60,594 nt of DNA, taken from positions 1 through 60,594 of the forward strand of contig JAFUTQ010000107.1 in assembly GCA_017484135.1 (NCBI GenBank), read 5' to 3'. A program made the translations under genes and the position numbers. This DNA comes from Lachnospiraceae bacterium (GTDB lineage Bacteria > Bacillota > Clostridia > Lachnospirales > Lachnospiraceae). Below, in pieces: positions 1-60,594 of this stretch (the stretch's first letter is position 1; each line of letters starts with the position of its first letter). A model generated the notes under the pieces. It had not been told where the DNA came from. It saw only the letters and a program-made list of their open reading frames with translations, and did no database searches.

Positions 1-64
1 AGATAATCTGTCGGAGGGGATTTCTTTCCTCGAATAAAGCGTCGAATCTACATCAGATAATCTG
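1..64. repeat. 10-bp direct repeat at the window edge
   Basis: The sequence AGATAATCTG occurs at 1-10 and again at 55-64, giving a 54-base period. It lies beyond the point where the Nudix reading frame loses homology. Two copies this short could be chance, but the position at the sequence edge would fit the end of a repeat. No function is assigned. Confidence 0.35.
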
Positions 65-123
65 GATGATTCGGCCGTTAGACGGCAAGACGCAACCATC
101 CAAAGTGACGGATGAGTCTCCAT

Positions 124-489
124 CTAATTTGACGGACAACAAAGCGGCACACTCTCTCCGGAAACCTCACAGGTATAGAAATACGTATGTCGCTGAAAAA
201 TCTGCTCCGCGTGCAGCAAATCCCGCCGTTTTTCCTCCGTCTCCACCAAAAGGCGAACCGTCTCCGCCTTTACCAAAAGCCCGGTTTCCTCGGCTACCTC
301 CCGTTTGAGGCAGGTAATATGATCTTCGCCCTGCTCCACACCGCCGCCCGGGATCTTGTATTCCCCGTCCCGGCTGCATTGCATGGCAAGTCTGCCATTC
401 TGCGTAATGATCCCACGCACCGTAGTGTGCTGACTGATTTTCGTCAGTCCCTCATAGTCCTTCGCGTCAAATTCAACCAGTTCAGCCAT
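124..489 (-). CDS. Nudix hydrolase, C-terminus apparently replaced or truncated
   Basis: A Nudix-family pyrophosphohydrolase, the type that cleaves nucleoside diphosphate-linked substrates; the substrate cannot be told. The Nudix box is complete in residues about 47-70 (GX5EX7REVXEEXGL pattern: G-GVEQG-E...REVAEETGL), so the catalytic loop is intact. At 121 residues it is shorter than usual, and after about residue 113 the reading frame runs into Cys/Pro/Ser residues that do not look like a Nudix C-terminal helix. The start is supported by an AGAGGAT-type ribosome-binding site, and the gene lies 12 bp after the stop of the upstream DAK-like gene, so the two are probably cotranscribed. The break lies about 140 bp from the window edge; it may be a real rearrangement or an assembly-edge effect. 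Confidence 0.75.
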   Translation of the reverse strand: MAELVEFDAKDYEGLTKISQHTTVRGIITQNGRLAMQCSRDGEYKIPGGGVEQGEDHITCLKREVAEETGLLVKAETVRLLVETEEKRRDLLHAEQIFQRHTYFYTCEVSGESVPLCCPSN

Positions 490-501
490 CGCCCATCCTC
501 T

Positions 502-753
502 CTAGCCCTGCAGACCTCTGGCCTGTCTGTCCATGTCCTCAACCACGATGTCGTAGATTTCTCCTAAAGATGCGCCGTACTCCAAAATCTTCCACGGCTC
601 GTTTGTGTGAAAATGAATCTTGATCAGCTCCTCATCGCCCACTGCCAACAGACAGTCTCCCTGAAAATGCTCTGTGATGTAGTCATTGATCTCATCCTCA
701 TCCAGATTCTCCCCTTCAATCAAAAGCTGCGTGTCATAACGAAATTCCAACAT
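502..753 (-). CDS. Small standalone FakA/DAK C-terminal-like domain protein
   Basis: An 83-residue acidic protein resembling the C-terminal part of fatty-acid kinase FakA / DAK phosphatase-domain proteins. The visible similarity is the segment IKIHFHTNEPWKILEYG followed by LGEIYDIVVEDM, which matches the HxHTNxPxxVLEYA...GE pattern of that family. Full-length FakA is over 500 residues, so this is one short domain standing alone; its partner or activity is unknown. The start has a good AAGGAG site 8-9 bases upstream. It directly precedes the Nudix gene on the same strand. Confidence 0.6.
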   Translation of the reverse strand: MLEFRYDTQLLIEGENLDEDEINDYITEHFQGDCLLAVGDEELIKIHFHTNEPWKILEYGASLGEIYDIVVEDMDRQARGLQG

Positions 754-1277
754 TCTTGCATTCTCCTTTTCCTGTTGTTACGGATTGTCCATAAACTTAT
801 GTGGAGAGTATAGCACATTCGTTTCTCAAGTTCCACAGAAATCTTTGATTCGCATCTTGCATTTGTGTAGGATTGTTTCCTATTACACCTGTATTAAATC
901 TTGTTTTAATACAAAGCCTTTTTCTTCAAATTATGTCCATTTCTGATCAAATGCGCTGTCTATGTCTTAATATCGTTTTTATTTGCCTATTTTATTCCAG
1001 TTGAGGGGTATTATTTTCTATCATTTTCCTTCAATTCCACGGTGAGCCCTATAAAACACAGCTCATTTCCATGAATCATAGCTAGATGGTTGTCCTGGTT
1101 GCTTCTATATTATATATGACCTTAGATTCCGATTGTCACTGCTCTCAATGAATCTACGCCCTTACTGCTTGTATGTGTCAGATTAAATCAAAAGGGGAAA
1201 CTTTTGCAGTTTTAAGCCAGAAAATCCAATTAATTTTCGCCACTTATATGATACTTATTTAGGTATAATTCTCCTTT
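754..1277. other. AT-rich intergenic stretch of about 520 bp without a recognised gene
   Basis: No open frame with a credible start and ribosome-binding site was seen on either strand. An inverted repeat TGTATTAAA / TTTAATACA with a 6-base loop lies at about 890-913 and is followed on the plus strand by a short T-rich run, so it may be a weak terminator or an operator. Base composition is clearly more AT-rich than the flanking genes. It probably carries the promoter of the minus-strand DAK-Nudix pair. Confidence 0.5.
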
Positions 1278-1838
1278 TTACATTAAATATCCTCTATTTT
1301 CTGCGGATTCTGTTATTCTGATTCTGCATCCCGGCTGTATGAACTTCAAAAGCTTCCGCATGACCACTTCCTCTACTGCAATACAGCCGGCTCCCTCGGA
1401 TGGCATACAGTGCAAAAAGATTGCCGATCCCTTTCCCGGAATGCAGTCTGCATTGTAATCCAGTGCCAGTACATAATGATAGGACGCTCCTTTCTCCACG
1501 ATGTGCTCGGCGCTCTCCCAATCCTGTCTCACCACCCCGACAGACACCAATTGATTATAATAGCGGGATCTGGAATCATCTACCCAATAATAGCTTGCGT
1601 CCATCTGAAGATACGGAAAGTTTGTATCCGGTTTATCCTTTGTCCCAAACGCAAACAGGAGACGGAAAACTCCCTGCGGAGTTTTCCCGTCTCCCTCTCT
1701 CTCTTTTCCGATGCCGTTTTTTCCGATTGCAGCCGGAGCATTTACCCGCCGGAGCCAGTGTCCATCCTTCTGCCGCTCATACAGCTCCAGCCTTGCGCCA
1801 TCTTCCGTAGCTGTAACGATAATCCACTGTTTTTCCAT
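1278..1838 (-). CDS. L,D-transpeptidase (YkuD/ErfK catalytic domain)
   Basis: A peptidoglycan-modifying or cross-linking L,D-transpeptidase-type protein. The YkuD domain is visible in the C-terminal half: a conserved His in AIFLHCM and the active-site Cys in GAGCIAV about 10 residues later, with the typical GDGKTPQGVF segment upstream. No signal peptide is evident, which is unusual for an enzyme acting on the wall, so export may use another route or the real role may differ. I chose the internal ATG at 1838 because it follows CAGGCAGGGAAAC; the frame stays open to 1883 (15 more residues). It stands alone between the rpsI terminator and an empty stretch. Confidence 0.8.
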   Translation of the reverse strand: MEKQWIIVTATEDGARLELYERQKDGHWLRRVNAPAAIGKNGIGKEREGDGKTPQGVFRLLFAFGTKDKPDTNFPYLQMDASYYWVDDSRSRYYNQLVSVGVVRQDWESAEHIVEKGASYHYVLALDYNADCIPGKGSAIFLHCMPSEGAGCIAVEEVVMRKLLKFIQPGCRIRITESAENRGYLM

Positions 1839-1931
1839 GTTTCCCTGCCTGCTTGAAACTGTTTTTATTATCATTTTATGCATTTCACGGAAAATAAATA
1901 TCTGCGCACCCGCGCATGAAATGTGAGGATC

Positions 1932-1959
1932 AAAAAAGCCCCGTATAACGGGGCTTTTT
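1932..1959 (-). terminator. Intrinsic terminator after rpsI
   Basis: An 11-bp GC-rich stem (AAAAAGCCCCG / CGGGGCTTTTT) with a 5-base loop and a T run on the minus strand lies 3 bases past the rpsI stop codon. It ends the rplM-rpsI transcript. Confidence 0.9.
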
Positions 1960-1961
1960 GA

Positions 1962-2354
1962 CTATCTCTTACTAAATTGCGGTGCGCGGCGGGCTGCCTT
2001 CAAACCATACTTCTTTCTCTCCTTCATACGAGGATCTCTGGTCAGATAGCCTTCCTTTTTCAGGATCGGTCTGTAATCTGCATCCACATTGAGCAGTGCT
2101 CTTGCAATCCCATGACGGATGGCTCCTGCCTGTCCGGTGTAGCCGCCTCCCTTAACATTTACCAGCACGTCAAATTTATCTGCGGTCTCTGTAGCAACCA
2201 GCGGCTGGCGAACGATTACCTTTAAGGTTTCCAGTCCAAGATACTCATCGATATCTCTCTTATTGATTGTAACCTTGCCTGTTCCCGGTATTAAATATAC
2301 TCTGGCAACAGATGATTTTCTTCTTCCGGTTCCGTAATACTTTGTATTTGCCAA
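1962..2354 (-). CDS. rpsI: 30S ribosomal protein uS9
   Basis: Ribosomal protein uS9, which contacts the anticodon arm of P-site tRNA through its basic tail. The 130-residue length is standard; the sequence starts with [15 protein letters not shown] and ends in the diagnostic RRAPQFSKR tail, whose last Lys-Arg reaches the P site. It follows rplM after 16 bp, the conserved L13-S9 pair, and is ended by a strong terminator directly downstream. Confidence 0.98.
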
Positions 2355-2370
2355 TGTCCTCTACCTCCTA

Positions 2371-2799
2371 CTAAAATGTTAATGCTTCCGGCTTCTGGGC
2401 TGCATGCTTGTGATCCGGTCCGGCATATACAAACAATTTCTTGTACATCTGTCTTCCCAAAGCTCCCTTCGGAAGCATTCCCTTTACCGCGAATTCAATC
2501 ACTCTCTCCGGATGCTTTGCTGACATTTCTCTTAAGGTAGTTTCCTTCATACCGCCTACATAGTCGGAATGATGGTAGTAGATCTTCTGATCTAATTTCT
2601 TTCCGGTCACCTTGATCTTCTCTGCATTTACTACGATTACATAATCACCTGTATCGATATGAGGCGTAAAAATCGCTTTGTTCTTTCCTCTCAATACCTT
2701 AGCAATCTCAGATGCTAAACGTCCCAATGTCTGTCCCTCGGCATCTACTACATACCACTTTCTTTCGATGGTAGACGGACTTGCCATAAAAGTCTTCAT
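2371..2799 (-). CDS. rplM: 50S ribosomal protein uL13
   Basis: Ribosomal protein uL13, an early-assembly protein of the large subunit. Length (142) and hallmarks such as [16 protein letters not shown] near the N-terminus, [12 protein letters not shown] and [17 protein letters not shown] are standard. The ATG is preceded by an AAGGAGGG site. It has its own consensus promoter and a roughly 140-nt leader upstream, so rplM-rpsI can be expressed apart from truA. Confidence 0.98.
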
Positions 2800-2937
2800 T
2801 GATTTCCCTCCTTGAATCTGTACCAGCGAACGCTACATGACACGTAATGTCCGGACGTATCACATATGTGTTCTATCTCTGTTTTATCGTCGAAATGCCG
2901 TTCCGGGGCTATGGAACAACATTTTTCTACGTCATAC
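2800..2937 (-). promoter_or_regulatory. Structured 5' leader of rplM-rpsI
   Basis: About 138 nt lie between the inferred transcription start and the rplM ATG. Inverted repeats visible on the minus strand include GTTCC / GGAAC with an 8-base loop and GATACGT / ACGTGTC, the latter extended by ACAT / ATGT across a bulge. Autoregulatory L13 leaders are known in Firmicutes, so this is a candidate for one. I could not check it against that family, and the assignment is inference. Confidence 0.4.
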
Positions 2938-2943
2938 CCCACC

Positions 2944-2972
2944 ATTATAGAACGTCTTCCAAAATGTGTCAA
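2944..2972 (-). promoter_or_regulatory. Consensus promoter of rplM-rpsI
   Basis: On the minus strand TTGACA (2972-2967) and TATAAT (2949-2944) are separated by exactly 17 bases, a perfect match to the vegetative sigma factor consensus. It overlaps the truA stop codon. Confidence 0.85.
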
Positions 2973-3709
2973 GATGAAAATTTTATTCCGATCATCGTAA
3001 GTCCATGTGCCGGTGCTGTGGGACCTGCTGCGCTGCGATCCTTTGCCGCCAGAATATCCGCCAGCTCCTCCGGTCGCCGCTCTCCGCTTCCTACCTGTAT
3101 TAAGGTACCCGCCAGAATCCTTACCATATTATATAGGAAACCATTCCCGCACACGCGAATCGTAATCAGCTCTTTCTGCTGTTCTACAGACAGGCTGTAA
3201 ATCCTTCGAACCGTGGTTTTTACCGCAGTTCCCGCCGCGCAGAAGCTTTTAAAATCATATTCCCCCACCAAAAGCTCTGCAGCCCGCTGCATGGCCTCAA
3301 GGTCAAGGGGACGATGATAAAAGAACGTATCCAGTCTGCGGGCGGGCATCGGAAACGTGCTGTTCCAGATCCGGTACTCATAAGTTTTCCTGCTCTCGCA
3401 GTGTCTGGGGTGGAAGTCCGGCGCCACCTCGCAGGAACGCTGTACCACGATATCCCCCGGCAGCCGCTGGTTCAATGCATAAGAGAGCTTTTCCGCGGGA
3501 ATCCGGGTATTTGTATCAAACACCGCCACATTTCCATAGGAATGTACCCCCGCATCGGTTCTGGATGCTCCGATTACAGTGATTTCCTCCTGCAAAAGCG
3601 CTGACAGCTTTTCGTTTAACACACCCTCTATCGTTGTATGACCGGGCTGTGCCTGCCAGCCATGATATCCGGTGCCGTCATACGCCACCACAAGCATCAC
3701 TCGTTTCAT
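2969..3709 (-). CDS. truA: tRNA pseudouridine synthase A
   Basis: TruA converts uridines 38-40 of the anticodon stem-loop to pseudouridine. The catalytic Asp is in the RTDAGVH motif (Asp52), preceded by YDGTGYHGWQ and followed later by FLYNMVRILAGTL, all family hallmarks. Length 246 is standard. It sits between ecfT and rplM in the conserved Firmicutes order ecfA-ecfA-ecfT-truA-rplM-rpsI. Confidence 0.96.
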   Translation of the reverse strand: MKRVMLVVAYDGTGYHGWQAQPGHTTIEGVLNEKLSALLQEEITVIGASRTDAGVHSYGNVAVFDTNTRIPAEKLSYALNQRLPGDIVVQRSCEVAPDFHPRHCESRKTYEYRIWNSTFPMPARRLDTFFYHRPLDLEAMQRAAELLVGEYDFKSFCAAGTAVKTTVRRIYSLSVEQQKELITIRVCGNGFLYNMVRILAGTLIQVGSGERRPEELADILAAKDRSAAGPTAPAHGLTMIGIKFSS

Positions 3710-3750
3710 GCCATACCTCCGCTTTACAAAGACTGGATAGACTCCGTTTT

Positions 3751-4569
3751 TTATGCGCGAAGTCCGGAAATAAAATTCAGATTCAATAAAATGACTAATG
3801 TCATATAACTAAGCAAGATCAAATATGCCGCAAAATCGCGTTTCTGGTAACGGAGCGGCTTCATCCTGGTTCTTCCCTCTCCGCCCCGATAGCATCTCGC
3901 CTCCATCGCCAACGCCAGATCATTCGCCCGACGAAACGCAGAGACAAACAACGGAACCAAAAGCGGAATCATATTTTTCGCCCGCCTGATCAGTCCGCCG
4001 GATTCAAAATCCGCTCCTCTGGCCATCTGCGCTTTCATGATCTTATCCGTTTCCTCCGTAAGAATCGGGATGAAGCGGAGCGCAATGGACATCATCATTG
4101 CGATTTCATGCACCGGGACATGGATATGGGTCAACGGGTGCAATGCCTTTTCCAGTCCGTCCGTCAGCTGATTCGGTGTCGTTGTCAGTGTGAGGATCGA
4201 GGTCCCGATAATCAGATAGGACAGCCGAAGCAGCATGAAAACAGCGCTTTTTGCCCCCTCTTCGGTAATCGTGAGCTTCCAAAAGCTTACCAAAACCGTT
4301 CCCGGCGTAAAAAACAGGTTGCAGATCGCAGCCACAGTCATGATCATCAGAATGGATTTCAGTCCTCTTACCATGTACCAAAAGGGAACCCGGGACAAAA
4401 AAATGACTCCGATCAGAAATACACTGATCAGAAGAAACGCCCAGATTGTCCGAAAACAAAATAGTGAAATCATAAAAAGCAGGGTGGCAGATAATTTTGT
4501 CCGGGGATCCAGTCTGTGAATGACGGAATCTGCCGGATAGTACTGTCCCAGCGTGATATCCTTTAGCAT
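3751..4569 (-). CDS. ecfT: ECF transporter transmembrane component EcfT
   Basis: Integral-membrane scaffold of the energy-coupling-factor module that lets several vitamin- or metal-specific S components share one pair of ATPases. Several hydrophobic segments are visible, and the two cytoplasmic coupling-helix motifs are present as ARGADFESGG and ARCYRGGEGRT. At 272 residues it is a normal EcfT. It follows ecfA2 after about 7 bp and precedes truA. No S component is encoded in the window. Confidence 0.95.
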   Translation of the reverse strand: MLKDITLGQYYPADSVIHRLDPRTKLSATLLFMISLFCFRTIWAFLLISVFLIGVIFLSRVPFWYMVRGLKSILMIMTVAAICNLFFTPGTVLVSFWKLTITEEGAKSAVFMLLRLSYLIIGTSILTLTTTPNQLTDGLEKALHPLTHIHVPVHEIAMMMSIALRFIPILTEETDKIMKAQMARGADFESGGLIRRAKNMIPLLVPLFVSAFRRANDLALAMEARCYRGGEGRTRMKPLRYQKRDFAAYLILLSYMTLVILLNLNFISGLRA

Positions 4570-4576
4570 CGTGTCC

Positions 4577-5428
4577 TCATCTCCCTGTCATTACCCGAAG
4601 AATTTCCGTCTTCGCCTCCTCTATGGTAGCCGCATCTGCAGAAACCGGAAGCCCTCTGTCTCTCAATGCATGCATCAGATATGTGACCTGAGGCACGGCA
4701 AGCCCGAATTTCTCCAGCTCCCGGTACGATTGAAAGACCTGTCCCGGCGTTCCGTCATACAGAACCTGTCCGTCATTCATCACAAGCAGGCGTTCCACAT
4801 AGTTTGCTACATCCTCCATACTGTGGGACACGAGCAGGATTGTCATATGCTGTGTCTCATGCAACACCGCAAGCTGATCCAAAATTTCATCCCTTCCGCG
4901 GGGATCCAGTCCCGCAGTGGGCTCATCCAGCACCAGCACCTCCGGCTTCATGGCCAGGATCCCCGCAATCGCGACTCTCCGCTTCTGCCCCCCGGAAAGC
5001 TCAAAGGGCGAGCGGTCGTATAATTCCTTGGGAACTCCCACATTTTGAAGCGCCTCGAACGCCCGCAGCTCGGCCTGCTCCTTTTTTAATCCTTGATTTT
5101 TCGGGCCAAAAGCCACGTCCGCGAGAACCGTTTCTTCAAACAGCTGATATTCGGGATACTGAAACACAAGCCCTACCTTGCTCCGGTGGGCACGCAAATC
5201 ATAATCCTTGTCATACAGATCCTGTCCGTGATAATAGATGTGCCCCTGCGAAGCCCGCAGCAGCCCGTTGAGGTGCTGAATCAGCGTGGATTTCCCGGAG
5301 CCGGTATGCCCGATGATTCCCACAAACTCTCCATCCTCTATTTTCAGATTGATGTCCTTTAACGCCCGGTTTTCGTATGTGGTTTTGGCATTGTATACAT
5401 AGCTTACATGATCGATTATAATTGACAT
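4577..5428 (-). CDS. ecfA2: ECF transporter ATPase EcfA2
   Basis: Second ATP-binding subunit of the ECF vitamin-uptake module. Walker A is GHTGSGKST (residues about 40-48), the Q-loop FQYPEYQLFEETV is the EcfA type, the signature is LSGGQKRRVAIAG and Walker B is LVLDEPT. The frame is open to 5629, but the first 67 residues only mirror ecfA1 in another frame. The ATG at 5428 begins the family-typical MSIIIDHVSYVYN and follows GGAGG. It overlaps the end of ecfA1 by 13 bp, so translation is probably coupled. Confidence 0.95.
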   Translation of the reverse strand: MSIIIDHVSYVYNAKTTYENRALKDINLKIEDGEFVGIIGHTGSGKSTLIQHLNGLLRASQGHIYYHGQDLYDKDYDLRAHRSKVGLVFQYPEYQLFEETVLADVAFGPKNQGLKKEQAELRAFEALQNVGVPKELYDRSPFELSGGQKRRVAIAGILAMKPEVLVLDEPTAGLDPRGRDEILDQLAVLHETQHMTILLVSHSMEDVANYVERLLVMNDGQVLYDGTPGQVFQSYRELEKFGLAVPQVTYLMHALRDRGLPVSADAATIEEAKTEILRVMTGR

Positions 5429-6285
5429 ATTTTTAACAATTCCTCCGTCAGTTCCTCCTTCGTAAGGATCCCCGGGGAAATCGGCAACCCCGCCTGTTGA
5501 AGCTGGTACGCGAGCATCGTGATCTGGGGAACATCCAGGCGATAACCGCGCAAGGTATCCACCTGCGAAAAGATCGTCCGGGGATTTCCCTGCATGACGA
5601 TCCTTCCCTGATCCATCACATACACCCAATCCGCGTCAACGACCTCCTCCATATAGTGCGTGATGAGAATTACGGTAACGCCCTTTTCCCGGTTCAGGCG
5701 GTGTACCGCCTCGAGCACCTCTTTTCTTCCCATGGGATCCAGCATCGCAGTGGGCTCATCCAGCACAATACATTTCGGCTCCATCGCCATTACCCCGGCA
5801 ATCGCTACCCGCTGTTTCTGTCCGCCGGAAAGTCGGTTGGGCGACCCGCTCCGGTAGGAGAGCATTCCCACCGCCTCCAGACTGCGCGCTACCCGCTTCC
5901 AGATTTCCTCGGTGGGCACTCCCATATTTTCCGGTCCGAAGCCTACATCCTCCTCCACAACGCCGGCAACAATCTGATTGTCCGGGTTCTGAAAGACCAT
6001 GCCCGCGCGCTTCCGCACCTCCCAGACATGCTCCGGTCTGCCCGTCTCATATCCGTCCACCCACAGGGTGCCCTCCGAGGGCACCAAAAGCGCATTGATG
6101 TGCTTTGCCAGCGTGGATTTGCCGGAGCCGTTGTGACCCAAAATGGCAATGAAGTCTCCCTCTCTGACGTCCAGACTCACATGATCCAGCGCCGTCTGTA
6201 TGGATTCCACATTGCCATCCTCGTCTCTGCGTATATATTCATGTACGATTTTTTTTGCCTTAATAATTCCCATCGTTTTTACCAA
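5416..6285 (-). CDS. ecfA1: ECF transporter ATPase EcfA1
   Basis: First ATP-binding subunit of the ECF module. Walker A GHNGSGKST (50-58), Q-loop FQNPDNQIVAGVVEEDVGFGPEN, signature [13 protein letters not shown] and Walker B CIVLDEPT are all present; length 289. The first codon of the open frame is TTG at 6285; an ATG at 6273 (MGIIKAKKIV) is an equally likely start. It overlaps the end of trmL. In most Firmicutes this gene directly follows rplQ; here rplQ is about 25 kb away. Confidence 0.95.
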   Translation of the reverse strand: MVKTMGIIKAKKIVHEYIRRDEDGNVESIQTALDHVSLDVREGDFIAILGHNGSGKSTLAKHINALLVPSEGTLWVDGYETGRPEHVWEVRKRAGMVFQNPDNQIVAGVVEEDVGFGPENMGVPTEEIWKRVARSLEAVGMLSYRSGSPNRLSGGQKQRVAIAGVMAMEPKCIVLDEPTAMLDPMGRKEVLEAVHRLNREKGVTVILITHYMEEVVDADWVYVMDQGRIVMQGNPRTIFSQVDTLRGYRLDVPQITMLAYQLQQAGLPISPGILTKEELTEELLKICQL

Positions 6286-6776
6286 TGAAGTCTGTGCAGC
6301 TGTCCCTGCAGATTCAGATGCTCAAATTGATTCTGGCGCAGCGCTTCATACAAAACAATCGCTGCCGCATTCGACAAATTCAGAGATCTCGTCTCTCCCA
6401 GCATAGGAATGCGGATACAATCCGCGGGATGCTGCACCAAAAGCTCCTCCGGTATTCCCCCGCTCTCCTTGCCAAACATCAGATAGCAGTCCGGCTCATA
6501 GCTGACCTCCGTATAAACCTGCCGCGCCTTTGTCGTTGCCATATAGATTCTGGCACCCGGATTCTTCGCCAGAAACTCCTCATAGTTTCGGTAGCTTGTG
6601 ACATCCAGCCGACTCCAGTAATCCATCCCGGCTCTCCTTACCGCCTTTTCCGAAATATCAAAGCCAAGCGGTTCAATCAGATGCAGCCGGGTGTCCGTCG
6701 CAACGCAGGTTCTCCCGATATTTCCTGTATTGTGGGGGATCTCCGGCTCATACAGCACAATGTTAAGCTTTGCCAT
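6279..6776 (-). CDS. trmL: tRNA (cytidine/uridine-34-2'-O)-methyltransferase TrmL
   Basis: SPOUT-fold methyltransferase that 2'-O-methylates the wobble nucleotide of certain leucine tRNAs. The trefoil-knot motifs are visible: NTGNIGRTC near the N-terminus, LMFGKESGGIP in the middle, and the C-terminal RSLNLSNAAAIVLYEALRQ. Length 165 is standard. It overlaps the aminotransferase gene upstream by 14 bp and ecfA1 downstream by 7 bp, so the run from the Lrp gene to truA is probably one transcript. Confidence 0.95.
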   Translation of the reverse strand: MAKLNIVLYEPEIPHNTGNIGRTCVATDTRLHLIEPLGFDISEKAVRRAGMDYWSRLDVTSYRNYEEFLAKNPGARIYMATTKARQVYTEVSYEPDCYLMFGKESGGIPEELLVQHPADCIRIPMLGETRSLNLSNAAAIVLYEALRQNQFEHLNLQGQLHRLHW

Positions 6777-7950
6777 GGCTCGCAGCCTCTCTCTTTTTTG
6801 TAATAAAACGCTCGATGCGATCCATTGCCTCCTTCAGGCTGTTCAGGGAATACGCATAGGAAATCCTAAGGAAGCCCTCTCCACAGTCCCCAAAGGCTGT
6901 ACCCGGCACAACTGCCACCTTCTCCGCATTCAACAATTCCGTCGCAAACTCCTCCGATGTCATGCCAAATTCTTTGATACAGGGAAACATATAAAATGCC
7001 CCAAACGGTTCAAAACACTCCAGCCCCATCTCCCGGAACCGATGCAGCAGATATCTTCTTCTGCCATTGTATTCCTGGCGCATGTTCTCCACATCCTCAT
7101 CTCCGCTGCGCAGAGCCGCCACTGCCGCATACTGGGACGTGGTGGGCGCACACATGATGGCATACTGATGAATCTTGAGCATTTGCGTTAAGATCAGCTC
7201 CGGTCCGCAGGCATAGCCTAACCGCCAGCCGGTCATGGCATGAGATTTGGAAAATCCGTTGATCACTATGGTTCGCTCTCGCATCCCCGGCAGGGATGCG
7301 ATGGAAACGTGTGGTTCCTCTGTGTAAGTCAGCGCCGAATAGATCTCATCGCTGATCACATACAGGTCGTTTTTCTTTACGATTTCCGCCACTGCCTCCA
7401 GATCCTTCCGCTCCATGATCGCTCCGGTCGGATTGTTCGGAAACGGCATGATCAGAATCTTCGTCTTTGGTGTGATCGCTGCCTCCAGCTCCTCCGCCGT
7501 CAGACGGAATTCGTTCTCTGCCTTCAGATTGATGACCACAGGTGTCCCGTTTGCCAGAATGGTACAGGGCAGATACGATACATAGCTCGGCTGCGGAATC
7601 AGCACCTCATCTCCCGGATCTAACATGGCGCGCAGTGCAATGTCAATGGCCTCGCTTCCTCCTACGGTAATAAAAGTTTCCCGTTCATAATCATAGTGAA
7701 GCCCATAATGGCGCTCCAGATATTTTGTGACCTCTATTTTAAGCTCCTTCAGTCCGGAATTGGAGGTGTAAAAGGTTCGTCCTTTTTCGAGGGAGAAAAT
7801 TCCCTCATCCCGGATATGCCACGGTGTGTCAAAATCGGGCTCCCCCACTCCAAGGGAGATCGCGTCCTGCATCTCGCTTACAATATCAAAAAACTTGCGG
7901 ATTCCGGAGGGCTGAATGGTTACAATTGTTTTTGATAATGGATCTCTCAT
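6763..7950 (-). CDS. Class I/II PLP-dependent aminotransferase
   Basis: A fold-type I aminotransferase of the aspartate/aromatic group. The PLP lysine is Lys235 in NGFSKSHAMTGWRLGY; PNNPTG (171-176), SDEIY with Asp201, and the Arg of GWRLGY complete the cofactor site. Length 395 is standard. Homologs beside an Lrp regulator are often annotated as aromatic or aspartate aminotransferases, but the amino-acid substrate cannot be told. It overlaps the preceding Lrp gene by 4 bp, which links its expression to that regulator. Confidence 0.92.
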   Translation of the reverse strand: MRDPLSKTIVTIQPSGIRKFFDIVSEMQDAISLGVGEPDFDTPWHIRDEGIFSLEKGRTFYTSNSGLKELKIEVTKYLERHYGLHYDYERETFITVGGSEAIDIALRAMLDPGDEVLIPQPSYVSYLPCTILANGTPVVINLKAENEFRLTAEELEAAITPKTKILIMPFPNNPTGAIMERKDLEAVAEIVKKNDLYVISDEIYSALTYTEEPHVSIASLPGMRERTIVINGFSKSHAMTGWRLGYACGPELILTQMLKIHQYAIMCAPTTSQYAAVAALRSGDEDVENMRQEYNGRRRYLLHRFREMGLECFEPFGAFYMFPCIKEFGMTSEEFATELLNAEKVAVVPGTAFGDCGEGFLRISYAYSLNSLKEAMDRIERFITKKREAASHGKA

Positions 7951-8429
7951 GGTATCATCTGTATCCTTTCGTCGATTGTCTTCTCTGTCATCACTGTGCC
8001 ATGATCTTTATATTTCTTCAGAATAAAATTGGTCTGTGTGCTGAGCACGGACTCCAGTGTAGATAATTTGTCCGAGACAAACTGGGAAACCTCCCGCAGG
8101 GTCTTTCCCTCTATGGTTACCAGCAGATCGTAGCTTCCCGAAATCAGATACACGGCATTGACCTCCGGGTAATTGTAAATGCGCTCCGCCACCTTATCAA
8201 AGCCCATGCCGCGCTGTGGCGTCACCCTTACCTCGATCAGCGCAGATACCTTTTCCACGCCTGCCTTGTCCCAATTGATCAATGTATGGTAGCCGCAGAT
8301 GATATTTTCCTGCTCCATGGCTTCCAGCTCATTCATCACCGCCGCCTCATCGACACCCAGCACAATCGCCAGCTCCTTTAAGTCAATGCGGCTGTTCTTT
8401 TCAATAAATGTCAAAATCTTTTCTCTCAT
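7947..8429 (-). CDS. Lrp/AsnC-family transcriptional regulator
   Basis: An amino-acid-responsive regulator: N-terminal winged HTH (residues 1-60, with DEAAVMNELEAMEQENIICGY) followed by a RAM ligand-binding domain containing YLISGSYDLLVTIEGKTLREVSQFVSDKLSTLE. Length 160 is typical. It overlaps the aminotransferase by 4 bp, so autoregulation together with that gene is the obvious inference. Its effector is unknown. Confidence 0.92.
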   Translation of the reverse strand: MREKILTFIEKNSRIDLKELAIVLGVDEAAVMNELEAMEQENIICGYHTLINWDKAGVEKVSALIEVRVTPQRGMGFDKVAERIYNYPEVNAVYLISGSYDLLVTIEGKTLREVSQFVSDKLSTLESVLSTQTNFILKKYKDHGTVMTEKTIDERIQMIP

Positions 8430-8452
8430 CCTTCAACCTCCAAGATCTATTT

Positions 8453-9436
8453 TTACACTACTTTATATAACTCGTCTGTCTGCGGCTGCTCCAGAAAGCG
8501 CCTCTCATCCTCGTGGAACAGAACCCTGTCGTTGGAGTCCGTAGCCTTTCCTATGACCGTGGCCTCAATTCCGGCCTTTTTTAATTCTGCGACCAGCCGA
8601 TTTCCGTCCGCCGCTGCCATCAGCATACAGCCACTGGAGATCAGACGATACGGATTGATATGGAAAAATTCACATATTTCAACGGTTTCCTGACGAATGG
8701 GTATCTTTTTCAGGTCAATTTCGAGTCCGACCCCGGATGCCTCCGCCAGCTCCCAAAGGGCTCCGAAAATCCCTCCCTCCGTCACATCATGCATGGCAGC
8801 AACCTCGTTTTCTACGGCAATCGCCGCATCCCGCACAACGGAAAGCCATCGGTCAAACTCCTGCGCCTGTCTCAGAAAATCCGGAGAAAAGCGCGCCTTC
8901 AACTCCTCCTCCTTCTCTCGCGCAAGAATTGCTGTTCCCTCGATACCAATCCATTTGGTTACCAGAATATCCATTCCCGGATGTGCACCGCCGGTAGAAA
9001 TCAGTCTGCCCTTTTTGACCTTTCCAACCCCGCACACGGATACCAACGGCTGTGTGACTGCTTTTGTGACCTCCGTGTGCCCCCCCATAATCTGGACGGA
9101 CGCTTCCCCGGCCGCCGCTTCCAGCTCCTGCATCAGCTGCTTCAGGTCGGGCTCCATAAACTTTTCGGGCAAAAGCACCGTAAGCATGACCCCCACAGGC
9201 TCCGCTCCCGCGCTCGCCAAATCATTGACGGTAATCAATATGGCTAACTTTCCAATCTCATGAACCGCTCCGGTAATGGGATCTGTGGACAGCACCATGA
9301 TCTCGTCCGGTGCAAGCTGTACCGCTGCACAATCCTCTCCCACTCCGGCACCCATAAGAACTTCCTCACGTCTGGAATGCAGCTGCCGGATTACCGAACG
9401 CTTCAGTACATTCTCTGATACCTTTCCAATTTTCAT
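8453..9436 (-). CDS. AIR synthase-related / HypE-like protein
   Basis: A member of the PurM/HypE/SelD ATP-binding superfamily. The N-terminal half has VGEDCAAV, LSTDPITG and the LITVNDLASAGAEPVGVMLTVLLP segment typical of HypE-like proteins; the C-terminal half has MHDVTEGGIFGALWELAEASGVG. True HypE ends in a Pro-Arg-Ile-Cys type tail that accepts the carbamoyl group; here the chain ends in DELYKVV, so it is not a hydrogenase maturation HypE. No hyp genes are nearby. Function unknown. Confidence 0.8.
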   Translation of the reverse strand: MKIGKVSENVLKRSVIRQLHSRREEVLMGAGVGEDCAAVQLAPDEIMVLSTDPITGAVHEIGKLAILITVNDLASAGAEPVGVMLTVLLPEKFMEPDLKQLMQELEAAAGEASVQIMGGHTEVTKAVTQPLVSVCGVGKVKKGRLISTGGAHPGMDILVTKWIGIEGTAILAREKEEELKARFSPDFLRQAQEFDRWLSVVRDAAIAVENEVAAMHDVTEGGIFGALWELAEASGVGLEIDLKKIPIRQETVEICEFFHINPYRLISSGCMLMAAADGNRLVAELKKAGIEATVIGKATDSNDRVLFHEDERRFLEQPQTDELYKVV

Positions 9437-9470
9437 CGCTAATCTCTTTCCCGGGTATATTTATAGTTCA

Positions 9471-9500
9471 GGGCTGTCTTCCGACTTCGGAAGACAGCCC
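9471..9500. terminator. Strong hairpin between VanW gene and HypE-like gene
   Basis: A near-perfect 12-14 bp inverted repeat (GGGCTGTCTTCC / GGAAGACAGCCC) with a 4-6 base loop lies in the 97-bp gap. It follows the VanW gene stop on the minus strand and is a plausible terminator, but neither strand has a clean T run after the stem, so it may be a processing site or partial attenuator. Confidence 0.55.
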
Positions 9501-9533
9501 CCTTTGGCTTTGTATGATTTTCTTACACAGGTT

Positions 9534-11102
9534 CTATACCCCATCATCAACCGGCTGCTCTGCATTTTCTGAATCCGATCCTGCATCTTGGGGCGCTGCC
9601 GGCTGTACCTCTCCTACATCAACCGGAGCGTCCGTCGGCTCCGCTGCCGCAGATGCTGCCAGTGCCGCATCATTCCACGTTGCCGCTGCCGTCCGCACCG
9701 CAGTCTCATCCTGACTTGCAATCGCTGCCGTGACCGCTGCGGATGCATCCGGATTACTGCTGGCAGTTCCTACGGAAATAATCTTCGGCGATGATTGATA
9801 GCGGCTGGTGTTTACCTTCTCCTTGCTGACTACCACGCCGTTTTCTTTTACGATTTTCCAAAGAATCGCCGTTTTTCCGATATGGGCACTCTGTGTAGTC
9901 TCCACAGTGCCGACCGGAGCTCCGGATGCCACGATCTGAACCTGCGGAGCCTCCTCGGTGACCGTCTCGCTTTCAAAGGAAATTTCCCGGTTCGGATCTC
10001 TGGTCTCATGTCCGTAAATATTGAAATAGAGCACATCTCCTGCACAATAGCCTTCCAGATAAATGGGCGCGTCTGTGTTATTGATAAATCTCAAATTCTT
10101 GTATGTCCCTGCAATGGCCGCATCCATAGCCGGCTTCACATAGGATACCAGCATGGAATGCGGATACCTCTCCGTAATCTCCAGTTCTGCACGAATTGCT
10201 GCGTTGTACAGGGTAGAGGATACCTGGCAGACACCACCGCCAACACTCTCAATAACCGTACCGTTCTCATATGCGCCGCCCAACTCATATCCGTTTTCCA
10301 GCGTCATCGGAGCGATTACGTCATATACCGAAAATTCATCGCCCGGATACACCACGGTTCCGTTGATCTTAGAAGTGGCATTTCTTACATTTGTCTTTCT
10401 TCCGGATGCAGAGGTGTTAAACTCAGTAGAAAAGGAACCCAGCACATCCTTTACCTTCTGCAGCTCCTCGGTCGTTCCGCGGGGTTCTATCACATCGACT
10501 ACCAGATCGATCCGGGCATCTGCTCCGTCCCATTCCTCGTCAAAAAAGCTTTGCAGCGCCTTCAGGGAGGCTTCTTTATCAACCTCAATTCCCGATTGCC
10601 CCTCTGTAATCTTAAATTCTCCGTTCTCACGAACCAATCCACTGTCAATCGCTTCCTGATTCAGCTCTTCGATGTTCGCATCCAGAAATGCCGCTGCTGT
10701 CTCTGTATCAATGGTGTACTCAATATCAAACACTTTTGCGGAAACTTCGAGATCCTTTTTCGCCTTGTATCGTTCCAGCAGATTCCCGCTTTTTGAAAAT
10801 TCCAGCGCCAAATCCACTACATCCGGGTTTGCCCATGTGATGCCAAGGTCTGCCGCACCGGCCTTCACACTGTTTTCCTCTGCCTTAAGCTCAAATTCCG
10901 TACCGACACTGCTTTCCACATAGGACTGCACCTCTGCCGCTGCCTCGTCTGCGGTCATTCCGCCCACTGCAATTTCTCCAATGTAAATATTGTCCGGTAT
11001 GACATCACTGTTTCCCTCTGCTCTCACAGAGACTGCTGTCGGCACCAATGCGGCGGCTGCAGTCAGACACATCGTCGGCAACACCCATTTTAATTTGTTC
11101 AT
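9534..11102 (-). CDS. Exported VanW-family protein with peptidoglycan-binding and G5-like domains
   Basis: A 522-residue cell-envelope protein. The first 28 residues form a signal peptide. Residues about 30-230 resemble the duplicated peptidoglycan-binding_4 domains of YoaR-like proteins (IYIGEIAVGGMTADEAAAEVQ). The VanW domain follows with its signature GGGVCQVSSTLYNAA and ERYPHSMLVSYVKPAMDAAI. A G5-like strand pattern comes after it, then a low-complexity Ala/Asp/Glu/Pro-rich tail of about 70 residues. VanW proteins occur beside vancomycin genes but also widely in Clostridia as wall-associated proteins; no resistance genes are here. Probably monocistronic. Confidence 0.9.
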   Translation of the reverse strand: MNKLKWVLPTMCLTAAAALVPTAVSVRAEGNSDVIPDNIYIGEIAVGGMTADEAAAEVQSYVESSVGTEFELKAEENSVKAGAADLGITWANPDVVDLALEFSKSGNLLERYKAKKDLEVSAKVFDIEYTIDTETAAAFLDANIEELNQEAIDSGLVRENGEFKITEGQSGIEVDKEASLKALQSFFDEEWDGADARIDLVVDVIEPRGTTEELQKVKDVLGSFSTEFNTSASGRKTNVRNATSKINGTVVYPGDEFSVYDVIAPMTLENGYELGGAYENGTVIESVGGGVCQVSSTLYNAAIRAELEITERYPHSMLVSYVKPAMDAAIAGTYKNLRFINNTDAPIYLEGYCAGDVLYFNIYGHETRDPNREISFESETVTEEAPQVQIVASGAPVGTVETTQSAHIGKTAILWKIVKENGVVVSKEKVNTSRYQSSPKIISVGTASSNPDASAAVTAAIASQDETAVRTAAATWNDAALAASAAAEPTDAPVDVGEVQPAAPQDAGSDSENAEQPVDDGV

Positions 11103-11263
11103 ATCAATCCATCTCCGTTTCAGAAATATGCTGATTCATTCACTTCTTTTTCCATCATTTTACCATGCTCTGCCTTTTTTTCAAGATACAGAACCACTAA
11201 TATATTTGACAGAATTTCACTTTTTCTGTATATTATGACTTGCATGTCGTATCCGATTTTTCA

Positions 11264-11371
11264 TTATACAACGGCAGCCAGAAGCAGCGAAAGCACCATT
11301 GCCGCGACAAGAATGATTACAATCACCGCTGCAAAAATTCGTTTCTTTTTTGAATTATAAAAGTTCATCAT
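11264..11371 (-). CDS. 35-residue single-pass membrane peptide
   Basis: A small gene. The minus strand reads MMNFYNSKKKRIFAAVIV followed by IILVAAMVLSLLLAAVV and TAA. The start (11371, or ATG at 11368) is preceded by GAGGTG at a suitable distance. The product has a polar, Lys/Arg-rich N-terminus of about 11 residues and then one uninterrupted hydrophobic segment of about 22 residues, a typical tail or signal-anchor small protein. It lies upstream of the VanW gene on the same strand with a 161-bp gap. Function unknown. Confidence 0.6.
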   Translation of the reverse strand: MMNFYNSKKKRIFAAVIVIILVAAMVLSLLLAAVV

Positions 11372-11454
11372 TGGACTTCACCTCATTAATCATATTTATT
11401 ATATGTAAATTTTATTTCTGTTATTAGTAGCAGCAATTTCGGAAAGGAGTTTTT

Positions 11455-12045
11455 ATGGTTCTACCCTTTTTTGTTCTCTTTCTGATTATATTGACCGTAA
11501 GCATCCGCTCAAATCGCCGGAAGGAAAAAGAGACCCTGGATCGGTTCTGGGAACGGGAAAACCTCGCCAATAACACCCGAAGAAAAGATCTGACCCATCT
11601 CTCCTATATTACCATTCCGGACAAGCTGCTTGCAGATATCCCGGTGGAGGATGACGGAATTGCCCAAAACATCCTCTCTTTGAAGGAGCTTTCCGCCAAG
11701 AAAATCGTGAATCTCAACGAGTATTCCAATACCGACCTGAAATTAAAATACGGAGCTGCCAACCTTCCCGCTCTCATGGAATATGACGAAAACTACAACA
11801 TTCTGATTCTTACACTGGTGGAAATCTCCCACGCGCTGATTGATCACGGACTCCCGGAAGACGCGATCCGCTATCTGTCTTTCGGCGCGGACTGCAGCAG
11901 TGACATTACGGAAAATTACACCCTGCTGGCACAGCTTTATCGCGACGGTCACCAGGATGCCGCGCTCGCGCAGCTCTATACACAGATCCGGCAGCTTACC
12001 TGCTCGAATAAAGAGCACATTCTGAAAGCTGTTCTTGCAATCTGA
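11455..12045 (+). CDS. Membrane-anchored protein of unknown function
   Basis: A 196-residue protein that I do not recognise. One N-terminal hydrophobic helix (residues about 2-17, FFVLFLIILTVSI) is followed by a basic stretch (RSNRRKEKE), so the rest should be cytoplasmic. The soluble part is rich in helices; the C-terminal half (ALIDHGLPEDAIRYLSFGADCSSDITENYTLLAQLYRDGHQDAALAQLY) reads like two TPR-style repeats. The start has an AAAGGAG site 6 bases upstream. It is divergent from the small membrane peptide and is followed by cloverleaf repeat copy 1. Confidence 0.75.
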   Translation: MVLPFFVLFLIILTVSIRSNRRKEKETLDRFWERENLANNTRRKDLTHLSYITIPDKLLADIPVEDDGIAQNILSLKELSAKKIVNLNEYSNTDLKLKYGAANLPALMEYDENYNILILTLVEISHALIDHGLPEDAIRYLSFGADCSSDITENYTLLAQLYRDGHQDAALAQLYTQIRQLTCSNKEHILKAVLAI

Positions 12046-12087
12046 TTTTAAGACAATCTGGCAAATCCTTCAAGTAAAATTTTTTCT

Positions 12088-12253
12088 GTCACTGACAGGA
12101 TGCCGGGGGAAATAGGTTCACATCGTGAAACGATGTGAACCCTTTGCACAAAAATGTCTGGGGAATGCTAGCATTTCCCAGACATTTCTTGTGCAAAGAG
12201 TCAATGCCGGCTGCGCCGGCATGACCTATTTCCCCCGGCATCCTGTCAGTGAC
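12088..12253 (+). repeat. Cloverleaf palindromic element, copy 1
   Basis: A 166-bp intergenic element built of four nested inverted repeats. A perfect 29-bp outer stem (12088-12116 with 12225-12253) encloses three hairpins: hairpin 1 at 12117-12139 (TTCACATCGT / ACGATGTGAA, loop GAA), hairpin 2 at 12142-12198 (about 27 bp, base CTTTGCACAA / TTGTGCAAAG, with one bulge), and hairpin 3 at 12204-12222 (ATGCCGGC / GCCGGCAT, loop TGC). Two more copies with the same order occur at 53.8 and 58.1 kb. It lies between two plus-strand genes. Whether it acts as DNA or RNA is unknown. Confidence 0.85.
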
Positions 12254-12274
12254 TCACATCCCAAATCATACTGT

Positions 12275-12303
12275 TTGACCCATTTTGTGATTTGTGTTAT
12301 TCT
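12275..12303 (+). promoter_or_regulatory. Promoter of the ArsR-family gene
   Basis: TTGACC (12275-12280) and TATTCT (12298-12303) are spaced by 17 bases, just outside the right arm of repeat copy 1 and about 55 bases before the start codon. Confidence 0.6.
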
Positions 12304-12356
12304 GTAACTGTTCCGTACAGCCGTAAGCAGAATAATAAAGAGTAAGGAAAACGACT

Positions 12357-12650
12357 ATGGATAAACACGAATTTGAGGTTCTTGCCGAGCTTTTCAAGGT
12401 GTTCGGCACACCGACCCGTCTCCAGATTATGTATGCCCTTTACGAGGGCGAAAAATGTGTCTATGACATCGCAAACGAACTGGATATGTCCCAGAGTGCC
12501 ATCTCTCATCAGCTCAGCATTCTGAAACAGAACCGGCTCATCAAAAACCGCAGAGACGGAAAAACCATTTATTATTCTCTGCTGGATTCCCACGTTGTCA
12601 CCATCATGGAGCAGGGGCTGAACCATATCCGGGAGGATGTCCCGCACTGA
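12357..12650 (+). CDS. ArsR/SmtB-family metal-responsive repressor with alpha5 zinc-site motif
   Basis: A 97-residue winged-helix repressor. The recognition region is IANELDMSQSAISHQLSILKQNRLIKNRRDGKTIYYSL. The C-terminal helix shows D-x-H-x10-H-x2-E (DSHVV...NHIRE), the alpha5 dimer-interface site of zinc sensors such as CzrA/SmtB, while the alpha3 cysteine box is reduced to a single Cys (EKCVYD). It is therefore more likely a Zn/Co sensor than an arsenic or Cd/Pb sensor. The start has a TAAGGAAA site. The usual neighbour, a metal efflux pump, is absent; the next gene is convergent, so the target must be elsewhere. Confidence 0.88.
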   Translation: MDKHEFEVLAELFKVFGTPTRLQIMYALYEGEKCVYDIANELDMSQSAISHQLSILKQNRLIKNRRDGKTIYYSLLDSHVVTIMEQGLNHIREDVPH

Positions 12651-12665
12651 TTCGGCAAACGACGG

Positions 12666-14123
12666 TCAGAAATCCATATTTGCGATATATTCCACTTCAA
12701 AATCCGGCTCATTTGCCAGATTGATTTCCCTTGAAGCTTCGATCATGCGCCGCATCCGCAGCGGTGCATTTCTATCAGTTGCATATCGGATACAGCCCTG
12801 CAGCGAGGTATTTCCCGTTGCTTTTGTTTTCTTTTCCAGACCTTTCGGAAGAATCCCAACCCTTACCGCCTTCTGCACATCCATGTAATACCCGAATCCT
12901 CCGGCCAAAAACACCCCGGTAAGCTCCGTTTCCGAAATCCCTGCTTTTTTCAGCAAAATCCGGACACCGCTGCAGATCGCCGCCTTCGCCATCTGCACCT
13001 GACGCAAATCCTCCTGAGTAAACAGGATCCTGCCCCCTTTTGTCGAGACAAGGGGATATCCCTCCACTGCGTAAGTCTCCGCCATACAGCCCCTGGAATC
13101 CACCAGCCGATGATCCAGCAGCTCCGCCACCAGCTCCAGAACGCCTGTCCCGCAGATTCCGACTGCCTCTGTTCCACCGATCACCCGGCAGATGCTCCTT
13201 GTTCCGGCGATGCGTACCTTGCAGATTGCCCCGGGCATACCGGGCATACCGCAGGAGATATTGCCGCCCTCAAAGGCCGGTCCCGCCGGTGCACTGGTAA
13301 CATAAAAACCATCCTCTGTGGCCAATGCCATCTCTCCGTTGGTTCCGATATCCAGAAGCAGCGCAGGTTTCTTTCGTTGATCCAATTCACAGGCAAGCAT
13401 GCCTGCTGCAATATCCGCACCGACAAACGCGCTGATCCCCGGCAACAGTGTGACCGGTATCCCTTCCAGCTGCGTGTGCCGCTCTGCCAGAGAAACCGGG
13501 AGAAAGGGTGCTTTTCCCAACGATTCACAGGAATCTCCCATAAACAGATGCTCCATCGTGGTGTTTCCCGCAAGATAGATTTCTTCTGGCACACACTCCG
13601 GGTGCTTTGCCGCCAGCTCCTCCCACAGCCTCCGGACATCCGTCCGCACCGCCTGCTGCATGGCTTTTCTGTCCGCTTCATCCGCATTCGCCGCGCGAAT
13701 CCGGCTCAGCACATCGGCGCCATATCGGTTTTGATGATTCACAGCCCCTGCGGTGTCCAGAACCGCTCCCGTATCCGCATCCACCAGTGCCGCTGCCAGC
13801 GTCGTCGTACCGATGTCCACCGCCAGAATCCCTTTCCCGGAATGACCCGTTTCTACCCTTTCCGCAGTCAGAATGGTCATATCCTGCGCTCCGCCGGGCT
13901 CCCAGCCCAATTCGGTAATATGGGTATCCTTCACCGGAACCGTCCTGCAGGCCTTTACCCATTCACCATCTGAACATACCCTGCATTTTCCGCAGGTTCC
14001 GTTTCCGCCGCAGGGCGTAGGCACCCGTATCCCGATCCGCTCCAGCGCCTCGGCAATTGTCTCCCCCGGCTTCAGCAGAATCTCTCCGCGATACTGCTCC
14101 GTTTGAACATGCAAGCTCGTCAT
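12666..14123 (-). CDS. Reductive activator of corrinoid proteins (RACE/RamA-like, DUF4445)
   Basis: An ATP-dependent iron-sulfur protein that re-reduces inactive Co(II) corrinoid cofactors in methyltransferase systems. Residues 1-70 form a plant-type 2Fe-2S ferredoxin domain (Cys38, Cys44, Cys47 and Cys59; CGGNGTCGKCRV). A linker follows, then an ASKHA ATPase fold with LAVDIGTTTLAA and LLLDIGTNGEMAL phosphate loops, and a C-terminal GGFGYYMDVQKAVRVGILP segment. At 485 residues it is at the short end for the family. No corrinoid protein or methyltransferase gene lies in the window, so its client is unknown. It is convergent with the ArsR gene. Confidence 0.9.
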   Translation of the reverse strand: MTSLHVQTEQYRGEILLKPGETIAEALERIGIRVPTPCGGNGTCGKCRVCSDGEWVKACRTVPVKDTHITELGWEPGGAQDMTILTAERVETGHSGKGILAVDIGTTTLAAALVDADTGAVLDTAGAVNHQNRYGADVLSRIRAANADEADRKAMQQAVRTDVRRLWEELAAKHPECVPEEIYLAGNTTMEHLFMGDSCESLGKAPFLPVSLAERHTQLEGIPVTLLPGISAFVGADIAAGMLACELDQRKKPALLLDIGTNGEMALATEDGFYVTSAPAGPAFEGGNISCGMPGMPGAICKVRIAGTRSICRVIGGTEAVGICGTGVLELVAELLDHRLVDSRGCMAETYAVEGYPLVSTKGGRILFTQEDLRQVQMAKAAICSGVRILLKKAGISETELTGVFLAGGFGYYMDVQKAVRVGILPKGLEKKTKATGNTSLQGCIRYATDRNAPLRMRRMIEASREINLANEPDFEVEYIANMDF

Positions 14124-14131
14124 ATATGCTC

Positions 14132-14362
14132 CTATTCGTCAAATTCCACCGTGACAAAATAACCCTTTGGCGTTTCTTTTATATCTGTTACCCTGCCTTC
14201 CTCCGACTTCAGTCGTTCCCGAAAGGAAAAGTTCGCCGACATAGCATAGGATTTTCCCAATGTATAGTAATAGGAAGTGGGCAGCTTGCTCTCCGTTACC
14301 GGGAGCACGTCTCCCACCTCAAGCAAGCCGGTTCGCTCCATCTTAAATTCCATCTGCCGCAT
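14132..14362 (-). CDS. Small conserved-looking protein of unknown function
   Basis: A 76-residue protein that I do not recognise: MRQMEFKMERTGLLEVGDVL, then PVTESKLPTSYYYTLGKSY and a charged C-terminus ending VTVEFDE. The frame is open to 14398, but the ATG at 14362 follows AGGAG by 7 bases and is the better start. It sits 8 bp before the RACE gene and on the same strand, so the two are probably cotranscribed. Composition suggests a soluble beta-rich fold; no motif is visible. Confidence 0.65.
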   Translation of the reverse strand: MRQMEFKMERTGLLEVGDVLPVTESKLPTSYYYTLGKSYAMSANFSFRERLKSEEGRVTDIKETPKGYFVTVEFDE

Positions 14363-14422
14363 AATCTGACTCCTGTTTCCCGATTGTTTCTCTCCCACCC
14401 CGTACCATGCCGGGCAGGTATC

Positions 14423-15076
14423 CTAACGCTCCTCGTCCGTTACTTCTGCTTCTTCTTCCACAGCTTCTGCCTCCACTTCCTCTACCTCTGCTTCCGCATC
14501 GATTGCGGTCACAGCCTGCCCGAAATGCTTAATTGCACGATTTACCCGGAATACGATAAACAAATCCGTAACTCCGTCAAAAATCAGCGCAGCTCCGATC
14601 AGCATCACCGCGATTTCCACTGCCTGCAGAGACTTCCAAATCAAAAGGACACCTATGATTGCATTCACCAGCGCAATCACCAGTAGGCCCGGCCATATCC
14701 CATCCTTGTACCCCCTTGCCTCAGCAGCAAATTTCAAATCCTCCAGACCATGCATGATCAGCACGACTCCAATGATAACCGGAAAAATTTTTGCAAAATT
14801 CAAGGGCTGCAATGCAATCCAGATTGCCAGCACCACAAGAATGATCCCCGCCGAAAGCCCGATCTTGCTTTGCGCACTGCGGTCACGATCAATGAAATAC
14901 ATGACAATCCGTCCCAGTCCCATCACGGCCAGCACAGCCGCCAGCACCCAGCACAGGATCTTCGTTGTCTCCGTCGGCCATATGATGACCACCACACCAA
15001 TCCCGATACACAGCAAGGCCGATAAAATCACGTCCAGCTTTACCCTGGTCATAGATCCCTTTACCCTATCTTTCAT
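14423..15076 (-). CDS. DUF308/HdeD-family membrane protein
   Basis: A 217-residue integral membrane protein with six hydrophobic segments in three hairpins (for example VILSALLCIGIGVVVIIWP and IGVLLIWKSLQAVEIAVMLI), matching the HdeD/DUF308 repeat pattern. After the last membrane helix comes a cytoplasmic tail of about 40 residues that is almost entirely Glu/Ala/Val (EAEVEEVEAEAVEEEAEV), an unusual acidic extension. E. coli HdeD is linked to acid stress; the role here is unknown. It lies between the polyamine operon end and the small unknown gene. Confidence 0.8.
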   Translation of the reverse strand: MKDRVKGSMTRVKLDVILSALLCIGIGVVVIIWPTETTKILCWVLAAVLAVMGLGRIVMYFIDRDRSAQSKIGLSAGIILVVLAIWIALQPLNFAKIFPVIIGVVLIMHGLEDLKFAAEARGYKDGIWPGLLVIALVNAIIGVLLIWKSLQAVEIAVMLIGAALIFDGVTDLFIVFRVNRAIKHFGQAVTAIDAEAEVEEVEAEAVEEEAEVTDEER

Positions 15077-15100
15077 CGTATCCTTTCTCCTTCCTCTCGC

Positions 15101-16519
15101 CTACTCAAACAGACTTTTCAAATCAAAGCATCTCACATTCGTCCACATCCGGTTGATCCGTTTGTTGTCCTCATCCGGAAAACAAGCCATCACCACGCTG
15201 CGGTCTACCACATCTCTGGTCGGATACTGCGCGTACAGCTGCCTCCTTGTCTGATCCCCGGTCGTCAAAAAAGAATAGCGTTCTCCGGCCTCCAAAGCAT
15301 CCGGATCAAAAAAATAGCCCACCTCATACTCCACGGTATCCTCATCGTCTTCCTCTGCCTCATAATTCCACTTCATGTAATTCAAAATCACATCGCTGTC
15401 ACCGCCGGAAATCACCGAGGTATATCCGATATAATACATATTGCGCACCGCATTCTCCGGCATGGTCACAAAATTCACAAAAGCCTCCGCCGCCTGCTGC
15501 TTTTTCGGATCCTGCTGTATGCCCTTCTTCAGCATCACCCATCCGTCAAACCAGAGGTTCGTCCCCTCCTCCGGAGCTGCGTAGCACAGCGTCACACCGT
15601 CCTCATCCGCCTGATCCAGCGTATAGACCGCGTCTCCCGACCACTGCTCATTCGCGAGAACCTTTCCGGTCACCATATCCGCCTTGCCGGAATCCGTCTC
15701 AAAGGAATACACGTTATTCTTCGCCTCGGCAAGCAGCTTCTCCACTGCATCTACCGTAGCCTCATCCGTCCGGTTCAGCAACTCCGACAGCTTTTCATGG
15801 TAATCCGGCTGAGCCAGAAATTCCTCTGTGGTAATCTCCTGATAGTACAACCGTGCAACCGCTGCAAAATACGCATCCCTTACGCTGTCCTTGATTGTCA
15901 CACGCTTCCGGTAATCTTCATTCCACAGCAGACTCCAGTGGGCTGCCTCCTCCTGCGAAATTTCCTCCGGGTTGTAAACGATGCCAAGTGTCCCCCACAT
16001 ATAGCCTGCTGCATAGGTATTCAGCGCCTCTCCGTCTATGTTGAGCTCCTCAAAACGGCTCCGGATATAGGGTGATACCCCCTTTGCATAATAATTTTCC
16101 TCTATGCCTGCATCATAAAAATCTGCAGAATAGGGCACCAGCATATTCTCGCGCATCATTTTCATGATCATATACTCGGAGGGACATACCAGATCATAGG
16201 TATCTCCGATCGTCAGCTGATTGTACAGCTCCTCATTGGTTCCATAGGTGGAATATTCGACCTCTACCTTCTGTCCATATGTCTCATAATACCACGTTTC
16301 AAAATCCGTGACCATAGGATTTTCTCCATAAATATCTGTGCCATCCGCTAAGTCTATGATCTCCTCCTCGTCCCAGTCTCCCAGATCAATATATTCCTCC
16401 CAGTTGCTGACACGCAGGACAATGGTATCGTCCTCTTTTTTTCCGCAGCCTCCCAACGCCATGGCAGACAACAGAAAAAGCGCCGGAATATACAACCTTT
16501 GCAGTTTTAATTCGCTCAT
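15101..16519 (-). CDS. potD: Spermidine/putrescine ABC transporter substrate-binding lipoprotein
   Basis: Extracellular polyamine-binding subunit. The N-terminus has a lipoprotein signal peptide ending in the lipobox LGGCGKK, and the mature protein has the PotD pattern LRVSNWEEYID...DFETWYYETYG and later GTLGIVYNPEEI and WSLLWNEDYRKRV. At 472 residues it is longer than typical PotD (about 350), with an insertion of acidic residues near the N- and C-terminal lobes. The start at 16519 overlaps the potC stop as ATGA and follows GGAGGAAG; the 29 upstream codons of the frame are antisense to nothing known and were left out. Last gene of the operon. Confidence 0.93.
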   Translation of the reverse strand: MSELKLQRLYIPALFLLSAMALGGCGKKEDDTIVLRVSNWEEYIDLGDWDEEEIIDLADGTDIYGENPMVTDFETWYYETYGQKVEVEYSTYGTNEELYNQLTIGDTYDLVCPSEYMIMKMMRENMLVPYSADFYDAGIEENYYAKGVSPYIRSRFEELNIDGEALNTYAAGYMWGTLGIVYNPEEISQEEAAHWSLLWNEDYRKRVTIKDSVRDAYFAAVARLYYQEITTEEFLAQPDYHEKLSELLNRTDEATVDAVEKLLAEAKNNVYSFETDSGKADMVTGKVLANEQWSGDAVYTLDQADEDGVTLCYAAPEEGTNLWFDGWVMLKKGIQQDPKKQQAAEAFVNFVTMPENAVRNMYYIGYTSVISGGDSDVILNYMKWNYEAEEDDEDTVEYEVGYFFDPDALEAGERYSFLTTGDQTRRQLYAQYPTRDVVDRSVVMACFPDEDNKRINRMWTNVRCFDLKSLFE

Positions 16520-17307
16520 TGGGCTTCCTCCTCCGTCTTCCGCTGAACATTCATGCACACCACCGCCAGAACCACAATCAGAAAGATGATGGCGGAAAGC
16601 GCCCACAGAGCCGTCTTGATCTGTGTCTGCGCCCCCCTCGTTGCATTTACCACATAGGTACTGATCGTATCAAAGGTAGCCGGCTTGGTGTAGGTAGCCA
16701 CAAAATAGTCATCCAGCGACAGTGTGACTGCCGTCATAAAGCCGGACGCAATCCCCGGCATGATCTGGGGAATAATCGCACGAAACATCGCCCTGGACGG
16801 AGTAGCTCCCAGATCCATGGCCGCCTCATACAAGGATACATCCATCTGTTTCAGTCTCGGCATAACTGATAAATATGCAAACGGCGTACACAAAGCACAC
16901 TGCGCAATCACAAGAGGAATATAAGTCGCCTTGTCAATGCGAAACAATACGATCAGCAGCACGCACACGGAAAAGCCGGTCACAACGTCTGCATTGACCA
17001 CCGGAACCTCGTTTGCAAGCTCAATCAGCCCCCTCGTTCCCCGCTTCGCGTAAAAAGAACCGATTGCCCCCATGGTACCAAGCAGAGTTGAAAGCACTGC
17101 CACAACAAGCGCCAGCACCACGGTTCCCACCATCATGGAGATCAGCTCCGGCTCCGTAAACAAAGTCACATAGTTTTGAAGTGAAAACCCCCGCACGGAA
17201 CCGATCATGGTAGAACTGGTAAAGCTGTAAAAGCTTAGAATGATGATTGGCACATACAAAAACAACAGGGTAAGAAAAATCACCATATGCTGGACTGCCT
17301 TTTTCAT
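16516..17307 (-). CDS. potC: Polyamine ABC transporter permease PotC
   Basis: Inner-membrane permease of the polyamine importer. Six hydrophobic segments are visible, and the EAA-type cytoplasmic loop reads EAAMDLGATPSRAMFRAIIPQIMPGI, which docks to the ATPase. Length 263 is standard. It overlaps potB by 4 bp upstream and potD by 4 bp downstream, so all four genes are translationally coupled. Confidence 0.95.
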   Translation of the reverse strand: MKKAVQHMVIFLTLLFLYVPIIILSFYSFTSSTMIGSVRGFSLQNYVTLFTEPELISMMVGTVVLALVVAVLSTLLGTMGAIGSFYAKRGTRGLIELANEVPVVNADVVTGFSVCVLLIVLFRIDKATYIPLVIAQCALCTPFAYLSVMPRLKQMDVSLYEAAMDLGATPSRAMFRAIIPQIMPGIASGFMTAVTLSLDDYFVATYTKPATFDTISTYVVNATRGAQTQIKTALWALSAIIFLIVVLAVVCMNVQRKTEEEAQ

Positions 17308-18092
17308 GAGCGTGCCACCTCCTTTTCTCCCGCCACACGGCCGGTAAACATGGTAAAGAACCCGATCAGCATCAACAGGATCGCGGAAATCACCGACCCG
17401 TTGTTCCAGTCATAGGCGCTGAAATAGCTGCCGATCAGGCTTCCCATGATATAGGTACTGTTGTATACCATATCCAGCACCACATAATTGGTCATGGCAG
17501 GCAGAAATACCATCGTCACGCCGCTGACGATCCCCGGAACGGAGAGCGGCAGAATCACATGCCACAAGGTCTTTGCAGAAGTGGCTCCCAGATCCGCACT
17601 TGCCTCCAGCAGGGAAGAATCCAGCTTGGAAAGCGAATTGTAAAGGGGCATGATCATAAACGGAAGGAAATCATAGACCATGCAGATAATGGTGTTGACA
17701 AATGGATAATATGCCAGATTTCCCTCAAGCACACTGAGAATTTCCTTCAACGCCGTAATACGCAGTGTAAAATTAATCCACATCGGCAGTACAAAGATCA
17801 TGAGAAAGCTGTGTTTCCTGCAATATGCCCCCTTTGCCAGAATATAGGCAACCGGATAAGCAATCAGCAGACACACCACCGTAGTGATGACTGCAATGAC
17901 CAGCGAATACACCAACGTTCCCATAGTCTTTGTTCCCGAAAAAAAGACGATAAAATTTTCAAAAGACAGATTTCCGTTTCCATCCGTAAACCCGTAATAG
18001 AGCACCACGACCAGCGGCAGAATCACAAACAGCAGCAAAAACACTGCATAGGGTATTACCAGATGTTTTTTTTCTAAAAATGTAAGTTTCAA
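17304..18092 (-). CDS. potB: Polyamine ABC transporter permease PotB
   Basis: The second permease of the polyamine importer. Six hydrophobic segments; the EAA loop is EASADLGATSAKTLWHVILPLSVPGIVSG. Length 262 is standard. It overlaps the potA stop by 4 bp. Confidence 0.95.
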   Translation of the reverse strand: MKLTFLEKKHLVIPYAVFLLLFVILPLVVVLYYGFTDGNGNLSFENFIVFFSGTKTMGTLVYSLVIAVITTVVCLLIAYPVAYILAKGAYCRKHSFLMIFVLPMWINFTLRITALKEILSVLEGNLAYYPFVNTIICMVYDFLPFMIMPLYNSLSKLDSSLLEASADLGATSAKTLWHVILPLSVPGIVSGVTMVFLPAMTNYVVLDMVYNSTYIMGSLIGSYFSAYDWNNGSVISAILLMLIGFFTMFTGRVAGEKEVARS

Positions 18093-19546
18093 CTGTCATC
18101 CTCCATCAATCTGTAATTCACTGCATCCTGCGGGATCTCTACCCCGACAAAATCTCCCTGATTCCACAAATATTCGTCATCGACCACATAGTCCTCTTCC
18201 GTTTTTGACCGCACGGTATAGCTGTAGTGATCTCCGATGTAATAAAAAAGCACAATCGTCCCTGTAATGGTCCCCTTGGACTCTTCATCATGGAGCCTTG
18301 CCTCATATGGGGCAAAGGAGGCGATAAATTTCCTTCCCTCCACCGCAATCGCAGTTCCATTTCCGTCCTTCAGCACACCGTTTTGATCGACGGCATCAGG
18401 ATAAAGCTTCCTGTAATCAATATCCCATGTAATATCGCCAAAGGAAACACGCAGTCCCGTGTCCTTATCATAATGCAGGATCTCACCCTCGAAGGTGTTC
18501 TTTGTCGTATCATAGGGGATGATATGAATCATGTCAGGTGCTACGAAAAGTCCCACCTCTGTGCCCGTGGGATACTCCTTCAGGCAGTGTATTTCCATCT
18601 CATATTGCCCGCACTGTACAAAGGTAATGTAGAAGGTACCCTTAAAGTCTGCGCTGGTTACCACGCCGTCAAGCTGACCTGCCCCCTTCTCCACGATTTT
18701 CACATCCTCTGGCCGGATTACCGCGTCGATCTTTTTTCCGATTTCAAAATCGTCCACGCATGCAAATTCCGCACCTGCAAATGCCGCTCTCCGGTCTCCC
18801 GTCATAGTTCCGTTGAAGATATTGCTCTCTCCGATAAAGTCCGCCACGAACACATTGGCAGGCTCATTATAGATTTCCTCCGGCGTACCCACCTGCTGGA
18901 TTTCTCCGTCTGCCATGACCACAATTTTGTCGGACATGGTAAGCGCCTCCTCCTGATCGTGAGTGACAAAGACAAAGGTAATACCCAGCTTCTTATGCAT
19001 ATTTTTCAGCTCCAGCTGCATCTCCTTGCGCATCTTATAATCCAGAGCGCTTAAGGGCTCATCTAACAGCAGTACCTTGGGCTCGTTTACCACCGCCCTG
19101 GCTATGGCGATACGCTGCTGCTGCCCGCCGGATAAGGTGCTGATGCTTCGTTTCTCAAATCCCACCAGATCCACAATTTCCAGTGCATGCTGTACCTTTT
19201 TCTCAATCTCTTCCTTGGGCAGCTTTTTCATTTTCAGACCAAATGCCACATTTTCATACACATTCAGATGCGGAAACAGCGCATACTTCTGAAAAACCGT
19301 ATTTATCGGCCGAATGTGAGGTGGCAGCTGGCTGATGTCCCTTCCCTCCAGATAAATATTTCCCGAGGTCGGCTTCTCAAAGCCGCCAAGCATCCGAAGA
19401 ATCGTCGTTTTTCCACACCCAGACGGTCCAAGAAAGGTCACAAACTCCCCTTCCCGAATCTGCAGGTCAAAGCTCTCAATCACATCCGTCTTACCGTCAT
19501 AGGATTTCCGAATCCCGGAAAGCTCTATCAATACATCCTGTTCCAT
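18089..19546 (-). CDS. potA: Polyamine ABC transporter ATPase PotA with extended C-terminus
   Basis: ATPase that powers polyamine uptake. Walker A GPSGCGKTT (40-48), signature LSGGQQQRIAIARA, Walker B VLLLDEPLSALD and the H-loop FVTHDQEEALTMSDKI are intact. Beyond the usual TOBE domain (ending around residue 350) there are about 125 more residues, whose last part (GTITGTIVLFYYIGDHYSYTV) again looks TOBE-like, giving 485 residues against about 370 for typical PotA. First gene of potABCD; the ATG follows AAGGAGAGG. A 290-nt structured RNA ending in a terminator lies 45 bases upstream. Confidence 0.93.
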   Translation of the reverse strand: MEQDVLIELSGIRKSYDGKTDVIESFDLQIREGEFVTFLGPSGCGKTTILRMLGGFEKPTSGNIYLEGRDISQLPPHIRPINTVFQKYALFPHLNVYENVAFGLKMKKLPKEEIEKKVQHALEIVDLVGFEKRSISTLSGGQQQRIAIARAVVNEPKVLLLDEPLSALDYKMRKEMQLELKNMHKKLGITFVFVTHDQEEALTMSDKIVVMADGEIQQVGTPEEIYNEPANVFVADFIGESNIFNGTMTGDRRAAFAGAEFACVDDFEIGKKIDAVIRPEDVKIVEKGAGQLDGVVTSADFKGTFYITFVQCGQYEMEIHCLKEYPTGTEVGLFVAPDMIHIIPYDTTKNTFEGEILHYDKDTGLRVSFGDITWDIDYRKLYPDAVDQNGVLKDGNGTAIAVEGRKFIASFAPYEARLHDEESKGTITGTIVLFYYIGDHYSYTVRSKTEEDYVVDDEYLWNQGDFVGVEIPQDAVNYRLMEDDS

Positions 19547-19590
19547 ATGCCTCTCCTTCTAAAATAGTTTTTGTACATGCACCTCTGCGC

Positions 19591-19624
19591 AAAAAAGCCC
19601 TGTGCACAAATATGCACAAGGCTT
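19591..19624 (-). terminator. Intrinsic terminator 45 bases before potA
   Basis: On the minus strand a 12-bp stem (AAGCCTTGTGCA / TGCACAGGGCTT, one G-T pair) with a 6-base loop runs straight into TTTT, an excellent intrinsic terminator. No clear promoter fits in the 45 bases between it and potA, so it either ends the upstream RNA or acts as an attenuator of the pot operon. Confidence 0.85.
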
Positions 19625-19879
19625 GTAAATCCCTTAAGTATTCTAGCACCATCGCCTCAACACTCTTATTGACCGTTTCACAAGTCTGTACAGCTATCTG
19701 TACACGTAGGAGCATGCGCTCCCTTGGTTGTAAGTAACCAACTTATAAAATTTGAGCTTTTAACTCAATCAATAATGCAGCTTTTGCTGCGGTTCGGCGT
19801 TGGACCCGGCTGTCCGTATGGCCTCAACCCATCTGGGTGGTCCGAAATACTAGTATGCAGACCATTGTCCGCAAAATCC
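19591..19879 (-). ncRNA. Structured RNA or leader upstream of the polyamine operon
   Basis: About 290 nt from a consensus promoter to an intrinsic terminator, without a credible ORF. On the minus strand hairpins follow in close succession: GGTCTG / CGGACC with an inner ATAC / GTAT (19839-19863), GGAC / GTCC (19802-19815), GCAGC / GCTGC (19777-19790), TTGAG / CTCAA (19752-19768), TTGGTT / AACCAA (19724-19741), GGAGC / GCTCC (19709-19722) and TGTACAG / CTGTACA (19687-19704). A possible long-range helix CTTGTGAA / TTTACAAG touches the terminator arm. It may be a free ncRNA (a raiA-type RNA is one guess from size and context) or a terminator-controlled leader of potABCD. I could not assign it to a known class. 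Confidence 0.7.
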
Positions 19880-19885
19880 TTATAC

Positions 19886-19914
19886 AAATTATCACAGGGT
19901 TCTCTATTTGTCAA
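19886..19914 (-). promoter_or_regulatory. Promoter of the structured RNA
   Basis: TTGACA (19914-19909) and TAATTT (19891-19886) on the minus strand are separated by 17 bases. The -35 box is embedded in the last codons of the amylase gene. Transcription should start near 19879. Confidence 0.8.
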
Positions 19915-21616
19915 CCAGAAATATTTTCCCCTCCATTGGTTCAATTACCTCTTCATCTGATAAAGACAGGCTCTCCTTCAAAAAATCCTTCCTCCTCACG
20001 CCAGCGCTGCCAAGATTGATCAAAACATATGCGCTTTGATTCTCTGTATATCTCTCATACAGATACACCCGCTTTTTGTCATCCGCCATGATCGTCCGAT
20101 ATCTCCCTGTCCGTATGGCCTCATTGTCCCTTCGGAGCCGGATCAGTTTCTGATAAAAAGCGATCAGCGCGCTCTCTTCCTTTTCCCTCTCCCACGGCAT
20201 CGGGCTTCTGTATTCCGGCTCCTGCACTCCCTGAATCTCCATCTCATCTCCATAAAAAACCGAGGGAATCCCCACAGCCGTCATCATATACAAAACCGCC
20301 AAGCGGAGCCTTTTTACATCTCCATCGCAATAAGATAAAAACCTCGGCACATCATGAGTGTCCAGAAAATTCATCTGACAAAGATCGGTTCTCCATGCAT
20401 ATCGCATCAGCATCTTGTGAATCTGCTGATCAAACTCTGTGATACTGATCTTATCCTCTGCAAAAAGATCCCTGCAAAGATAGGAGAATGTGTAGTTCAT
20501 GGTAGAATCAAACTGATCTCCCATGAGCCAGACACCTGCCTCCTCCCAGATCTCCGCAATTAGAAAGCAATCCTTTTTTTCCTTCCGGACCGCCTTTCGG
20601 AAGGCTCGCCAGAAATCATGGTCAATTTCATTGGCAACGTCCAAACGCCATCCGTCAATATCCGCCTCACGGATCCAATAGGCACCCACCCTGCAAAAGT
20701 ACTCTGCCACCTCAGGGTTTCCCGTATTGAGCTTTGGCATCTCCCGGACGTAGGCAAACGCCTCATAATTGGGCGGATTCTGATACTCCACCGGTAGCGG
20801 CATAGAATAGAACCAGTCATAATATTCTGAATCCCCACCCCTGGCAAGTACCTCCCGGAATGCCACAAAATCAGGTCCGCAATGATTGAACACACCATCC
20901 AGGATTACCCTGATCCCGCTTAAATGGCAGCTCTCTACCAGTTCCCTTAAGTCCGCTTTCGTCCCAAAACAGGGATCTATGTCAAAATAATCAATGGTGT
21001 CATATTTATGATAAGAATTTGCCCGAAAAATCGGATTGAGGTAAATGCAGTTGACTCCAAGCGCTTTTATGTAATCCAAATTTTCTATGATGCCCCGGAG
21101 CGTGCCCCCATTGTGCCCCTCCGATACAAGCCCGGTTTCATCTGCCACACGCTTTGTCTCGCAGGATATGGCACGTTTGCCCGACGCAAAGCTGTCGGGG
21201 AAAATGTGATACATTACCAGATCCTTTGCCCAACCCGGAATATCGGTAATATCCTCCCGCCTGATATAGGGAAATTGGAAATATTCCGTCCGATGCGCCT
21301 GCAGCCTTTTACAAAATCCCCTGCTGTAAAAATACTCCTTTATCTCTCCGTCGTCTAAGCGAAAATAATAGCACACTCTGGTATACCGATCCTCGATATC
21401 CGCTTCAAAATAGTCATACAGATCATCGCTGGCAACCTTCTCCATCACCAGCTCTGTGGTTCTGACCGGCTCCTGCATGTCAACCCGGTCTCCATAGAAT
21501 AGCCTGCATTCCCTGATATCGTTTTTGGCGCACCGTATCCTTATCGTCAGCTTATGTTCGTCCTCTGCATACGCATACTGTGACAAGGGCATATGCAGCA
21601 CTGCTTCTTTGTTCAT
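19904..21616 (-). CDS. GH13 alpha-amylase (neopullulanase/cyclomaltodextrinase type)
   Basis: Cytoplasmic maltodextrin-degrading glycosidase; no signal peptide. Residues 1-120 form a CBM34-like beta-domain, typical of the GH13_20 neopullulanase group. The catalytic barrel follows with GVFNHCGPDF, the nucleophile Asp in GWRLDVANE, the acid/base Glu in LIAEIWEE, and the third Asp in FLDTHDVPR. Length 570 fits. It lies 18 bp after malG and completes a malE-malF-malG-amylase operon, so imported maltodextrins are its likely substrate. Its last codons contain the promoter for the downstream RNA. Confidence 0.93.
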   Translation of the reverse strand: MNKEAVLHMPLSQYAYAEDEHKLTIRIRCAKNDIRECRLFYGDRVDMQEPVRTTELVMEKVASDDLYDYFEADIEDRYTRVCYYFRLDDGEIKEYFYSRGFCKRLQAHRTEYFQFPYIRREDITDIPGWAKDLVMYHIFPDSFASGKRAISCETKRVADETGLVSEGHNGGTLRGIIENLDYIKALGVNCIYLNPIFRANSYHKYDTIDYFDIDPCFGTKADLRELVESCHLSGIRVILDGVFNHCGPDFVAFREVLARGGDSEYYDWFYSMPLPVEYQNPPNYEAFAYVREMPKLNTGNPEVAEYFCRVGAYWIREADIDGWRLDVANEIDHDFWRAFRKAVRKEKKDCFLIAEIWEEAGVWLMGDQFDSTMNYTFSYLCRDLFAEDKISITEFDQQIHKMLMRYAWRTDLCQMNFLDTHDVPRFLSYCDGDVKRLRLAVLYMMTAVGIPSVFYGDEMEIQGVQEPEYRSPMPWEREKEESALIAFYQKLIRLRRDNEAIRTGRYRTIMADDKKRVYLYERYTENQSAYVLINLGSAGVRRKDFLKESLSLSDEEVIEPMEGKIFLVDK

Positions 21617-21634
21617 CTCTCACCTCTTTTTTAC

Positions 21635-22477
21635 TTAACCCTTTACAGCGCCCCCTGTGATTCCCTCTACATAAAATCTCTGCATGATCACAAACAGAAC
21701 CGAAATCGGGATCGCCACAATGATTCCTCCGGCGCAAAACACCGAAAAATAATTGCCCACAAGTGTTCTCTGTACCAGATTAAACAGCCCCATCGCCACC
21801 GTCCAGTCTGCGGGATCCTTCGACCGGATCATCAGCTTTGCCATCACAAAGTCCATCCACGGCGACAAAAAGGAATTGATCACCGTGTATACAATGATGG
21901 GCTTTGACAGCGGGATTACGATCTTCGTAAAAATCGTAAGCTCGGATGCCCCCTCCAGCTTGGCTGACTCCCGCAGGGAGGCCGGTATGGTGTCAAAGAA
22001 GCCCTTACAGATCAGATAGCCAAGCCCGGAACCCGCCGAATATATGACCACCAGTCCCGTAAGACTGTTGGACAGCCCGATCAGCTTCATCACAAAGTAA
22101 ATGGCAATCATGGAAAGCACACCGGGAAACATTCCCAGAATGATCGCAAAGCTCATAAGCGCCTTTCTGCCCTGAAACCTCATACAGCTCATGGCATAGG
22201 CCACCATCAACACAAAGATGGTAGAGATCATACAGGAAAACACACCGATCAGCATTGAGTTTTTAAACCATGCCGGAAAATTTGCCACGGTATCCGGCCG
22301 GAAAAACAGCTGCGCATAATTGTCCATGGACCACTTCGTGGGGAAAAAATGCATGGTATTGATTCCCTTATAGGCGCTCAACGACGTGACGAAAAGCCAT
22401 ACCACCGGGATCAGCCAGATCAGCGCAAGCACCGCCAAAAACAGATGTCTCATTATCATACCCAGCGTTTTCTTCAT
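21635..22477 (-). CDS. malG: Maltodextrin ABC transporter permease MalG-like
   Basis: Inner-membrane permease of a CUT1 sugar importer. Six hydrophobic segments; the EAA loop is ESAKLEGASELTIFTKIVIPLSKPI, and the protein ends in FYVEGITGGAVKG, the conserved C-terminus of MalG proteins (…VxGLTAGAVKG). Length 280. It overlaps malF by 1 bp. The ATPase is not in this cluster, so a shared MsmX-type ATPase elsewhere is expected. Confidence 0.92.
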   Translation of the reverse strand: MKKTLGMIMRHLFLAVLALIWLIPVVWLFVTSLSAYKGINTMHFFPTKWSMDNYAQLFFRPDTVANFPAWFKNSMLIGVFSCMISTIFVLMVAYAMSCMRFQGRKALMSFAIILGMFPGVLSMIAIYFVMKLIGLSNSLTGLVVIYSAGSGLGYLICKGFFDTIPASLRESAKLEGASELTIFTKIVIPLSKPIIVYTVINSFLSPWMDFVMAKLMIRSKDPADWTVAMGLFNLVQRTLVGNYFSVFCAGGIIVAIPISVLFVIMQRFYVEGITGGAVKG

Positions 22478-23901
22478 TACTGCAGCTCCTCCTCTCTGTT
22501 TCCGGCAATCATCCGGCTAAAGCTGATCAGCGTGCACACGGCACAGATCACAAATACACAGATGCCGATCACGGATGCCATCTTATAATTTGAATAATCA
22601 TTCGTCAGCGTAAACAGCCATGTGATCAACAGATCCATTTCCTTTGCATTGGAATTGGCAAACTTCATGTTTGATGTGACATAATCACTGGTCAAAAGGT
22701 AAATGACATTGAAATTGTTAATGTTTGCGATAAATGCAGTTATCAGGCTCGGTCCCGTCACAAACAGCATATAGGGCATTGTAATTTTCCAGAAAATCTG
22801 CGCCTCGGAGGCGCCGTCTATCTTGGCGCTTTCCATCTGTTCCTCCGGGATATTCATCAAAATGCCTGTGGCGCTCAGCATTTGGAACGGCACGCCGACC
22901 CAGATATTGATCAACACTACCATAACATGTGCCCAGCCCGGCTTTGACAAAAACGGAATATAGGATAACCCCTTACTTACAAGACCGATATCCTGCAAAA
23001 AGGAGGTAATGCCCGCCTTATTGTACAGACTGTTGATGATCCCATAGTCTCCGAACATCTTCCCCACCAGAAGGAGTGTGATAAACTGCGGAATGGCAAT
23101 GGTGATCACAAAGAGCGTTCTCCAGAGCTTTTTCCACTTTGTCTTTTTGTCATTGATGAACTTTGCCAGAAGGATTCCGCCAAAATATGTGGAAAATGTG
23201 GCAAGAAAAGCCCATAGCAAAGTCCACAGGAGTATTCTGATAAATACATACCCAAAGGTCACCGTCGTGGTAGAGGTAACCAACATTTTGAAATTTTCCA
23301 GTCCCACCCACGTAAACAGGTAAGTTGGCGGCTGGTGATCCATATCATAATTTGTAAACGCAATGCAGATCATAAATAAAATCGGGATTATATTTATGAG
23401 GAAAACACCCAAACTAGGCAGAGTCAGCAATGTAATATGGAATTTCCCATTGATCAGCTCGCGTAGATCCTCCCGGAAGGTATTGATATGTCGGTCGGCC
23501 TTTTTTTCCAATTCAAGTGCATACACGCGTTTCATGTTGGAAATATAAAACAGTACAAAGATCACGAGAAATAAAATCCCTATGATACCGCACAGAAGTA
23601 TAAGCAGTGAATTATCGTAGTCGTTCACCGTTTTTGTGAGGGTCGTAAGATCCAACGTCTCCTCTCTCTGTACTGTCCCCAAAGTTCCCAGCTTGCGGAT
23701 ATACTCCAGTGAAAATCCAAAGGTAACTGCAAAGAAAAGTATTTCCATAGCGGTTACGAGAATACCCTTTATGTACTGTCCACAGCCCCAAAATCCTGCC
23801 CCCATAACCACAAGGGACGACTTCGTCCACAAATTGCCGTGAATAACTGCTTTTCCGAAATCTACGAAATAGTTCTTTGCCGCATTTAAGAATTTCTTCA
23901 T
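22477..23901 (-). CDS. malF: Maltodextrin ABC transporter permease MalF-like
   Basis: Larger permease of the maltodextrin importer, 474 residues. Beyond the six-helix core it has extra N-terminal membrane segments and a loop like MalF. The EAA loop reads ESAKIDGASEAQIFWKITMPYMLFVTGP. The frame opens at 23961, but the ATG at 23901 (MKKFLNAAKNYFVDFGK) follows GGAG and is 13 bp after the malE stop, so I took that start. Second gene of the mal operon. Confidence 0.92.
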   Translation of the reverse strand: MKKFLNAAKNYFVDFGKAVIHGNLWTKSSLVVMGAGFWGCGQYIKGILVTAMEILFFAVTFGFSLEYIRKLGTLGTVQREETLDLTTLTKTVNDYDNSLLILLCGIIGILFLVIFVLFYISNMKRVYALELEKKADRHINTFREDLRELINGKFHITLLTLPSLGVFLINIIPILFMICIAFTNYDMDHQPPTYLFTWVGLENFKMLVTSTTTVTFGYVFIRILLWTLLWAFLATFSTYFGGILLAKFINDKKTKWKKLWRTLFVITIAIPQFITLLLVGKMFGDYGIINSLYNKAGITSFLQDIGLVSKGLSYIPFLSKPGWAHVMVVLINIWVGVPFQMLSATGILMNIPEEQMESAKIDGASEAQIFWKITMPYMLFVTGPSLITAFIANINNFNVIYLLTSDYVTSNMKFANSNAKEMDLLITWLFTLTNDYSNYKMASVIGICVFVICAVCTLISFSRMIAGNREEELQ

Positions 23902-23914
23902 ATGATATTCTCCG

Positions 23915-25231
23915 TTACTGCGTGATTCCCTCAACTGCCTCATCCAACAGCGTCTGCGCATCTGTATAATTTCCCTCTACCAAAGCTTCGCCGAGCGTTG
24001 CCGCCGGACTCCAGTAATTATCTCCGACTCTCTGAAGGTCTGCATATTCCGCCTGCTCAGCAAGCGCTGCCAGTGCCGGGGCGCTGGCAATCTCAGCAGA
24101 GGAAGCTGCTACCGTATTTGCCGGTCCTTCTCCCGTTGCAACACCGATTTTGGTCTGGCTGGTTTCATTGGTAAGGAACTCAGCCAAAAGCATTGCCCAT
24201 CCCGTATTGTCAGAGTATGCATTTACGCCGACGAATTTATATCCTGCAAAGGAGCCCATCTGTACCTGTTCTCCATTTACCGAAAAGGTCGGCAGCTTTA
24301 CAGCGGCATACCCATCTCCATAGGCCTCTTCAAACGCATTGGTTGCCCAGGTTCCGTTTACGTCTGCAATCATCTCTCCATTCAATGCAAATGCCTGCGC
24401 ATCCTCATTGACACAATTGACCATGGCAGGATTTTTACAGATTTCCGTGATCGCCTCTGCCACATCCGCCCCTGCGTACTTTGTATCTTCGGCATTCCAG
24501 TTACAGATATTCTTCCCATCATCGCCCAGATACATGTCAAGTCCTGCTCCCGCAAAAAATCCATAGAGATACCATGCACCGGAAACCTCCATGCCAACCG
24601 TCTTTCCCTGCTCTTCGGCAGCGGCCAACAGATTGTCCCAGGAAGAGACATCCTCTTCAGTCAGCGCATTTTTGTCATAAAACAGGAAATACCCGTTGGA
24701 AGCGGTAAGCGGATAAGCGTACAAGGTTCCGTCAACGGAAGCCGCCTCTACCGTAGTTCCGGCATTTGTCTTGTGCGGATCGTAGGTAAAGGTCGCATCC
24801 ACACTCTGCAACGCCCCCGCATTTACCAGCTCCAAAAGCTGATCGTCCGGGAATACAAACAGATCTGCCGCAGCCTCCACATCGGCAAGGACATCATCCT
24901 TACAGTTCGCCTCTGATTCCGCGCCAATCGTAATATTGAACTCCACATCGGAGTATTCCGCCTTAAAATCCTCTACCAGCTCGGCGACCGCTTTTTGATA
25001 CGCCTCCGTCTCTGAACACCAGACCGTCAGGTCTACCGGCCCCTCCGTTGCCGCGATCAGGTTTGCGATTGCATCTGTACTGCCTGTTTCCTGCGTTTCC
25101 TGTGTCTCCTGCTGCGTTGTTTCTGTCTGCGATACCTCCTCTGTAGCTGGGGTGTCTGTGGAACCACAGCCACATAACATAGATGTCATTACCGCAGAAA
25201 CAAGAATGAGTGATACGATTTTTTTCTTCAT
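23915..25231 (-). CDS. malE: Maltodextrin-binding lipoprotein MalE-like
   Basis: Substrate-binding subunit of the sugar importer, 438 residues. The signal peptide ends in the lipobox MLCGCGS, followed by a Thr/Glu/Gln-rich linker of about 30 residues and the bilobal SBP fold (VDLTVWCSETEAYQKAVAELVEDFKAEY...). The segment VNGTWATNAFEEAYGDGYAAVKLPTF is characteristic of maltose-type SBPs. First gene of the operon; the ATG follows TAGGAGGG, with a candidate operator immediately upstream. Confidence 0.92.
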   Translation of the reverse strand: MKKKIVSLILVSAVMTSMLCGCGSTDTPATEEVSQTETTQQETQETQETGSTDAIANLIAATEGPVDLTVWCSETEAYQKAVAELVEDFKAEYSDVEFNITIGAESEANCKDDVLADVEAAADLFVFPDDQLLELVNAGALQSVDATFTYDPHKTNAGTTVEAASVDGTLYAYPLTASNGYFLFYDKNALTEEDVSSWDNLLAAAEEQGKTVGMEVSGAWYLYGFFAGAGLDMYLGDDGKNICNWNAEDTKYAGADVAEAITEICKNPAMVNCVNEDAQAFALNGEMIADVNGTWATNAFEEAYGDGYAAVKLPTFSVNGEQVQMGSFAGYKFVGVNAYSDNTGWAMLLAEFLTNETSQTKIGVATGEGPANTVAASSAEIASAPALAALAEQAEYADLQRVGDNYWSPAATLGEALVEGNYTDAQTLLDEAVEGITQ

Positions 25232-25247
25232 GTTTTTCCCTCCTATT

Positions 25248-25267
25248 TTACGAAAACATTTTCCTAA
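25248..25267. promoter_or_regulatory. Candidate LacI-type operator before malE
   Basis: A 20-bp imperfect palindrome, TTACGAAAAC-ATTTTCCTAA, symmetric at 16 positions, with the GAAAA..TTTTC core of LacI/MalR operators. It lies just upstream of the malE ribosome-binding site and downstream of the promoter, where a bound repressor would block elongation. Confidence 0.6.
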
Positions 25268-25299
25268 TTGAACACCTTACATGTATTTGTGTTAATTTC

Positions 25300-25327
25300 A
25301 TTTTATATTCTAATCCCACAATTTCAA
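25300..25327 (-). promoter_or_regulatory. Candidate malE operon promoter
   Basis: TTGAAA (25327-25322) and TAAAAT (25305-25300) on the minus strand are separated by 16 bases. An overlapping TATAAA gives a shorter spacing. It is upstream of the candidate operator at 25248-25267. Confidence 0.5.
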
Positions 25328-25347
25328 TGTTTTCTAAACTTTTTAGC

Positions 25348-25376
25348 TTGACTTTGTTAGGAAAACGCTATACCAT
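25348..25376 (+). promoter_or_regulatory. Promoter with embedded operator half-site for the LacI regulator
   Basis: TTGACT (25348-25353) and TACCAT (25371-25376) are spaced by 17 bases. The spacer contains TTAGGAAAAC (25357-25366), almost identical to the half-site TTAGGAAAAT read on the other strand of the malE operator. This suggests that the regulator represses its own gene. Confidence 0.55.
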
Positions 25377-25432
25377 AAAAACAAAATTGTGCATATTTTT
25401 AACAATCAGCAAGCTTAGGAGGAAAACCTGTC

Positions 25433-26473
25433 ATGGCGATTACCATCAGAGACGTTGCCAAGAAAGCCGGTGTGTCCGTATCCACCGTTTCCAAGGTAAT
25501 AAACGGCTGGACATCCATATCCGCCGAGACCACCGCAAGAGTAAACGCGGTAATCGAAGAGCTGCACTTTACGCCTAATGCCAGAGCAGTGAGTTTTGCA
25601 AGACGCGCCACCAAAAACATTGTGTTCCTGACCTCTCTGGAGCGGGAGGAAGCATACAAAAATCCCCATATGTTCGATATCATGTGCGGTGTCTACAGTG
25701 AGCTTGCCGGCTACAATTATACGGTTACGCTGGTAGATACCTCTGAGGAAGCGTACCCGGGCGAGACTGTGGAGCATATGATTGCCGGTGGTGCAGCCGA
25801 CGGAGTGGTGGTACATGGCTCGGCACTGAATGAAAACACTGCTCAAAAGATCATTGAGAAGAATTTTCCTCACACGATCATTGGAAATCCCGGTCTGGAT
25901 ACACAATTGTGCTGGATTGACACCGATCACGTACAGGCCGGGCAATTTGCGGCCGAGCACCTGATTGCCTGCGGTTATACCAAGGCAGCATTTATCGGCG
26001 GAAAAAAAACAGACGCGATCTCCCAGCAACGATTAAAGGGAGTGCGTCAGACCATGCTAAAGAGCGGACACAGAATGGAGCAGGCGCATATCAGATACAC
26101 AGGCTCCAGCAGACAGGAGGGCTATACCGCGGCCACCGACCTTCTCTCCGGAGAAAACAGACCGGAAGCCATTGTGTGTGAAAATAACACCATTGCACTG
26201 GGTGTATCAAAGGCCATCGAACATCTGAGCTTAAAGGTGCCTGAGGAAATCGCTTTCCTCACGTTTAACAGATATCCCTACTCAAACGTCATCGATCCTG
26301 CTCCTACCATTGTAGATATTGATATGTATGACATGGGAAAGCAGGCCGGTATCACAATGGCCCGAAAGCTTCAAACACCCAGCCTGCTTGTTCAGAGCTT
26401 CACGACGCTTCCCATTCTGGTTCAGGGGGAGACGACGCGGAAAAAAGCTTCTGATTCCTCGCTTGACCATTGA
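25433..26473 (+). CDS. LacI-family regulator of the maltodextrin operon (MalR-like)
   Basis: A 346-residue LacI/GalR repressor. The N-terminal HTH is textbook (TIRDVAKKAGVSVSTVSKVIN) with the hinge helix region PNARAVSFARR; the rest is a periplasmic-binding-protein-like sugar sensor (ADGVVVHGS, FIGGKKTDAISQQRLKG, LTFNRYPYSNVIDPAPTIVDIDMYDMG). It is divergent from malEFG-amylase across 201 bp that hold matching operator half-sites, so it most likely controls that operon in response to a maltodextrin. The start follows TTAGGAGGAAAACC. Confidence 0.9.
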   Translation: MAITIRDVAKKAGVSVSTVSKVINGWTSISAETTARVNAVIEELHFTPNARAVSFARRATKNIVFLTSLEREEAYKNPHMFDIMCGVYSELAGYNYTVTLVDTSEEAYPGETVEHMIAGGAADGVVVHGSALNENTAQKIIEKNFPHTIIGNPGLDTQLCWIDTDHVQAGQFAAEHLIACGYTKAAFIGGKKTDAISQQRLKGVRQTMLKSGHRMEQAHIRYTGSSRQEGYTAATDLLSGENRPEAIVCENNTIALGVSKAIEHLSLKVPEEIAFLTFNRYPYSNVIDPAPTIVDIDMYDMGKQAGITMARKLQTPSLLVQSFTTLPILVQGETTRKKASDSSLDH

Positions 26474-26519
26474 GACGCTGACAGCTGTTTATTGGCATAG
26501 CGCTAAATGGAATGGTACA

Positions 26520-27647
26520 CTAATAGTCCTCCAGAAAATGATGCTTGACCCCATCCTCCTTATACGCAATAACGGTGTTCAGATTCACATTTTCCACGCT
26601 GCGGAATATATTGCTCTCCACATAGGGATTCGTCTTTTTTAAGGTCTCAATCAGCTGCTTGATCTCCATCCGCTTGGATACCGTTCTGCCGTCCGGGTCA
26701 CAGGTGGTACAGGTGTCGGTAAATTTGCAGGCACACTGTATGAAGCGCAGATCATTATAATCGCGCCAGTGCTTGATATCGGCCTCCCGCACCAGATACA
26801 TCGGGCGGATCAGCTCCATGCCCGCAAAGTTGGTGCTGTGCAGCTTCGGCATCATGGTCTGCACCTGCGCTCCGTACAGCATTCCCATGAGAATCGTCTC
26901 AATCACATCATCATAGTGATGCCCCAGGGCAATCTTGTTACAGCCCAGTTCCTTCGCTTTGCTGTATAAATAGCCCCTGCGCATTCTCGAGCACAGGTAG
27001 CACGGCGATTTTTCGATCTCATACACCGCGTCAAAGATCTGGCTTTCAAACACCGTGATCGGAATCTGCATCAGCTTCGCATTCTCCTCGATCACCCTTC
27101 GGTTTGCCTCATTGTACCCCGGATCCATGACGAGAAAGATCAGCTCAAAGGCAAATTTGTTGTGGCGCTTCAGCTCCTGAAACAGCTTTGCCATCAGCAT
27201 GGAATCCTTGCCGCCGGAGATACACACTGCGATCCGATCCCCCGGCTGCACCAGCTCATACACATTAATTGCCTTGGCGAATTTGCTGAAAATGTCCTTG
27301 TGAAACTTCTTCCGCAGGCTTTTTTCAATGTCGGCACAGCGCTGCGCGGCAGTATCCTGCCTGCGGGAAAAGCTGTCTATCAGCCATGCATGATATCCGC
27401 CCTTTAAGCTGTACGCATCATACCCAGCCTCACGCAGGGCAAGCGCTTCCTCCACGCTGTTCAACCCCCTGGTGCAGTATAAAATCAATTTTTTGTCATG
27501 GGGAAGTCCCGTCTGCTGCAGCTTTTCTGCCTCATAGCGAACTGCATCGGGAATAAAGCCATGACGATAAGTATCCTCATCCCGCATATCGAGCAACACA
27601 TAACTCTCTTTTTCTAACTGTGCCAATTCTTCCAGTGTGATTTCCAT
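26520..27647 (-). CDS. Rhodanese-TtcA fusion, tRNA thiolation-type protein
   Basis: A 375-residue two-domain protein. Residues 1-100 are a rhodanese domain with the active-site Cys58 in LILYCTRG, able to carry a persulfide. Residues 110-375 are a TtcA-like adenylating domain: PP-loop SGGKDS (144-149), CxxC in PCYLCSRMRRG, ALGHHYDDVIETILM, and a second Cys cluster QCACK...CTTC. TtcA proteins thiolate tRNA C32 using an iron-sulfur cluster, so the fusion joins a sulfur donor to the thiolase. The frame opens at 27710, but ATG 27647 follows AAGGAAAC and begins the domain. It is convergent with the LacI gene. Confidence 0.85.
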   Translation of the reverse strand: MEITLEELAQLEKESYVLLDMRDEDTYRHGFIPDAVRYEAEKLQQTGLPHDKKLILYCTRGLNSVEEALALREAGYDAYSLKGGYHAWLIDSFSRRQDTAAQRCADIEKSLRKKFHKDIFSKFAKAINVYELVQPGDRIAVCISGGKDSMLMAKLFQELKRHNKFAFELIFLVMDPGYNEANRRVIEENAKLMQIPITVFESQIFDAVYEIEKSPCYLCSRMRRGYLYSKAKELGCNKIALGHHYDDVIETILMGMLYGAQVQTMMPKLHSTNFAGMELIRPMYLVREADIKHWRDYNDLRFIQCACKFTDTCTTCDPDGRTVSKRMEIKQLIETLKKTNPYVESNIFRSVENVNLNTVIAYKEDGVKHHFLEDY

Positions 27648-27719
27648 CTCTGTTTCCTTCTGCTCCCGATTTTCACATATTTTCATAGAAATTACATTTT
27701 GATTTAACAAAATAAGCAG

Positions 27720-29538
27720 TCAGGCTTCGCCAAGTGGTCGTGTCACCTCCGCCAGCCATTCCCGCTCCTCCGGCGGCAGATACCCTTGAAGTGTTTCATA
27801 AACTCTTTCATGATAACTGTTTAGTAATTGGATTTCCCGCTCGCTCAGCCACTCGGTAAGAATCGCCTCCCGCTCATACGGCACCAGTGTAAGTGTCTCA
27901 AACTCCATAAACTGACCGTAGGATGTTTTCTCCGCCTTCTTACACAGAATCAGATTTTCAATCCGGATTCCGTACTGTCCTTCCAAATAAATCCCCGGCT
28001 CATTTGAGGTAATCATCCCCTCCTCCAGCTTCACTCCCAGAGAACCACTCCTCCCTTTCAGCCGGATGCTGTTTGGCCCTTCATGGACACTGAGCAGATA
28101 GCCCACGCCATGACCGGTTCCGTGATCATAGTCCATCCCTCTCTCCCACAACGGCGCTCTTGCCAGATAATCTAAATTTGCCCCGGTACAGCCATACTTA
28201 AAATGTGCGGCTCCCAGATTCAGATTGCCCCGAAGTACGGTCGTATAATCCTCCTTCTGACGTCTCGTCAGCGCTCCGACTGCCACGGTGCGGGTAATAT
28301 CCGTCGTTCCCTCCAGATATTGTCCGCCCGTATCCATCAGGACAAACGTATTGTCTTCCAGCGGGATATCCGTCTCTTCGGTCGGTTCATAGTGCACAAT
28401 CGCTCCATGTGCCCCCGACGCAATAATGGGCGCAAAGCTCTGCTCCAGAAATCCCTCCTGCTCCTTACGGTAGGCCTCTAACTGCCTCGCCACATCCAGC
28501 TCTGTGAGCCGCTTTCTGTTCCACTCTGCAGACTCCGGCTGCTGCTTCAGCCAGTAAATCAGTCTGGTCACTGCCACCCCATCCCGGATGTGTGCCATGC
28601 GCACATGCTCCATCTCCACGGGGTTTTTCACTGCTTTTGCCAGGCTCGTAGGATTCGCCCGGTCAATCACAGTCACACTTTGGGGAATCGCCGACAATAA
28701 CGCGACATTCACGAACTGTTTATCCAAAAGCAGACTGATATCGTCTAATTTTGCCACGTCATTATATATCTCGAGGTAAGGTTTTATCTGAATTCCGTCC
28801 GTTTCCAGTGCCTCCCGTACCTCATCACCAATTACACAGGGATTCACATACAATCGGGCTGTGTCCGGCTCAATCAGCGTGTAAGCCAGCACCACCGGCG
28901 TATATGCCACATCATTTCCCCGTATATTATAGAGCCAGGCAATGTCATCCAGTGAAGCCAGAAGATGTACCTCTGCACCCTCCGCAGCAATCTGACTCCG
29001 AAGCTCCTTTAATTTGTCGCTTCGACTTTTTCCTGTATAATCTTGATTTAATAACCATGCGGGTTCCGCCAACAATTCCGGTCGGTCACTCCAAATCTCT
29101 CCCACCAGATCCACCCGTTCCTCATAACGGATCTGCCGGTTCTCCAGCTTTTTTTTTCATCTGCAATGCATAGCTTTCAGAGACCGTCCGCCCGTCATAT
29201 CCCAGACATGCCCCTTCCTGCAGCACCTCTGCCATATATTCGGGTATGGTGGGAACCCCGGTTTCCCCCATTTTCCGGAGCGTAATCCCGGTTCCCTGCA
29301 GCTGTTCCCTTGCCTGAATAAAATACCTTGCGTCCGTCCACAAACCCGCCTCTTCTGCGGTAATGACAAGTGTTCCCGCCGATCCGTCAAAACCGGAAAT
29401 ATATTCCCTGCACTTGAAATAATCTCCTACATACTCCGATGCATGAAAATCATCCGATACAATCAAATATGCATCAATGCCATGCACCTCCATCCGTCTG
29501 CGAAGCTCTTGCACTCTGTCATAATATGGCTGTTTCAT
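27720..29538 (-). pseudogene. Xaa-Pro aminopeptidase (aminopeptidase P) split by a frameshift
   Basis: A M24 metallopeptidase that removes N-terminal residues before proline. The N-terminal creatinase-like domains run from 29538 to a run of nine A (29149-29157 on the minus strand); there the frame shifts and stops at 29122. The continuation, starting at about 29150, runs to 27720 and holds the metal site: DTGGQYLEGTTDITRT, GTGHGVGYLLSVHEGP, NEPGIYLEGQYGIRIEN. With eight A the two parts join as one protein of about 605 residues, the usual length. It could be an inactive allele, slippage-dependent expression, or a homopolymer sequencing error. It precedes the TtcA fusion and follows the CPBP gene by 4 bp. 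Confidence 0.88.
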
Positions 29539-29542
29539 CTTC

Positions 29543-30652
29543 CTATATCTCCATCATCTGCCCTAATTCTCCGCCCATATTGTAATAGACCCAGCACAGG
29601 ATCAATGTCATAATGACTGCAATCATGATCGCCACTGCAGAAATTCCTACCGCCGCAATGGCAAGACCATTTTTTTCGCCACGGAGTTTCAGGGACGTAA
29701 TTCCTCCCAGCAGTCCGTCTATGGCAATCCCGATCCCAATACCCAGAAATCCCGTCAGACATCCAATAATGCCGAGGGCAAGAGAAATCGCTGCCGTGCT
29801 TTCCGCCTCTCCTTCCCCGGGAATCGGCTTCCATCCCTGCACACGAGCAACGATTTCATCCAGTTTCCTTTTGCGGAGCAACACAAAGCATGGGATCAGC
29901 AGAAATGGCACGGCTATGAGATTGTAACTGGACAACATAGAAATTCCGTCCACCAGATCCCCCTGATCAAAAATTCCGCTTCCCTGAAGACTGGCAAAAT
30001 CCATCAGACCATGCAGAATGATCGTAACCCAGATATTATTGCTTCTCAGATAAATCGCCGCAAAAATTATTCCCAAAACCACTGCTTCAATTACCTGCAC
30101 ACAGACACTTTCAAGGTTTGCACCGGCAGCAAGATTGCTAAAATGTGCCAGTCCAAAGATAATGCTCGAAATCAGTACCGCTCCCAGAACGCCTCTTCCG
30201 GTCTTTGAAAATCTCTGAATCAACAGATTAAGCACAATTCCTCTTAAGAACACTTCCTCTGCATATCCAACCAAAAACATAGTCACGGCAAAGATCACGA
30301 TATTCCACCAGGATTGTACCTTCACAGGATCCTCCATCATTTGAAGATAGAGCATCCCGATCATCGCCATCCCGATCTGACCCACAACAAAGCCGCCGAT
30401 GTAAAAGCCTCGAACAAAGCCTGCCCCTCTTTGTCTCAGAATGCCGCCATAGCCAAACCAGATTAAAAGTAACGTTCCCACCAGCGCTGCCAGCAGCTCT
30501 CCCAGCATGTCCATAGAATATCCGGTCCATACAACCGGAAGTACTTGAAGCACCCACGATCCCGCATACAGCATGAGCAGAAAAAACGCTACAATCAATA
30601 TGCTGATTCCCACGACGCACCATTTGGGCAGTCTCATGATCCGTTGATTCAT
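29543..30652 (-). CDS. CPBP-family intramembrane metalloprotease with DUF4190-like tail
   Basis: A polytopic membrane protein of 369 residues. The CPBP (CAAX/bacteriocin-processing) motifs are EEVFLRG, HFSNLAAG and HGLMDFASL, which supply the Glu and His catalytic residues. After the protease domain there is a charged linker (KRKLDEIVARVQGW) and two more hydrophobic segments with a Gly-rich hairpin (GIIGCLTGFLGIGIGIAI), similar to DUF4190 modules. Such proteins process prenylated or secreted peptides or give self-immunity in other bacteria; no bacteriocin genes are visible here. Ends 4 bp before the aminopeptidase. Confidence 0.85.
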   Translation of the reverse strand: MNQRIMRLPKWCVVGISILIVAFFLLMLYAGSWVLQVLPVVWTGYSMDMLGELLAALVGTLLLIWFGYGGILRQRGAGFVRGFYIGGFVVGQIGMAMIGMLYLQMMEDPVKVQSWWNIVIFAVTMFLVGYAEEVFLRGIVLNLLIQRFSKTGRGVLGAVLISSIIFGLAHFSNLAAGANLESVCVQVIEAVVLGIIFAAIYLRSNNIWVTIILHGLMDFASLQGSGIFDQGDLVDGISMLSSYNLIAVPFLLIPCFVLLRKRKLDEIVARVQGWKPIPGEGEAESTAAISLALGIIGCLTGFLGIGIGIAIDGLLGGITSLKLRGEKNGLAIAAVGISAVAIMIAVIMTLILCWVYYNMGGELGQMMEI

Positions 30653-30679
30653 TGATGGTTCTCCTTTGTTTCGAACTGA

Positions 30680-31357
30680 TTACTTCGAGGATGGCAGATA
30701 CCTTCCGATGACTCCCGCCATCTGACTGATGGGCATTGACTGCAGGAACACACGCCCCGGCCCCCGTACAACCGTGTTAAACACACCCTCTCCGCCAAAC
30801 ACCATGTTTTTGATACCGGGAACAGATTGGATATCTATACTGCAGGTAGAATCCATGGCTGCCAGATACCCGGTATCCACAATGATGGACTGACCGTCCC
30901 CGATCTGATACTCCTTGATATAGCCGTCAAATTCCAAAAATACAACACCCTGTCCGCTCAGCCTCTGCATGATAAAGCCCTCTCCGCCAAACAGACCGCT
31001 TCCAATCCTTTTCTGAAAAAACGTAGACAGTTCGATTCCTGCTGTCGAAGCCAAAAACGCTGATTTTTGACACACGAGATCCTGCCCCGGGGCAAGTTCA
31101 AACGCACGAATCGATCCCGGAAAGCTGGATGCAAAGGCAATCATCCCCTGCCCGTTCATCGCAGTATAGTGATTCAGGAATAAGCTCTCTCCGCTAAACA
31201 TTCTCCCCAGCATCTTTCCGACTCCGCCGCCTACGGTCTCCATCTTCATATTCGGAGACATCCATGACATGGCTCCACTCTCTGTGATCATCTTTTCGCC
31301 TGCTTCCAGTTGACAGATAACAACCGGTAACGGTTCACCCTCAATAGAATACTGCAT
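30680..31357 (-). CDS. AIM24/TIGR00266-family protein
   Basis: A 225-residue beta-helix protein of the AIM24 (DUF124) family. The pattern of Gly-rich strands is typical: ESGAMSWMSPNMKMETVGGG, GSGLFGGEGFIMQRLSGQGVVFLE, VFGGEGVFNTVVRGPGRVFLQSMP. The biochemical role of bacterial members is unknown. The frame is open to 31468, but the ATG at 31357 directly follows AAAGGAGGAATTAAT, so the 37 earlier codons are non-coding leader. It lies between the ribosomal operon terminator and the CPBP gene. Confidence 0.9.
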   Translation of the reverse strand: MQYSIEGEPLPVVICQLEAGEKMITESGAMSWMSPNMKMETVGGGVGKMLGRMFSGESLFLNHYTAMNGQGMIAFASSFPGSIRAFELAPGQDLVCQKSAFLASTAGIELSTFFQKRIGSGLFGGEGFIMQRLSGQGVVFLEFDGYIKEYQIGDGQSIIVDTGYLAAMDSTCSIDIQSVPGIKNMVFGGEGVFNTVVRGPGRVFLQSMPISQMAGVIGRYLPSSK

Positions 31358-31433
31358 ATTAATTCCTCCTTTAACTTTTGTTTTCCGCTGGTTTCTTACT
31401 TCTATTATAGCAACGTTTCTCCCTTTGCACAAG

Positions 31434-31476
31434 AAAAAACCTGTTGTATCCAAATGAATCAGATGCAACAGGTTTT
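31434..31476 (-). terminator. Terminator of the ribosomal super-operon
   Basis: On the minus strand AAAACCTGTTG and CAACAGGTTTT (11 bp) enclose a partly paired 19-base loop and end in a T6 run, about 47 bases past the rplQ stop. Confidence 0.85.
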
Positions 31477-31522
31477 CCGCTATTTCCTTATCCGGCCGAC
31501 AATGTCGACGGCACGTTTTTTC

Positions 31523-32128
31523 TTATACAAGTTCGATCAAAACCTCTAAGGCTCCGTCTCCCTTACGCTGACCAAGCTTAACGATTCTGGTATATCCACC
31601 CTTACGATCCGCATATTTGGGTGCTATCTCATCAAAAAGCTTTGCCACAAGATCTACCTCTTTGGTGTTTTTCTTTCTTCCTGCCACCGCTTCAGGGACT
31701 TCCACTACCGGATACAGAACTCTTAAGATCTGATGTCTTGCATGCAGTCTGGACGGAAGATCTTTCTTGATTTCCTTCTCGATCTCATCATAAACCGTAA
31801 CGGTAACGCCGTTTTCAATCCGTTTGATCTTTCCATTTTCATCGCGATGTGTCTCAGAAAGAACTTCTCCTGTATTCTTGTCGACAATCTGCTTTACACG
31901 CTTGCCGTCCTTGTCCTTGCGGGCAACCTTGGTGGTAACGGTAACCGTCTCATAATTGTCCTTTTCCTTTACGGCAAGTGCAATCAGCCCCTCTGCAATC
32001 TTTCTGATTTCCTTGGCCTTTGCCTCCGTGGTAACAATTTTTCCGTTATGAATCAACGCCGTTACCTGATTTCTCAATAATGCTTTTCTCTGGGAAGATG
32101 TTCTCCCTAACTTTCTATACTTTGCCAT
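31523..32128 (-). CDS. rplQ: 50S ribosomal protein bL17 with a large internal insertion
   Basis: Ribosomal protein bL17, near the exit tunnel. The ends are canonical ([20 protein letters not shown] and [26 protein letters not shown]), but at 201 residues it is about 80 longer than the Bacillus protein. The extra segment lies at residues about 63-130 ([20 protein letters not shown] to about [10 protein letters not shown]) and is rich in Lys, Asp, Thr and Val. The frame opens at 32200, but ATG 32128 follows GGAGG and fits the family N-terminus. Last gene of the alpha operon; in most Firmicutes ecfA1 would follow. Confidence 0.95.
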
Positions 32129-32255
32129 TTTTCTAATCCTCCATTTGTGGTACATCCGGCCACGCTCTTTGGTCTTATTTACCGAATGCTTTTTCGCCAT
32201 TCATGAATCCGGCAATGCTGCGCTCATCGGACTTACCGGCACTGCCGTTCTCTCA

Positions 32256-33218
32256 TCAGAGATCCTCGCCCTGGTTCAGCTGCAGCCCAAGCTCCTTAAG
32301 CTTTGCCAGCACCTCTTCCAGAGATTTACGTCCGAGGTTCCGAACCTTCATCATATCCTCCGGTGTCCGGTTCGTCAATTCCTCAACGGTATTGATTCCC
32401 GCCCTTTTCAGGCAGTTGTACGACCGAACGGATAACTCCAGCTCGTCAATATTCATCTCCAAAACCTTTTCTTTTGCATTGTCTTCCTTCTCGATCATAA
32501 TCTCTGCTGTCTTTGCATTTTCCGAGAGATCGATAAACAGACTCAAATGCTCGCTCAAAACCTTCGCTGCAAGACTGACTGTCTCATCCGGCTCCAGTGT
32601 TCCGTTTGTGTATACATCCAATGTAAGCTTATCATAATCGGTAATCTGTCCGACACGCGTGTTTTCCACGGATAAATTCACCCGCTCCACCGGTGTGTAG
32701 ATGGAATCCACAGCAATCATTCCGATCGGCAGTTCATCGCTTTTGTTTTTATCCGCGCTGACGTATCCCCTGCCCTTGGTAATCGTCAACTCCATGTACA
32801 GCTTGGAATCTGCGCCGCCGTTGAGATGCGCAATCTCCAGCTCCGGGTTCACAATCACAATATCCTGATCTACCTGAATATCTCCGGCAGTAACAACACC
32901 CTCACCGGCAAACTCAATGTATGCGGTTTTCGGCTCATCATCCAGGCTGTTGTTCCGGATCGCAAGATTCTTGATATTCATTATGATTTCGGTAACATCT
33001 TCCTTCACACCCGGAATTGAACTGAACTCATGCAGCACCCCGTCAATCTTAACCTGACTCACTGCCGCTCCCGGCAATGAAGACAACATGATTCTTCTCA
33101 ACGAATTGCCAAGCGTCGTACCATAGCCTCTTTCCAAAGGCTCGCATACAAAACGTCCGTATCTTTTGTCTTCAGAAATTTCAGCTATTTCAATTTTTGG
33201 TTTTTGAAAATCGAACAC
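32256..33218 (-). CDS. rpoA: DNA-directed RNA polymerase alpha subunit
   Basis: RNA polymerase alpha, which nucleates enzyme assembly. The N-terminal dimerisation domain shows [23 protein letters not shown]; the C-terminal DNA-binding domain shows [50 protein letters not shown]. Length 320 is standard. It lies 127 bp upstream of rplQ and 40 bp after rpsD. Confidence 0.98.
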
Positions 33219-33258
33219 TACCAGTCCCTCCTTTTTCGGGTATTACAGCTACTCACGA

Positions 33259-33852
33259 TTATTTCGAATACAACTCGACGATAAGCATCTCATCTACAGG
33301 AACGTCAATCATTTCTCTTGTCGGTAATTCCTTTACCGTTCCCTGCAGCTTCTCTGCATCTACGTCAAGCCATTCCGGAACCAGTCTTCCGCCTGTCACT
33401 TCTATGATGTCCTTCATTCTCTGTGAATTTTTGCGATCTTCCCTGATTTCAATTACATCCCCGGGCTTTACCAGATAGGACGGGATATTGACCTTCTTGC
33501 CGTTTACCAGAACAAACTTATGATCTACGATCTGTCTGGACTCTCTTCTGGTTCTTGCAAATCCCAGACGGAAGATTACGTTATCCAACCGGGACTCCAA
33601 AAGTGTCATCAGATTTGCACCGGTCATTCCCTTCATCCGGTCTGCCCGCTCATAATAATTGCGGAAGGGCTTCTCCAATACACCATAAATAAATTTTGCC
33701 TTCTGTTTCTCTCTGAGCTGAAGACCGTACTCAGACATCTTCTTATTTGCTCTTCTCAACTGTCTGTTAGACTTTTTATCATATCCCAAAAAGCTTGGCT
33801 CTAAGCCAAGAGATCTGCATCTTTTGAGAACAGGAACTTTATTTACTGCCAT
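33259..33852 (-). CDS. rpsD: 30S ribosomal protein uS4
   Basis: uS4 is a primary 16S binder that starts small-subunit assembly. The S4 RNA-binding domain [48 protein letters not shown] is clear; length 197. This copy lacks the N-terminal zinc cysteines ([16 protein letters not shown] has only one Cys). It sits within the alpha operon, unlike Bacillus where rpsD is elsewhere. Confidence 0.98.
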
Positions 33853-33870
33853 TTTAGATATCCTCCTAAA

Positions 33871-34263
33871 TTATACTCTTCTACGTTTTGGTGGACGACA
33901 TCCATTGTGTGGAACCGGAGTCACGTCACGAATAGACAGAACCTCCAATCCGGCTGCCTGAAGGGCGCGGATTGCCGCCTCTCTTCCGGAACCCGGTCCT
34001 TTAACCAGAACGTCAACTGTTTTTAATCCATGCACAAGAGCTGCCTTTGTAGCAGTTTCTGCAGCCATCTGCGCAGCATACGGAGTAGATTTCTTTGAAC
34101 CTCTAAATCCAAGACCGCCGGCACTTGCCCATGATAAAGCATTTCCCTGCGCATCGGTCAATGTCACAATCGTATTATTGAAGGATGCCTGAATATGTGC
34201 CTGTCCATGTTCAACGTTTTTCTTTACGCGCTTTTTTGTCACTTTTTTCGTAACTTTAGCCAT
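33871..34263 (-). CDS. rpsK: 30S ribosomal protein uS11
   Basis: uS11 of the platform, 130 residues, with [30 protein letters not shown] and the C-terminal [17 protein letters not shown]. Lies 41 bp after rpsM and 18 bp before rpsD. Confidence 0.98.
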
Positions 34264-34304
34264 ATTTAAACTAACCTACTTTCTTCAAATATTGATCATT
34301 ACTT

Positions 34305-34673
34305 CTATTTCTTCTTGTTTGCGACAGTTCTCTTGGGTCCTTTTCTGGTTCTCGCATTGGTCTTGGTCTTCTGACCGCGAACCGGAAGTCCCTTTCTGTG
34401 ACGGATGCCGCGATAGCACCCAATCTCCTGCAGTCTCTTGATATCAAGAGCTGTCTGGCGTCTCAGATCACCCTCTACGGTCTGAGTCGCATCAATGACT
34501 GCGCTGATTCTCTTAACCTCTTCGTCGGTTAAGTCTCTGCAACGTGTATCCGGGTTTACATTTGCTTCCTTCAGGATCCGGTTCGAGCTTACTCTTCCGA
34601 TTCCGTAAATGTATGTCAAACCAATCTCAACACGTTTTTCTCTTGGTAAATCTACACCTGCGATACGAGCCAT
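34305..34673 (-). CDS. rpsM: 30S ribosomal protein uS13
   Basis: uS13 of the head, which contacts the large subunit. [26 protein letters not shown] and the C-terminal [25 protein letters not shown] are diagnostic; 122 residues. A 236-bp gap with hairpins separates it from rpmJ. Confidence 0.98.
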
Positions 34674-34909
34674 GTGTGTTTACACCTCCATAATTATTCT
34701 TTGTTCGTTTCTTTTTCAGAGTAAATCAGACCCATGCAGCTGCGGTTGCCCGCCCTGAAATGTGTGCATACACCCGTTTCTCTGACTGCATCATCACTCC
34801 TCCGGTATGATGAGAAGCCAATGATTTCCAATTGCGCAAGGCGCATATTATGAACAGCATGATCCATGGTCATGCTGCAGCCGCACATAATAATTTCGAC
34901 AAGAGTTTC
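34674..34909 (-). promoter_or_regulatory. Non-coding gap before rpsM, possible alpha-operon leader
   Basis: The only long gap within the late ribosomal cluster (236 bp). It contains a strong inverted repeat AGCATGA / TCATGCT at 34856-34876 and a TGCGC / GCGCA repeat near 34833-34846. No credible gene is present (a 64-codon frame lacks a ribosome-binding site and family resemblance). It could be a regulatory leader or hold an internal promoter; this is inference. Confidence 0.4.
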
Positions 34910-35023
34910 TTACCCCTGTCTCTGTTTGTGTTTCGGGTTTTCACAGATGATTCTGATACTTCCCTTTCTCTTAATGACTTTGCATTTTTCGCAAATAGGC
35001 TTTACTGATGATCTTACCTTCAC
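34910..35023 (-). CDS. rpmJ: 50S ribosomal protein bL36
   Basis: bL36, 37 residues, translated from the minus strand with a GTG start: [20 protein letters not shown] then [17 protein letters not shown]. The zinc ligands are Cys11, Cys14, Cys27 and His32 (CEKC...CENPKH), so this is the zinc-binding type. An AAGGAGGA site precedes the GTG. It is located between infA and rpsM, the standard position. Confidence 0.96.
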
Positions 35024-35138
35024 AGCACAATCCTCCTTTCCCTTTGCTTTCTGCATGTAAAAATGCTAAATGGCGCGCTTCTGCTCAAAGCGTCCATCTA
35101 GCATTGTATCACAGTCTATCCGGGATTGCAAGAAAAAT

Positions 35139-35357
35139 TTACTTATCTCTCCAGATAATTCTTCCCTTTGTCAGGTCATACGGTGACATTTCGATGGTTA
35201 CCTTATCTCCGGGTAAGATCCGAATGAAGTTCATCCTCAGCTTTCCACTGATGTGGGCAAGCACCTGATGACCGTTCTCCAACTGCACCTGAAACATGGC
35301 ATTCGGTAATTTTTCCACAATCGTCCCTTCCACTTCAATTACATCTGCTTTTGACAT
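35139..35357 (-). CDS. infA: Translation initiation factor IF-1
   Basis: IF-1, a 72-residue OB-fold protein that occupies the A site during initiation: [30 protein letters not shown] and [28 protein letters not shown]. It overlaps the 3' end of the KOW-protein gene by 19 bp, so translation is probably coupled. Confidence 0.97.
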
Positions 35358-35641
35358 TTTTGCTCCTCCTGCTTTTGATCCGTTTTTTGGCTTTCTGCGA
35401 CATACTGTTCGTATTGACGTATCAGCTTCGCAATTTCTGCATCATGATTCATGATTTCTTCGGAAACTCTTATATGCTCCGGTATCCGCTTAATTAACTG
35501 AATATGCTTTTTGTTTTTCTTCTTCGGCTTTGCCAGGCTCCTTGTGGTTCCGTTTACCACATACACATATTCCTCATCCTCCCCGATGATCAGATAATAA
35601 TGGTTTTTGTCATGACCAGCCTTTGCCTTTGCCAGATTCAT
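35339..35641 (-). CDS. KOW-domain RNA-binding protein (L14e/L6e/L27e-like)
   Basis: A 100-residue protein between map and infA. The first 55 residues resemble the KOW-type protein found at this locus in many Clostridia ([47 protein letters not shown]), and the rest is a charged helical tail ending in [17 protein letters not shown] ribosome-associated role is assumed from location only. It overlaps map by 4 bp and infA by 19 bp. Confidence 0.8.
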
Positions 35642-36405
35642 GTCTTCTCCTCCTCTGTCAGCGTGAGAATCTCGGGTTCGCCCTTTGTAATCACGATGGT
35701 GTTCTCATAATGTGCAGACAGGGAACCGTCATAGGTACATACCGTCCATTCATCCTCTGCCCACTCCACATCCGGCTCTCCCAGATTGATCATCGGTTCA
35801 ATCGCAAACGTCATGCCGGCCTTTAACCTGGCTCCCCTTCTTCTCTGTCTGAAATTCGGAATCTCCGGCTCCTCGTGCAGATGCGTCCCGATTCCATGTC
35901 CTACCAGATCATATACCACACCGTAGCCAAAGCTTTCCGCATAGTCCCCAATGGCTGCGGATATCTCATAAAGCCTCCTCCCGGCACGGGCAAACTGCAG
36001 CCCCTGAAAAAAGCTTTCCCTTGTTCTCTCTATTAATAAGGAAGCTTCCTTACTGACCTCTCCGATCGCGTGGGTTCTCGCCGCATCCGAGTGATACCCC
36101 TGATAGATCAGTCCCATATCAAGGCTGACAATATCGCCCTCTTTAATATAGCGCTCCTTGCTCGGAATGCCATGTACCACTTCATCATTGACGGATACGC
36201 ACACCGATGCCGGATATCCCATATAATTCAAAAAATTCGGCGTCCCTCCCAGATCACGAATCATCTCATCTCCGATACGGTTGATCTCCCATGTGGTAAT
36301 CCCCGGTCGAAGCTCATGTCCCAGATCCTGATGAACCTTTGCCAGCCGTCTTCCCGCTTCACGCATGAGCGCAATCTCTTCTGCAGATTTAATGGTGATT
36401 GACAT
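35638..36405 (-). CDS. map: Methionine aminopeptidase, type I
   Basis: Removes the initiator methionine from new proteins. The five metal ligands are visible: Asp in SLDMGLIYQGYHSDAART (two Asp), His in GHGIGTHLHEEPEIPNF, and Glu in TFAIEPM and HYENTIV. Length 255 is standard and lacks the N-terminal zinc finger of longer forms. It lies 3 bp after adk in the conserved secY-adk-map order. Confidence 0.97.
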   Translation of the reverse strand: MSITIKSAEEIALMREAGRRLAKVHQDLGHELRPGITTWEINRIGDEMIRDLGGTPNFLNYMGYPASVCVSVNDEVVHGIPSKERYIKEGDIVSLDMGLIYQGYHSDAARTHAIGEVSKEASLLIERTRESFFQGLQFARAGRRLYEISAAIGDYAESFGYGVVYDLVGHGIGTHLHEEPEIPNFRQRRRGARLKAGMTFAIEPMINLGEPDVEWAEDEWTVCTYDGSLSAHYENTIVITKGEPEILTLTEEEKT

Positions 36406-36408
36406 CGT

Positions 36409-37053
36409 CTACTCTCCCAGAATGGAAACGATGGCCTTGAATACCTCTTCCATTGGCTGGGTGCCGTCAACGGTTTTTAAGATGCCCTGTTTTTTATAAT
36501 AATCAATCAATGGCTGTGTCTGCTCATGATAAACAGTCAGCCGCTTCTGTACGGTCTCCGGCTTATCATCATCCCGAAGCACCACTTCACTTCCGCATCT
36601 GTCACAGATTCCCTCTACCTTTGTGGGAATGGACACAATGTGATAGGTCGCACCGCAATTTAAGCAGGCTCTTCTTCCGCTCATCCGGTTTACGATATTC
36701 TCATCCGGGACATCTACATCAATGGCATAATCCATTTTTTCATTGATCTTTGTCAATGCGGCATCCAATGCCTCTGCCTGCGGAATCGTCCGCGGGAAGC
36801 CGTCCAATACAAAGCCGTTTTTACAGTCGTCCTGCTGGATGCGGTCCATCACCAGATCGCAGGTCAGCTCATCGGGAACCAACGCACCCTGATCCATATA
36901 CTGCTTTGCCTTTTTTCCCAGCTCCGTACCGTTTTTGATGTTTGCACGGAAAATATCGCCTGTGGAAATATGCGGAATGGAATACTTATCTGCAATCTGC
37001 TTTGCCTGTGTTCCCTTTCCTGCACCGGGAGCTCCTAACATAATAATTTTCAT
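36409..37053 (-). CDS. adk: Adenylate kinase with zinc LID
   Basis: Interconverts AMP, ADP and ATP. P-loop [12 protein letters not shown] at the N-terminus; LID domain with four cysteines (CLNC...CDRC), the zinc-stabilised Gram-positive form; [13 protein letters not shown] and FVLDGFPRT motifs. Length 214. A hairpin lies in the 91-bp gap after secY. Confidence 0.98.
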
Positions 37054-37104
37054 AGAGAAATCCTCCTTCTTCCTATTATAAATTGTCTACAAAATAACTT
37101 TAGT

Positions 37105-37134
37105 GCACCGTGGGAGATACTTTTGTATCCCCCG
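37105..37134 (-). other. Hairpin between secY and adk
   Basis: On the minus strand GGGGGATAC and GTATCTCCC (about 9 bp, one mismatch) enclose an AAAA loop in the secY-adk gap. There is no T run, so it may be a processing or partial attenuation site rather than a terminator. Confidence 0.5.
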
Positions 37135-37144
37135 GGTACACATG

Positions 37145-38461
37145 TTAGTCATTCAAAAATCCTTTATAATTTCGAACCAGCATCTGTGATTCAATCTGCT
37201 TGATCGTCTCAATGACAACACCCACAACGATGATAATGGAAGTGCCGCCAAAGGATACATTCGCATTGAATACCCCGTTAAAGAAAATGGGAATCAGTGC
37301 GACAATCGCCAATCCGACTGCTCCGATAAACACGATATAGCCCAGAATCTTTGCCAGATAATCGCTGGTTGGCTTACCCGGTCTGATTCCCGGAATAAAA
37401 CCGCCTGAGCGCTTCATATTGTTTGCAATTTCCAACGGATTAAAGGTAATCGATGTATAAAAATATGCAAACGCAATAATTAAAATCAGATAAACAACCA
37501 GACCGATGCTGTAAATCGGCTGATCCGGATCGCACCAGTTAGACTGGGACAATCCCTTTAAGATCTTGCTCCCGATTCCTGTACCATTTCCTTTTCCGAT
37601 CAGAGTCGCGATCACAACCGGAAACTGCATCAGAGACTGAGCAAAAATGACCGGAATCACACCGCCGGTGTTTACCTTCAGCGGAATATGCGTAGACTGC
37701 CCGCCAACCTGCCTTCTTCCCTGAATTTTCTTCGAGTACTGAACCGGAATCCTGCGCTCTGCACCCTGCAGATAAATGACAAATACAACCGTAACCAGTA
37801 TAATTGCCAGAATGATCACAGCCGCAAGCACTGCCTTCGCCGGTGTCTTCCCGGATACAAACTGCTCATACAGCGTTCCGAAGTCATCCGGAATTCTGGA
37901 TATAATGTTAATCACAAGCACAATGGAAATTCCGTTTCCTACACCGTTTTCCGTGATTCGCTCGCCGATCCACATCAGTACGGCAGAGCCGGCTGTCAGA
38001 GTAGCCACAACCTGTATAATCGCCAACACACCGGTGTCCGCCAGATACCCCATTCTGGAAAATCCGACGGCCATTGCAATGGATTCGATCAATGCAAGCG
38101 CTACCGTCACATATCTTGTAATCTCGACAATTTTTTTCCTGCCTTCCTCACCGTCACGCTGCATCTCTTCCAGCTTCGGAATTGCAATCGTCAGCAGCTG
38201 CATGATAATCGAGGATGTAATATAGGGTGTGATGTTTAACGCAAACACAGACATCTGCAGGAACGATCCTCCGGTAATCGCATCAAAGAAATTGAACGCA
38301 TCATTTCCGTTATTTTCAAAAAAATCCTTGAAAACATTCGAATCCACACCGGGAATCGGCAACTGCGAGCCAAGTCGGATCACAATCAGCATACAAAATG
38401 TATAAAATAACCGTTTTCTAATATCTTTGACCTTAAAAGCATTCCGCACTGTGTCAAACAT
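37145..38461 (-). CDS. secY: Preprotein translocase subunit SecY
   Basis: Channel subunit of the Sec translocon, 438 residues with ten hydrophobic segments. The plug/TM2 region (LQMSVFALNITPYITSSIIMQLL) and the cytoplasmic loop before TM6-7 with ERRIPVQYSKKIQGRRQVGGQSTHIPLKVN are diagnostic. Overlaps the rplO stop by 1 bp. Confidence 0.98.
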   Translation of the reverse strand: MFDTVRNAFKVKDIRKRLFYTFCMLIVIRLGSQLPIPGVDSNVFKDFFENNGNDAFNFFDAITGGSFLQMSVFALNITPYITSSIIMQLLTIAIPKLEEMQRDGEEGRKKIVEITRYVTVALALIESIAMAVGFSRMGYLADTGVLAIIQVVATLTAGSAVLMWIGERITENGVGNGISIVLVINIISRIPDDFGTLYEQFVSGKTPAKAVLAAVIILAIILVTVVFVIYLQGAERRIPVQYSKKIQGRRQVGGQSTHIPLKVNTGGVIPVIFAQSLMQFPVVIATLIGKGNGTGIGSKILKGLSQSNWCDPDQPIYSIGLVVYLILIIAFAYFYTSITFNPLEIANNMKRSGGFIPGIRPGKPTSDYLAKILGYIVFIGAVGLAIVALIPIFFNGVFNANVSFGGTSIIIVVGVVIETIKQIESQMLVRNYKGFLND

Positions 38462-38901
38462 CAGATCACCTCAGCTTTTCCACCAAGAGCCTCAATCTTC
38501 TCTTTTGCACCTGCACTGAATGCATTCGCCTGAACCGTGAGCTTCTTAGTCAATGCTCCATCCCCGAGAATCTTCACTCCGTCTCTCGGATTTTTCACAA
38601 TCCCCTTGTCAATCAATGTTTCCACAGATACAACCGTGTCATTTTCAAACACTTCAAGAGCGGAAAGGTTAATTCCGACAATTGTCTTGGAATTGATGCA
38701 CTTAAATCCTCTCTTCGGTATTCTTCTGTATAATGGCATCTGACCGCCTTCGAAGCCCGGTCTCGGTGCTCCCGAACGAGCCTTCTGACCCTTGTGCCCC
38801 TTACCTGCCGTCTTACCGTTTCCTGAACCATGTCCGCGACCGCGTCTGAAGTTATCGCTGTGCTTTGAGCCGGCTGCGGGTTGTAAATTTGATAAGTCCA
38901 T
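38461..38901 (-). CDS. rplO: 50S ribosomal protein uL15
   Basis: uL15, 146 residues: [34 protein letters not shown] is the basic N-terminal extension, with [18 protein letters not shown] following. Lies 25 bp after rpmD. Confidence 0.98.
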
Positions 38902-38926
38902 TTCGGCACCTCCTTATCTCTGATAC

Positions 38927-39109
38927 TTAAACTTCTTCTACTTTTACTAAATGTCTTACCTGCTGAATCATTCCTCTGACCGCTTTGTTGTCCGGATGCT
39001 CAACAGTCGCTCCAATTTTCTTAAGACCTAATGCCTCTACGGTCTTTCTATTCTTTGGAACAGCTCCAATAGTAGATTTTACAAGTGTGATTTTCAATTT
39101 ATCTGCCAT
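38927..39109 (-). CDS. rpmD: 50S ribosomal protein uL30
   Basis: uL30, 60 residues: LKITLVKSTIGAVPKNRKTVEALGLKKIG and VRGMIQQVRHLVKVEEV. Lies 13 bp after rpsE. Confidence 0.97.
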   Translation of the reverse strand: MADKLKITLVKSTIGAVPKNRKTVEALGLKKIGATVEHPDNKAVRGMIQQVRHLVKVEEV

Positions 39110-39122
39110 TGCACGTTCCTCC

Positions 39123-39632
39123 TTAACCTACTACTTCTTCTACCGATAATCCACGAAGCTTTGCAACCTCTTCCGGGGACTTCAACTGTGCCAGCGCATC
39201 AATTGTGGCAAGCACGACGTTCTGCTTATTGTTGGATCCCAGGGATTTGGTACGGATATTTTTGATTCCTGCCAGTTCGCACACGCTTCGGGCGGGACCG
39301 CCGGCGATGATACCGGTACCTTCCGGTGCCTTCTTCAGCAATACAGAAGCGCCGGTGTGCTTCCCGGAAATATCGTGTGTGATACTGTTATTTTCATCCA
39401 GCTTTACTGTGATGAGCTTTTTCATGGCATCCTCTTTGCCTTTGCGGATCGCTTCCGGAATCTCAGTTGCTTTCCCCAAGCCTGCGCCCACATGACCATT
39501 GCCGTCACCTACAACAACAAGAGCCGTGAAACGCATGTTACGTCCACCTTTTACTACCTTAGTAACACGCTTAATTGATACTACTTTTTCTTCTAATTCC
39601 AACTGCTCAGCATCAATAATTGTACGTTTCAT
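39123..39632 (-). CDS. rpsE: 30S ribosomal protein uS5
   Basis: uS5, involved in decoding fidelity, 169 residues. The double-stranded RNA-binding-like N-terminal domain shows [42 protein letters not shown], and the C-terminal domain [37 protein letters not shown]. Lies 18 bp after rplR. Confidence 0.98.
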
Positions 39633-39650
39633 GTACTGTTTCCTCCTTCA

Positions 39651-40019
39651 CTAGAACTCTAAACCGGCTTCTCTTGCTGCTTCGGCCAATGCCTTTACCT
39701 TACCTGCATACACAAACCCGCCCCTGTCGAAAACAACTGCTTTCACGCCTTTTTCCAACGCTCTCTTGGCGATTGCGGTGCCAACCTGTGCAGCCGCATC
39801 GGTATTGTTCGTCTTTTCGCAGGCAGCCTTGATTTCCTTGTCCACGGTAGAAGCTGAAACGATGGTATTTCCAACTGTGTCATCAATAATCTGAGCGTAC
39901 ATATGATTATTACTTCTAAACACAGATAAACGAGGTCTCTCTGTTGTTCCAGCCAAATGATACCGCACTCTGCTATGCTTTTTTTCGCGAACTGCTGTTC
40001 TGGATTCTTTGCTAACCAT
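39651..40019 (-). CDS. rplR: 50S ribosomal protein uL18
   Basis: uL18, the 5S rRNA-binding protein, 122 residues: [24 protein letters not shown] and [26 protein letters not shown]. Lies 18 bp after rplF. Confidence 0.98.
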
Positions 40020-40037
40020 TTCTTGTCACTCCTTTAA

Positions 40038-40577
40038 TTATTTCTTACCAGTCTTACCAACTTTACGTCTGATCACTTCATCAGCATACTTGATACCTTT
40101 TCCCTTGTAAGGCTCAGGTCTTCTCTTATCTCTGATTTCAGCTGCATATTGGCCAACCTTCTCTTTATCGATACCCTTTATGATAATCTTATTTCCATCA
40201 ACGGCAGACTCCAGTCCTTCCGGATCCTCAATCTCTACCGGATGAGAATATCCCAGATTCAATGTAAGCTTCTTTCCGGCTTTGGATGCTCTGTAACCTA
40301 CACCGTTTACCTCAAGCTCTTTTGTAAAACCATCGGTAACACCCACCACCATATTGTTGATCAGAGTTCTGGTCAATCCATGTAAGGATTTCATTTTCTT
40401 CAAATCATTCGGTCTTGTAACGATTACCTCAGAACCCTCCACCTTGATTTCCATCTCGGACGGCAGCACTCTGCTTAATGTTCCTTTTGGTCCTTTTACA
40501 GTCACCTGATTATTTTCTGCTAATTCCACAGTCACACCTGCCGGAATCGCGATTGGCATTCTTCCTATTCGTGACAT
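40038..40577 (-). CDS. rplF: 50S ribosomal protein uL6
   Basis: uL6, 179 residues: [15 protein letters not shown] at the N-terminus and the duplicated-domain C-terminus with [30 protein letters not shown]. Lies 44 bp after rpsH. Confidence 0.98.
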
Positions 40578-40621
40578 GCCCGTACCTCCTAATTCTTTTA
40601 TGAATATATTTTATTTCACGC

Positions 40622-41026
40622 TTACCAGACGAAAGCCAGTACCTCTCCACCAACCTGAAGCTTTCTGGCCTCTTTGTCTGTGACAATCCCCTGATTTGTA
40701 GAAAGGATTGCAATTCCCAGTCCGCCGAGAACCTTCGGAAGATTATCCTTGCCGGCATATACACGAAGACCCGGCTTTGAGATTCTCTTGATCCCCGTAA
40801 TGATCTTCTCATTCTTGTTTGCACCGTATTTTAACGTGATGCGGATTGTACGAACGATCCCATCTTCAATGATGTCATATTTTGCAATGTACCCTTCTCT
40901 TACCAAAATATCTGCAATTGCCACTTTAATTTTGGAAGCAGGAATATCAACGGTATCATGTTTTGCAGTGTTTGCATTACGGATTCTTGTAAGCATATCT
41001 GCAATTGGATCACTTGTCATTGTCAT
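40622..41026 (-). CDS. rpsH: 30S ribosomal protein uS8
   Basis: uS8, a central-domain 16S binder, 134 residues: [17 protein letters not shown] and the C-terminal [31 protein letters not shown]. uS8 is a known autoregulator of spc operons in other bacteria; no clear mimic of its target was looked for in detail here. Confidence 0.98.
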
Positions 41027-41062
41027 GATTTGTTTTACCTCCTAAATTTTTCCTCTTACGGC

Positions 41063-41248
41063 CTACCAGCTTGCTTTCTTGACACCCGGAATCTGACCCT
41101 TGTAAGCCAGTTCACGGAAGCAAACTCTGCAGATACCATATTTTCTTAAATATGCATGTGGACGACCACAGATTCTGCAACGATTGTATTCTCTAGAAGA
41201 GAATTTCTGTTTGCGCTGCTGTTTTACCTTCATTGAAGTCTTTGCCAT
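41063..41248 (-). CDS. rpsZ: 30S ribosomal protein uS14, zinc type Z
   Basis: uS14 in its short 61-residue zinc-binding form: [20 protein letters not shown] supplies the four Cys ligands. Lies 19 bp after rplE in the standard spc order. Confidence 0.97.
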
Positions 41249-41266
41249 TTGAATTCCCTCCTATCC

Positions 41267-41806
41267 TTATTTTGCGAATGGCATATTGAACAATGTCAAC
41301 AATTCCCGTGCTTCTTCATCCGTCTTGGCCGTGGTAACAAAGATGATATCCATACCCCTTACCTTGTCAACCTTGTCAAACTCGATTTCCGGGAAAATAA
41401 TCTGCTCCTTGATTCCCAGCGCATAGTTGCCCCTTCCGTCAAATGCATTCGGATTTACTCCTCTGAAATCGCGGACACGGGGCAGAGAAAGGTTTACCAG
41501 ACGATCAACAAACTCATACATCTTATCGCCACGCAGGGTAACCTTGCAGCCGATGGGGGTTCCTTCTCTTAACTTAAAATTCGCGATGGAATTCTTTGCT
41601 TTTGTGGACACCGGCTTCTGTCCGGAAATAATCTCCATATCCTTCATCGCGGACTCAAGAATCTTTGCATTCTCTTTCGCTTCTCCAACGCCCATGTTAA
41701 TAACAACCTTTGAAAGCTTTGGCACTTCCATAATGTTTTTATATCCAAATTTTTTGATCATAGCGTCTACGATCTCATTCTTGTACTGATCTTTCAGTCT
41801 GCTCAA
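41267..41806 (-). CDS. rplE: 50S ribosomal protein uL5
   Basis: uL5, a 5S rRNA-binding protein touching P-site tRNA, 179 residues: [42 protein letters not shown] and [22 protein letters not shown]. Lies 24 bp after rplX. Confidence 0.98.
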
Positions 41807-41830
41807 CTTGCTGCTCCTCCTCTCTCCTGA

Positions 41831-42142
41831 TTAATCGATGATATCTCCGGTAGCCTTTGCATAGCGTACCTTCTTGTCTCCGTCTGTCTTGAACCCGATT
41901 CTTGTAACCTTTCCCTTGTGAAGGTACATAACGTTTGATGCATCAATCGGTCCTTCCTGATGCACGATTCCACCCTGCTGATTTGCCATGCTGGGCTTTA
42001 CATGCTTGGTTACCATATTGATCCCTTCCACAAGTAACGTGTTTTTCTTTCTGTTTACGGCAATGACCTTGCCTTCTTTATCTTTATCTCTGCCGGCAAT
42101 TACCTTCACAGTATCGCCCTTTTTAATCTTCATGCTTGCCAT
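41831..42142 (-). CDS. rplX: 50S ribosomal protein uL24
   Basis: uL24, an assembly initiator with a KOW motif (KIKKGDTVKVIAGRDKDKEGKVIAVNR), 103 residues. The frame opens with a GTG at 42151, but the ATG at 42142 (MASMKIKKGD) is 8 bases after AGGAGG and is the better start. Confidence 0.96.
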   Translation of the reverse strand: MASMKIKKGDTVKVIAGRDKDKEGKVIAVNRKKNTLLVEGINMVTKHVKPSMANQQGGIVHQEGPIDASNVMYLHKGKVTRIGFKTDGDKKVRYAKATGDIID

Positions 42143-42154
42143 TTTGGGCACCTC

Positions 42155-42523
42155 CTACAATACTTCCGGAGCCAGAGAAACAATTTTCATAAACTGTTTA
42201 TCACGAAGCTCTCTTGCTACCGGTCCAAAAATACGGGTTCCTCTCGGTGTCTTGTCTTCTTTTATAATCACAGCAGCATTCTCATCAAATTTGATATAGG
42301 AGCCATCCTTACGACGAGCGCCCTTGACTGTGCGGACAACCACCGCCTTTACCACATCGCCTTTCTTGACAACACCGCCTGGTGTTGCATCTTTGACACT
42401 GGCAGTAATCACATCCCCAATATTTGCATATCTTCTGGTTGAACCGCCCATCACACGGATGCAAAGCAATTCCTTTGCTCCTGTATTGTCGGCAACCTTA
42501 AGTCTGGTTTCCTGTTGTACCAT
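42155..42523 (-). CDS. rplN: 50S ribosomal protein uL14
   Basis: uL14, at the subunit interface, 122 residues: [24 protein letters not shown] and [28 protein letters not shown]. Lies 18 bp after rpsQ. Confidence 0.98.
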
Positions 42524-42541
42524 GCTGGTAGCCTCCTTCTG

Positions 42542-42799
42542 TTATTTTGCTCTTTCCATGATTTCTACAAGTCTCCATCTCTTATCCTTTGAGAGAGGTC
42601 TTGTTTCCATTACTCTGACGGTATCGCCGATCCGGCATTCATTGTTCTCGTCATGAGCTTTCAGCTTATAGGTCTTTTTTACGATTTTATTATATAATTT
42701 ATGTCTTACGTTATCTTTTACCGCAACAACAATTGTCTTATCCATCTTGTCGCTCACAACAACACCAATACGCGTTTTTCTAAGATTTCTTTCTTCCAC
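42542..42799 (-). CDS. rpsQ: 30S ribosomal protein uS17
   Basis: uS17, 85 residues, OB-fold: [45 protein letters not shown] and [22 protein letters not shown]. Lies 44 bp after rpmC. Confidence 0.98.
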
Positions 42800-42843
42800 G
42801 ATAGAAGCTCCTTTCCTAAAAATTTCCCTGGGTGTAACCAGTA

Positions 42844-43062
42844 TTACTCAGCAACCTTTTCCTTCTGTGTAATGATGGTCTGAATTCTGGCAATATTCCT
42901 TCTTACCTCTTTGATTCTGCTGGTATTGTCCAACTGGTTTGTGGCATTCTGGAATCTCAAATTGAAAAGCTCTTTTTTTGCCTCAACCAATTGCAATTTT
43001 AAATCTGCAGCAGACTGTGTGTTTAACTCTTCTACATATTTACTAGTTTTCATTTGATTCAC
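42844..43062 (-). CDS. rpmC: 50S ribosomal protein uL29
   Basis: uL29, at the tunnel exit where trigger factor and SRP bind. Helical: [44 protein letters not shown]. The frame begins at 43062; the internal ATG at 43053 ([10 protein letters not shown]) is equally possible. Either start overlaps the 3' end of rplP. Confidence 0.96.
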
Positions 43063-43480
43063 CGCCTTCTAAATCTGCACGCGAAACGACCTTGCACTTA
43101 CATGGTAATTTGTGTGTTGCAAGACGTAATGCCTCTCTTGCGACTTCGTCAGATACGTCTGAAATCTCAAATAATACGCGTCCCGGCTTAACAACTGCTA
43201 CCCAGTACTCCAATGTTCCTTTTCCGGAACCCATACGCGTCTCAGCAGGCTTTGCCGTTACCGGCTTATCCGGGAAAATTTTAATCCACACTCTACCGCC
43301 ACGCTTAATATATCTTGTAATCGCAATACGGGCTGCCTCAATCTGGTTTGACCGGATCCAGCAGGGCTCTAATGCCACAATCCCGTAAGTACCGTTTGTG
43401 ATCCTGTTGCCTCTGGTTGCTTTCCCCGCCATGGATCCGCGGAACTGCTTGCGATGCTTTACTCTCTTTGGCATTAACAT
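43043..43480 (-). CDS. rplP: 50S ribosomal protein uL16
   Basis: uL16, near the A-site tRNA elbow, 145 residues: [23 protein letters not shown] and [17 protein letters not shown]. The start may be either Met1 (43480) or Met3 (43474). Abuts rpsC with a 1-bp overlap at the longer start. Confidence 0.97.
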
Positions 43481-44136
43481 TATTGAGCTCCTCCTTCCTT
43501 ATCTCCTTTTGTAGGAAGCACTTCTCCTTTATAAATCCATACCTTGACACCGATCTTGCCATAGGTCGTATCTGCCTCGGCAAATCCGTAATCGATATCT
43601 GCTCTTAAGGTCTGCAGCGGAATCGTTCCCTCGGAATAGAACTCGCTGCGGGCCATGTCCGCTCCGCCGAGACGTCCGGAACAGCTTGCCTTGATTCCCT
43701 TTGCTCCCGCTTTCATCGCGCGGCCCATGCAGGACTTCATCGCTCTGCGGAAGGAAACACGGTTCTCCAGCTGCAATGCAATATTCTCAGCTACCAGCTG
43801 TGCATCCTTATCCGGTCTCTTAACCTCCTTGATATCCACAATGAGCTTTTTATCGGTAAGCTTCTGGAGTTCACCCTTGATCCGCTCGATCTCAGCTCCG
43901 CCTTTACCGATGACAACACCCGGCTTTGCGGTGTAGAGGATGACCTTCACACGATCGGATGCGCGCTCAATCTCAATCTTAGAAACACCTGCCGCATATA
44001 ATTTTTCCTTCAGAAATTTTCTGATATTATAATCTTCTACTAAGTAATCAGCGAACTCTGATTCTGCATACCATTTGGAATCCCAATCTGCGATCACGCC
44101 GACTCTTAAGCCATGAGGATTAACCTTCTGTCCCAT
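43480..44136 (-). CDS. rpsC: 30S ribosomal protein uS3
   Basis: uS3, with an mRNA-entry KH domain: [22 protein letters not shown] and [26 protein letters not shown]. The frame is open to 44157, but ATG 44136 follows AGGAGGGCAAAC and gives the family N-terminus; 218 residues. Confidence 0.97.
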
Positions 44137-44146
44137 GTTTGCCCTC

Positions 44147-44533
44147 CTATCTTTCATTCAGCACAATTGTTAAGTGGCTCGTTCTCTTTTCAATTCTATA
44201 AGCCCTGCCCTGTGCTCTTGGTCTGATTCTCTTCATTGTGGGTCCTTTGTTTGCGTAGCACTCCTCAACATAAAGGTTTGCTGCATTCAAACCGTTGTTG
44301 TTCTCAGCATTCGCAATGGCCGATTTCAACAGCTTCTCTATCACGCTTGATGCATATCTGGGATTGTAGGTCACAATCGCAAGTGCGGTCTCCACATCCT
44401 TGCCGCGGATCGCATCCAATACGAAACAAGCCTTCTGAACCGACATTCTTGCATAAGACAACTTTGCAGAAGGTCTGGTATCCTTTACTTCATTTCTCTC
44501 TCTCTTAATCTGGGATCTATGTCCTTTTGCCAT
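44147..44533 (-). CDS. rplV: 50S ribosomal protein uL22
   Basis: uL22, lining the exit tunnel, 128 residues: [27 protein letters not shown] and the extended beta-hairpin [32 protein letters not shown]. The ribosome-tunnel hairpin has a normal length. Confidence 0.98.
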
Positions 44534-44562
44534 GAATAGAAACCTCCTTTCAAAACTTCTTT

Positions 44563-44844
44563 TTATCTAACGCCTGATTTCTTCTCATCTTTTCCGTGGC
44601 CTCTGTAGGTTCTTGTCGCTACGAACTCACCCAGCTTATGACCAACCATATCTTCCGTAATGTATACCGGAACATGCTTTCTGCCGTCATGAACCGCGAT
44701 TGTATGTCCAACGAAGGATGGAAAAATCGTAGAACGACGTGACCATGTTTTGATAACCGATTTATCGCCGGATGCATTCATAGCGTCTACCTTCTTCAGT
44801 AAGCTCTCATCTGCAAACGGTCCTTTTTTAAGTGATCTTGCCAT
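44563..44844 (-). CDS. rpsS: 30S ribosomal protein uS19
   Basis: uS19 of the head, 93 residues: [23 protein letters not shown] and [40 protein letters not shown]. Lies 18 bp after rplB. Confidence 0.98.
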
Positions 44845-44862
44845 TTTATTTCCTCCTATCTC

Positions 44863-45705
44863 CTATTTAATCGCTCTGCCGTCTCTTCTTCTCACAATCA
44901 GCTTGTTCGAAGCTTTTTTCTTCTTACGCGTCTTAAGTCCAAGAGCAGGCTTACCCCAAGGGGTGCACGGACCCGGACGTCCAACAGGGGCCTTACCTTC
45001 ACCACCACCGTGCGGATGGTCATTCGGGTTCATAACAGAACCGCGGACAGTCGGACGGATACCCATATGACGCTTACGTCCTGCCTTACCGATATTGATC
45101 AGATTGTGATCTCCGTTTCCGATCACGCCTACTGTTGCGCGGCAGTTTAACGGCACCATTCTCATCTCGCCGGACGGAAGTCTGAGTGTCGCATACTTCC
45201 CTTCCTTTGCCATCAGCTGTGCGCTGAGTCCTGCAGAGCGTACCAACTGACCGCCCTTTCCTGCATACAGCTCAATGTTGTGTACCTGAGTACCTACCGG
45301 GATGTTTTCCAGTGGCAGACAATTGCCGACCTTTACCTCAGCCTCCGGTCCGTTCATGATTTCCATACCGTCTGTCAGCCCTTCCGGCGCAAGGATATAG
45401 GCCTTTTCGCCATCTGCATAGCTGATCAGCGCAATGTTTGCGGTACGGTTCGGATCGTACTCAATTCCGACTACCTTTGCCGGAATTCCGTCTTTTCTTC
45501 TCTTAAAATCAATGATTCTGTATTTTCTTCTGTTTCCGCCGCCCTGATGTCTGACGGTGATTTTTCCCTGATTGTTACGACCGGCGTTTTTCTTCAAAGA
45601 AGTGGTCAGGGACTTTTCCGGTGTCGTCTTGGTGATCTCGGAAAAATCAGAGCCGGTCATATTCCTTCTGGAAGGTGTATATGGGTTATATGACTTGATT
45701 CCCAT
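44863..45705 (-). CDS. rplB: 50S ribosomal protein uL2
   Basis: uL2, needed for subunit association and peptidyl transfer, 280 residues: [20 protein letters not shown] and the conserved C-terminal [42 protein letters not shown] with the functional His. Lies 63 bp after rplW. Confidence 0.98.
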
Positions 45706-45768
45706 GGTTGTTCTCCTTTCGGTTTTTAAGTTTCATATCACACTTTTCTGTGTTTAGCTGCCTACCTC

Positions 45769-46068
45769 TTAAAGTCCTGCAAAAATTTCGATATCCGCAG
45801 AATCCTCTGTAAGCTGTACGATTGCCTTTTTGGTCTTTGCAGTCTTCCCGACTACCGCACCACGTCTCTTTTTCTTTCCTTCCTGATTCATGGTGTTTAC
45901 CTTCGCAACCTTTGTTCCCTCGAACATTTTCTCTACTGCTTCTTTGATCATGGTCTTGTTTGCTTCCGGATGAACCAAGAAGGTATATTTCTTCTCTGCC
46001 ATAGCAGCCATACTCTTTTCCGTCACTACCGGTTTGAGGATCACATCATAATACTGTACGTTTGCCAT
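45769..46068 (-). CDS. rplW: 50S ribosomal protein uL23
   Basis: uL23, at the tunnel exit, 99 residues: [44 protein letters not shown]. Overlaps rplD by 1 bp. Confidence 0.98.
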
Positions 46069-46688
46069 TATGCATACACCTCCTCGATCTTTGCAACTGC
46101 CGCCTTTGTGGCAACAACCTTGTCATATTTCAAAACGTCAAACACATTGATCTCGCTGGTCTGAGTCGTTTTTACGTTTGCGAGATTGGATGCGGATTTG
46201 ATCACATTGAGATCCAGATCGTCCAACACAACCAAAGCCTTTTCCACCTCAAGATTCTTCAAAACCTGTGCGAATTTCTTCGTCTTGATCTCGTCTAACT
46301 TCAGCTCGTCAACAACAATAAACTTGCTGTCGTTTACCTTTGATGTGAGCGCAGACTTCAATGCTGCCCTCTTTTCCTTTTTGTTCAGCTTAAAGGAATA
46401 ATCTCTCGGTACGGGAGCAAATACAACTCCACCGCCCTTCCACTGCGGAGCCCGGATGGATCCCTGTCTTGCGTGACCGGTTCCCTTCTGTCTCCAGGGC
46501 TTTCTACCGCCGCCGGACACCTCAGAACGCGTCTTTGCCTTCTGTGTTCCCTGACGATTGTTTGCAAGCTGCTGCAGGACTGCCAAATGCACCAGATGTT
46601 CGTTGATTTCTACGCCGAACACCGCATCATTCAAATTCAGGCTGTCCACTTCCTTGCCTTCCATATTATAAACAGATACCTTAGCCAT
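46068..46688 (-). CDS. rplD: 50S ribosomal protein uL4
   Basis: uL4, a tunnel-lining protein that autoregulates the S10 operon in E. coli, 206 residues: [68 protein letters not shown] is the canonical loop. Lies 29 bp after rplC. Confidence 0.98.
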
Positions 46689-46717
46689 CTGTGTGTTCCT
46701 CCTTTCTACGTTCCACT

Positions 46718-47401
46718 CTATTTCGCTGTCTTGACTGTCTCTTTAATCGTTACCAGCGCTTTCTTCGGTCCCGGCACAGCGCCCTTGATCAGAAGCAGGT
46801 TGTTCTCTGCATCTACTCTCACAACCTCAAGGTTCTGTGTCGTGATTCTTACGCTTCCCATGTGTCCCGGCATTCCCTTGCCCTTGAACACGCGGCTCGG
46901 TGTAGAGCAGGAACCGTTGGAACCCTGATGGCGATGGAATTTTGAACCGTGAGCCATAGGTCCTCTGTGCTGACCCAGTCTCTTGATCGTGCCCTGGAAC
47001 CCTTTACCCTTGGAAATTGCAGTTGCATCTACACGATCGCCTTCTGCAAAGATATCTGCTTTGATTTCGTCTGCCAGATTGTAATCTGCAGCGTTCTCAA
47101 ACTTAAATTCTCTTACAAACCGCTTTCCGGACACACCGGCTTTCTTGAAATGACCCATCTCGGCCTTGTTTACGCCATGTCTGTTTCTGACCTCTTTCTT
47201 GCCGTTGGCATCCTTGTTGACAACCTTTTCCTTCTTGTCTGCAAAGCCAACCTGTACGGCACTGTAGCCGTCATTCTCCACCGTCTTGATCTGTGTGACC
47301 ACACACGGTCCGGCCTGCAATACGGTAACCGGCACCAAGATGCCGTCTGCATTGAAGATTTGAGTCATTCCGACTTTTGTTGCTAAAATTGCTTTCTTCA
47401 T
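46718..47401 (-). CDS. rplC: 50S ribosomal protein uL3
   Basis: uL3, which reaches the peptidyl transferase centre: [20 protein letters not shown] and [33 protein letters not shown]. The frame is open to 47449, but ATG 47401 follows CAGGAGGAAAGATC and gives the family N-terminus; 227 residues. Confidence 0.97.
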
Positions 47402-47490
47402 GATCTTTCCTCCTGTTTTTTCTACAGCGGAACGGGATTTCCCGTTCATCCTAGAAGACTTGCGTCATCAGGATTTTCTTTGTTTTGACT

Positions 47491-47802
47491 TTATTTCATT
47501 TTAATATCAATGTAAACACCGGCCGGCATCTCCAGTCTGGATAATGCATCCACCGTTTTCTGTGTCGGCGCAATGATATCAATCAGTCTCTTATGAGTTC
47601 TCTGCTCGAACTGCTCTCTGGAATCCTTATACTTGTGTACGGCTCTTAGAATTGTCACTACCTCTCTCTTAGTGGGAAGTGGCACCGGTCCGCTCACCTG
47701 TGATCCGTTCTTCTTTACAGTCTCGATGATTTTTTTTGCCGATGAATCTACTAACTCGTGATCATAAGCCTTCAATGTGATTCTCATTACTTGACTTGCC
47801 AT
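47491..47802 (-). CDS. rpsJ: 30S ribosomal protein uS10
   Basis: uS10, also known as NusE in antitermination complexes, first gene of the super-operon. [71 protein letters not shown] is unmistakable. The frame is open to 47832, but ATG 47802 follows AAAGGAGGCG; 103 residues. A roughly 230-nt leader and a consensus promoter lie upstream. Confidence 0.97.
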
Positions 47803-48034
47803 AAAAAAAGTCGCCTCCTTTTCGCACTTCATAAATCAGTACGACAAGCGGTGACTGTACACTTCTCCGTGTGTGTCCTTCTGACTTTCACACGTTGTTT
47901 CTACTTTTCTTCGTTGTAGACGATTTTCGTGATACAGTGACTTGTCGCCAGTTTCCTAACTTGACATTCGCTCCACGGAAAACCTGCCACAGCGGGCAGC
48001 AACCTCACGCTTCTACGCTATCAATGTCACAGCA
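47803..48034 (-). promoter_or_regulatory. Structured S10-operon leader
   Basis: About 230 nt of untranslated leader before rpsJ. A long-range stem joins CGACAAG and ACTGTA (47947-47941 and about 47939-47933 region) with TACAGT and CTTGTCG (47859-47842); it encloses smaller hairpins, one of them CGTGTG / CACACACG near 47865-47895. This makes a multi-branched fold just upstream of the ribosome-binding site. By analogy with other ribosomal operons it may mediate autoregulation by a ribosomal protein; which one is unknown. Confidence 0.55.
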
Positions 48035-48040
48035 AGGAAC

Positions 48041-48069
48041 ATTATACACGACAAATCCAACATTTGCAA
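48041..48069 (-). promoter_or_regulatory. Promoter of the ribosomal super-operon
   Basis: TTGCAA (48069-48064) and TATAAT (48046-48041) on the minus strand with a 17-base spacer; transcription should start near 48034. It is divergent from the methyltransferase promoter. Confidence 0.8.
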
Positions 48070-48083
48070 GTCCTTTTTTTCAC

Positions 48084-48113
48084 TTGACGAAAAAATTTTT
48101 TATATCTTATAAT
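48084..48113 (+). promoter_or_regulatory. Promoter of the methyltransferase gene
   Basis: TTGACG (48084-48089) and TATAAT (48108-48113) with an 18-base AT-rich spacer, 45 bases before the start codon. The -35 boxes of this and the divergent S10 promoter are only 14 bases apart. Confidence 0.7.
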
Positions 48114-48158
48114 AATCATATTGTAGAAACCAATGTAATGTAAATGTGGAGGGTATCG

Positions 48159-49019
48159 ATGATGTGGCTGGCCGATCAGTGGGAGGATTATGAGGTAATT
48201 GACTGTTCCAACGGAGAAAAGCTGGAACGCTGGGGAGATTATCTGCTGGTTCGTCCGGATCCCCAGGTCATCTGGGACACACCCAGAAAAGTCTCCGGCT
48301 GGTATCAGAAAAACGGACATTATCATAGAAGCAAAAAGGGCGGCGGTGAGTGGGAATTCTTTGAGCTGCCCGAGCAGTGGCAGATTCATTACAAAAATCT
48401 GACCTTTCACCTAAAGCCCTTCAGCTTTAAGCATACCGGGTTGTTTCCGGAACAGGCCGTAAACTGGGACTGGTTTTCCGGGCTGATTCGGAAAGCAGGC
48501 CGACCGGTAAAGGTCTTAAATCTGTTTGCCTATACCGGCGGCGCAACCATTGCCGCTGCGGCTGCCGGTGCAGCAGTTACACATGTAGATGCCTCGAAGG
48601 GAATGGTGGCCTGGGCCAAGGAGAACGCTGCTTCCTCCGGTCTTTCCGAAGCACCCATCCGCTGGATCGTGGATGACTGCGTCAAGTTCGCGGAGCGGGA
48701 AATCCGCCGCGGGAATCACTATGATGCCATCATCATGGATCCCCCCTCCTACGGCAGAGGTCCAAAGGGTGAGATCTGGAAAATCGAGACCTCCATTCAT
48801 CCGCTCGTAAAAACATGCGCACAGCTGCTGACGGACGATCCCTTATTCTTTCTGATCAATTCCTATACCACCGGACTGCAGCCGGCGGTTCTTTCCTATT
48901 TAATAGGAACGGAGCTGAATCGCTTTCACGGAACAATTACTGCGGAAGAAATCGGCCTTCCGGTTTCCTCCAGCGGACTTATACTTCCCTGTGGCGCTTC
49001 GGGACGCTTTGAAAAGTAA
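48159..49019 (+). CDS. SAM-dependent methyltransferase, rRNA 5-methylcytosine (RlmI-like) group
   Basis: A class I methyltransferase of 286 residues. The SAM site VLNLFAYTGGATIAAAAAGA, a VDASKGMVAWAKENAASSGL motif II, and the target-base motif IIMDPPSYGRGPKGE (DPPxYG as in RlmI/RlmK and related rRNA methylases) are clear. It lacks the N-terminal PUA domain of RlmI. The start at 48159 follows GGAGGG by 5 bases; an upstream ATG at 48144 overlaps the ribosome-binding site. The exact rRNA target cannot be told. Confidence 0.88.
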   Translation: MMWLADQWEDYEVIDCSNGEKLERWGDYLLVRPDPQVIWDTPRKVSGWYQKNGHYHRSKKGGGEWEFFELPEQWQIHYKNLTFHLKPFSFKHTGLFPEQAVNWDWFSGLIRKAGRPVKVLNLFAYTGGATIAAAAAGAAVTHVDASKGMVAWAKENAASSGLSEAPIRWIVDDCVKFAEREIRRGNHYDAIIMDPPSYGRGPKGEIWKIETSIHPLVKTCAQLLTDDPLFFLINSYTTGLQPAVLSYLIGTELNRFHGTITAEEIGLPVSSSGLILPCGASGRFEK

Positions 49020-49023
49020 CCCT

Positions 49024-49671
49024 CTATAGCAGCTCGCATAATTCTTTGGCATTGTGCGCCAGAAGCGAAGCTCCGTGTTGCCGGAGAAATGCTTCGTCCC
49101 GAAATCCCCACGTCACACTGATGCACGGCAGACCGGAATTGGCTGCCGTGCGGATATCCACCTCCGAATCCCCTACATAAACGGCGGTCTCTTTTGCCAC
49201 ATTTAATTCTTTGAGCGCATGCTCCACCATATCCGGGGCGGGCTTCCTTGATATCCCGGTTTTCTCCCCGACCGCAAGATCAGCCATCTCATTAAAGTAA
49301 ATCTCCCGAAGCTCCTGTACTGCAAAGTCAGGCTTATTAGAGACGATTGCGACATTGATCTTATGTCGCCTTAGCCATTCCAGGACATCTTTAACCCCAT
49401 TATACAGACATGTATTGTCGTTACAGTGGATGCTGTAATACTCCCGAAACACCTGACATGCCCGTTCAAACTGCGGATGCTCCCTTCCCTGCGGCACGGC
49501 GCGCTCCATCAAAAACTCCATGCCGTTTCCCAGAAAGCGGCGAATGTCATCCTTCGTCCGCTCCGGCATCCCGCATTCCCTTAACGCGAAGTTCACCGAA
49601 TTCTTTAAGTCCTCCAGTGTATCTAATAATGTTCCGTCCAAATCGAAAACTACTGTCTGATAATGGTTCAT
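49024..49671 (-). CDS. HAD-family phosphatase (phosphoglycolate phosphatase-like)
   Basis: A 215-residue HAD hydrolase with DLDGTLLDTLEDL (motif I with both Asp), IVSNKPDFA (motif II), KPAPDMVEHALKEL (motif III Lys) and YVGDSEVDIRTAANSGLP (motif IV). The helical cap places it with Gph/PGP-type phosphatases. The substrate is not decidable. It overlaps the phosphopantetheinyl transferase by 4 bp, a likely cotranscription. Confidence 0.88.
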   Translation of the reverse strand: MNHYQTVVFDLDGTLLDTLEDLKNSVNFALRECGMPERTKDDIRRFLGNGMEFLMERAVPQGREHPQFERACQVFREYYSIHCNDNTCLYNGVKDVLEWLRRHKINVAIVSNKPDFAVQELREIYFNEMADLAVGEKTGISRKPAPDMVEHALKELNVAKETAVYVGDSEVDIRTAANSGLPCISVTWGFRDEAFLRQHGASLLAHNAKELCELL

Positions 49672-50366
49672 GTGTTTCCTTCCTTACTATTTATCCAGTT
49701 TATGTTCCTGTCGTTCTGCAGCTCCGCCTCTGTCACTCCACAGACCACCAGCGAATACCCGGAAAATTCCTGTCTCTCCGGCTTTATCTCCGCAAACAGG
49801 ACACCTTTTCTTTCTTGTGTTCCGGCATCCGCCGCCAGATCTTGTATCACGCCCCGACTCCAGTCGACCTCCAGCTGGCGCAATTCTTTGCGCAATCCGT
49901 CTCCCGTCCATTTGATATAGCTTTCCTTCGCCGCCCACAGACTGCGAAATGCTGCCTGCCGATCCGCCTGCTGCTGCAACCACAGCTTTTCCTGCTCCGT
50001 GAGGCACCGTCGGATCAGATTGTCCCGGCATTCTCTCGGATCCGCAAGATCGATCCCCACTTCATGGTCTGCAAACGCCGCAACCACATAATCCCCGGCA
50101 TGGGACAGGTTAAAGTGCAGCTCCGGATGATTTCCTATATAAGGCTTGCCGTATTTCCCTGTTGCCAGAACCGGCTGTTCCCCCTTCGGCAGCCACAGCC
50201 TGCTGCCGTACAGCTCCAGCACGCCCGCCCCGATACAGCGGTAACGATCCTTCTTCTGCCGGATCCGGTTCAGACGTTCCGCGCGCTCCGGCAGAATCAC
50301 GGCTTTCCAGTCTGACTCCCCGTTTTTTTCAAATTCCCGGATATCGATTCCATACAGACTTAACAT
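49668..50366 (-). CDS. 4'-phosphopantetheinyl transferase, Sfp-like
   Basis: Transfers phosphopantetheine from CoA to carrier proteins. Sfp-family motifs are present: FNLSHAGDYVVAAFADHEVGIDLADP, and LWAAKESYIKWTGDGL with the WxxKES Mg/CoA site. Length 232 fits the Sfp/AcpT group, not the short AcpS. No NRPS or PKS lies in the window, so its client may be the fatty-acid carrier or a distant cluster. Lies 2 bp before the lipoprotein gene's end on the same strand. Confidence 0.9.
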   Translation of the reverse strand: MLSLYGIDIREFEKNGESDWKAVILPERAERLNRIRQKKDRYRCIGAGVLELYGSRLWLPKGEQPVLATGKYGKPYIGNHPELHFNLSHAGDYVVAAFADHEVGIDLADPRECRDNLIRRCLTEQEKLWLQQQADRQAAFRSLWAAKESYIKWTGDGLRKELRQLEVDWSRGVIQDLAADAGTQERKGVLFAEIKPERQEFSGYSLVVCGVTEAELQNDRNINWINSKEGNT

Positions 50367-50368
50367 GG

Positions 50369-51220
50369 CTAATTAAACCCAAATCCATTGTAGGAGGTCT
50401 GAAGCGCTTCCACAAGCTCGTCCTTCTCCATATCCGTGACCTGCTCCAGGTTCATCCATTGGAAAAAAGCATCCCTTTTTTCCAGCTTTCCGAAAAAGAC
50501 ATCCTCTATCTCATCGTATTCGCTCTCTGTAATGTCAATACCCATGCCATCCTGCGCAGTTACGGTAAGCTCTCCGTTTTCATCTGCAACCTTTGACATT
50601 GACGCCACCGGAACAGAGGCAACCACTCCGTGCTCCAGATACAGTCCCTGCTTACTGAAATAGACCTCGGCAGCGCCGTTGCGCAGCACATCCTCAAAAA
50701 CGAAATATCGAATTCCCGTATCTTCATCAAAATAACTGTTGACCTGTTCCATGACGATATCCGGCTGTGATTCCCCTTCCTCTGCCGGATAGTCACAGGC
50801 ATCGATTCCGTCGTAGGTCTCATTTACCTCATAAAAGCTGCTGTATGTGTATAACCCGGTTCCCCCGCAGGTGGCCGCTATGATTTCCAGTCTTCCATTC
50901 CCGTCCAGATCCGTAATCGCATAAAAGTTTGTGCCTCCATCCCCGGTCGCTGCCCACTCGTCCACACAATCCGCAATCAGTTGAATCTGAGCCTGCGAAT
51001 CCTTTGCATCCCCGACAGCTTCTTCCTGCGTCTCCTCTGTGCGCTCTGTGTCAGCCTCCTTGTCGCGCTCCTCCTGATCCGCCTCTGTTGTAAGCTCTTC
51101 AATCGGACTTTGCAGCTTCTCCGTGCTTTGCTGCACCTCTGTATTTTGCGGTTCTTCCTTTCCACAGGCCGTAAGGATCGTTCCACTGATCAGCAGCAGC
51201 GCCAGCATTCGCTTATGCAT
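50369..51220 (-). CDS. Lipoprotein of unknown function
   Basis: A 283-residue exported lipoprotein. The signal peptide ends in the lipobox ILTACGKE; a Glu/Thr/Gln-rich linker of about 60 residues (to about residue 80) follows, then a globular domain. The globular part contains DLDGNGRLEI, an EF-hand-like or FG-GAP-like calcium loop common in surface lipoproteins of Clostridia. The start follows AGAAAAAGGAGG. I do not recognise a function. Confidence 0.8.
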   Translation of the reverse strand: MHKRMLALLLISGTILTACGKEEPQNTEVQQSTEKLQSPIEELTTEADQEERDKEADTERTEETQEEAVGDAKDSQAQIQLIADCVDEWAATGDGGTNFYAITDLDGNGRLEIIAATCGGTGLYTYSSFYEVNETYDGIDACDYPAEEGESQPDIVMEQVNSYFDEDTGIRYFVFEDVLRNGAAEVYFSKQGLYLEHGVVASVPVASMSKVADENGELTVTAQDGMGIDITESEYDEIEDVFFGKLEKRDAFFQWMNLEQVTDMEKDELVEALQTSYNGFGFN

Positions 51221-51319
51221 CGTATTTCCTCCTTTTTCTAAGATTCTAGAATCAGTATAGCACAGTTTCTAATATTTTTTGTATAAAATGCCCAAAAATC
51301 CATATTATTTTTTATACGT

Positions 51320-51335
51320 GGTTTAGCGTTTAACC
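51320..51335. promoter_or_regulatory. Candidate LacI-type operator before the LacI-MATE operon
   Basis: GGTTTAGCGTTTAACC is an imperfect palindrome with the central CG typical of LacI operators. It lies directly upstream of the -35 box of the LacI gene. Confidence 0.5.
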
Positions 51336-51336
51336 T

Positions 51337-51365
51337 TTGAAGAATTGTCATGATTTTTTTATACT
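51337..51365 (+). promoter_or_regulatory. Promoter of the LacI-MATE operon
   Basis: TTGAAG (51337-51342) and TATACT (51360-51365) with a 17-base spacer, just downstream of the candidate operator and about 52 bases before the start. Confidence 0.6.
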
Positions 51366-51417
51366 AAAAGCATAAACAGCGCAGCTTTTCTCTTTATCTC
51401 AAAGGAGGCAGACTACA

Positions 51418-52422
51418 ATGAAACAGGAACGAGTCCGATTATCTGATATTGCCGACGAACTAGGGCTAAGCACAGCAACCATATCGAACGTGATCCACGG
51501 AAAAACCCAAAAGGTATCTCCCGAAACGATCAAGCGGGTGCAGGAGGCTCTCGAACGAAACGCCTATGTACCCAGTATGGCAGGCATTCTTCTGGCCCAG
51601 AATGATTCCAGAATCATCGGCGTTGTGATCAACGATCATGAAAAATATGAGGGTCATGTGCTGGAGGACGGTTTTATCTCTGCCTCGCTCAATGCCCTGT
51701 CGGGAGAGATAGAGCAGTCCGGTTACTTTATGATGGTTAAGGTAACCACCGAGTGGAATGAAATTGTCCGTTTTGCATCCATGTGGAATATGGAGGGGCT
51801 GGTACTGATCGGCTTCTGCGAACAGGATTACAAAAAACTGCGGGAATCCATGCACATTCCCTTTGTTGTATACGATGGATTTTTTCAGCCAACCCAGAAA
51901 ATCTGCAATCTGATCATCGACAACTACGACGGGGGCTATCAGGTGGGACGTTATCTGAAGCGCATGGGACACCAAAAGGTCTTATGCGTTTCGGACAATT
52001 GCCTGTGTATGGATGAGGAGCGCATGAACGGATGTGCCAGAGCTCTGGGGCTGGAATCCGCCAATTTCATGCAAATCCCGCTTCAAAAGGAAGAACGGCT
52101 GCGGTTTTATCAAAAGCAGCTTTCACAGCTTTTACAATATACCGCCGTGTTTGCTGTATCTGATTTTTATGCCATTGAATTGATTCATTATTTGCAGGGA
52201 AATGGCATCAAGGTGCCGACGGACATATCGATTGTAGGCTTTGATGACAGTCCCCTGTGTAATCTGTGCACACCGCCGCTGACGACAGTCAGGCAGGATG
52301 TGCGCATGAGAGCCGGTGAGGCAATCTCGATTTTTCAAAATCTGAAAGCCGGGAACGAAGCGCGCATTCAGATCACGCTGCCTGTTACCCTCATAGAACG
52401 GCAGAGCGTAAAGCGCCTGTAA
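51418..52422 (+). CDS. LacI-family regulator upstream of a MATE exporter
   Basis: A 334-residue LacI-type repressor. The HTH is VRLSDIADELGLSTATISNVIHGKT; the hinge region is VPSMAGILLAQ; the effector domain ends in the usual DDSPLCNLCTPPLTTVRQDVRMRAGEAI. The start follows AAAGGAGGCAG. It is 43 bp upstream of a MATE-family exporter on the same strand, so it may control that gene and itself; a sugar sensor controlling a MATE pump is an uncommon pairing. Effector unknown. Confidence 0.9.
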   Translation: MKQERVRLSDIADELGLSTATISNVIHGKTQKVSPETIKRVQEALERNAYVPSMAGILLAQNDSRIIGVVINDHEKYEGHVLEDGFISASLNALSGEIEQSGYFMMVKVTTEWNEIVRFASMWNMEGLVLIGFCEQDYKKLRESMHIPFVVYDGFFQPTQKICNLIIDNYDGGYQVGRYLKRMGHQKVLCVSDNCLCMDEERMNGCARALGLESANFMQIPLQKEERLRFYQKQLSQLLQYTAVFAVSDFYAIELIHYLQGNGIKVPTDISIVGFDDSPLCNLCTPPLTTVRQDVRMRAGEAISIFQNLKAGNEARIQITLPVTLIERQSVKRL

Positions 52423-52465
52423 TGCCAAAACCCGCGGAATCATCGATAGAAGGAGTGATACAACT

Positions 52466-53815
52466 ATGAAAAAACAAGAAACCTTTCAAAGAACCGTTAT
52501 AAAAATCGCGCTGCCCGTGACCTTGCAGTCCTTACTGCAGTCGTCCTTCAGCGTCATAGATCAGATCATGATCGGACAGCTGGGCAAGTCCAGTATCGCC
52601 GGAATCGGTCTGAGCGCAAAATTTTCCTCCCTTTACTCGGTAGTTCTGGCCGCCATCGCCACCGCCGCCGGCATCATGATTTCACAGCATATGGGTGGAA
52701 AGAAGAACGAGTCCGTCAATCGGAGCTTCTGGACAAATTTGTTGCTCTCCATCGTGCTGGCAACGATCTTTCTGGTACTGTGCACCGCATTTCCGGATAT
52801 CATCATGGGCATCTATACCAAAGATGAATCCACCAGAATATTGGCAGTAAAATATATCCGCATCCTCGCCCTGTCCTTTCTGCCTATGGCTGTCAGCTCC
52901 ATTGTGACCACCATGCTGCGGTGCATGGAGGCGGCTGCCCTGCCCTTATATGCAAACATTTTTGCCCTGATCCTCAATACCGGTCTGAATTACCTTCTCA
53001 TTTTCGGAAAATGGATTTTTCCCGCCATGGGTGTTGAGGGTGCCGCATGGGCCAGCGTGATCGCTCAGACCGTCTCCTTTCTCATCATACTGGTTTTGTT
53101 TATCCGGTATCATCACAGAAACGGACAAGATCTGATCACGCACTGGAACCGCCGGATATTTGGCGCCAAAGAATACTGGGTGCAGTATCTGAAAATCCTC
53201 TGCCCGATCCTGATCTGTGAGTTTTTATGGAGTCTGGGAGAAAATGTCTATGCGGTAATCTACGGAAACATGGGGACAGATGCATGTGCGGCCATGACCA
53301 TGACCGTACCCATTCAAACACTGATCATTGGCGCTTTGAGCGGATTGTCTCAGGCCGCAGGCATATTGATCGGAAAATCACTGGGAGGAAAGCAATATGA
53401 GAAAGCGTATCTGGAATCCAAAAAACTGATGAAATACGGCTTTTTCGGTTCCCTACTGCTCTCCGCAATCCTGATTGCCGCCAGTCCGTTTTATGTAAAG
53501 ATCTATAACGTGGAACCAACGCTGCAGAAAATGACATGGACGGTTCTGATTGCATTTGCCATCATTTCACCGATCAAGGTGCAGAATATGATCTTAGGCG
53601 GCGGGATCATCCGCAGCGGCGGCAAGACCAAATATGTGATGTTTATCGATATCATTGGTACCTGGCTGTTTGGCGTTCCCTTGGGGCTGCTGTCCGCCTT
53701 TCTCTGGAAGCTGCCCATCGCTTATGTCTATTTTATCTTATCTCTGGAAGAATGCGTACGATTCGCGATATCTCTGGTGCTGTTTCGAAGAAAGTCTTGG
53801 ATGGAGAGCTTGTAA
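52466..53815 (+). CDS. MATE-family efflux transporter
   Basis: A 449-residue polytopic protein with about twelve hydrophobic segments arranged as two MATE bundles. LQSSFSVIDQIMIGQLGKSSIAGIGLS at the N-terminus and MTVPIQTLIIGALSGLSQAAGILIGKSLGG midway match the NorM/DinF-type pattern. Substrate is unknown; such pumps export cationic compounds or drugs using Na+ or H+. The start follows GAAGGAGTGATAC. Repeat copy 2 starts 15 bases past the stop. Confidence 0.9.
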   Translation: MKKQETFQRTVIKIALPVTLQSLLQSSFSVIDQIMIGQLGKSSIAGIGLSAKFSSLYSVVLAAIATAAGIMISQHMGGKKNESVNRSFWTNLLLSIVLATIFLVLCTAFPDIIMGIYTKDESTRILAVKYIRILALSFLPMAVSSIVTTMLRCMEAAALPLYANIFALILNTGLNYLLIFGKWIFPAMGVEGAAWASVIAQTVSFLIILVLFIRYHHRNGQDLITHWNRRIFGAKEYWVQYLKILCPILICEFLWSLGENVYAVIYGNMGTDACAAMTMTVPIQTLIIGALSGLSQAAGILIGKSLGGKQYEKAYLESKKLMKYGFFGSLLLSAILIAASPFYVKIYNVEPTLQKMTWTVLIAFAIISPIKVQNMILGGGIIRSGGKTKYVMFIDIIGTWLFGVPLGLLSAFLWKLPIAYVYFILSLEECVRFAISLVLFRRKSWMESL

Positions 53816-53829
53816 AAGAATACGGTGTC

Positions 53830-53965
53830 GTCAAAAGGTGGAGCTGCCGCACCTTTTGGTGCGACAGCTCCACACTTTGCACAAAAACCGCTTCGAAAAG
53901 CTAGCTTTCCGAAGCGGTTTTTATGCAAAGAGTCTATGCCGACTACGTCGGCATGACCTTTTGAC
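53830..53965 (+). repeat. Cloverleaf palindromic element, copy 2
   Basis: A 136-bp version of the same element as at 12088-12253. Outer stem 10 bp (53830-53839 / 53956-53965, GTCAAAAGGT / ACCTTTTGAC). Hairpin 1 is a different sequence but the same shape (GTGGAGCTG-CGCACC / GGTGCG-CAGCTCCAC, TTTT loop, 53838-53873). Hairpin 2 keeps the base CTTTGCACAAAAA (53875-53930). Hairpin 3 is ATGCCGAC / GTCGGCAT with loop TAC (53936-53954), preceded by AGTCT and followed by GA. It lies between convergent genes. Confidence 0.85.
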
Positions 53966-53996
53966 TTCTGGTTTTTGACTTACTCATATGACTCCC

Positions 53997-54659
53997 TCAT
54001 AAACGATTTATAAAATATTCAAAAATTTTCAACCCGTCCACCGTATCCGGACGTGCATTCTTCAAGCACATGCGCTCCGGATGCCACTGCACGCCATAGA
54101 CCGGAAGCTCTGTGTGGTAGAAGGCCTCAATCAAACCGTCATCGCTGAACTGTACCGCCTCAAGCCCTGCGGCAAGCTCTTTTATCGCCTGATGGTGCGC
54201 GCTGTTGATGCTGATCCTTTCCTCTTGATAGATGTCATATACAAACGAATTCTTTTTTACCCGGCTCATATGTACCCGATCCACCATTCCGATTCGCTCG
54301 TGCACATCAACCCCTTCCACATTCTGAATCAGACTGCCGCCAAAAAATACATTTAAGATCTGATGTCCCCTGCAGATTCCAAGAATTGGTTTTTTATGCT
54401 CAACCGCTTCCCGGATCACAGCAAGCTCCAGTTGATCCAGCTCGTCATCAATCTCAATACTGTCTGTATTTTCTTCATGATAAAGAGCGGGGTTCATATC
54501 AGCCCCGCCCGGAATCACAATTCCGTCTATCTTCGTTGTCTGCCCGCTCCTGCCGCAAAAGTCATACGAAATTGCCTCGGCACCGCATGCTTCCACTGCG
54601 GCATAATAATTTTCATTTCTTCTTACTTCCCGTTTCCCGATAATCAAAATTCTCTTCAT
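53997..54659 (-). CDS. Gamma-glutamyl-gamma-aminobutyrate hydrolase family (peptidase C26)
   Basis: A 220-residue class I glutamine amidotransferase-like hydrolase. The nucleophile Cys sits in GICRGHQILNVFFGGSL, and the His-x-Glu pair is at VQWHPERM; the internal SAHHQAIKEL segment is typical of PuuD/C26 members, which cleave gamma-glutamyl bonds. It lies 15 bp after the amino-acid ABC ATPase on the same strand, so it may process gamma-glutamyl compounds brought in by that transporter. Substrate not proven. Confidence 0.87.
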   Translation of the reverse strand: MKRILIIGKREVRRNENYYAAVEACGAEAISYDFCGRSGQTTKIDGIVIPGGADMNPALYHEENTDSIEIDDELDQLELAVIREAVEHKKPILGICRGHQILNVFFGGSLIQNVEGVDVHERIGMVDRVHMSRVKKNSFVYDIYQEERISINSAHHQAIKELAAGLEAVQFSDDGLIEAFYHTELPVYGVQWHPERMCLKNARPDTVDGLKIFEYFINRL

Positions 54660-54674
54660 CGCTATCTATCGCCT

Positions 54675-55448
54675 TTAGTGAGTCTTAATCGAGTTGAGAA
54701 AATCCTGCGCACGCTGTGTCTTCGGATGCGTAAAGAATTCCTCCGGTGTATTCTCCTCGAGAATACTGCCCTCATCCATAAAAATAATCCGGTTTGCCAC
54801 GCGTCTTGCAAAATTCATCTCATGGGTAACAACCACCATTGTCATGCCATCTCCGGCCAGCTCTGTCATGACATCCAGCACCTCATTGATCATCTCCGGA
54901 TCCAGCGCACTGGTGGGTTCGTCAAACAGGATCGCCTTTGGATGCATGGCAAGCGCACGGGCGATCGCCACACGCTGTTTCTGCCCTCCCGAGAGCTGTG
55001 CCGGCATTTTGGCAGCCTGACTGTCCACTCCTACTCTTTTCAAAAGCTGCAATGCCTCCTCCCGGGCTTGATGCTTAGGTACATGCAGCACATCCACAGG
55101 CGCCAGAATTACATTGTCAAGAATCGTTTTGTGTTCAAACAGATTAAAAGACTGAAACACCATGCCTACCTGAGCCCGCAGCTTCGCAAGCTTCTTTCCC
55201 TCCTGCGGCATCGGAACTCCATCAATAATGATTTCGCCCGAATCAATGAGCTCCAATCGGTTCATGGTGCGGCAAAGCGTTGACTTCCCGGAACCGGAAG
55301 GTCCGATAATCACGACAACCTCTCCTTTTTTTACCGAAAGATTGATATCCTTTAAGACATGATGCTCCCCAAAGTGCTTCTCTACATGTCGCAGCTCAAT
55401 GATCGGGGTCTGTTCCGGTGTCTCTGAATTATTCTGTGGTTGACTCAT
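54675..55448 (-). CDS. Polar amino-acid ABC transporter ATPase
   Basis: ATP-binding subunit of a PAAT-family importer, 257 residues. Walker [10 protein letters not shown], signature [14 protein letters not shown], Walker [15 protein letters not shown] and switch [17 protein letters not shown] are all intact. Closest in type to GlnQ/GluA. It overlaps the end of the second permease by 20 bp. Confidence 0.94.
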
Positions 55449-56301
55449 AATTATTCTTTACTCCTTTTTCATTCCTTTGCGCAATCGTTTTTGAATTTCT
55501 TCGCTTGGCAACCATGGCAGATGCCTTGTTTAGCAGGTAATTGATGATAATATAAATCACAGCAATCAGCAGATACACCGAGAGCATCGCATCATAATTT
55601 GTGATCAACACCCGGGCATTCTGCATAAGATCCGGGAAATTTACCACATAGGCAAACGTGGTATCCTTTACCACAATGACGAGCTCTGAAATAAGCGACG
55701 GAACCACATACCGGATTGCCTGCGGAAACACGATCTTAAAAAACACCTTGCCGTTTCGCATTCCAAGAGAAAGCGCCGCCTCTCTCTGCCCCTTCGGCAC
55801 CGCATTTACACCGGAACGAAGCACCTCAGCCACCACGCCGCATGCGGAAATCGCTACCGGTGCCGCAATCTTCCACAATGGCGGTAATTTCAGCCCGAAC
55901 TGTGGTGCCACCAGAAAGAAGAAGTAGATCAGAAGCAGCGTAGGAACGCCCCGCGTAAACTCGATCAAGGCTATACTGATTCCGCGCACCGCCTTGACGG
56001 AACTGATCCTGCCCAGCATCAGAAGAAAGCCCGCCGCAAATGCGACAATGCCTGCCACAACAGAAGCTTCCAACGTACCCACAAGACCACGCCCTAAGAA
56101 TTTCCATGTGGTAGCCCTGGTAAAAAATGACCAATAGCGTGCATCCAGCTGCCCTGTAATATAAAACTGTCGAATAATCACAACCACCAGCGCCGCAAGT
56201 GCCGCTAACGAAATAATCGTCGCCAACACAATTTTTTTTCGCATTTTCGGCCCGGGCGGTTCATAAAGTGCTTCCCTTACGGAAACTCCTGCAGCACTCA
56301 T
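55429..56301 (-). CDS. Polar amino-acid ABC transporter permease (GluD-like)
   Basis: A 290-residue permease with an N-terminal cytoplasmic stretch, five or six hydrophobic segments, and the PAAT EAA loop region [45 protein letters not shown]. The motif places it with glutamate/glutamine type importers. It overlaps the upstream permease by 4 bp. Confidence 0.92.
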
Positions 56302-56957
56302 CGCAGAATCCTCACTTTCCTGTCAATCAGATTGCCGATCTGTCCAATTACCACTGCGGTCATGCAGTATAACAGCGCAGATATGAGAAATGCTGTAATT
56401 CCCCCCACTGCATGTGTGTTGATATGCGCCACAATTCCCGTAAGATCCGTAGGATTCATCGGAACCTGTGATGCCAGCGCTGTTGTAAGCATGGTAGCGA
56501 CCAGCAGATTTGTCATAGGAAGCACACTGGAGCGCAATGACTGCGGAATGACTACCTTTCTGATAATTTTCGAAAAAGTCATTCCCAGTGCACGTGCTGC
56601 TTCAATCTGTCCCACGTCGATCATATTGATGCCCGACATCAGATATTCGGAACAAAACGCGGCGGGAATCAGCGCCGTTGCTGTCAGTACACAGGCAAAA
56701 TATGATAATACCACATTCAGATATGGCAGCGCATATACCAGCACAATCAGCAGCGCCGCCCCGGGGATATTGCGATAGATCTGCACATAGATCTCCCCGG
56801 CAATACGCAATGGCTTTATGGGGCTTATCCGCATAACCGTAATAAGAACCCCAATGATAAACGCTATGGCAAATGCCAGCGCCGTCAACTTCCACGTAGT
56901 CAACAACGCCAGCAAATATTTATCTCCGTATTGAGTCAGAATCTCATGAACACTCAT
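56298..56957 (-). CDS. Polar amino-acid ABC transporter permease (GluC-like)
   Basis: A 219-residue permease; EYLMSGINMIDVGQIEAARALGMTFSKIIRKVVIPQSLRSSVLP is the coupling loop. Together with the 290-residue permease it forms the heterodimeric membrane part. Lies 7 bp after the SBP gene. Confidence 0.92.
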   Translation of the reverse strand: MSVHEILTQYGDKYLLALLTTWKLTALAFAIAFIIGVLITVMRISPIKPLRIAGEIYVQIYRNIPGAALLIVLVYALPYLNVVLSYFACVLTATALIPAAFCSEYLMSGINMIDVGQIEAARALGMTFSKIIRKVVIPQSLRSSVLPMTNLLVATMLTTALASQVPMNPTDLTGIVAHINTHAVGGITAFLISALLYCMTAVVIGQIGNLIDRKVRILR

Positions 56958-56964
56958 AAATCCT

Positions 56965-58014
56965 TTATTCTCCTACTGTCGGAGCTTCCGGTGCCTCCGA
57001 AATGCCTGTACGGTCACCCAGACTGATCTTCCACAGCTGCTCCCAGGTGCCATCTGCTTCAATCTTCTTTAAGAATTCATTTACAAATGCTACCCCGTCA
57101 GAATCAAGCGGTAAACCGATTCCATAATTGTCTTCCGGACCGAATACATCGCCTGCAATCTCGTATACATTCGGGTTTTTCACGATCGCATTCAAAAGCA
57201 GTGTGTAGTCTGTCACATATGCATCGACACGTCCCTGCTCCAGTGCGGTACGCGCTTCCAGATCGTTCTCAAACTCCTGAACGGTAGCTTCCGGTGCATA
57301 CTCTGCCAAAATGTCCGGGCCAGTGGAACCGGACTGGGTTGCTACAACCTTTCCGGCAAGGCTGTCAACGCCTGTAATCTCTGTGTTGCCTGCTTTTACA
57401 AGCACCGCCTGTCTGGAAGTATAATAGGGACCTGCAAATGAGATAAGCTTTTTGCGTTCATCTGTAATGGAATATGTAGCAAACACGGCATCCACCTGAT
57501 CGCTCTGCAGCACAGACTCACGTGTGCTGGAATCAACCTGCGTAAGCTCAAACTTCGTCTCATCGCCCAAAATGTAACGTGCAAGCAGCTGATACAGACC
57601 TGCATCAAATCCGCGAAGCCCATCATCGGTCTCATCCAGCTGGCTGAACAGGAAGGACGTGCGTGTACCGCCGACGCGCAAAACGCCTGCCTCTTTGACA
57701 GCGGAAGCCCACTCATTTGCCTCAATATCCGCATCATCTGCCGTAATACCGGAAGCAATCAATGCGTCAAATGCCTCCTTGTCAATTGCAACTGCTACCG
57801 GCTCCTCTGTTTCTGCTGCATCATCTGCCGCTTCTGTCTCTTCTGCTTCGGATGTCTCCTCTTCTGCCTGTGACGTTTCCTCTGATGCAACACTGCTATT
57901 GTCATTTGCGGTGTTATCCGTCGTCGTGCTGCTTCCGCAGCCTGCAAGCACCGATACCGATAATGCCGCTACCGTAGCCAGACTCAAAAGTTTTTTTACA
58001 AATTTCCTTTTCAT
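56965..58014 (-). CDS. Amino-acid-binding lipoprotein of the ABC transporter (GluB-like)
   Basis: Substrate-binding subunit, 349 residues, with lipobox LAGCGSS, then a long acidic low-complexity linker (about residues 28-75, Asp/Glu/Ala/Thr) and an SBP_bac_3 fold (VLRVGGTRTSFLFSQLDETDDGLRGFDAGLYQLLARYI). The gene order SBP-permease-permease-ATPase and the family motifs fit acidic amino-acid uptake. First gene of the operon; promoter and an inverted repeat lie upstream. Confidence 0.92.
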   Translation of the reverse strand: MKRKFVKKLLSLATVAALSVSVLAGCGSSTTTDNTANDNSSVASEETSQAEEETSEAEETEAADDAAETEEPVAVAIDKEAFDALIASGITADDADIEANEWASAVKEAGVLRVGGTRTSFLFSQLDETDDGLRGFDAGLYQLLARYILGDETKFELTQVDSSTRESVLQSDQVDAVFATYSITDERKKLISFAGPYYTSRQAVLVKAGNTEITGVDSLAGKVVATQSGSTGPDILAEYAPEATVQEFENDLEARTALEQGRVDAYVTDYTLLLNAIVKNPNVYEIAGDVFGPEDNYGIGLPLDSDGVAFVNEFLKKIEADGTWEQLWKISLGDRTGISEAPEAPTVGE

Positions 58015-58038
58015 AATTATTTCCTCCTAAACTTAGTT

Positions 58039-58059
58039 TTCCTATTTGTATTATAGGAA
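58039..58059. promoter_or_regulatory. Inverted repeat in the leader of the amino-acid ABC operon
   Basis: TTCCTAT / ATAGGAA separated by 7 bases, between the promoter and the ribosome-binding site of the SBP gene. Could be an operator or a small RNA hairpin. Confidence 0.45.
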
Positions 58060-58075
58060 TTGTTTGTACAGATAT

Positions 58076-58104
58076 ATATAACACTTATTTGTTACATTTG
58101 TCAA
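58076..58104 (-). promoter_or_regulatory. Promoter of the amino-acid ABC operon
   Basis: TTGACA (58104-58099) and TTATAT (58081-58076) on the minus strand, 17-base spacer, about 60 bases before the start codon. The left edge of repeat copy 3 lies 17 bases upstream of it. Confidence 0.75.
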
Positions 58105-58120
58105 TACTTTTTTGAAATTA

Positions 58121-58271
58121 TATGCGGTTGATCTCCAAAGGTTCACATCGTGAAACGATGTGAACTTTTGCGCAGGAACGTCCAACAGAAAGCCGACTTT
58201 CCGTTGGACGTTCCTGCGCAAAAAAGTCTATGCCGACTTTGTCGGCATGATCTTTGGCGGTCAACCTCATA
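58121..58271 (+). repeat. Cloverleaf palindromic element, copy 3
   Basis: A 151-bp copy of the same element. Outer stem about 20 bp with mismatches (58121-58140 / 58251-58271, TATGCGGTTGA... / ...TCAACCTCATA, plus CCAAAG / CTTTGG). Hairpin 1 (58141-58165) has the same sequence as copy 1, extended to 11 bp. Hairpin 2 is a perfect 21-bp stem (58166-58186 / 58203-58223) with a further GAAAG / CTTTC inside. Hairpin 3 (58230-58248) is ATGCCGAC / GTCGGCAT with loop TTT. The right arm abuts the stop codon of the APH-like gene. Confidence 0.85.
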
Positions 58272-59171
58272 TTATTCCCGTCTTGCATACCAAACAGGAA
58301 TTACTCTTCGGAAATTTTCAAAATCTTCAAACGCGGTTATGCATCGCTTTTGCATTCGATCGATATCCTCCTGTCCGAACTTTTCCGCCCACTTAATGGA
58401 ATACAGCGCTGCATGTGCCGCATAAACTGCATGGACGTTCCAGAAATCCTCCGGAATATCATCGTCAAAATACGCATCAATTTGCCCGATACAATACGGA
58501 ATGCTGATCTCCCTCACAAAGCTTTCTAATTTTAAAAACTCCTCATAAGGATCCCCAACCTCCCAGCGGTTGAAGTCGATGACCCCGATCGAGCCATCCT
58601 CCATGTAAATCAGGTTCCCCGGGTGAAAATCTCCATGCTCATATACCGGCTTTTCCTTCCAGATACGCCATATATTATCCTTCACATACTGGATCGCAGG
58701 TTCATCATGCTCCACACGAACCTTTGAATCCTCATACAGCTGAAGCTGCCGTAATTTCTTTTCCTTTTTCGTCGTTTGGGGGACATCCTGCTGCTCCACC
58801 TCAATGCTATGGATTTTTCGCAGAATCATTCCGGCATCCCGTCCCAGCTGATACTGTTTTGCTTCCGGCAGAGTCGGCAGCACCCGCTCTAAATCCGGCC
58901 CTTCCACCCAGCTTAAAAGCATATAGGTATTTTTGCGCTGATTACATTTCCCAAAGGAAATTGGCCTCGACATATTTATGCCCGTCTTGGAATATTTCTC
59001 AATGATCTCGAACTCTTTTTTCTTTCCTTCATATGTATCAATCGGAGAGATTCGAAGAAGCTGTTTTTGCCCTTCTTCTGTAATGATCAGATACTTTTCG
59101 TCCGTGGACCATCCCTTTGCTATTTTTTTGATGGACCTCCATGTTTTGGAACCTTCGATATCTTCAAACAT
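58272..59171 (-). CDS. Phosphotransferase, aminoglycoside phosphotransferase (APH)-like
   Basis: A 299-residue protein of the protein-kinase-like fold. The catalytic loop YEHGDFHPGNLI (HGDxxxxN) and the metal site IGVIDFNRWEVGDPYEEF are intact; an N-terminal lobe with ITEEGQKQLLRISPIDTYE precedes them. Members of this broad family phosphorylate antibiotics, choline, methylthioribose or other small molecules; the substrate here is unknown and resistance should not be assumed. Start supported by GAGGAG. Downstream on the minus strand is repeat copy 3. Confidence 0.85.
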   Translation of the reverse strand: MFEDIEGSKTWRSIKKIAKGWSTDEKYLIITEEGQKQLLRISPIDTYEGKKKEFEIIEKYSKTGINMSRPISFGKCNQRKNTYMLLSWVEGPDLERVLPTLPEAKQYQLGRDAGMILRKIHSIEVEQQDVPQTTKKEKKLRQLQLYEDSKVRVEHDEPAIQYVKDNIWRIWKEKPVYEHGDFHPGNLIYMEDGSIGVIDFNRWEVGDPYEEFLKLESFVREISIPYCIGQIDAYFDDDIPEDFWNVHAVYAAHAALYSIKWAEKFGQEDIDRMQKRCITAFEDFENFRRVIPVWYARRE

Positions 59172-59205
59172 ATTCGGATCTCCTCACTGCACATAAAACC
59201 AATTA

Positions 59206-59835
59206 CTATAAAGCAATAACAACACCATCATCAAATTCCGTCCATGACTCTCCATCATCAAAAGAATGATTATACATTGAATAAGCATCTAAAGTGTTTT
59301 CTTCTTCATATAAAGACAAATCCTTTTTTAGATAGTCGCGATATGGAAAATCTCTCACATTCGGATAGGCAAGATAAATATATATAATTTCATGATTGTC
59401 CTGATCGATCAGCGCATACTCATAGGTGTTTCCGAATCCGTCAATAGTGATATACGCCGGATAATGATATCCTTCCGTATCATAGAGCACGGAATTTGTA
59501 TATTGCTCATCCCTGTTCTTTATCGTCATCGACAGATTTGCCAATCTTTCTATCTCATCATGAAATTGGTCATTTTCATAGACACAATCCAAAATGATTT
59601 CCCCATCCGTATCAAAGAGATTCGTACTTAACGAAGCATGAAACGAAGCAACCTCATTCACGGTTGATAATTCATCCGGAAATACGGATAAATTACTATC
59701 TAAATCGCTATGATAGTTTTCCACGACGTATTCCTTATCATAGTCTTCTATATGATCGGTTGAATACGCGGTGTCACTACATCCGGAAAGCATAAACACC
59801 ATCAACCCCAAAATAGTCACTCTAAATATTTTCAT
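59206..59835 (-). CDS. Lipoprotein of unknown function
   Basis: A 209-residue exported lipoprotein: signal peptide MKIFRVTILGLMVFMLSGCSD with lipobox LSGC, then an acidic, Tyr-rich mature chain (net strongly negative). The start at 59835 follows GGAGGGCACT; the frame's earlier ATG at 59847 lies within the ribosome-binding region. More AT-rich than its neighbours. No function recognised. Confidence 0.75.
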   Translation of the reverse strand: MKIFRVTILGLMVFMLSGCSDTAYSTDHIEDYDKEYVVENYHSDLDSNLSVFPDELSTVNEVASFHASLSTNLFDTDGEIILDCVYENDQFHDEIERLANLSMTIKNRDEQYTNSVLYDTEGYHYPAYITIDGFGNTYEYALIDQDNHEIIYIYLAYPNVRDFPYRDYLKKDLSLYEEENTLDAYSMYNHSFDDGESWTEFDDGVVIAL

Positions 59836-60037
59836 AGTGCCCTCCATAAATTTCTTTTGCTGTATTTTCTAAAAGATCTTTCCAATTTTCCGGAAAACCC
59901 ATTGTTTTAATATCAACGCTCTCATATAATATTCTCCTTAAGCCACACTTTTTCCTTTTGCAGCTTTGCTCCGCGTAATCGAGGAGAGCGGTGTCCTTGC
60001 CTATAAGTAGGAAACTACATAACATCAGCCTGCCCAT
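59822..60037 (-). pseudogene. Short frame with an Abi-like C-terminus, possible gene remnant
   Basis: A 71-codon frame whose second half (ESVDIKTMGFPENWKDLLEN) resembles the C-terminal MGFPxNW-x-L motif of Abi-family (abortive-infection) proteins. The first half (MGRLMLCSFLLIGKDTALLDY) looks random and has no ribosome-binding site. The frame ends inside the ribosome-binding site of the downstream lipoprotein. I read it as a decayed fragment, at low confidence; it may be a chance frame. Confidence 0.3.
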
Positions 60038-60392
60038 TTCTCACAATAACCCAATCTCCTATTTGTATCTCACCCTGCTCTAATTGCTCTTTGGCAATTC
60101 CTTTCAATCCTAAGCCGACTCTTTCATTCGGACGGGCAATCTCCACTGGTCCGGGTTGCTCCCCCATTAATGTTATGCTCGTAATCTGTGTCTCTATTTC
60201 TTTCCCATTATGTATGATTACTGCCGGTTCTCCTACATTACACATTCCGGCTTCTACTACGCCGGTTACGATCGTTCCCACTTCACGGATTACAAACATA
60301 TCCTCAATCATCATACGAAATTCCAACCTTACCCTTGCAATAATCCTGTCTTTTGTTGGATCTTTTTTTCGTTTCCGTTCAAAAAAATTCAT
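60015..60392 (-). CDS. Standalone EF-Tu domain II-like protein
   Basis: A 125-residue protein: a basic N-terminus (MNFFERKRKKDPTKDRIIAR) and then a beta-barrel like domain II of EF-Tu/IF-2 (MFVIREVGTIVTGVVEAGMC, PAVIIHNGKEIETQITSITLMGEQ, ARPNERVGLGLKGIAKEQLEQGEIQIGDWVI). No GTP-binding domain is present, so it cannot act as a GTPase; a tRNA- or ribosome-related binding role is possible but unproven. The start follows GGAGGTATAAG. A 15-codon frame overlaps its ribosome-binding site. Confidence 0.75.
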   Translation of the reverse strand: MNFFERKRKKDPTKDRIIARVRLEFRMMIEDMFVIREVGTIVTGVVEAGMCNVGEPAVIIHNGKEIETQITSITLMGEQPGPVEIARPNERVGLGLKGIAKEQLEQGEIQIGDWVIVRNGQADVM

Positions 60393-60397
60393 TTTTC

Positions 60398-60445
60398 TTA
60401 TACCTCCAATCTTGCATAATCACCGTATGGTTTATTCACTGCCAT
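60398..60445 (-). CDS. 15-residue leader-type open frame
   Basis: Minus strand: AGGAGGAGTAAAGTAT-ATG followed by MAVNKPYGDYARLEV and TAA. The ribosome-binding site is strong, and the stop overlaps the ribosome-binding region of the EF-Tu-like gene 6 bases before its ATG, suggesting translational coupling. Could be a leader peptide or the remnant of a longer gene. Too short to judge by composition. Confidence 0.4.
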   Translation of the reverse strand: MAVNKPYGDYARLEV

Positions 60446-60479
60446 ATACTTTACTCCTCCTATAATGTATTTGTGGTGG

Positions 60480-60594
60480 TTAGATACCTTTCAGCCAGAA
60501 AGGACTAACCATTCCGTTGCTTAAGCTGTATAATGAGTGGGCATTGGTGTGACGGTGTTCTCCTTGGACCCATTGGCGTCCGTAGTAAAGCCAG
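60480..60594 (-). CDS. C-terminal end of an unknown gene, cut by the window edge
   Basis: On the minus strand an open frame enters at the edge and runs 37 residues to TAA: WLYYGRQWVQGEHRHTNAHS then LYSLSNGMVSPFWLKGI. The aromatic-rich composition looks like a real protein terminus. The 15-codon frame starts 35 bases later. I do not recognise the family. Confidence 0.4.
   Translation of the reverse strand, partial: WLYYGRQWVQGEHRHTNAHSLYSLSNGMVSPFWLKGI

Follow-up and report, generated by a model that had tools for sequence, protein, structure and literature searches.

We describe a family of intergenic palindromic elements in Lachnospiraceae, three copies of which lie in the window (the whole stretch of 60,594 nucleotides of contig JAFUTQ010000107.1 analysed here). 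We consider it probable that the family is new and MITE-like and that replication template switching homogenises, extends and flips its palindromes. The outer stems of the elements look like a natural record of a DNA-copying error and not like a known RNA gene.

Results

Three window elements share a three-hairpin core

The three elements have one common plan, as the original prediction had it, and the family is larger than first noted. Its core of about 113 bp consists of three hairpins enclosed by AAAAGG...CCTTTT, in the order AAAAGG, hairpin 1 (three-base loop), hairpin 2, AGTC, hairpin 3 (three-base loop), GACC and TTTT. Hairpin 2 is made up of a base TTTGCNCA, a variable middle and a tip GGAAAGCNNGCTTTCC or alike, and each strand of the 113-bp core can adopt the three-hairpin fold. 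On the plus strand, copy 1 has a left outer arm of 27 nt (12088..12114) that is the perfect complement of the right outer arm (12227..12253). The conserved core between them (12115..12226; covariance model E 2.7e-25) holds hairpin 1 (12116..12140, GTTCACATCGT GAA ACGATGTGAAC), hairpin 2 (12143..12197, base TTTGCACA..TGTGCAAA, variable middle, tip AATGCTAGCATT) and, after the linker AGTCA, hairpin 3 (12204..12222, ATGCCGGC TGC GCCGGCAT). The outer stem of this copy had been described as 29 bp and perfect; perfect it is, and its length has to be corrected to 30 nt at 100% complementarity (12088-12117 versus 12224-12253). Copy 2 (whole element 53830..53965, plus strand; core 53837-53958) has short arms GTCAAAAGG/CCTTTTGAC, and its hairpin 1 is a different, longer hairpin. 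In copy 3, also on the plus strand, the conserved core (58140..58252; covariance model E 1.1e-21) is flanked by outer arms of 24 nt with 4 mismatches (58116..58139 and 58253..58276), and hairpin 1 is identical to that of copy 1 over 27 nt. The outer stems were said to differ between copies and yet stay complementary, which holds perfectly for copy 1 and imperfectly for copy 3.

The hairpin-3 sequence ATGCCG..CGGCAT, which was expected in all copies, occurs exactly three times in the window (12204-12222, 53936-53954 and 58230-58248), and at least three occurrences were obtained in 0 of 100 shuffles. The motif TTTGCRCA, taken by itself, is not significant in the window: there are 10 matches compared to 6.1 expected, and 8 of 100 shuffles reach 10.

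About 100 places in the host and a patchy distribution beyond it

To the covariance model R1, built from 36 cores, the host genome (G000, a draft of 116 contigs that is 83% complete) gave 150 listed matches, which is the number scored. These merge to 101 places if starts more than 60 bases apart are taken as separate; the same place was often matched on both strands, as the core differs little from its own reverse complement. Some of the 101 places are fragments; in two cases (L006 and L008) another repeat has split a copy and the place is its second half. The further copies that the original prediction proposed to look for with such a model are thus present, at about 100 places in the host. 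A strict hairpin-3 pattern found 44 host places (23 forward and 21 reverse), with no match for the reversed control and none in 60 relatives.

Covariance-model matches were obtained in 7 of 397 genomes of the family, namely the host, the same-genus genome G005, G226, G290, G347 (weak), G357 and G408; weak matches are also present in G057, which belongs to another family of the order. An exact hairpin-1 pattern led to four Lachnospiraceae metagenome-assembled genomes: RGIG2561, RUG12461 (G357), RUG14305 (G290) and RUI241. Most intact copies in other genera form the same three hairpins, with different hairpin 1 and hairpin 3 sequences. Three exact patterns had no match in viral contigs, and a distant BLAST search of plasmids and phages with one core had none either; we therefore set aside carriage on phages or plasmids. 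In G057, L076 and L080 belong to a different multi-hairpin element. Its outer stem resembles GTTCAGACAAGC/GCTTGTCTGAAC and its tip is similar (GAAAGCNNGCTTTC); it may be a distant family or a convergent one.

The genomes carrying the evidence are multi-contig drafts, and palindromes break assemblies. Contigs often end in or near an element, in G290 behind L212, L213, L214, L217, L219, L233 and L240 and in the host at C109, C82, C97, C29 and C112, and the assemblies appear to be broken by these palindromes. A separate, REP-like repeat is nested in the hairpins of some elements, at the hairpin 2 tip in L006 and L008 and in hairpin 1 in L032, L126 and L119. Among the 50 matches listed in the host for a query that contains this repeat, 6 are only to a flanking hairpin of the cloverleaf element; many of the remainder are about 45-65 bp long and some stand in close pairs, in a host with no Y1 transposase match.

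Terminal repeats and target duplications indicate mobility

Like MITEs, the elements have no coding capacity and are small, the 113-bp core and two arms of 3-69 bp (counting arms that do not reach a contig end) making up about 120-250 bp; one lineage also has shared terminal inverted repeats and a direct target duplication. The terminal repeat of this MITE-like lineage is GATTTGAGGG(T/G)CAAAAGG. Arms of the GATTTGAGGGNCAAAA type, with at most 4 mismatches on each side, are present in 31 of the 79 readable host copies and absent from the other 48. A perfect direct duplication of 7 bp lies outside the repeat in 4 of the 31 (permutation mean 0.2, maximum 3, 10,000 draws) and is lacking in 27; the mean identity of this class is modestly above permutations for 7 bp (P 0.013), with no excess for 8 bp. 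L112 has an 8-bp direct duplication and L097 a 7-bp one in another register. In a second genus (G290), a rule located both ends of 7 copies, and 4 of these have perfect 7-bp duplications. The remaining copies match at 6, 5 and 3 of 7 positions, and the observed sum was reached by 2 of 5,040 permutations; the 6-bp and 8-bp registers gave no signal.

Inspection of the first 150 bases of each of 20 host loci with unpaired terminal repeats revealed mostly truncated or internally deleted copies and a few chance matches, with no autonomous partner seen in those bases. An automatic rule placed the right end in 11 of these loci, which showed no 7-bp signal (35 versus 33.9 expected). L195 has an 8-bp direct repeat. 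The tiny derivatives L189, L195, L196, L199 and L204 consist of one terminal repeat and the last bases of the other (by eye), as if deleted between TCANATC-like repeats. The ends differ between genera: in the G226 copies (L159, L164, L167, L170 and L172) the same core is part of a longer element whose ends are CTTGAGTTTCC, and several of them show apparent longer direct repeats of about 7-13 bp by eye. These copies look as if the core had been combined with different transposon ends.

A mobile element moved by an unlinked transposase was among the candidates first put forward. The terminal repeats and target duplications support the mobility of an element without its own transposase, but the Y1 transposase (PF01797) of the IS200/IS605 or RAYT type that had been suggested was not found: there are 0 matches in the carriers G000 (83% complete) and G005 (99% complete), and Y1 was rejected as the mover. 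Among same-genus genomes, 4 of 8 have a Y1 match (G001, G002, G004 and G006), and all four are without the element by model R1. That no transposase partner was found counts against a MITE-like element, whose movement in trans is presumed.

Outer stems vary between copies and are complementary within them

Arms of at least 20 bp are present in 42 of 79 copies, the longest in mid-contig being 69 bp with 2 mismatches, and perfect arms of at least 25 bp (25-64 bp) are present in 14 of 79. The longest of the perfect arms, in L066, is near a contig end, as are the arms of L043, L125 and L114; that of L043 (139 bp) reaches the contig end and may be an artefact. Over 37 aligned copies, the mean difference is 52% in the arms, 53-56% in the middle of hairpin 2, 5-6% in hairpin 1 and 2-3% in hairpin 3. 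The conservation of hairpins 1 and 3 suggests a constraint beyond mutation, and our guess is that they are kept constant via recognition by a transposase. Other genera have retained the three-hairpin core, so the elements may plausibly act in mobility through DNA structure, as a four-way-junction DNA site.

Complementarity of an arm to its own partner averages 0.91 over 73 copies, and the mean arm identity in 49 pairs of copies with cores 92-95% identical is 0.58. Arms are unrelated despite near-identical cores in L001/L044 (cores 95% identical, identity of the 18-nt arm 0.39), L035/L044 and L001/L037. Where cores reach 95% identity or more (9 pairs), the arms have a median identity of 0.94, owing to six pairs that fall within the terminal-repeat lineage; the other three pairs have unrelated arms. 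Duplications or insertions are symmetric, i.e., present in both arms, in L033, L113, L039 and L074. In L120, the terminal repeat makes up the inner part of the arm, and outward of it comes the 3' coding end of a DJ-1/PfpI gene (Pfam E 2e-48), the gene end reading DIEHLKGALVY compared to DIEHVKKGLVF in the closest relative. The L044 arm spans the last codons of a gene with Asp-box repeats, with TW read by eye as part of such a motif. The arms are thus homogenised within copies, as template switching predicts, and the unique complementary stems, the symmetric indels and the copied gene end in L120 support the earlier proposal that the stems formed by inverted duplication.

A possible but less likely alternative is that the core makes its own inverted repeats: insertion, or each passage of replication, would copy flanking host DNA into an inverted arm, with the palindrome growing outward and the core flipping. 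If true, this would be a novel route (inverted target duplication) by which a mobile element gains ends without inheriting them. That the insertion reaction itself makes the inverted copy of the flank, with the core joining a 3' end, folding back and priming synthesis on the target, seems unlikely to us. The 14 of 79 copies with perfect arms (25-64 bp), some of which have near-identical cores, would fit such a reaction, as would an adjacency scan that found no direct repeat longer than 6 bp beside these arms. However, the terminal-repeat lineage has ordinary direct duplications, L120, L055 and L026 are extended outside a recognisable terminal repeat, and arms differ at sites shared between species (see below), for which no new insertion is needed.

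Covariation in the outer stem has the marks of DNA-level change

Covariation, which the original prediction proposed as a test of the fold, is present: in 17 copies from four genomes and three genera, 26 of 43 pairs have two-sided changes in MAFFT alignments that may favour the fold, and 0 of 500 shuffles reach 26 (shuffle mean 11.6). If pairing of one RNA strand were selected, G-U should exceed A-C. The outer-stem cells of the 37 aligned copies comprise 208 two-sided changes, 16 G-U, 16 A-C and 37 other unpaired cells, and the equality of G-U and A-C argues against such selection; the middle of hairpin 2 has 88 two-sided, 8 G-U, 8 A-C and 8 other unpaired cells. In the lower part, or base, of hairpin 2, G-U cells outnumber A-C cells by 42 to 7. 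Folding energy does not differ between the plus and minus strands (P 0.16 for 79 copies and P 0.23 for 28 others), and the folds contain 120 G-U pairs on the plus and 150 on the minus strand. With G-U equal to A-C and no strand bias, selection on an RNA fold, one of the causes first proposed for the outer-stem covariation, is not supported.

An orientation bias was likewise sought and is absent between tandem genes, with 23 ++ and 24 -- among 79 contexts by gene calls that are crude open reading frames. In agreement with the view that the elements match no known family, they have no Rfam match at gathering thresholds. The two Rfam hits in the window both lie elsewhere and are an S10-Clostridia ribosomal leader (47942-48023, minus strand) and SpF59_sRNA (19794-19843, minus strand). 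An RNA gene was rejected for the lack of an Rfam match on the elements together with the lack of strand bias. We also think it distinctly unlikely that the elements are structured RNA, regulatory or terminator-like, with a selected fold and stem changes compensated stepwise. Covariation above all 500 shuffles, the G-U excess at the hairpin-2 base and the many copies close behind an open-reading-frame stop (by the same crude calls) would be consistent with this, but the outer arms have few intermediates as well as equal G-U and A-C, neither strand folds better, and the L120 arm carries a gene end. Strong covariation, then, need not imply a functional RNA: the outer stem here stands up to shuffle controls, and the reason seems to lie at the DNA level.

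Long inverted repeats are rare outside the family

About 384 kb of distinct host DNA, mostly around copies, contains 87 inverted repeats with arms of at least 20 bp. By motif-based sorting, 84 of these have element motifs, two more correspond to hairpin 2 in known copies, and the last is unrelated. Long inverted repeats outside the family are thus rare, and therefore the arms arise with or after insertion. The same rarity disfavours insertion into ready-made palindromes, and we regard it as very improbable that the element targets the middle of palindromes that were already there, for example terminators. The arms often begin just past a stop codon, and the second, REP-like repeat sits inside element hairpins (L006, L008, L032, L119 and L126), both of which are consistent with such insertion. 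However, homologs of L120 in 7 same-genus genomes have no such palindrome (in the 400 nt downstream, exact inverted copies do not exceed 8 nt, compared to 14 nt in the host), and one lineage has terminal repeats and direct duplications.

Cores are inverted at three of four sites shared by sister species

Around copy 1, same-genus relatives align only in short stretches of 65-78% identity, and 3 of 8 genomes have no match. Since these relatives are too far for intergenic comparison, we used the sister pair RGIG2561 and RUG12461 (G357), whose aligned flanks are mostly 80-90% identical. RGIG2561 has 14 copies in 13 loci, nine of which were placed in the examined part of G357; L215, L218, L236 and the two in L239 were not placed. 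Four intact sites are common to both genomes (L206, L208, L211 and L216), and the comparison of orientation rests on these four pairs. Relative to the flanks, the core is inverted in three of them (L206/L237, L208/L235 and L211/L247) and in the same orientation in L216/L298. Inversion of the spacer between orthologous sites is clear in L208/L235, where 109 of 113 core positions are the same and the remaining four make up two compensated pairs; this site adjoins a tRNA-Leu gene. In L206/L237 and L211/L247, hairpin 2 and the arms differ as well (core identity 0.79), and separate insertion, or replacement by another copy, could also account for these two pairs. L216/L298 have the same inner arms and a hairpin 1 that differs by compensated changes, and their hairpin-2 tip fits better as the reverse complement (1 mismatch of 32) than directly (5). 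At L227/L275, the core is deleted between two CATG repeats and the arms are left. In G357 the element is absent at L234/L254 and at L226/L290 (the latter judged on the left flank only), and occupancy is unclear for L209 and L221, which are among the nine placed.

A site-specific invertible segment (inverton) with a recombinase acting at the arms would also give inverted cores at three of four shared sites, but this is hardly credible given that arm sequences differ between copies and would not be expected to be acceptable to a site-specific recombinase, that no fixed recombination site is present in the arms, and that a hairpin tip alone also fits inversion.

Discussion

The reading that we consider probable starts from a multicopy, protein-free MITE-like element, its 113-bp three-hairpin core enclosed by an inverted repeat, which in one lineage inserted with short direct target duplications, presumably through a transposase acting in trans. 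After insertion, the palindrome would be rewritten during replication as the polymerase switches template between the arms, either by folding back on the nascent strand or by moving onto the sister arm. Copying of point changes and indels from arm to arm would keep the stems complementary while their sequence drifts, and copying past the end of an arm would invert flanking DNA and lengthen the stem with unique sequence. Template switching would sometimes invert the core or a hairpin tip, and deletions between short direct repeats would give rise to the derivatives. The outcomes, i.e., unique perfect stems, symmetric indels, a copied gene end and an inverted core, can be read from the compared sequences, and the polymerase mechanism is one that we infer by analogy with the published signature of template switching. 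With about 100 copies of one palindrome in a single genome, and relatives in other species at shared sites, the family is a natural data set on the correction, extension, flipping and deletion of palindromes in bacteria.

No named repeat with this three-hairpin plan is described in the parts of the literature covered by our search. As far as they are described in the sections compared, the bacterial MITEs and hairpin repeats bcr1, ERIC (PMC2267715) and RU-1 of 127 bp (PMC2759123) are likewise short, non-coding, intergenic and multicopy and fold into hairpins, and we count the terminal inverted repeats and target duplications of one lineage here as a further likeness. Set against them, the present family has a three-hairpin core, stems that each copy has rewritten with symmetric indels and unique sequence from its flank, cores inverted at shared sites, and a patchy spread over genera with different ends. 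The GTAG/CGTC-tagged REP elements, in the portion of PMC3733652 consulted, are also palindromic, extragenic and present in many copies; they are 20-40 bp long, and a Y1 transposase match is lacking here in G000 and G005. Arm homogenisation and spacer inversion are described as signs of template switching between inverted repeats (in the part of PMC8604942 used here), and the creation and repair of perfect stems is argued in the corresponding part of PMC8794818. The likeness to the mutations treated there lies in arm homogenisation, multi-base compensated changes and inversion of a spacer or loop. Within those same parts, published template switching is treated for coding genes of yeast, for RNA genes, those of bacteria among them, and, through a cited survey, for short inverted repeats in Proteobacteria. 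The present case differs in that a single mobile palindrome has about 100 copies per genome and that its arms have been extended into the DNA beside it.
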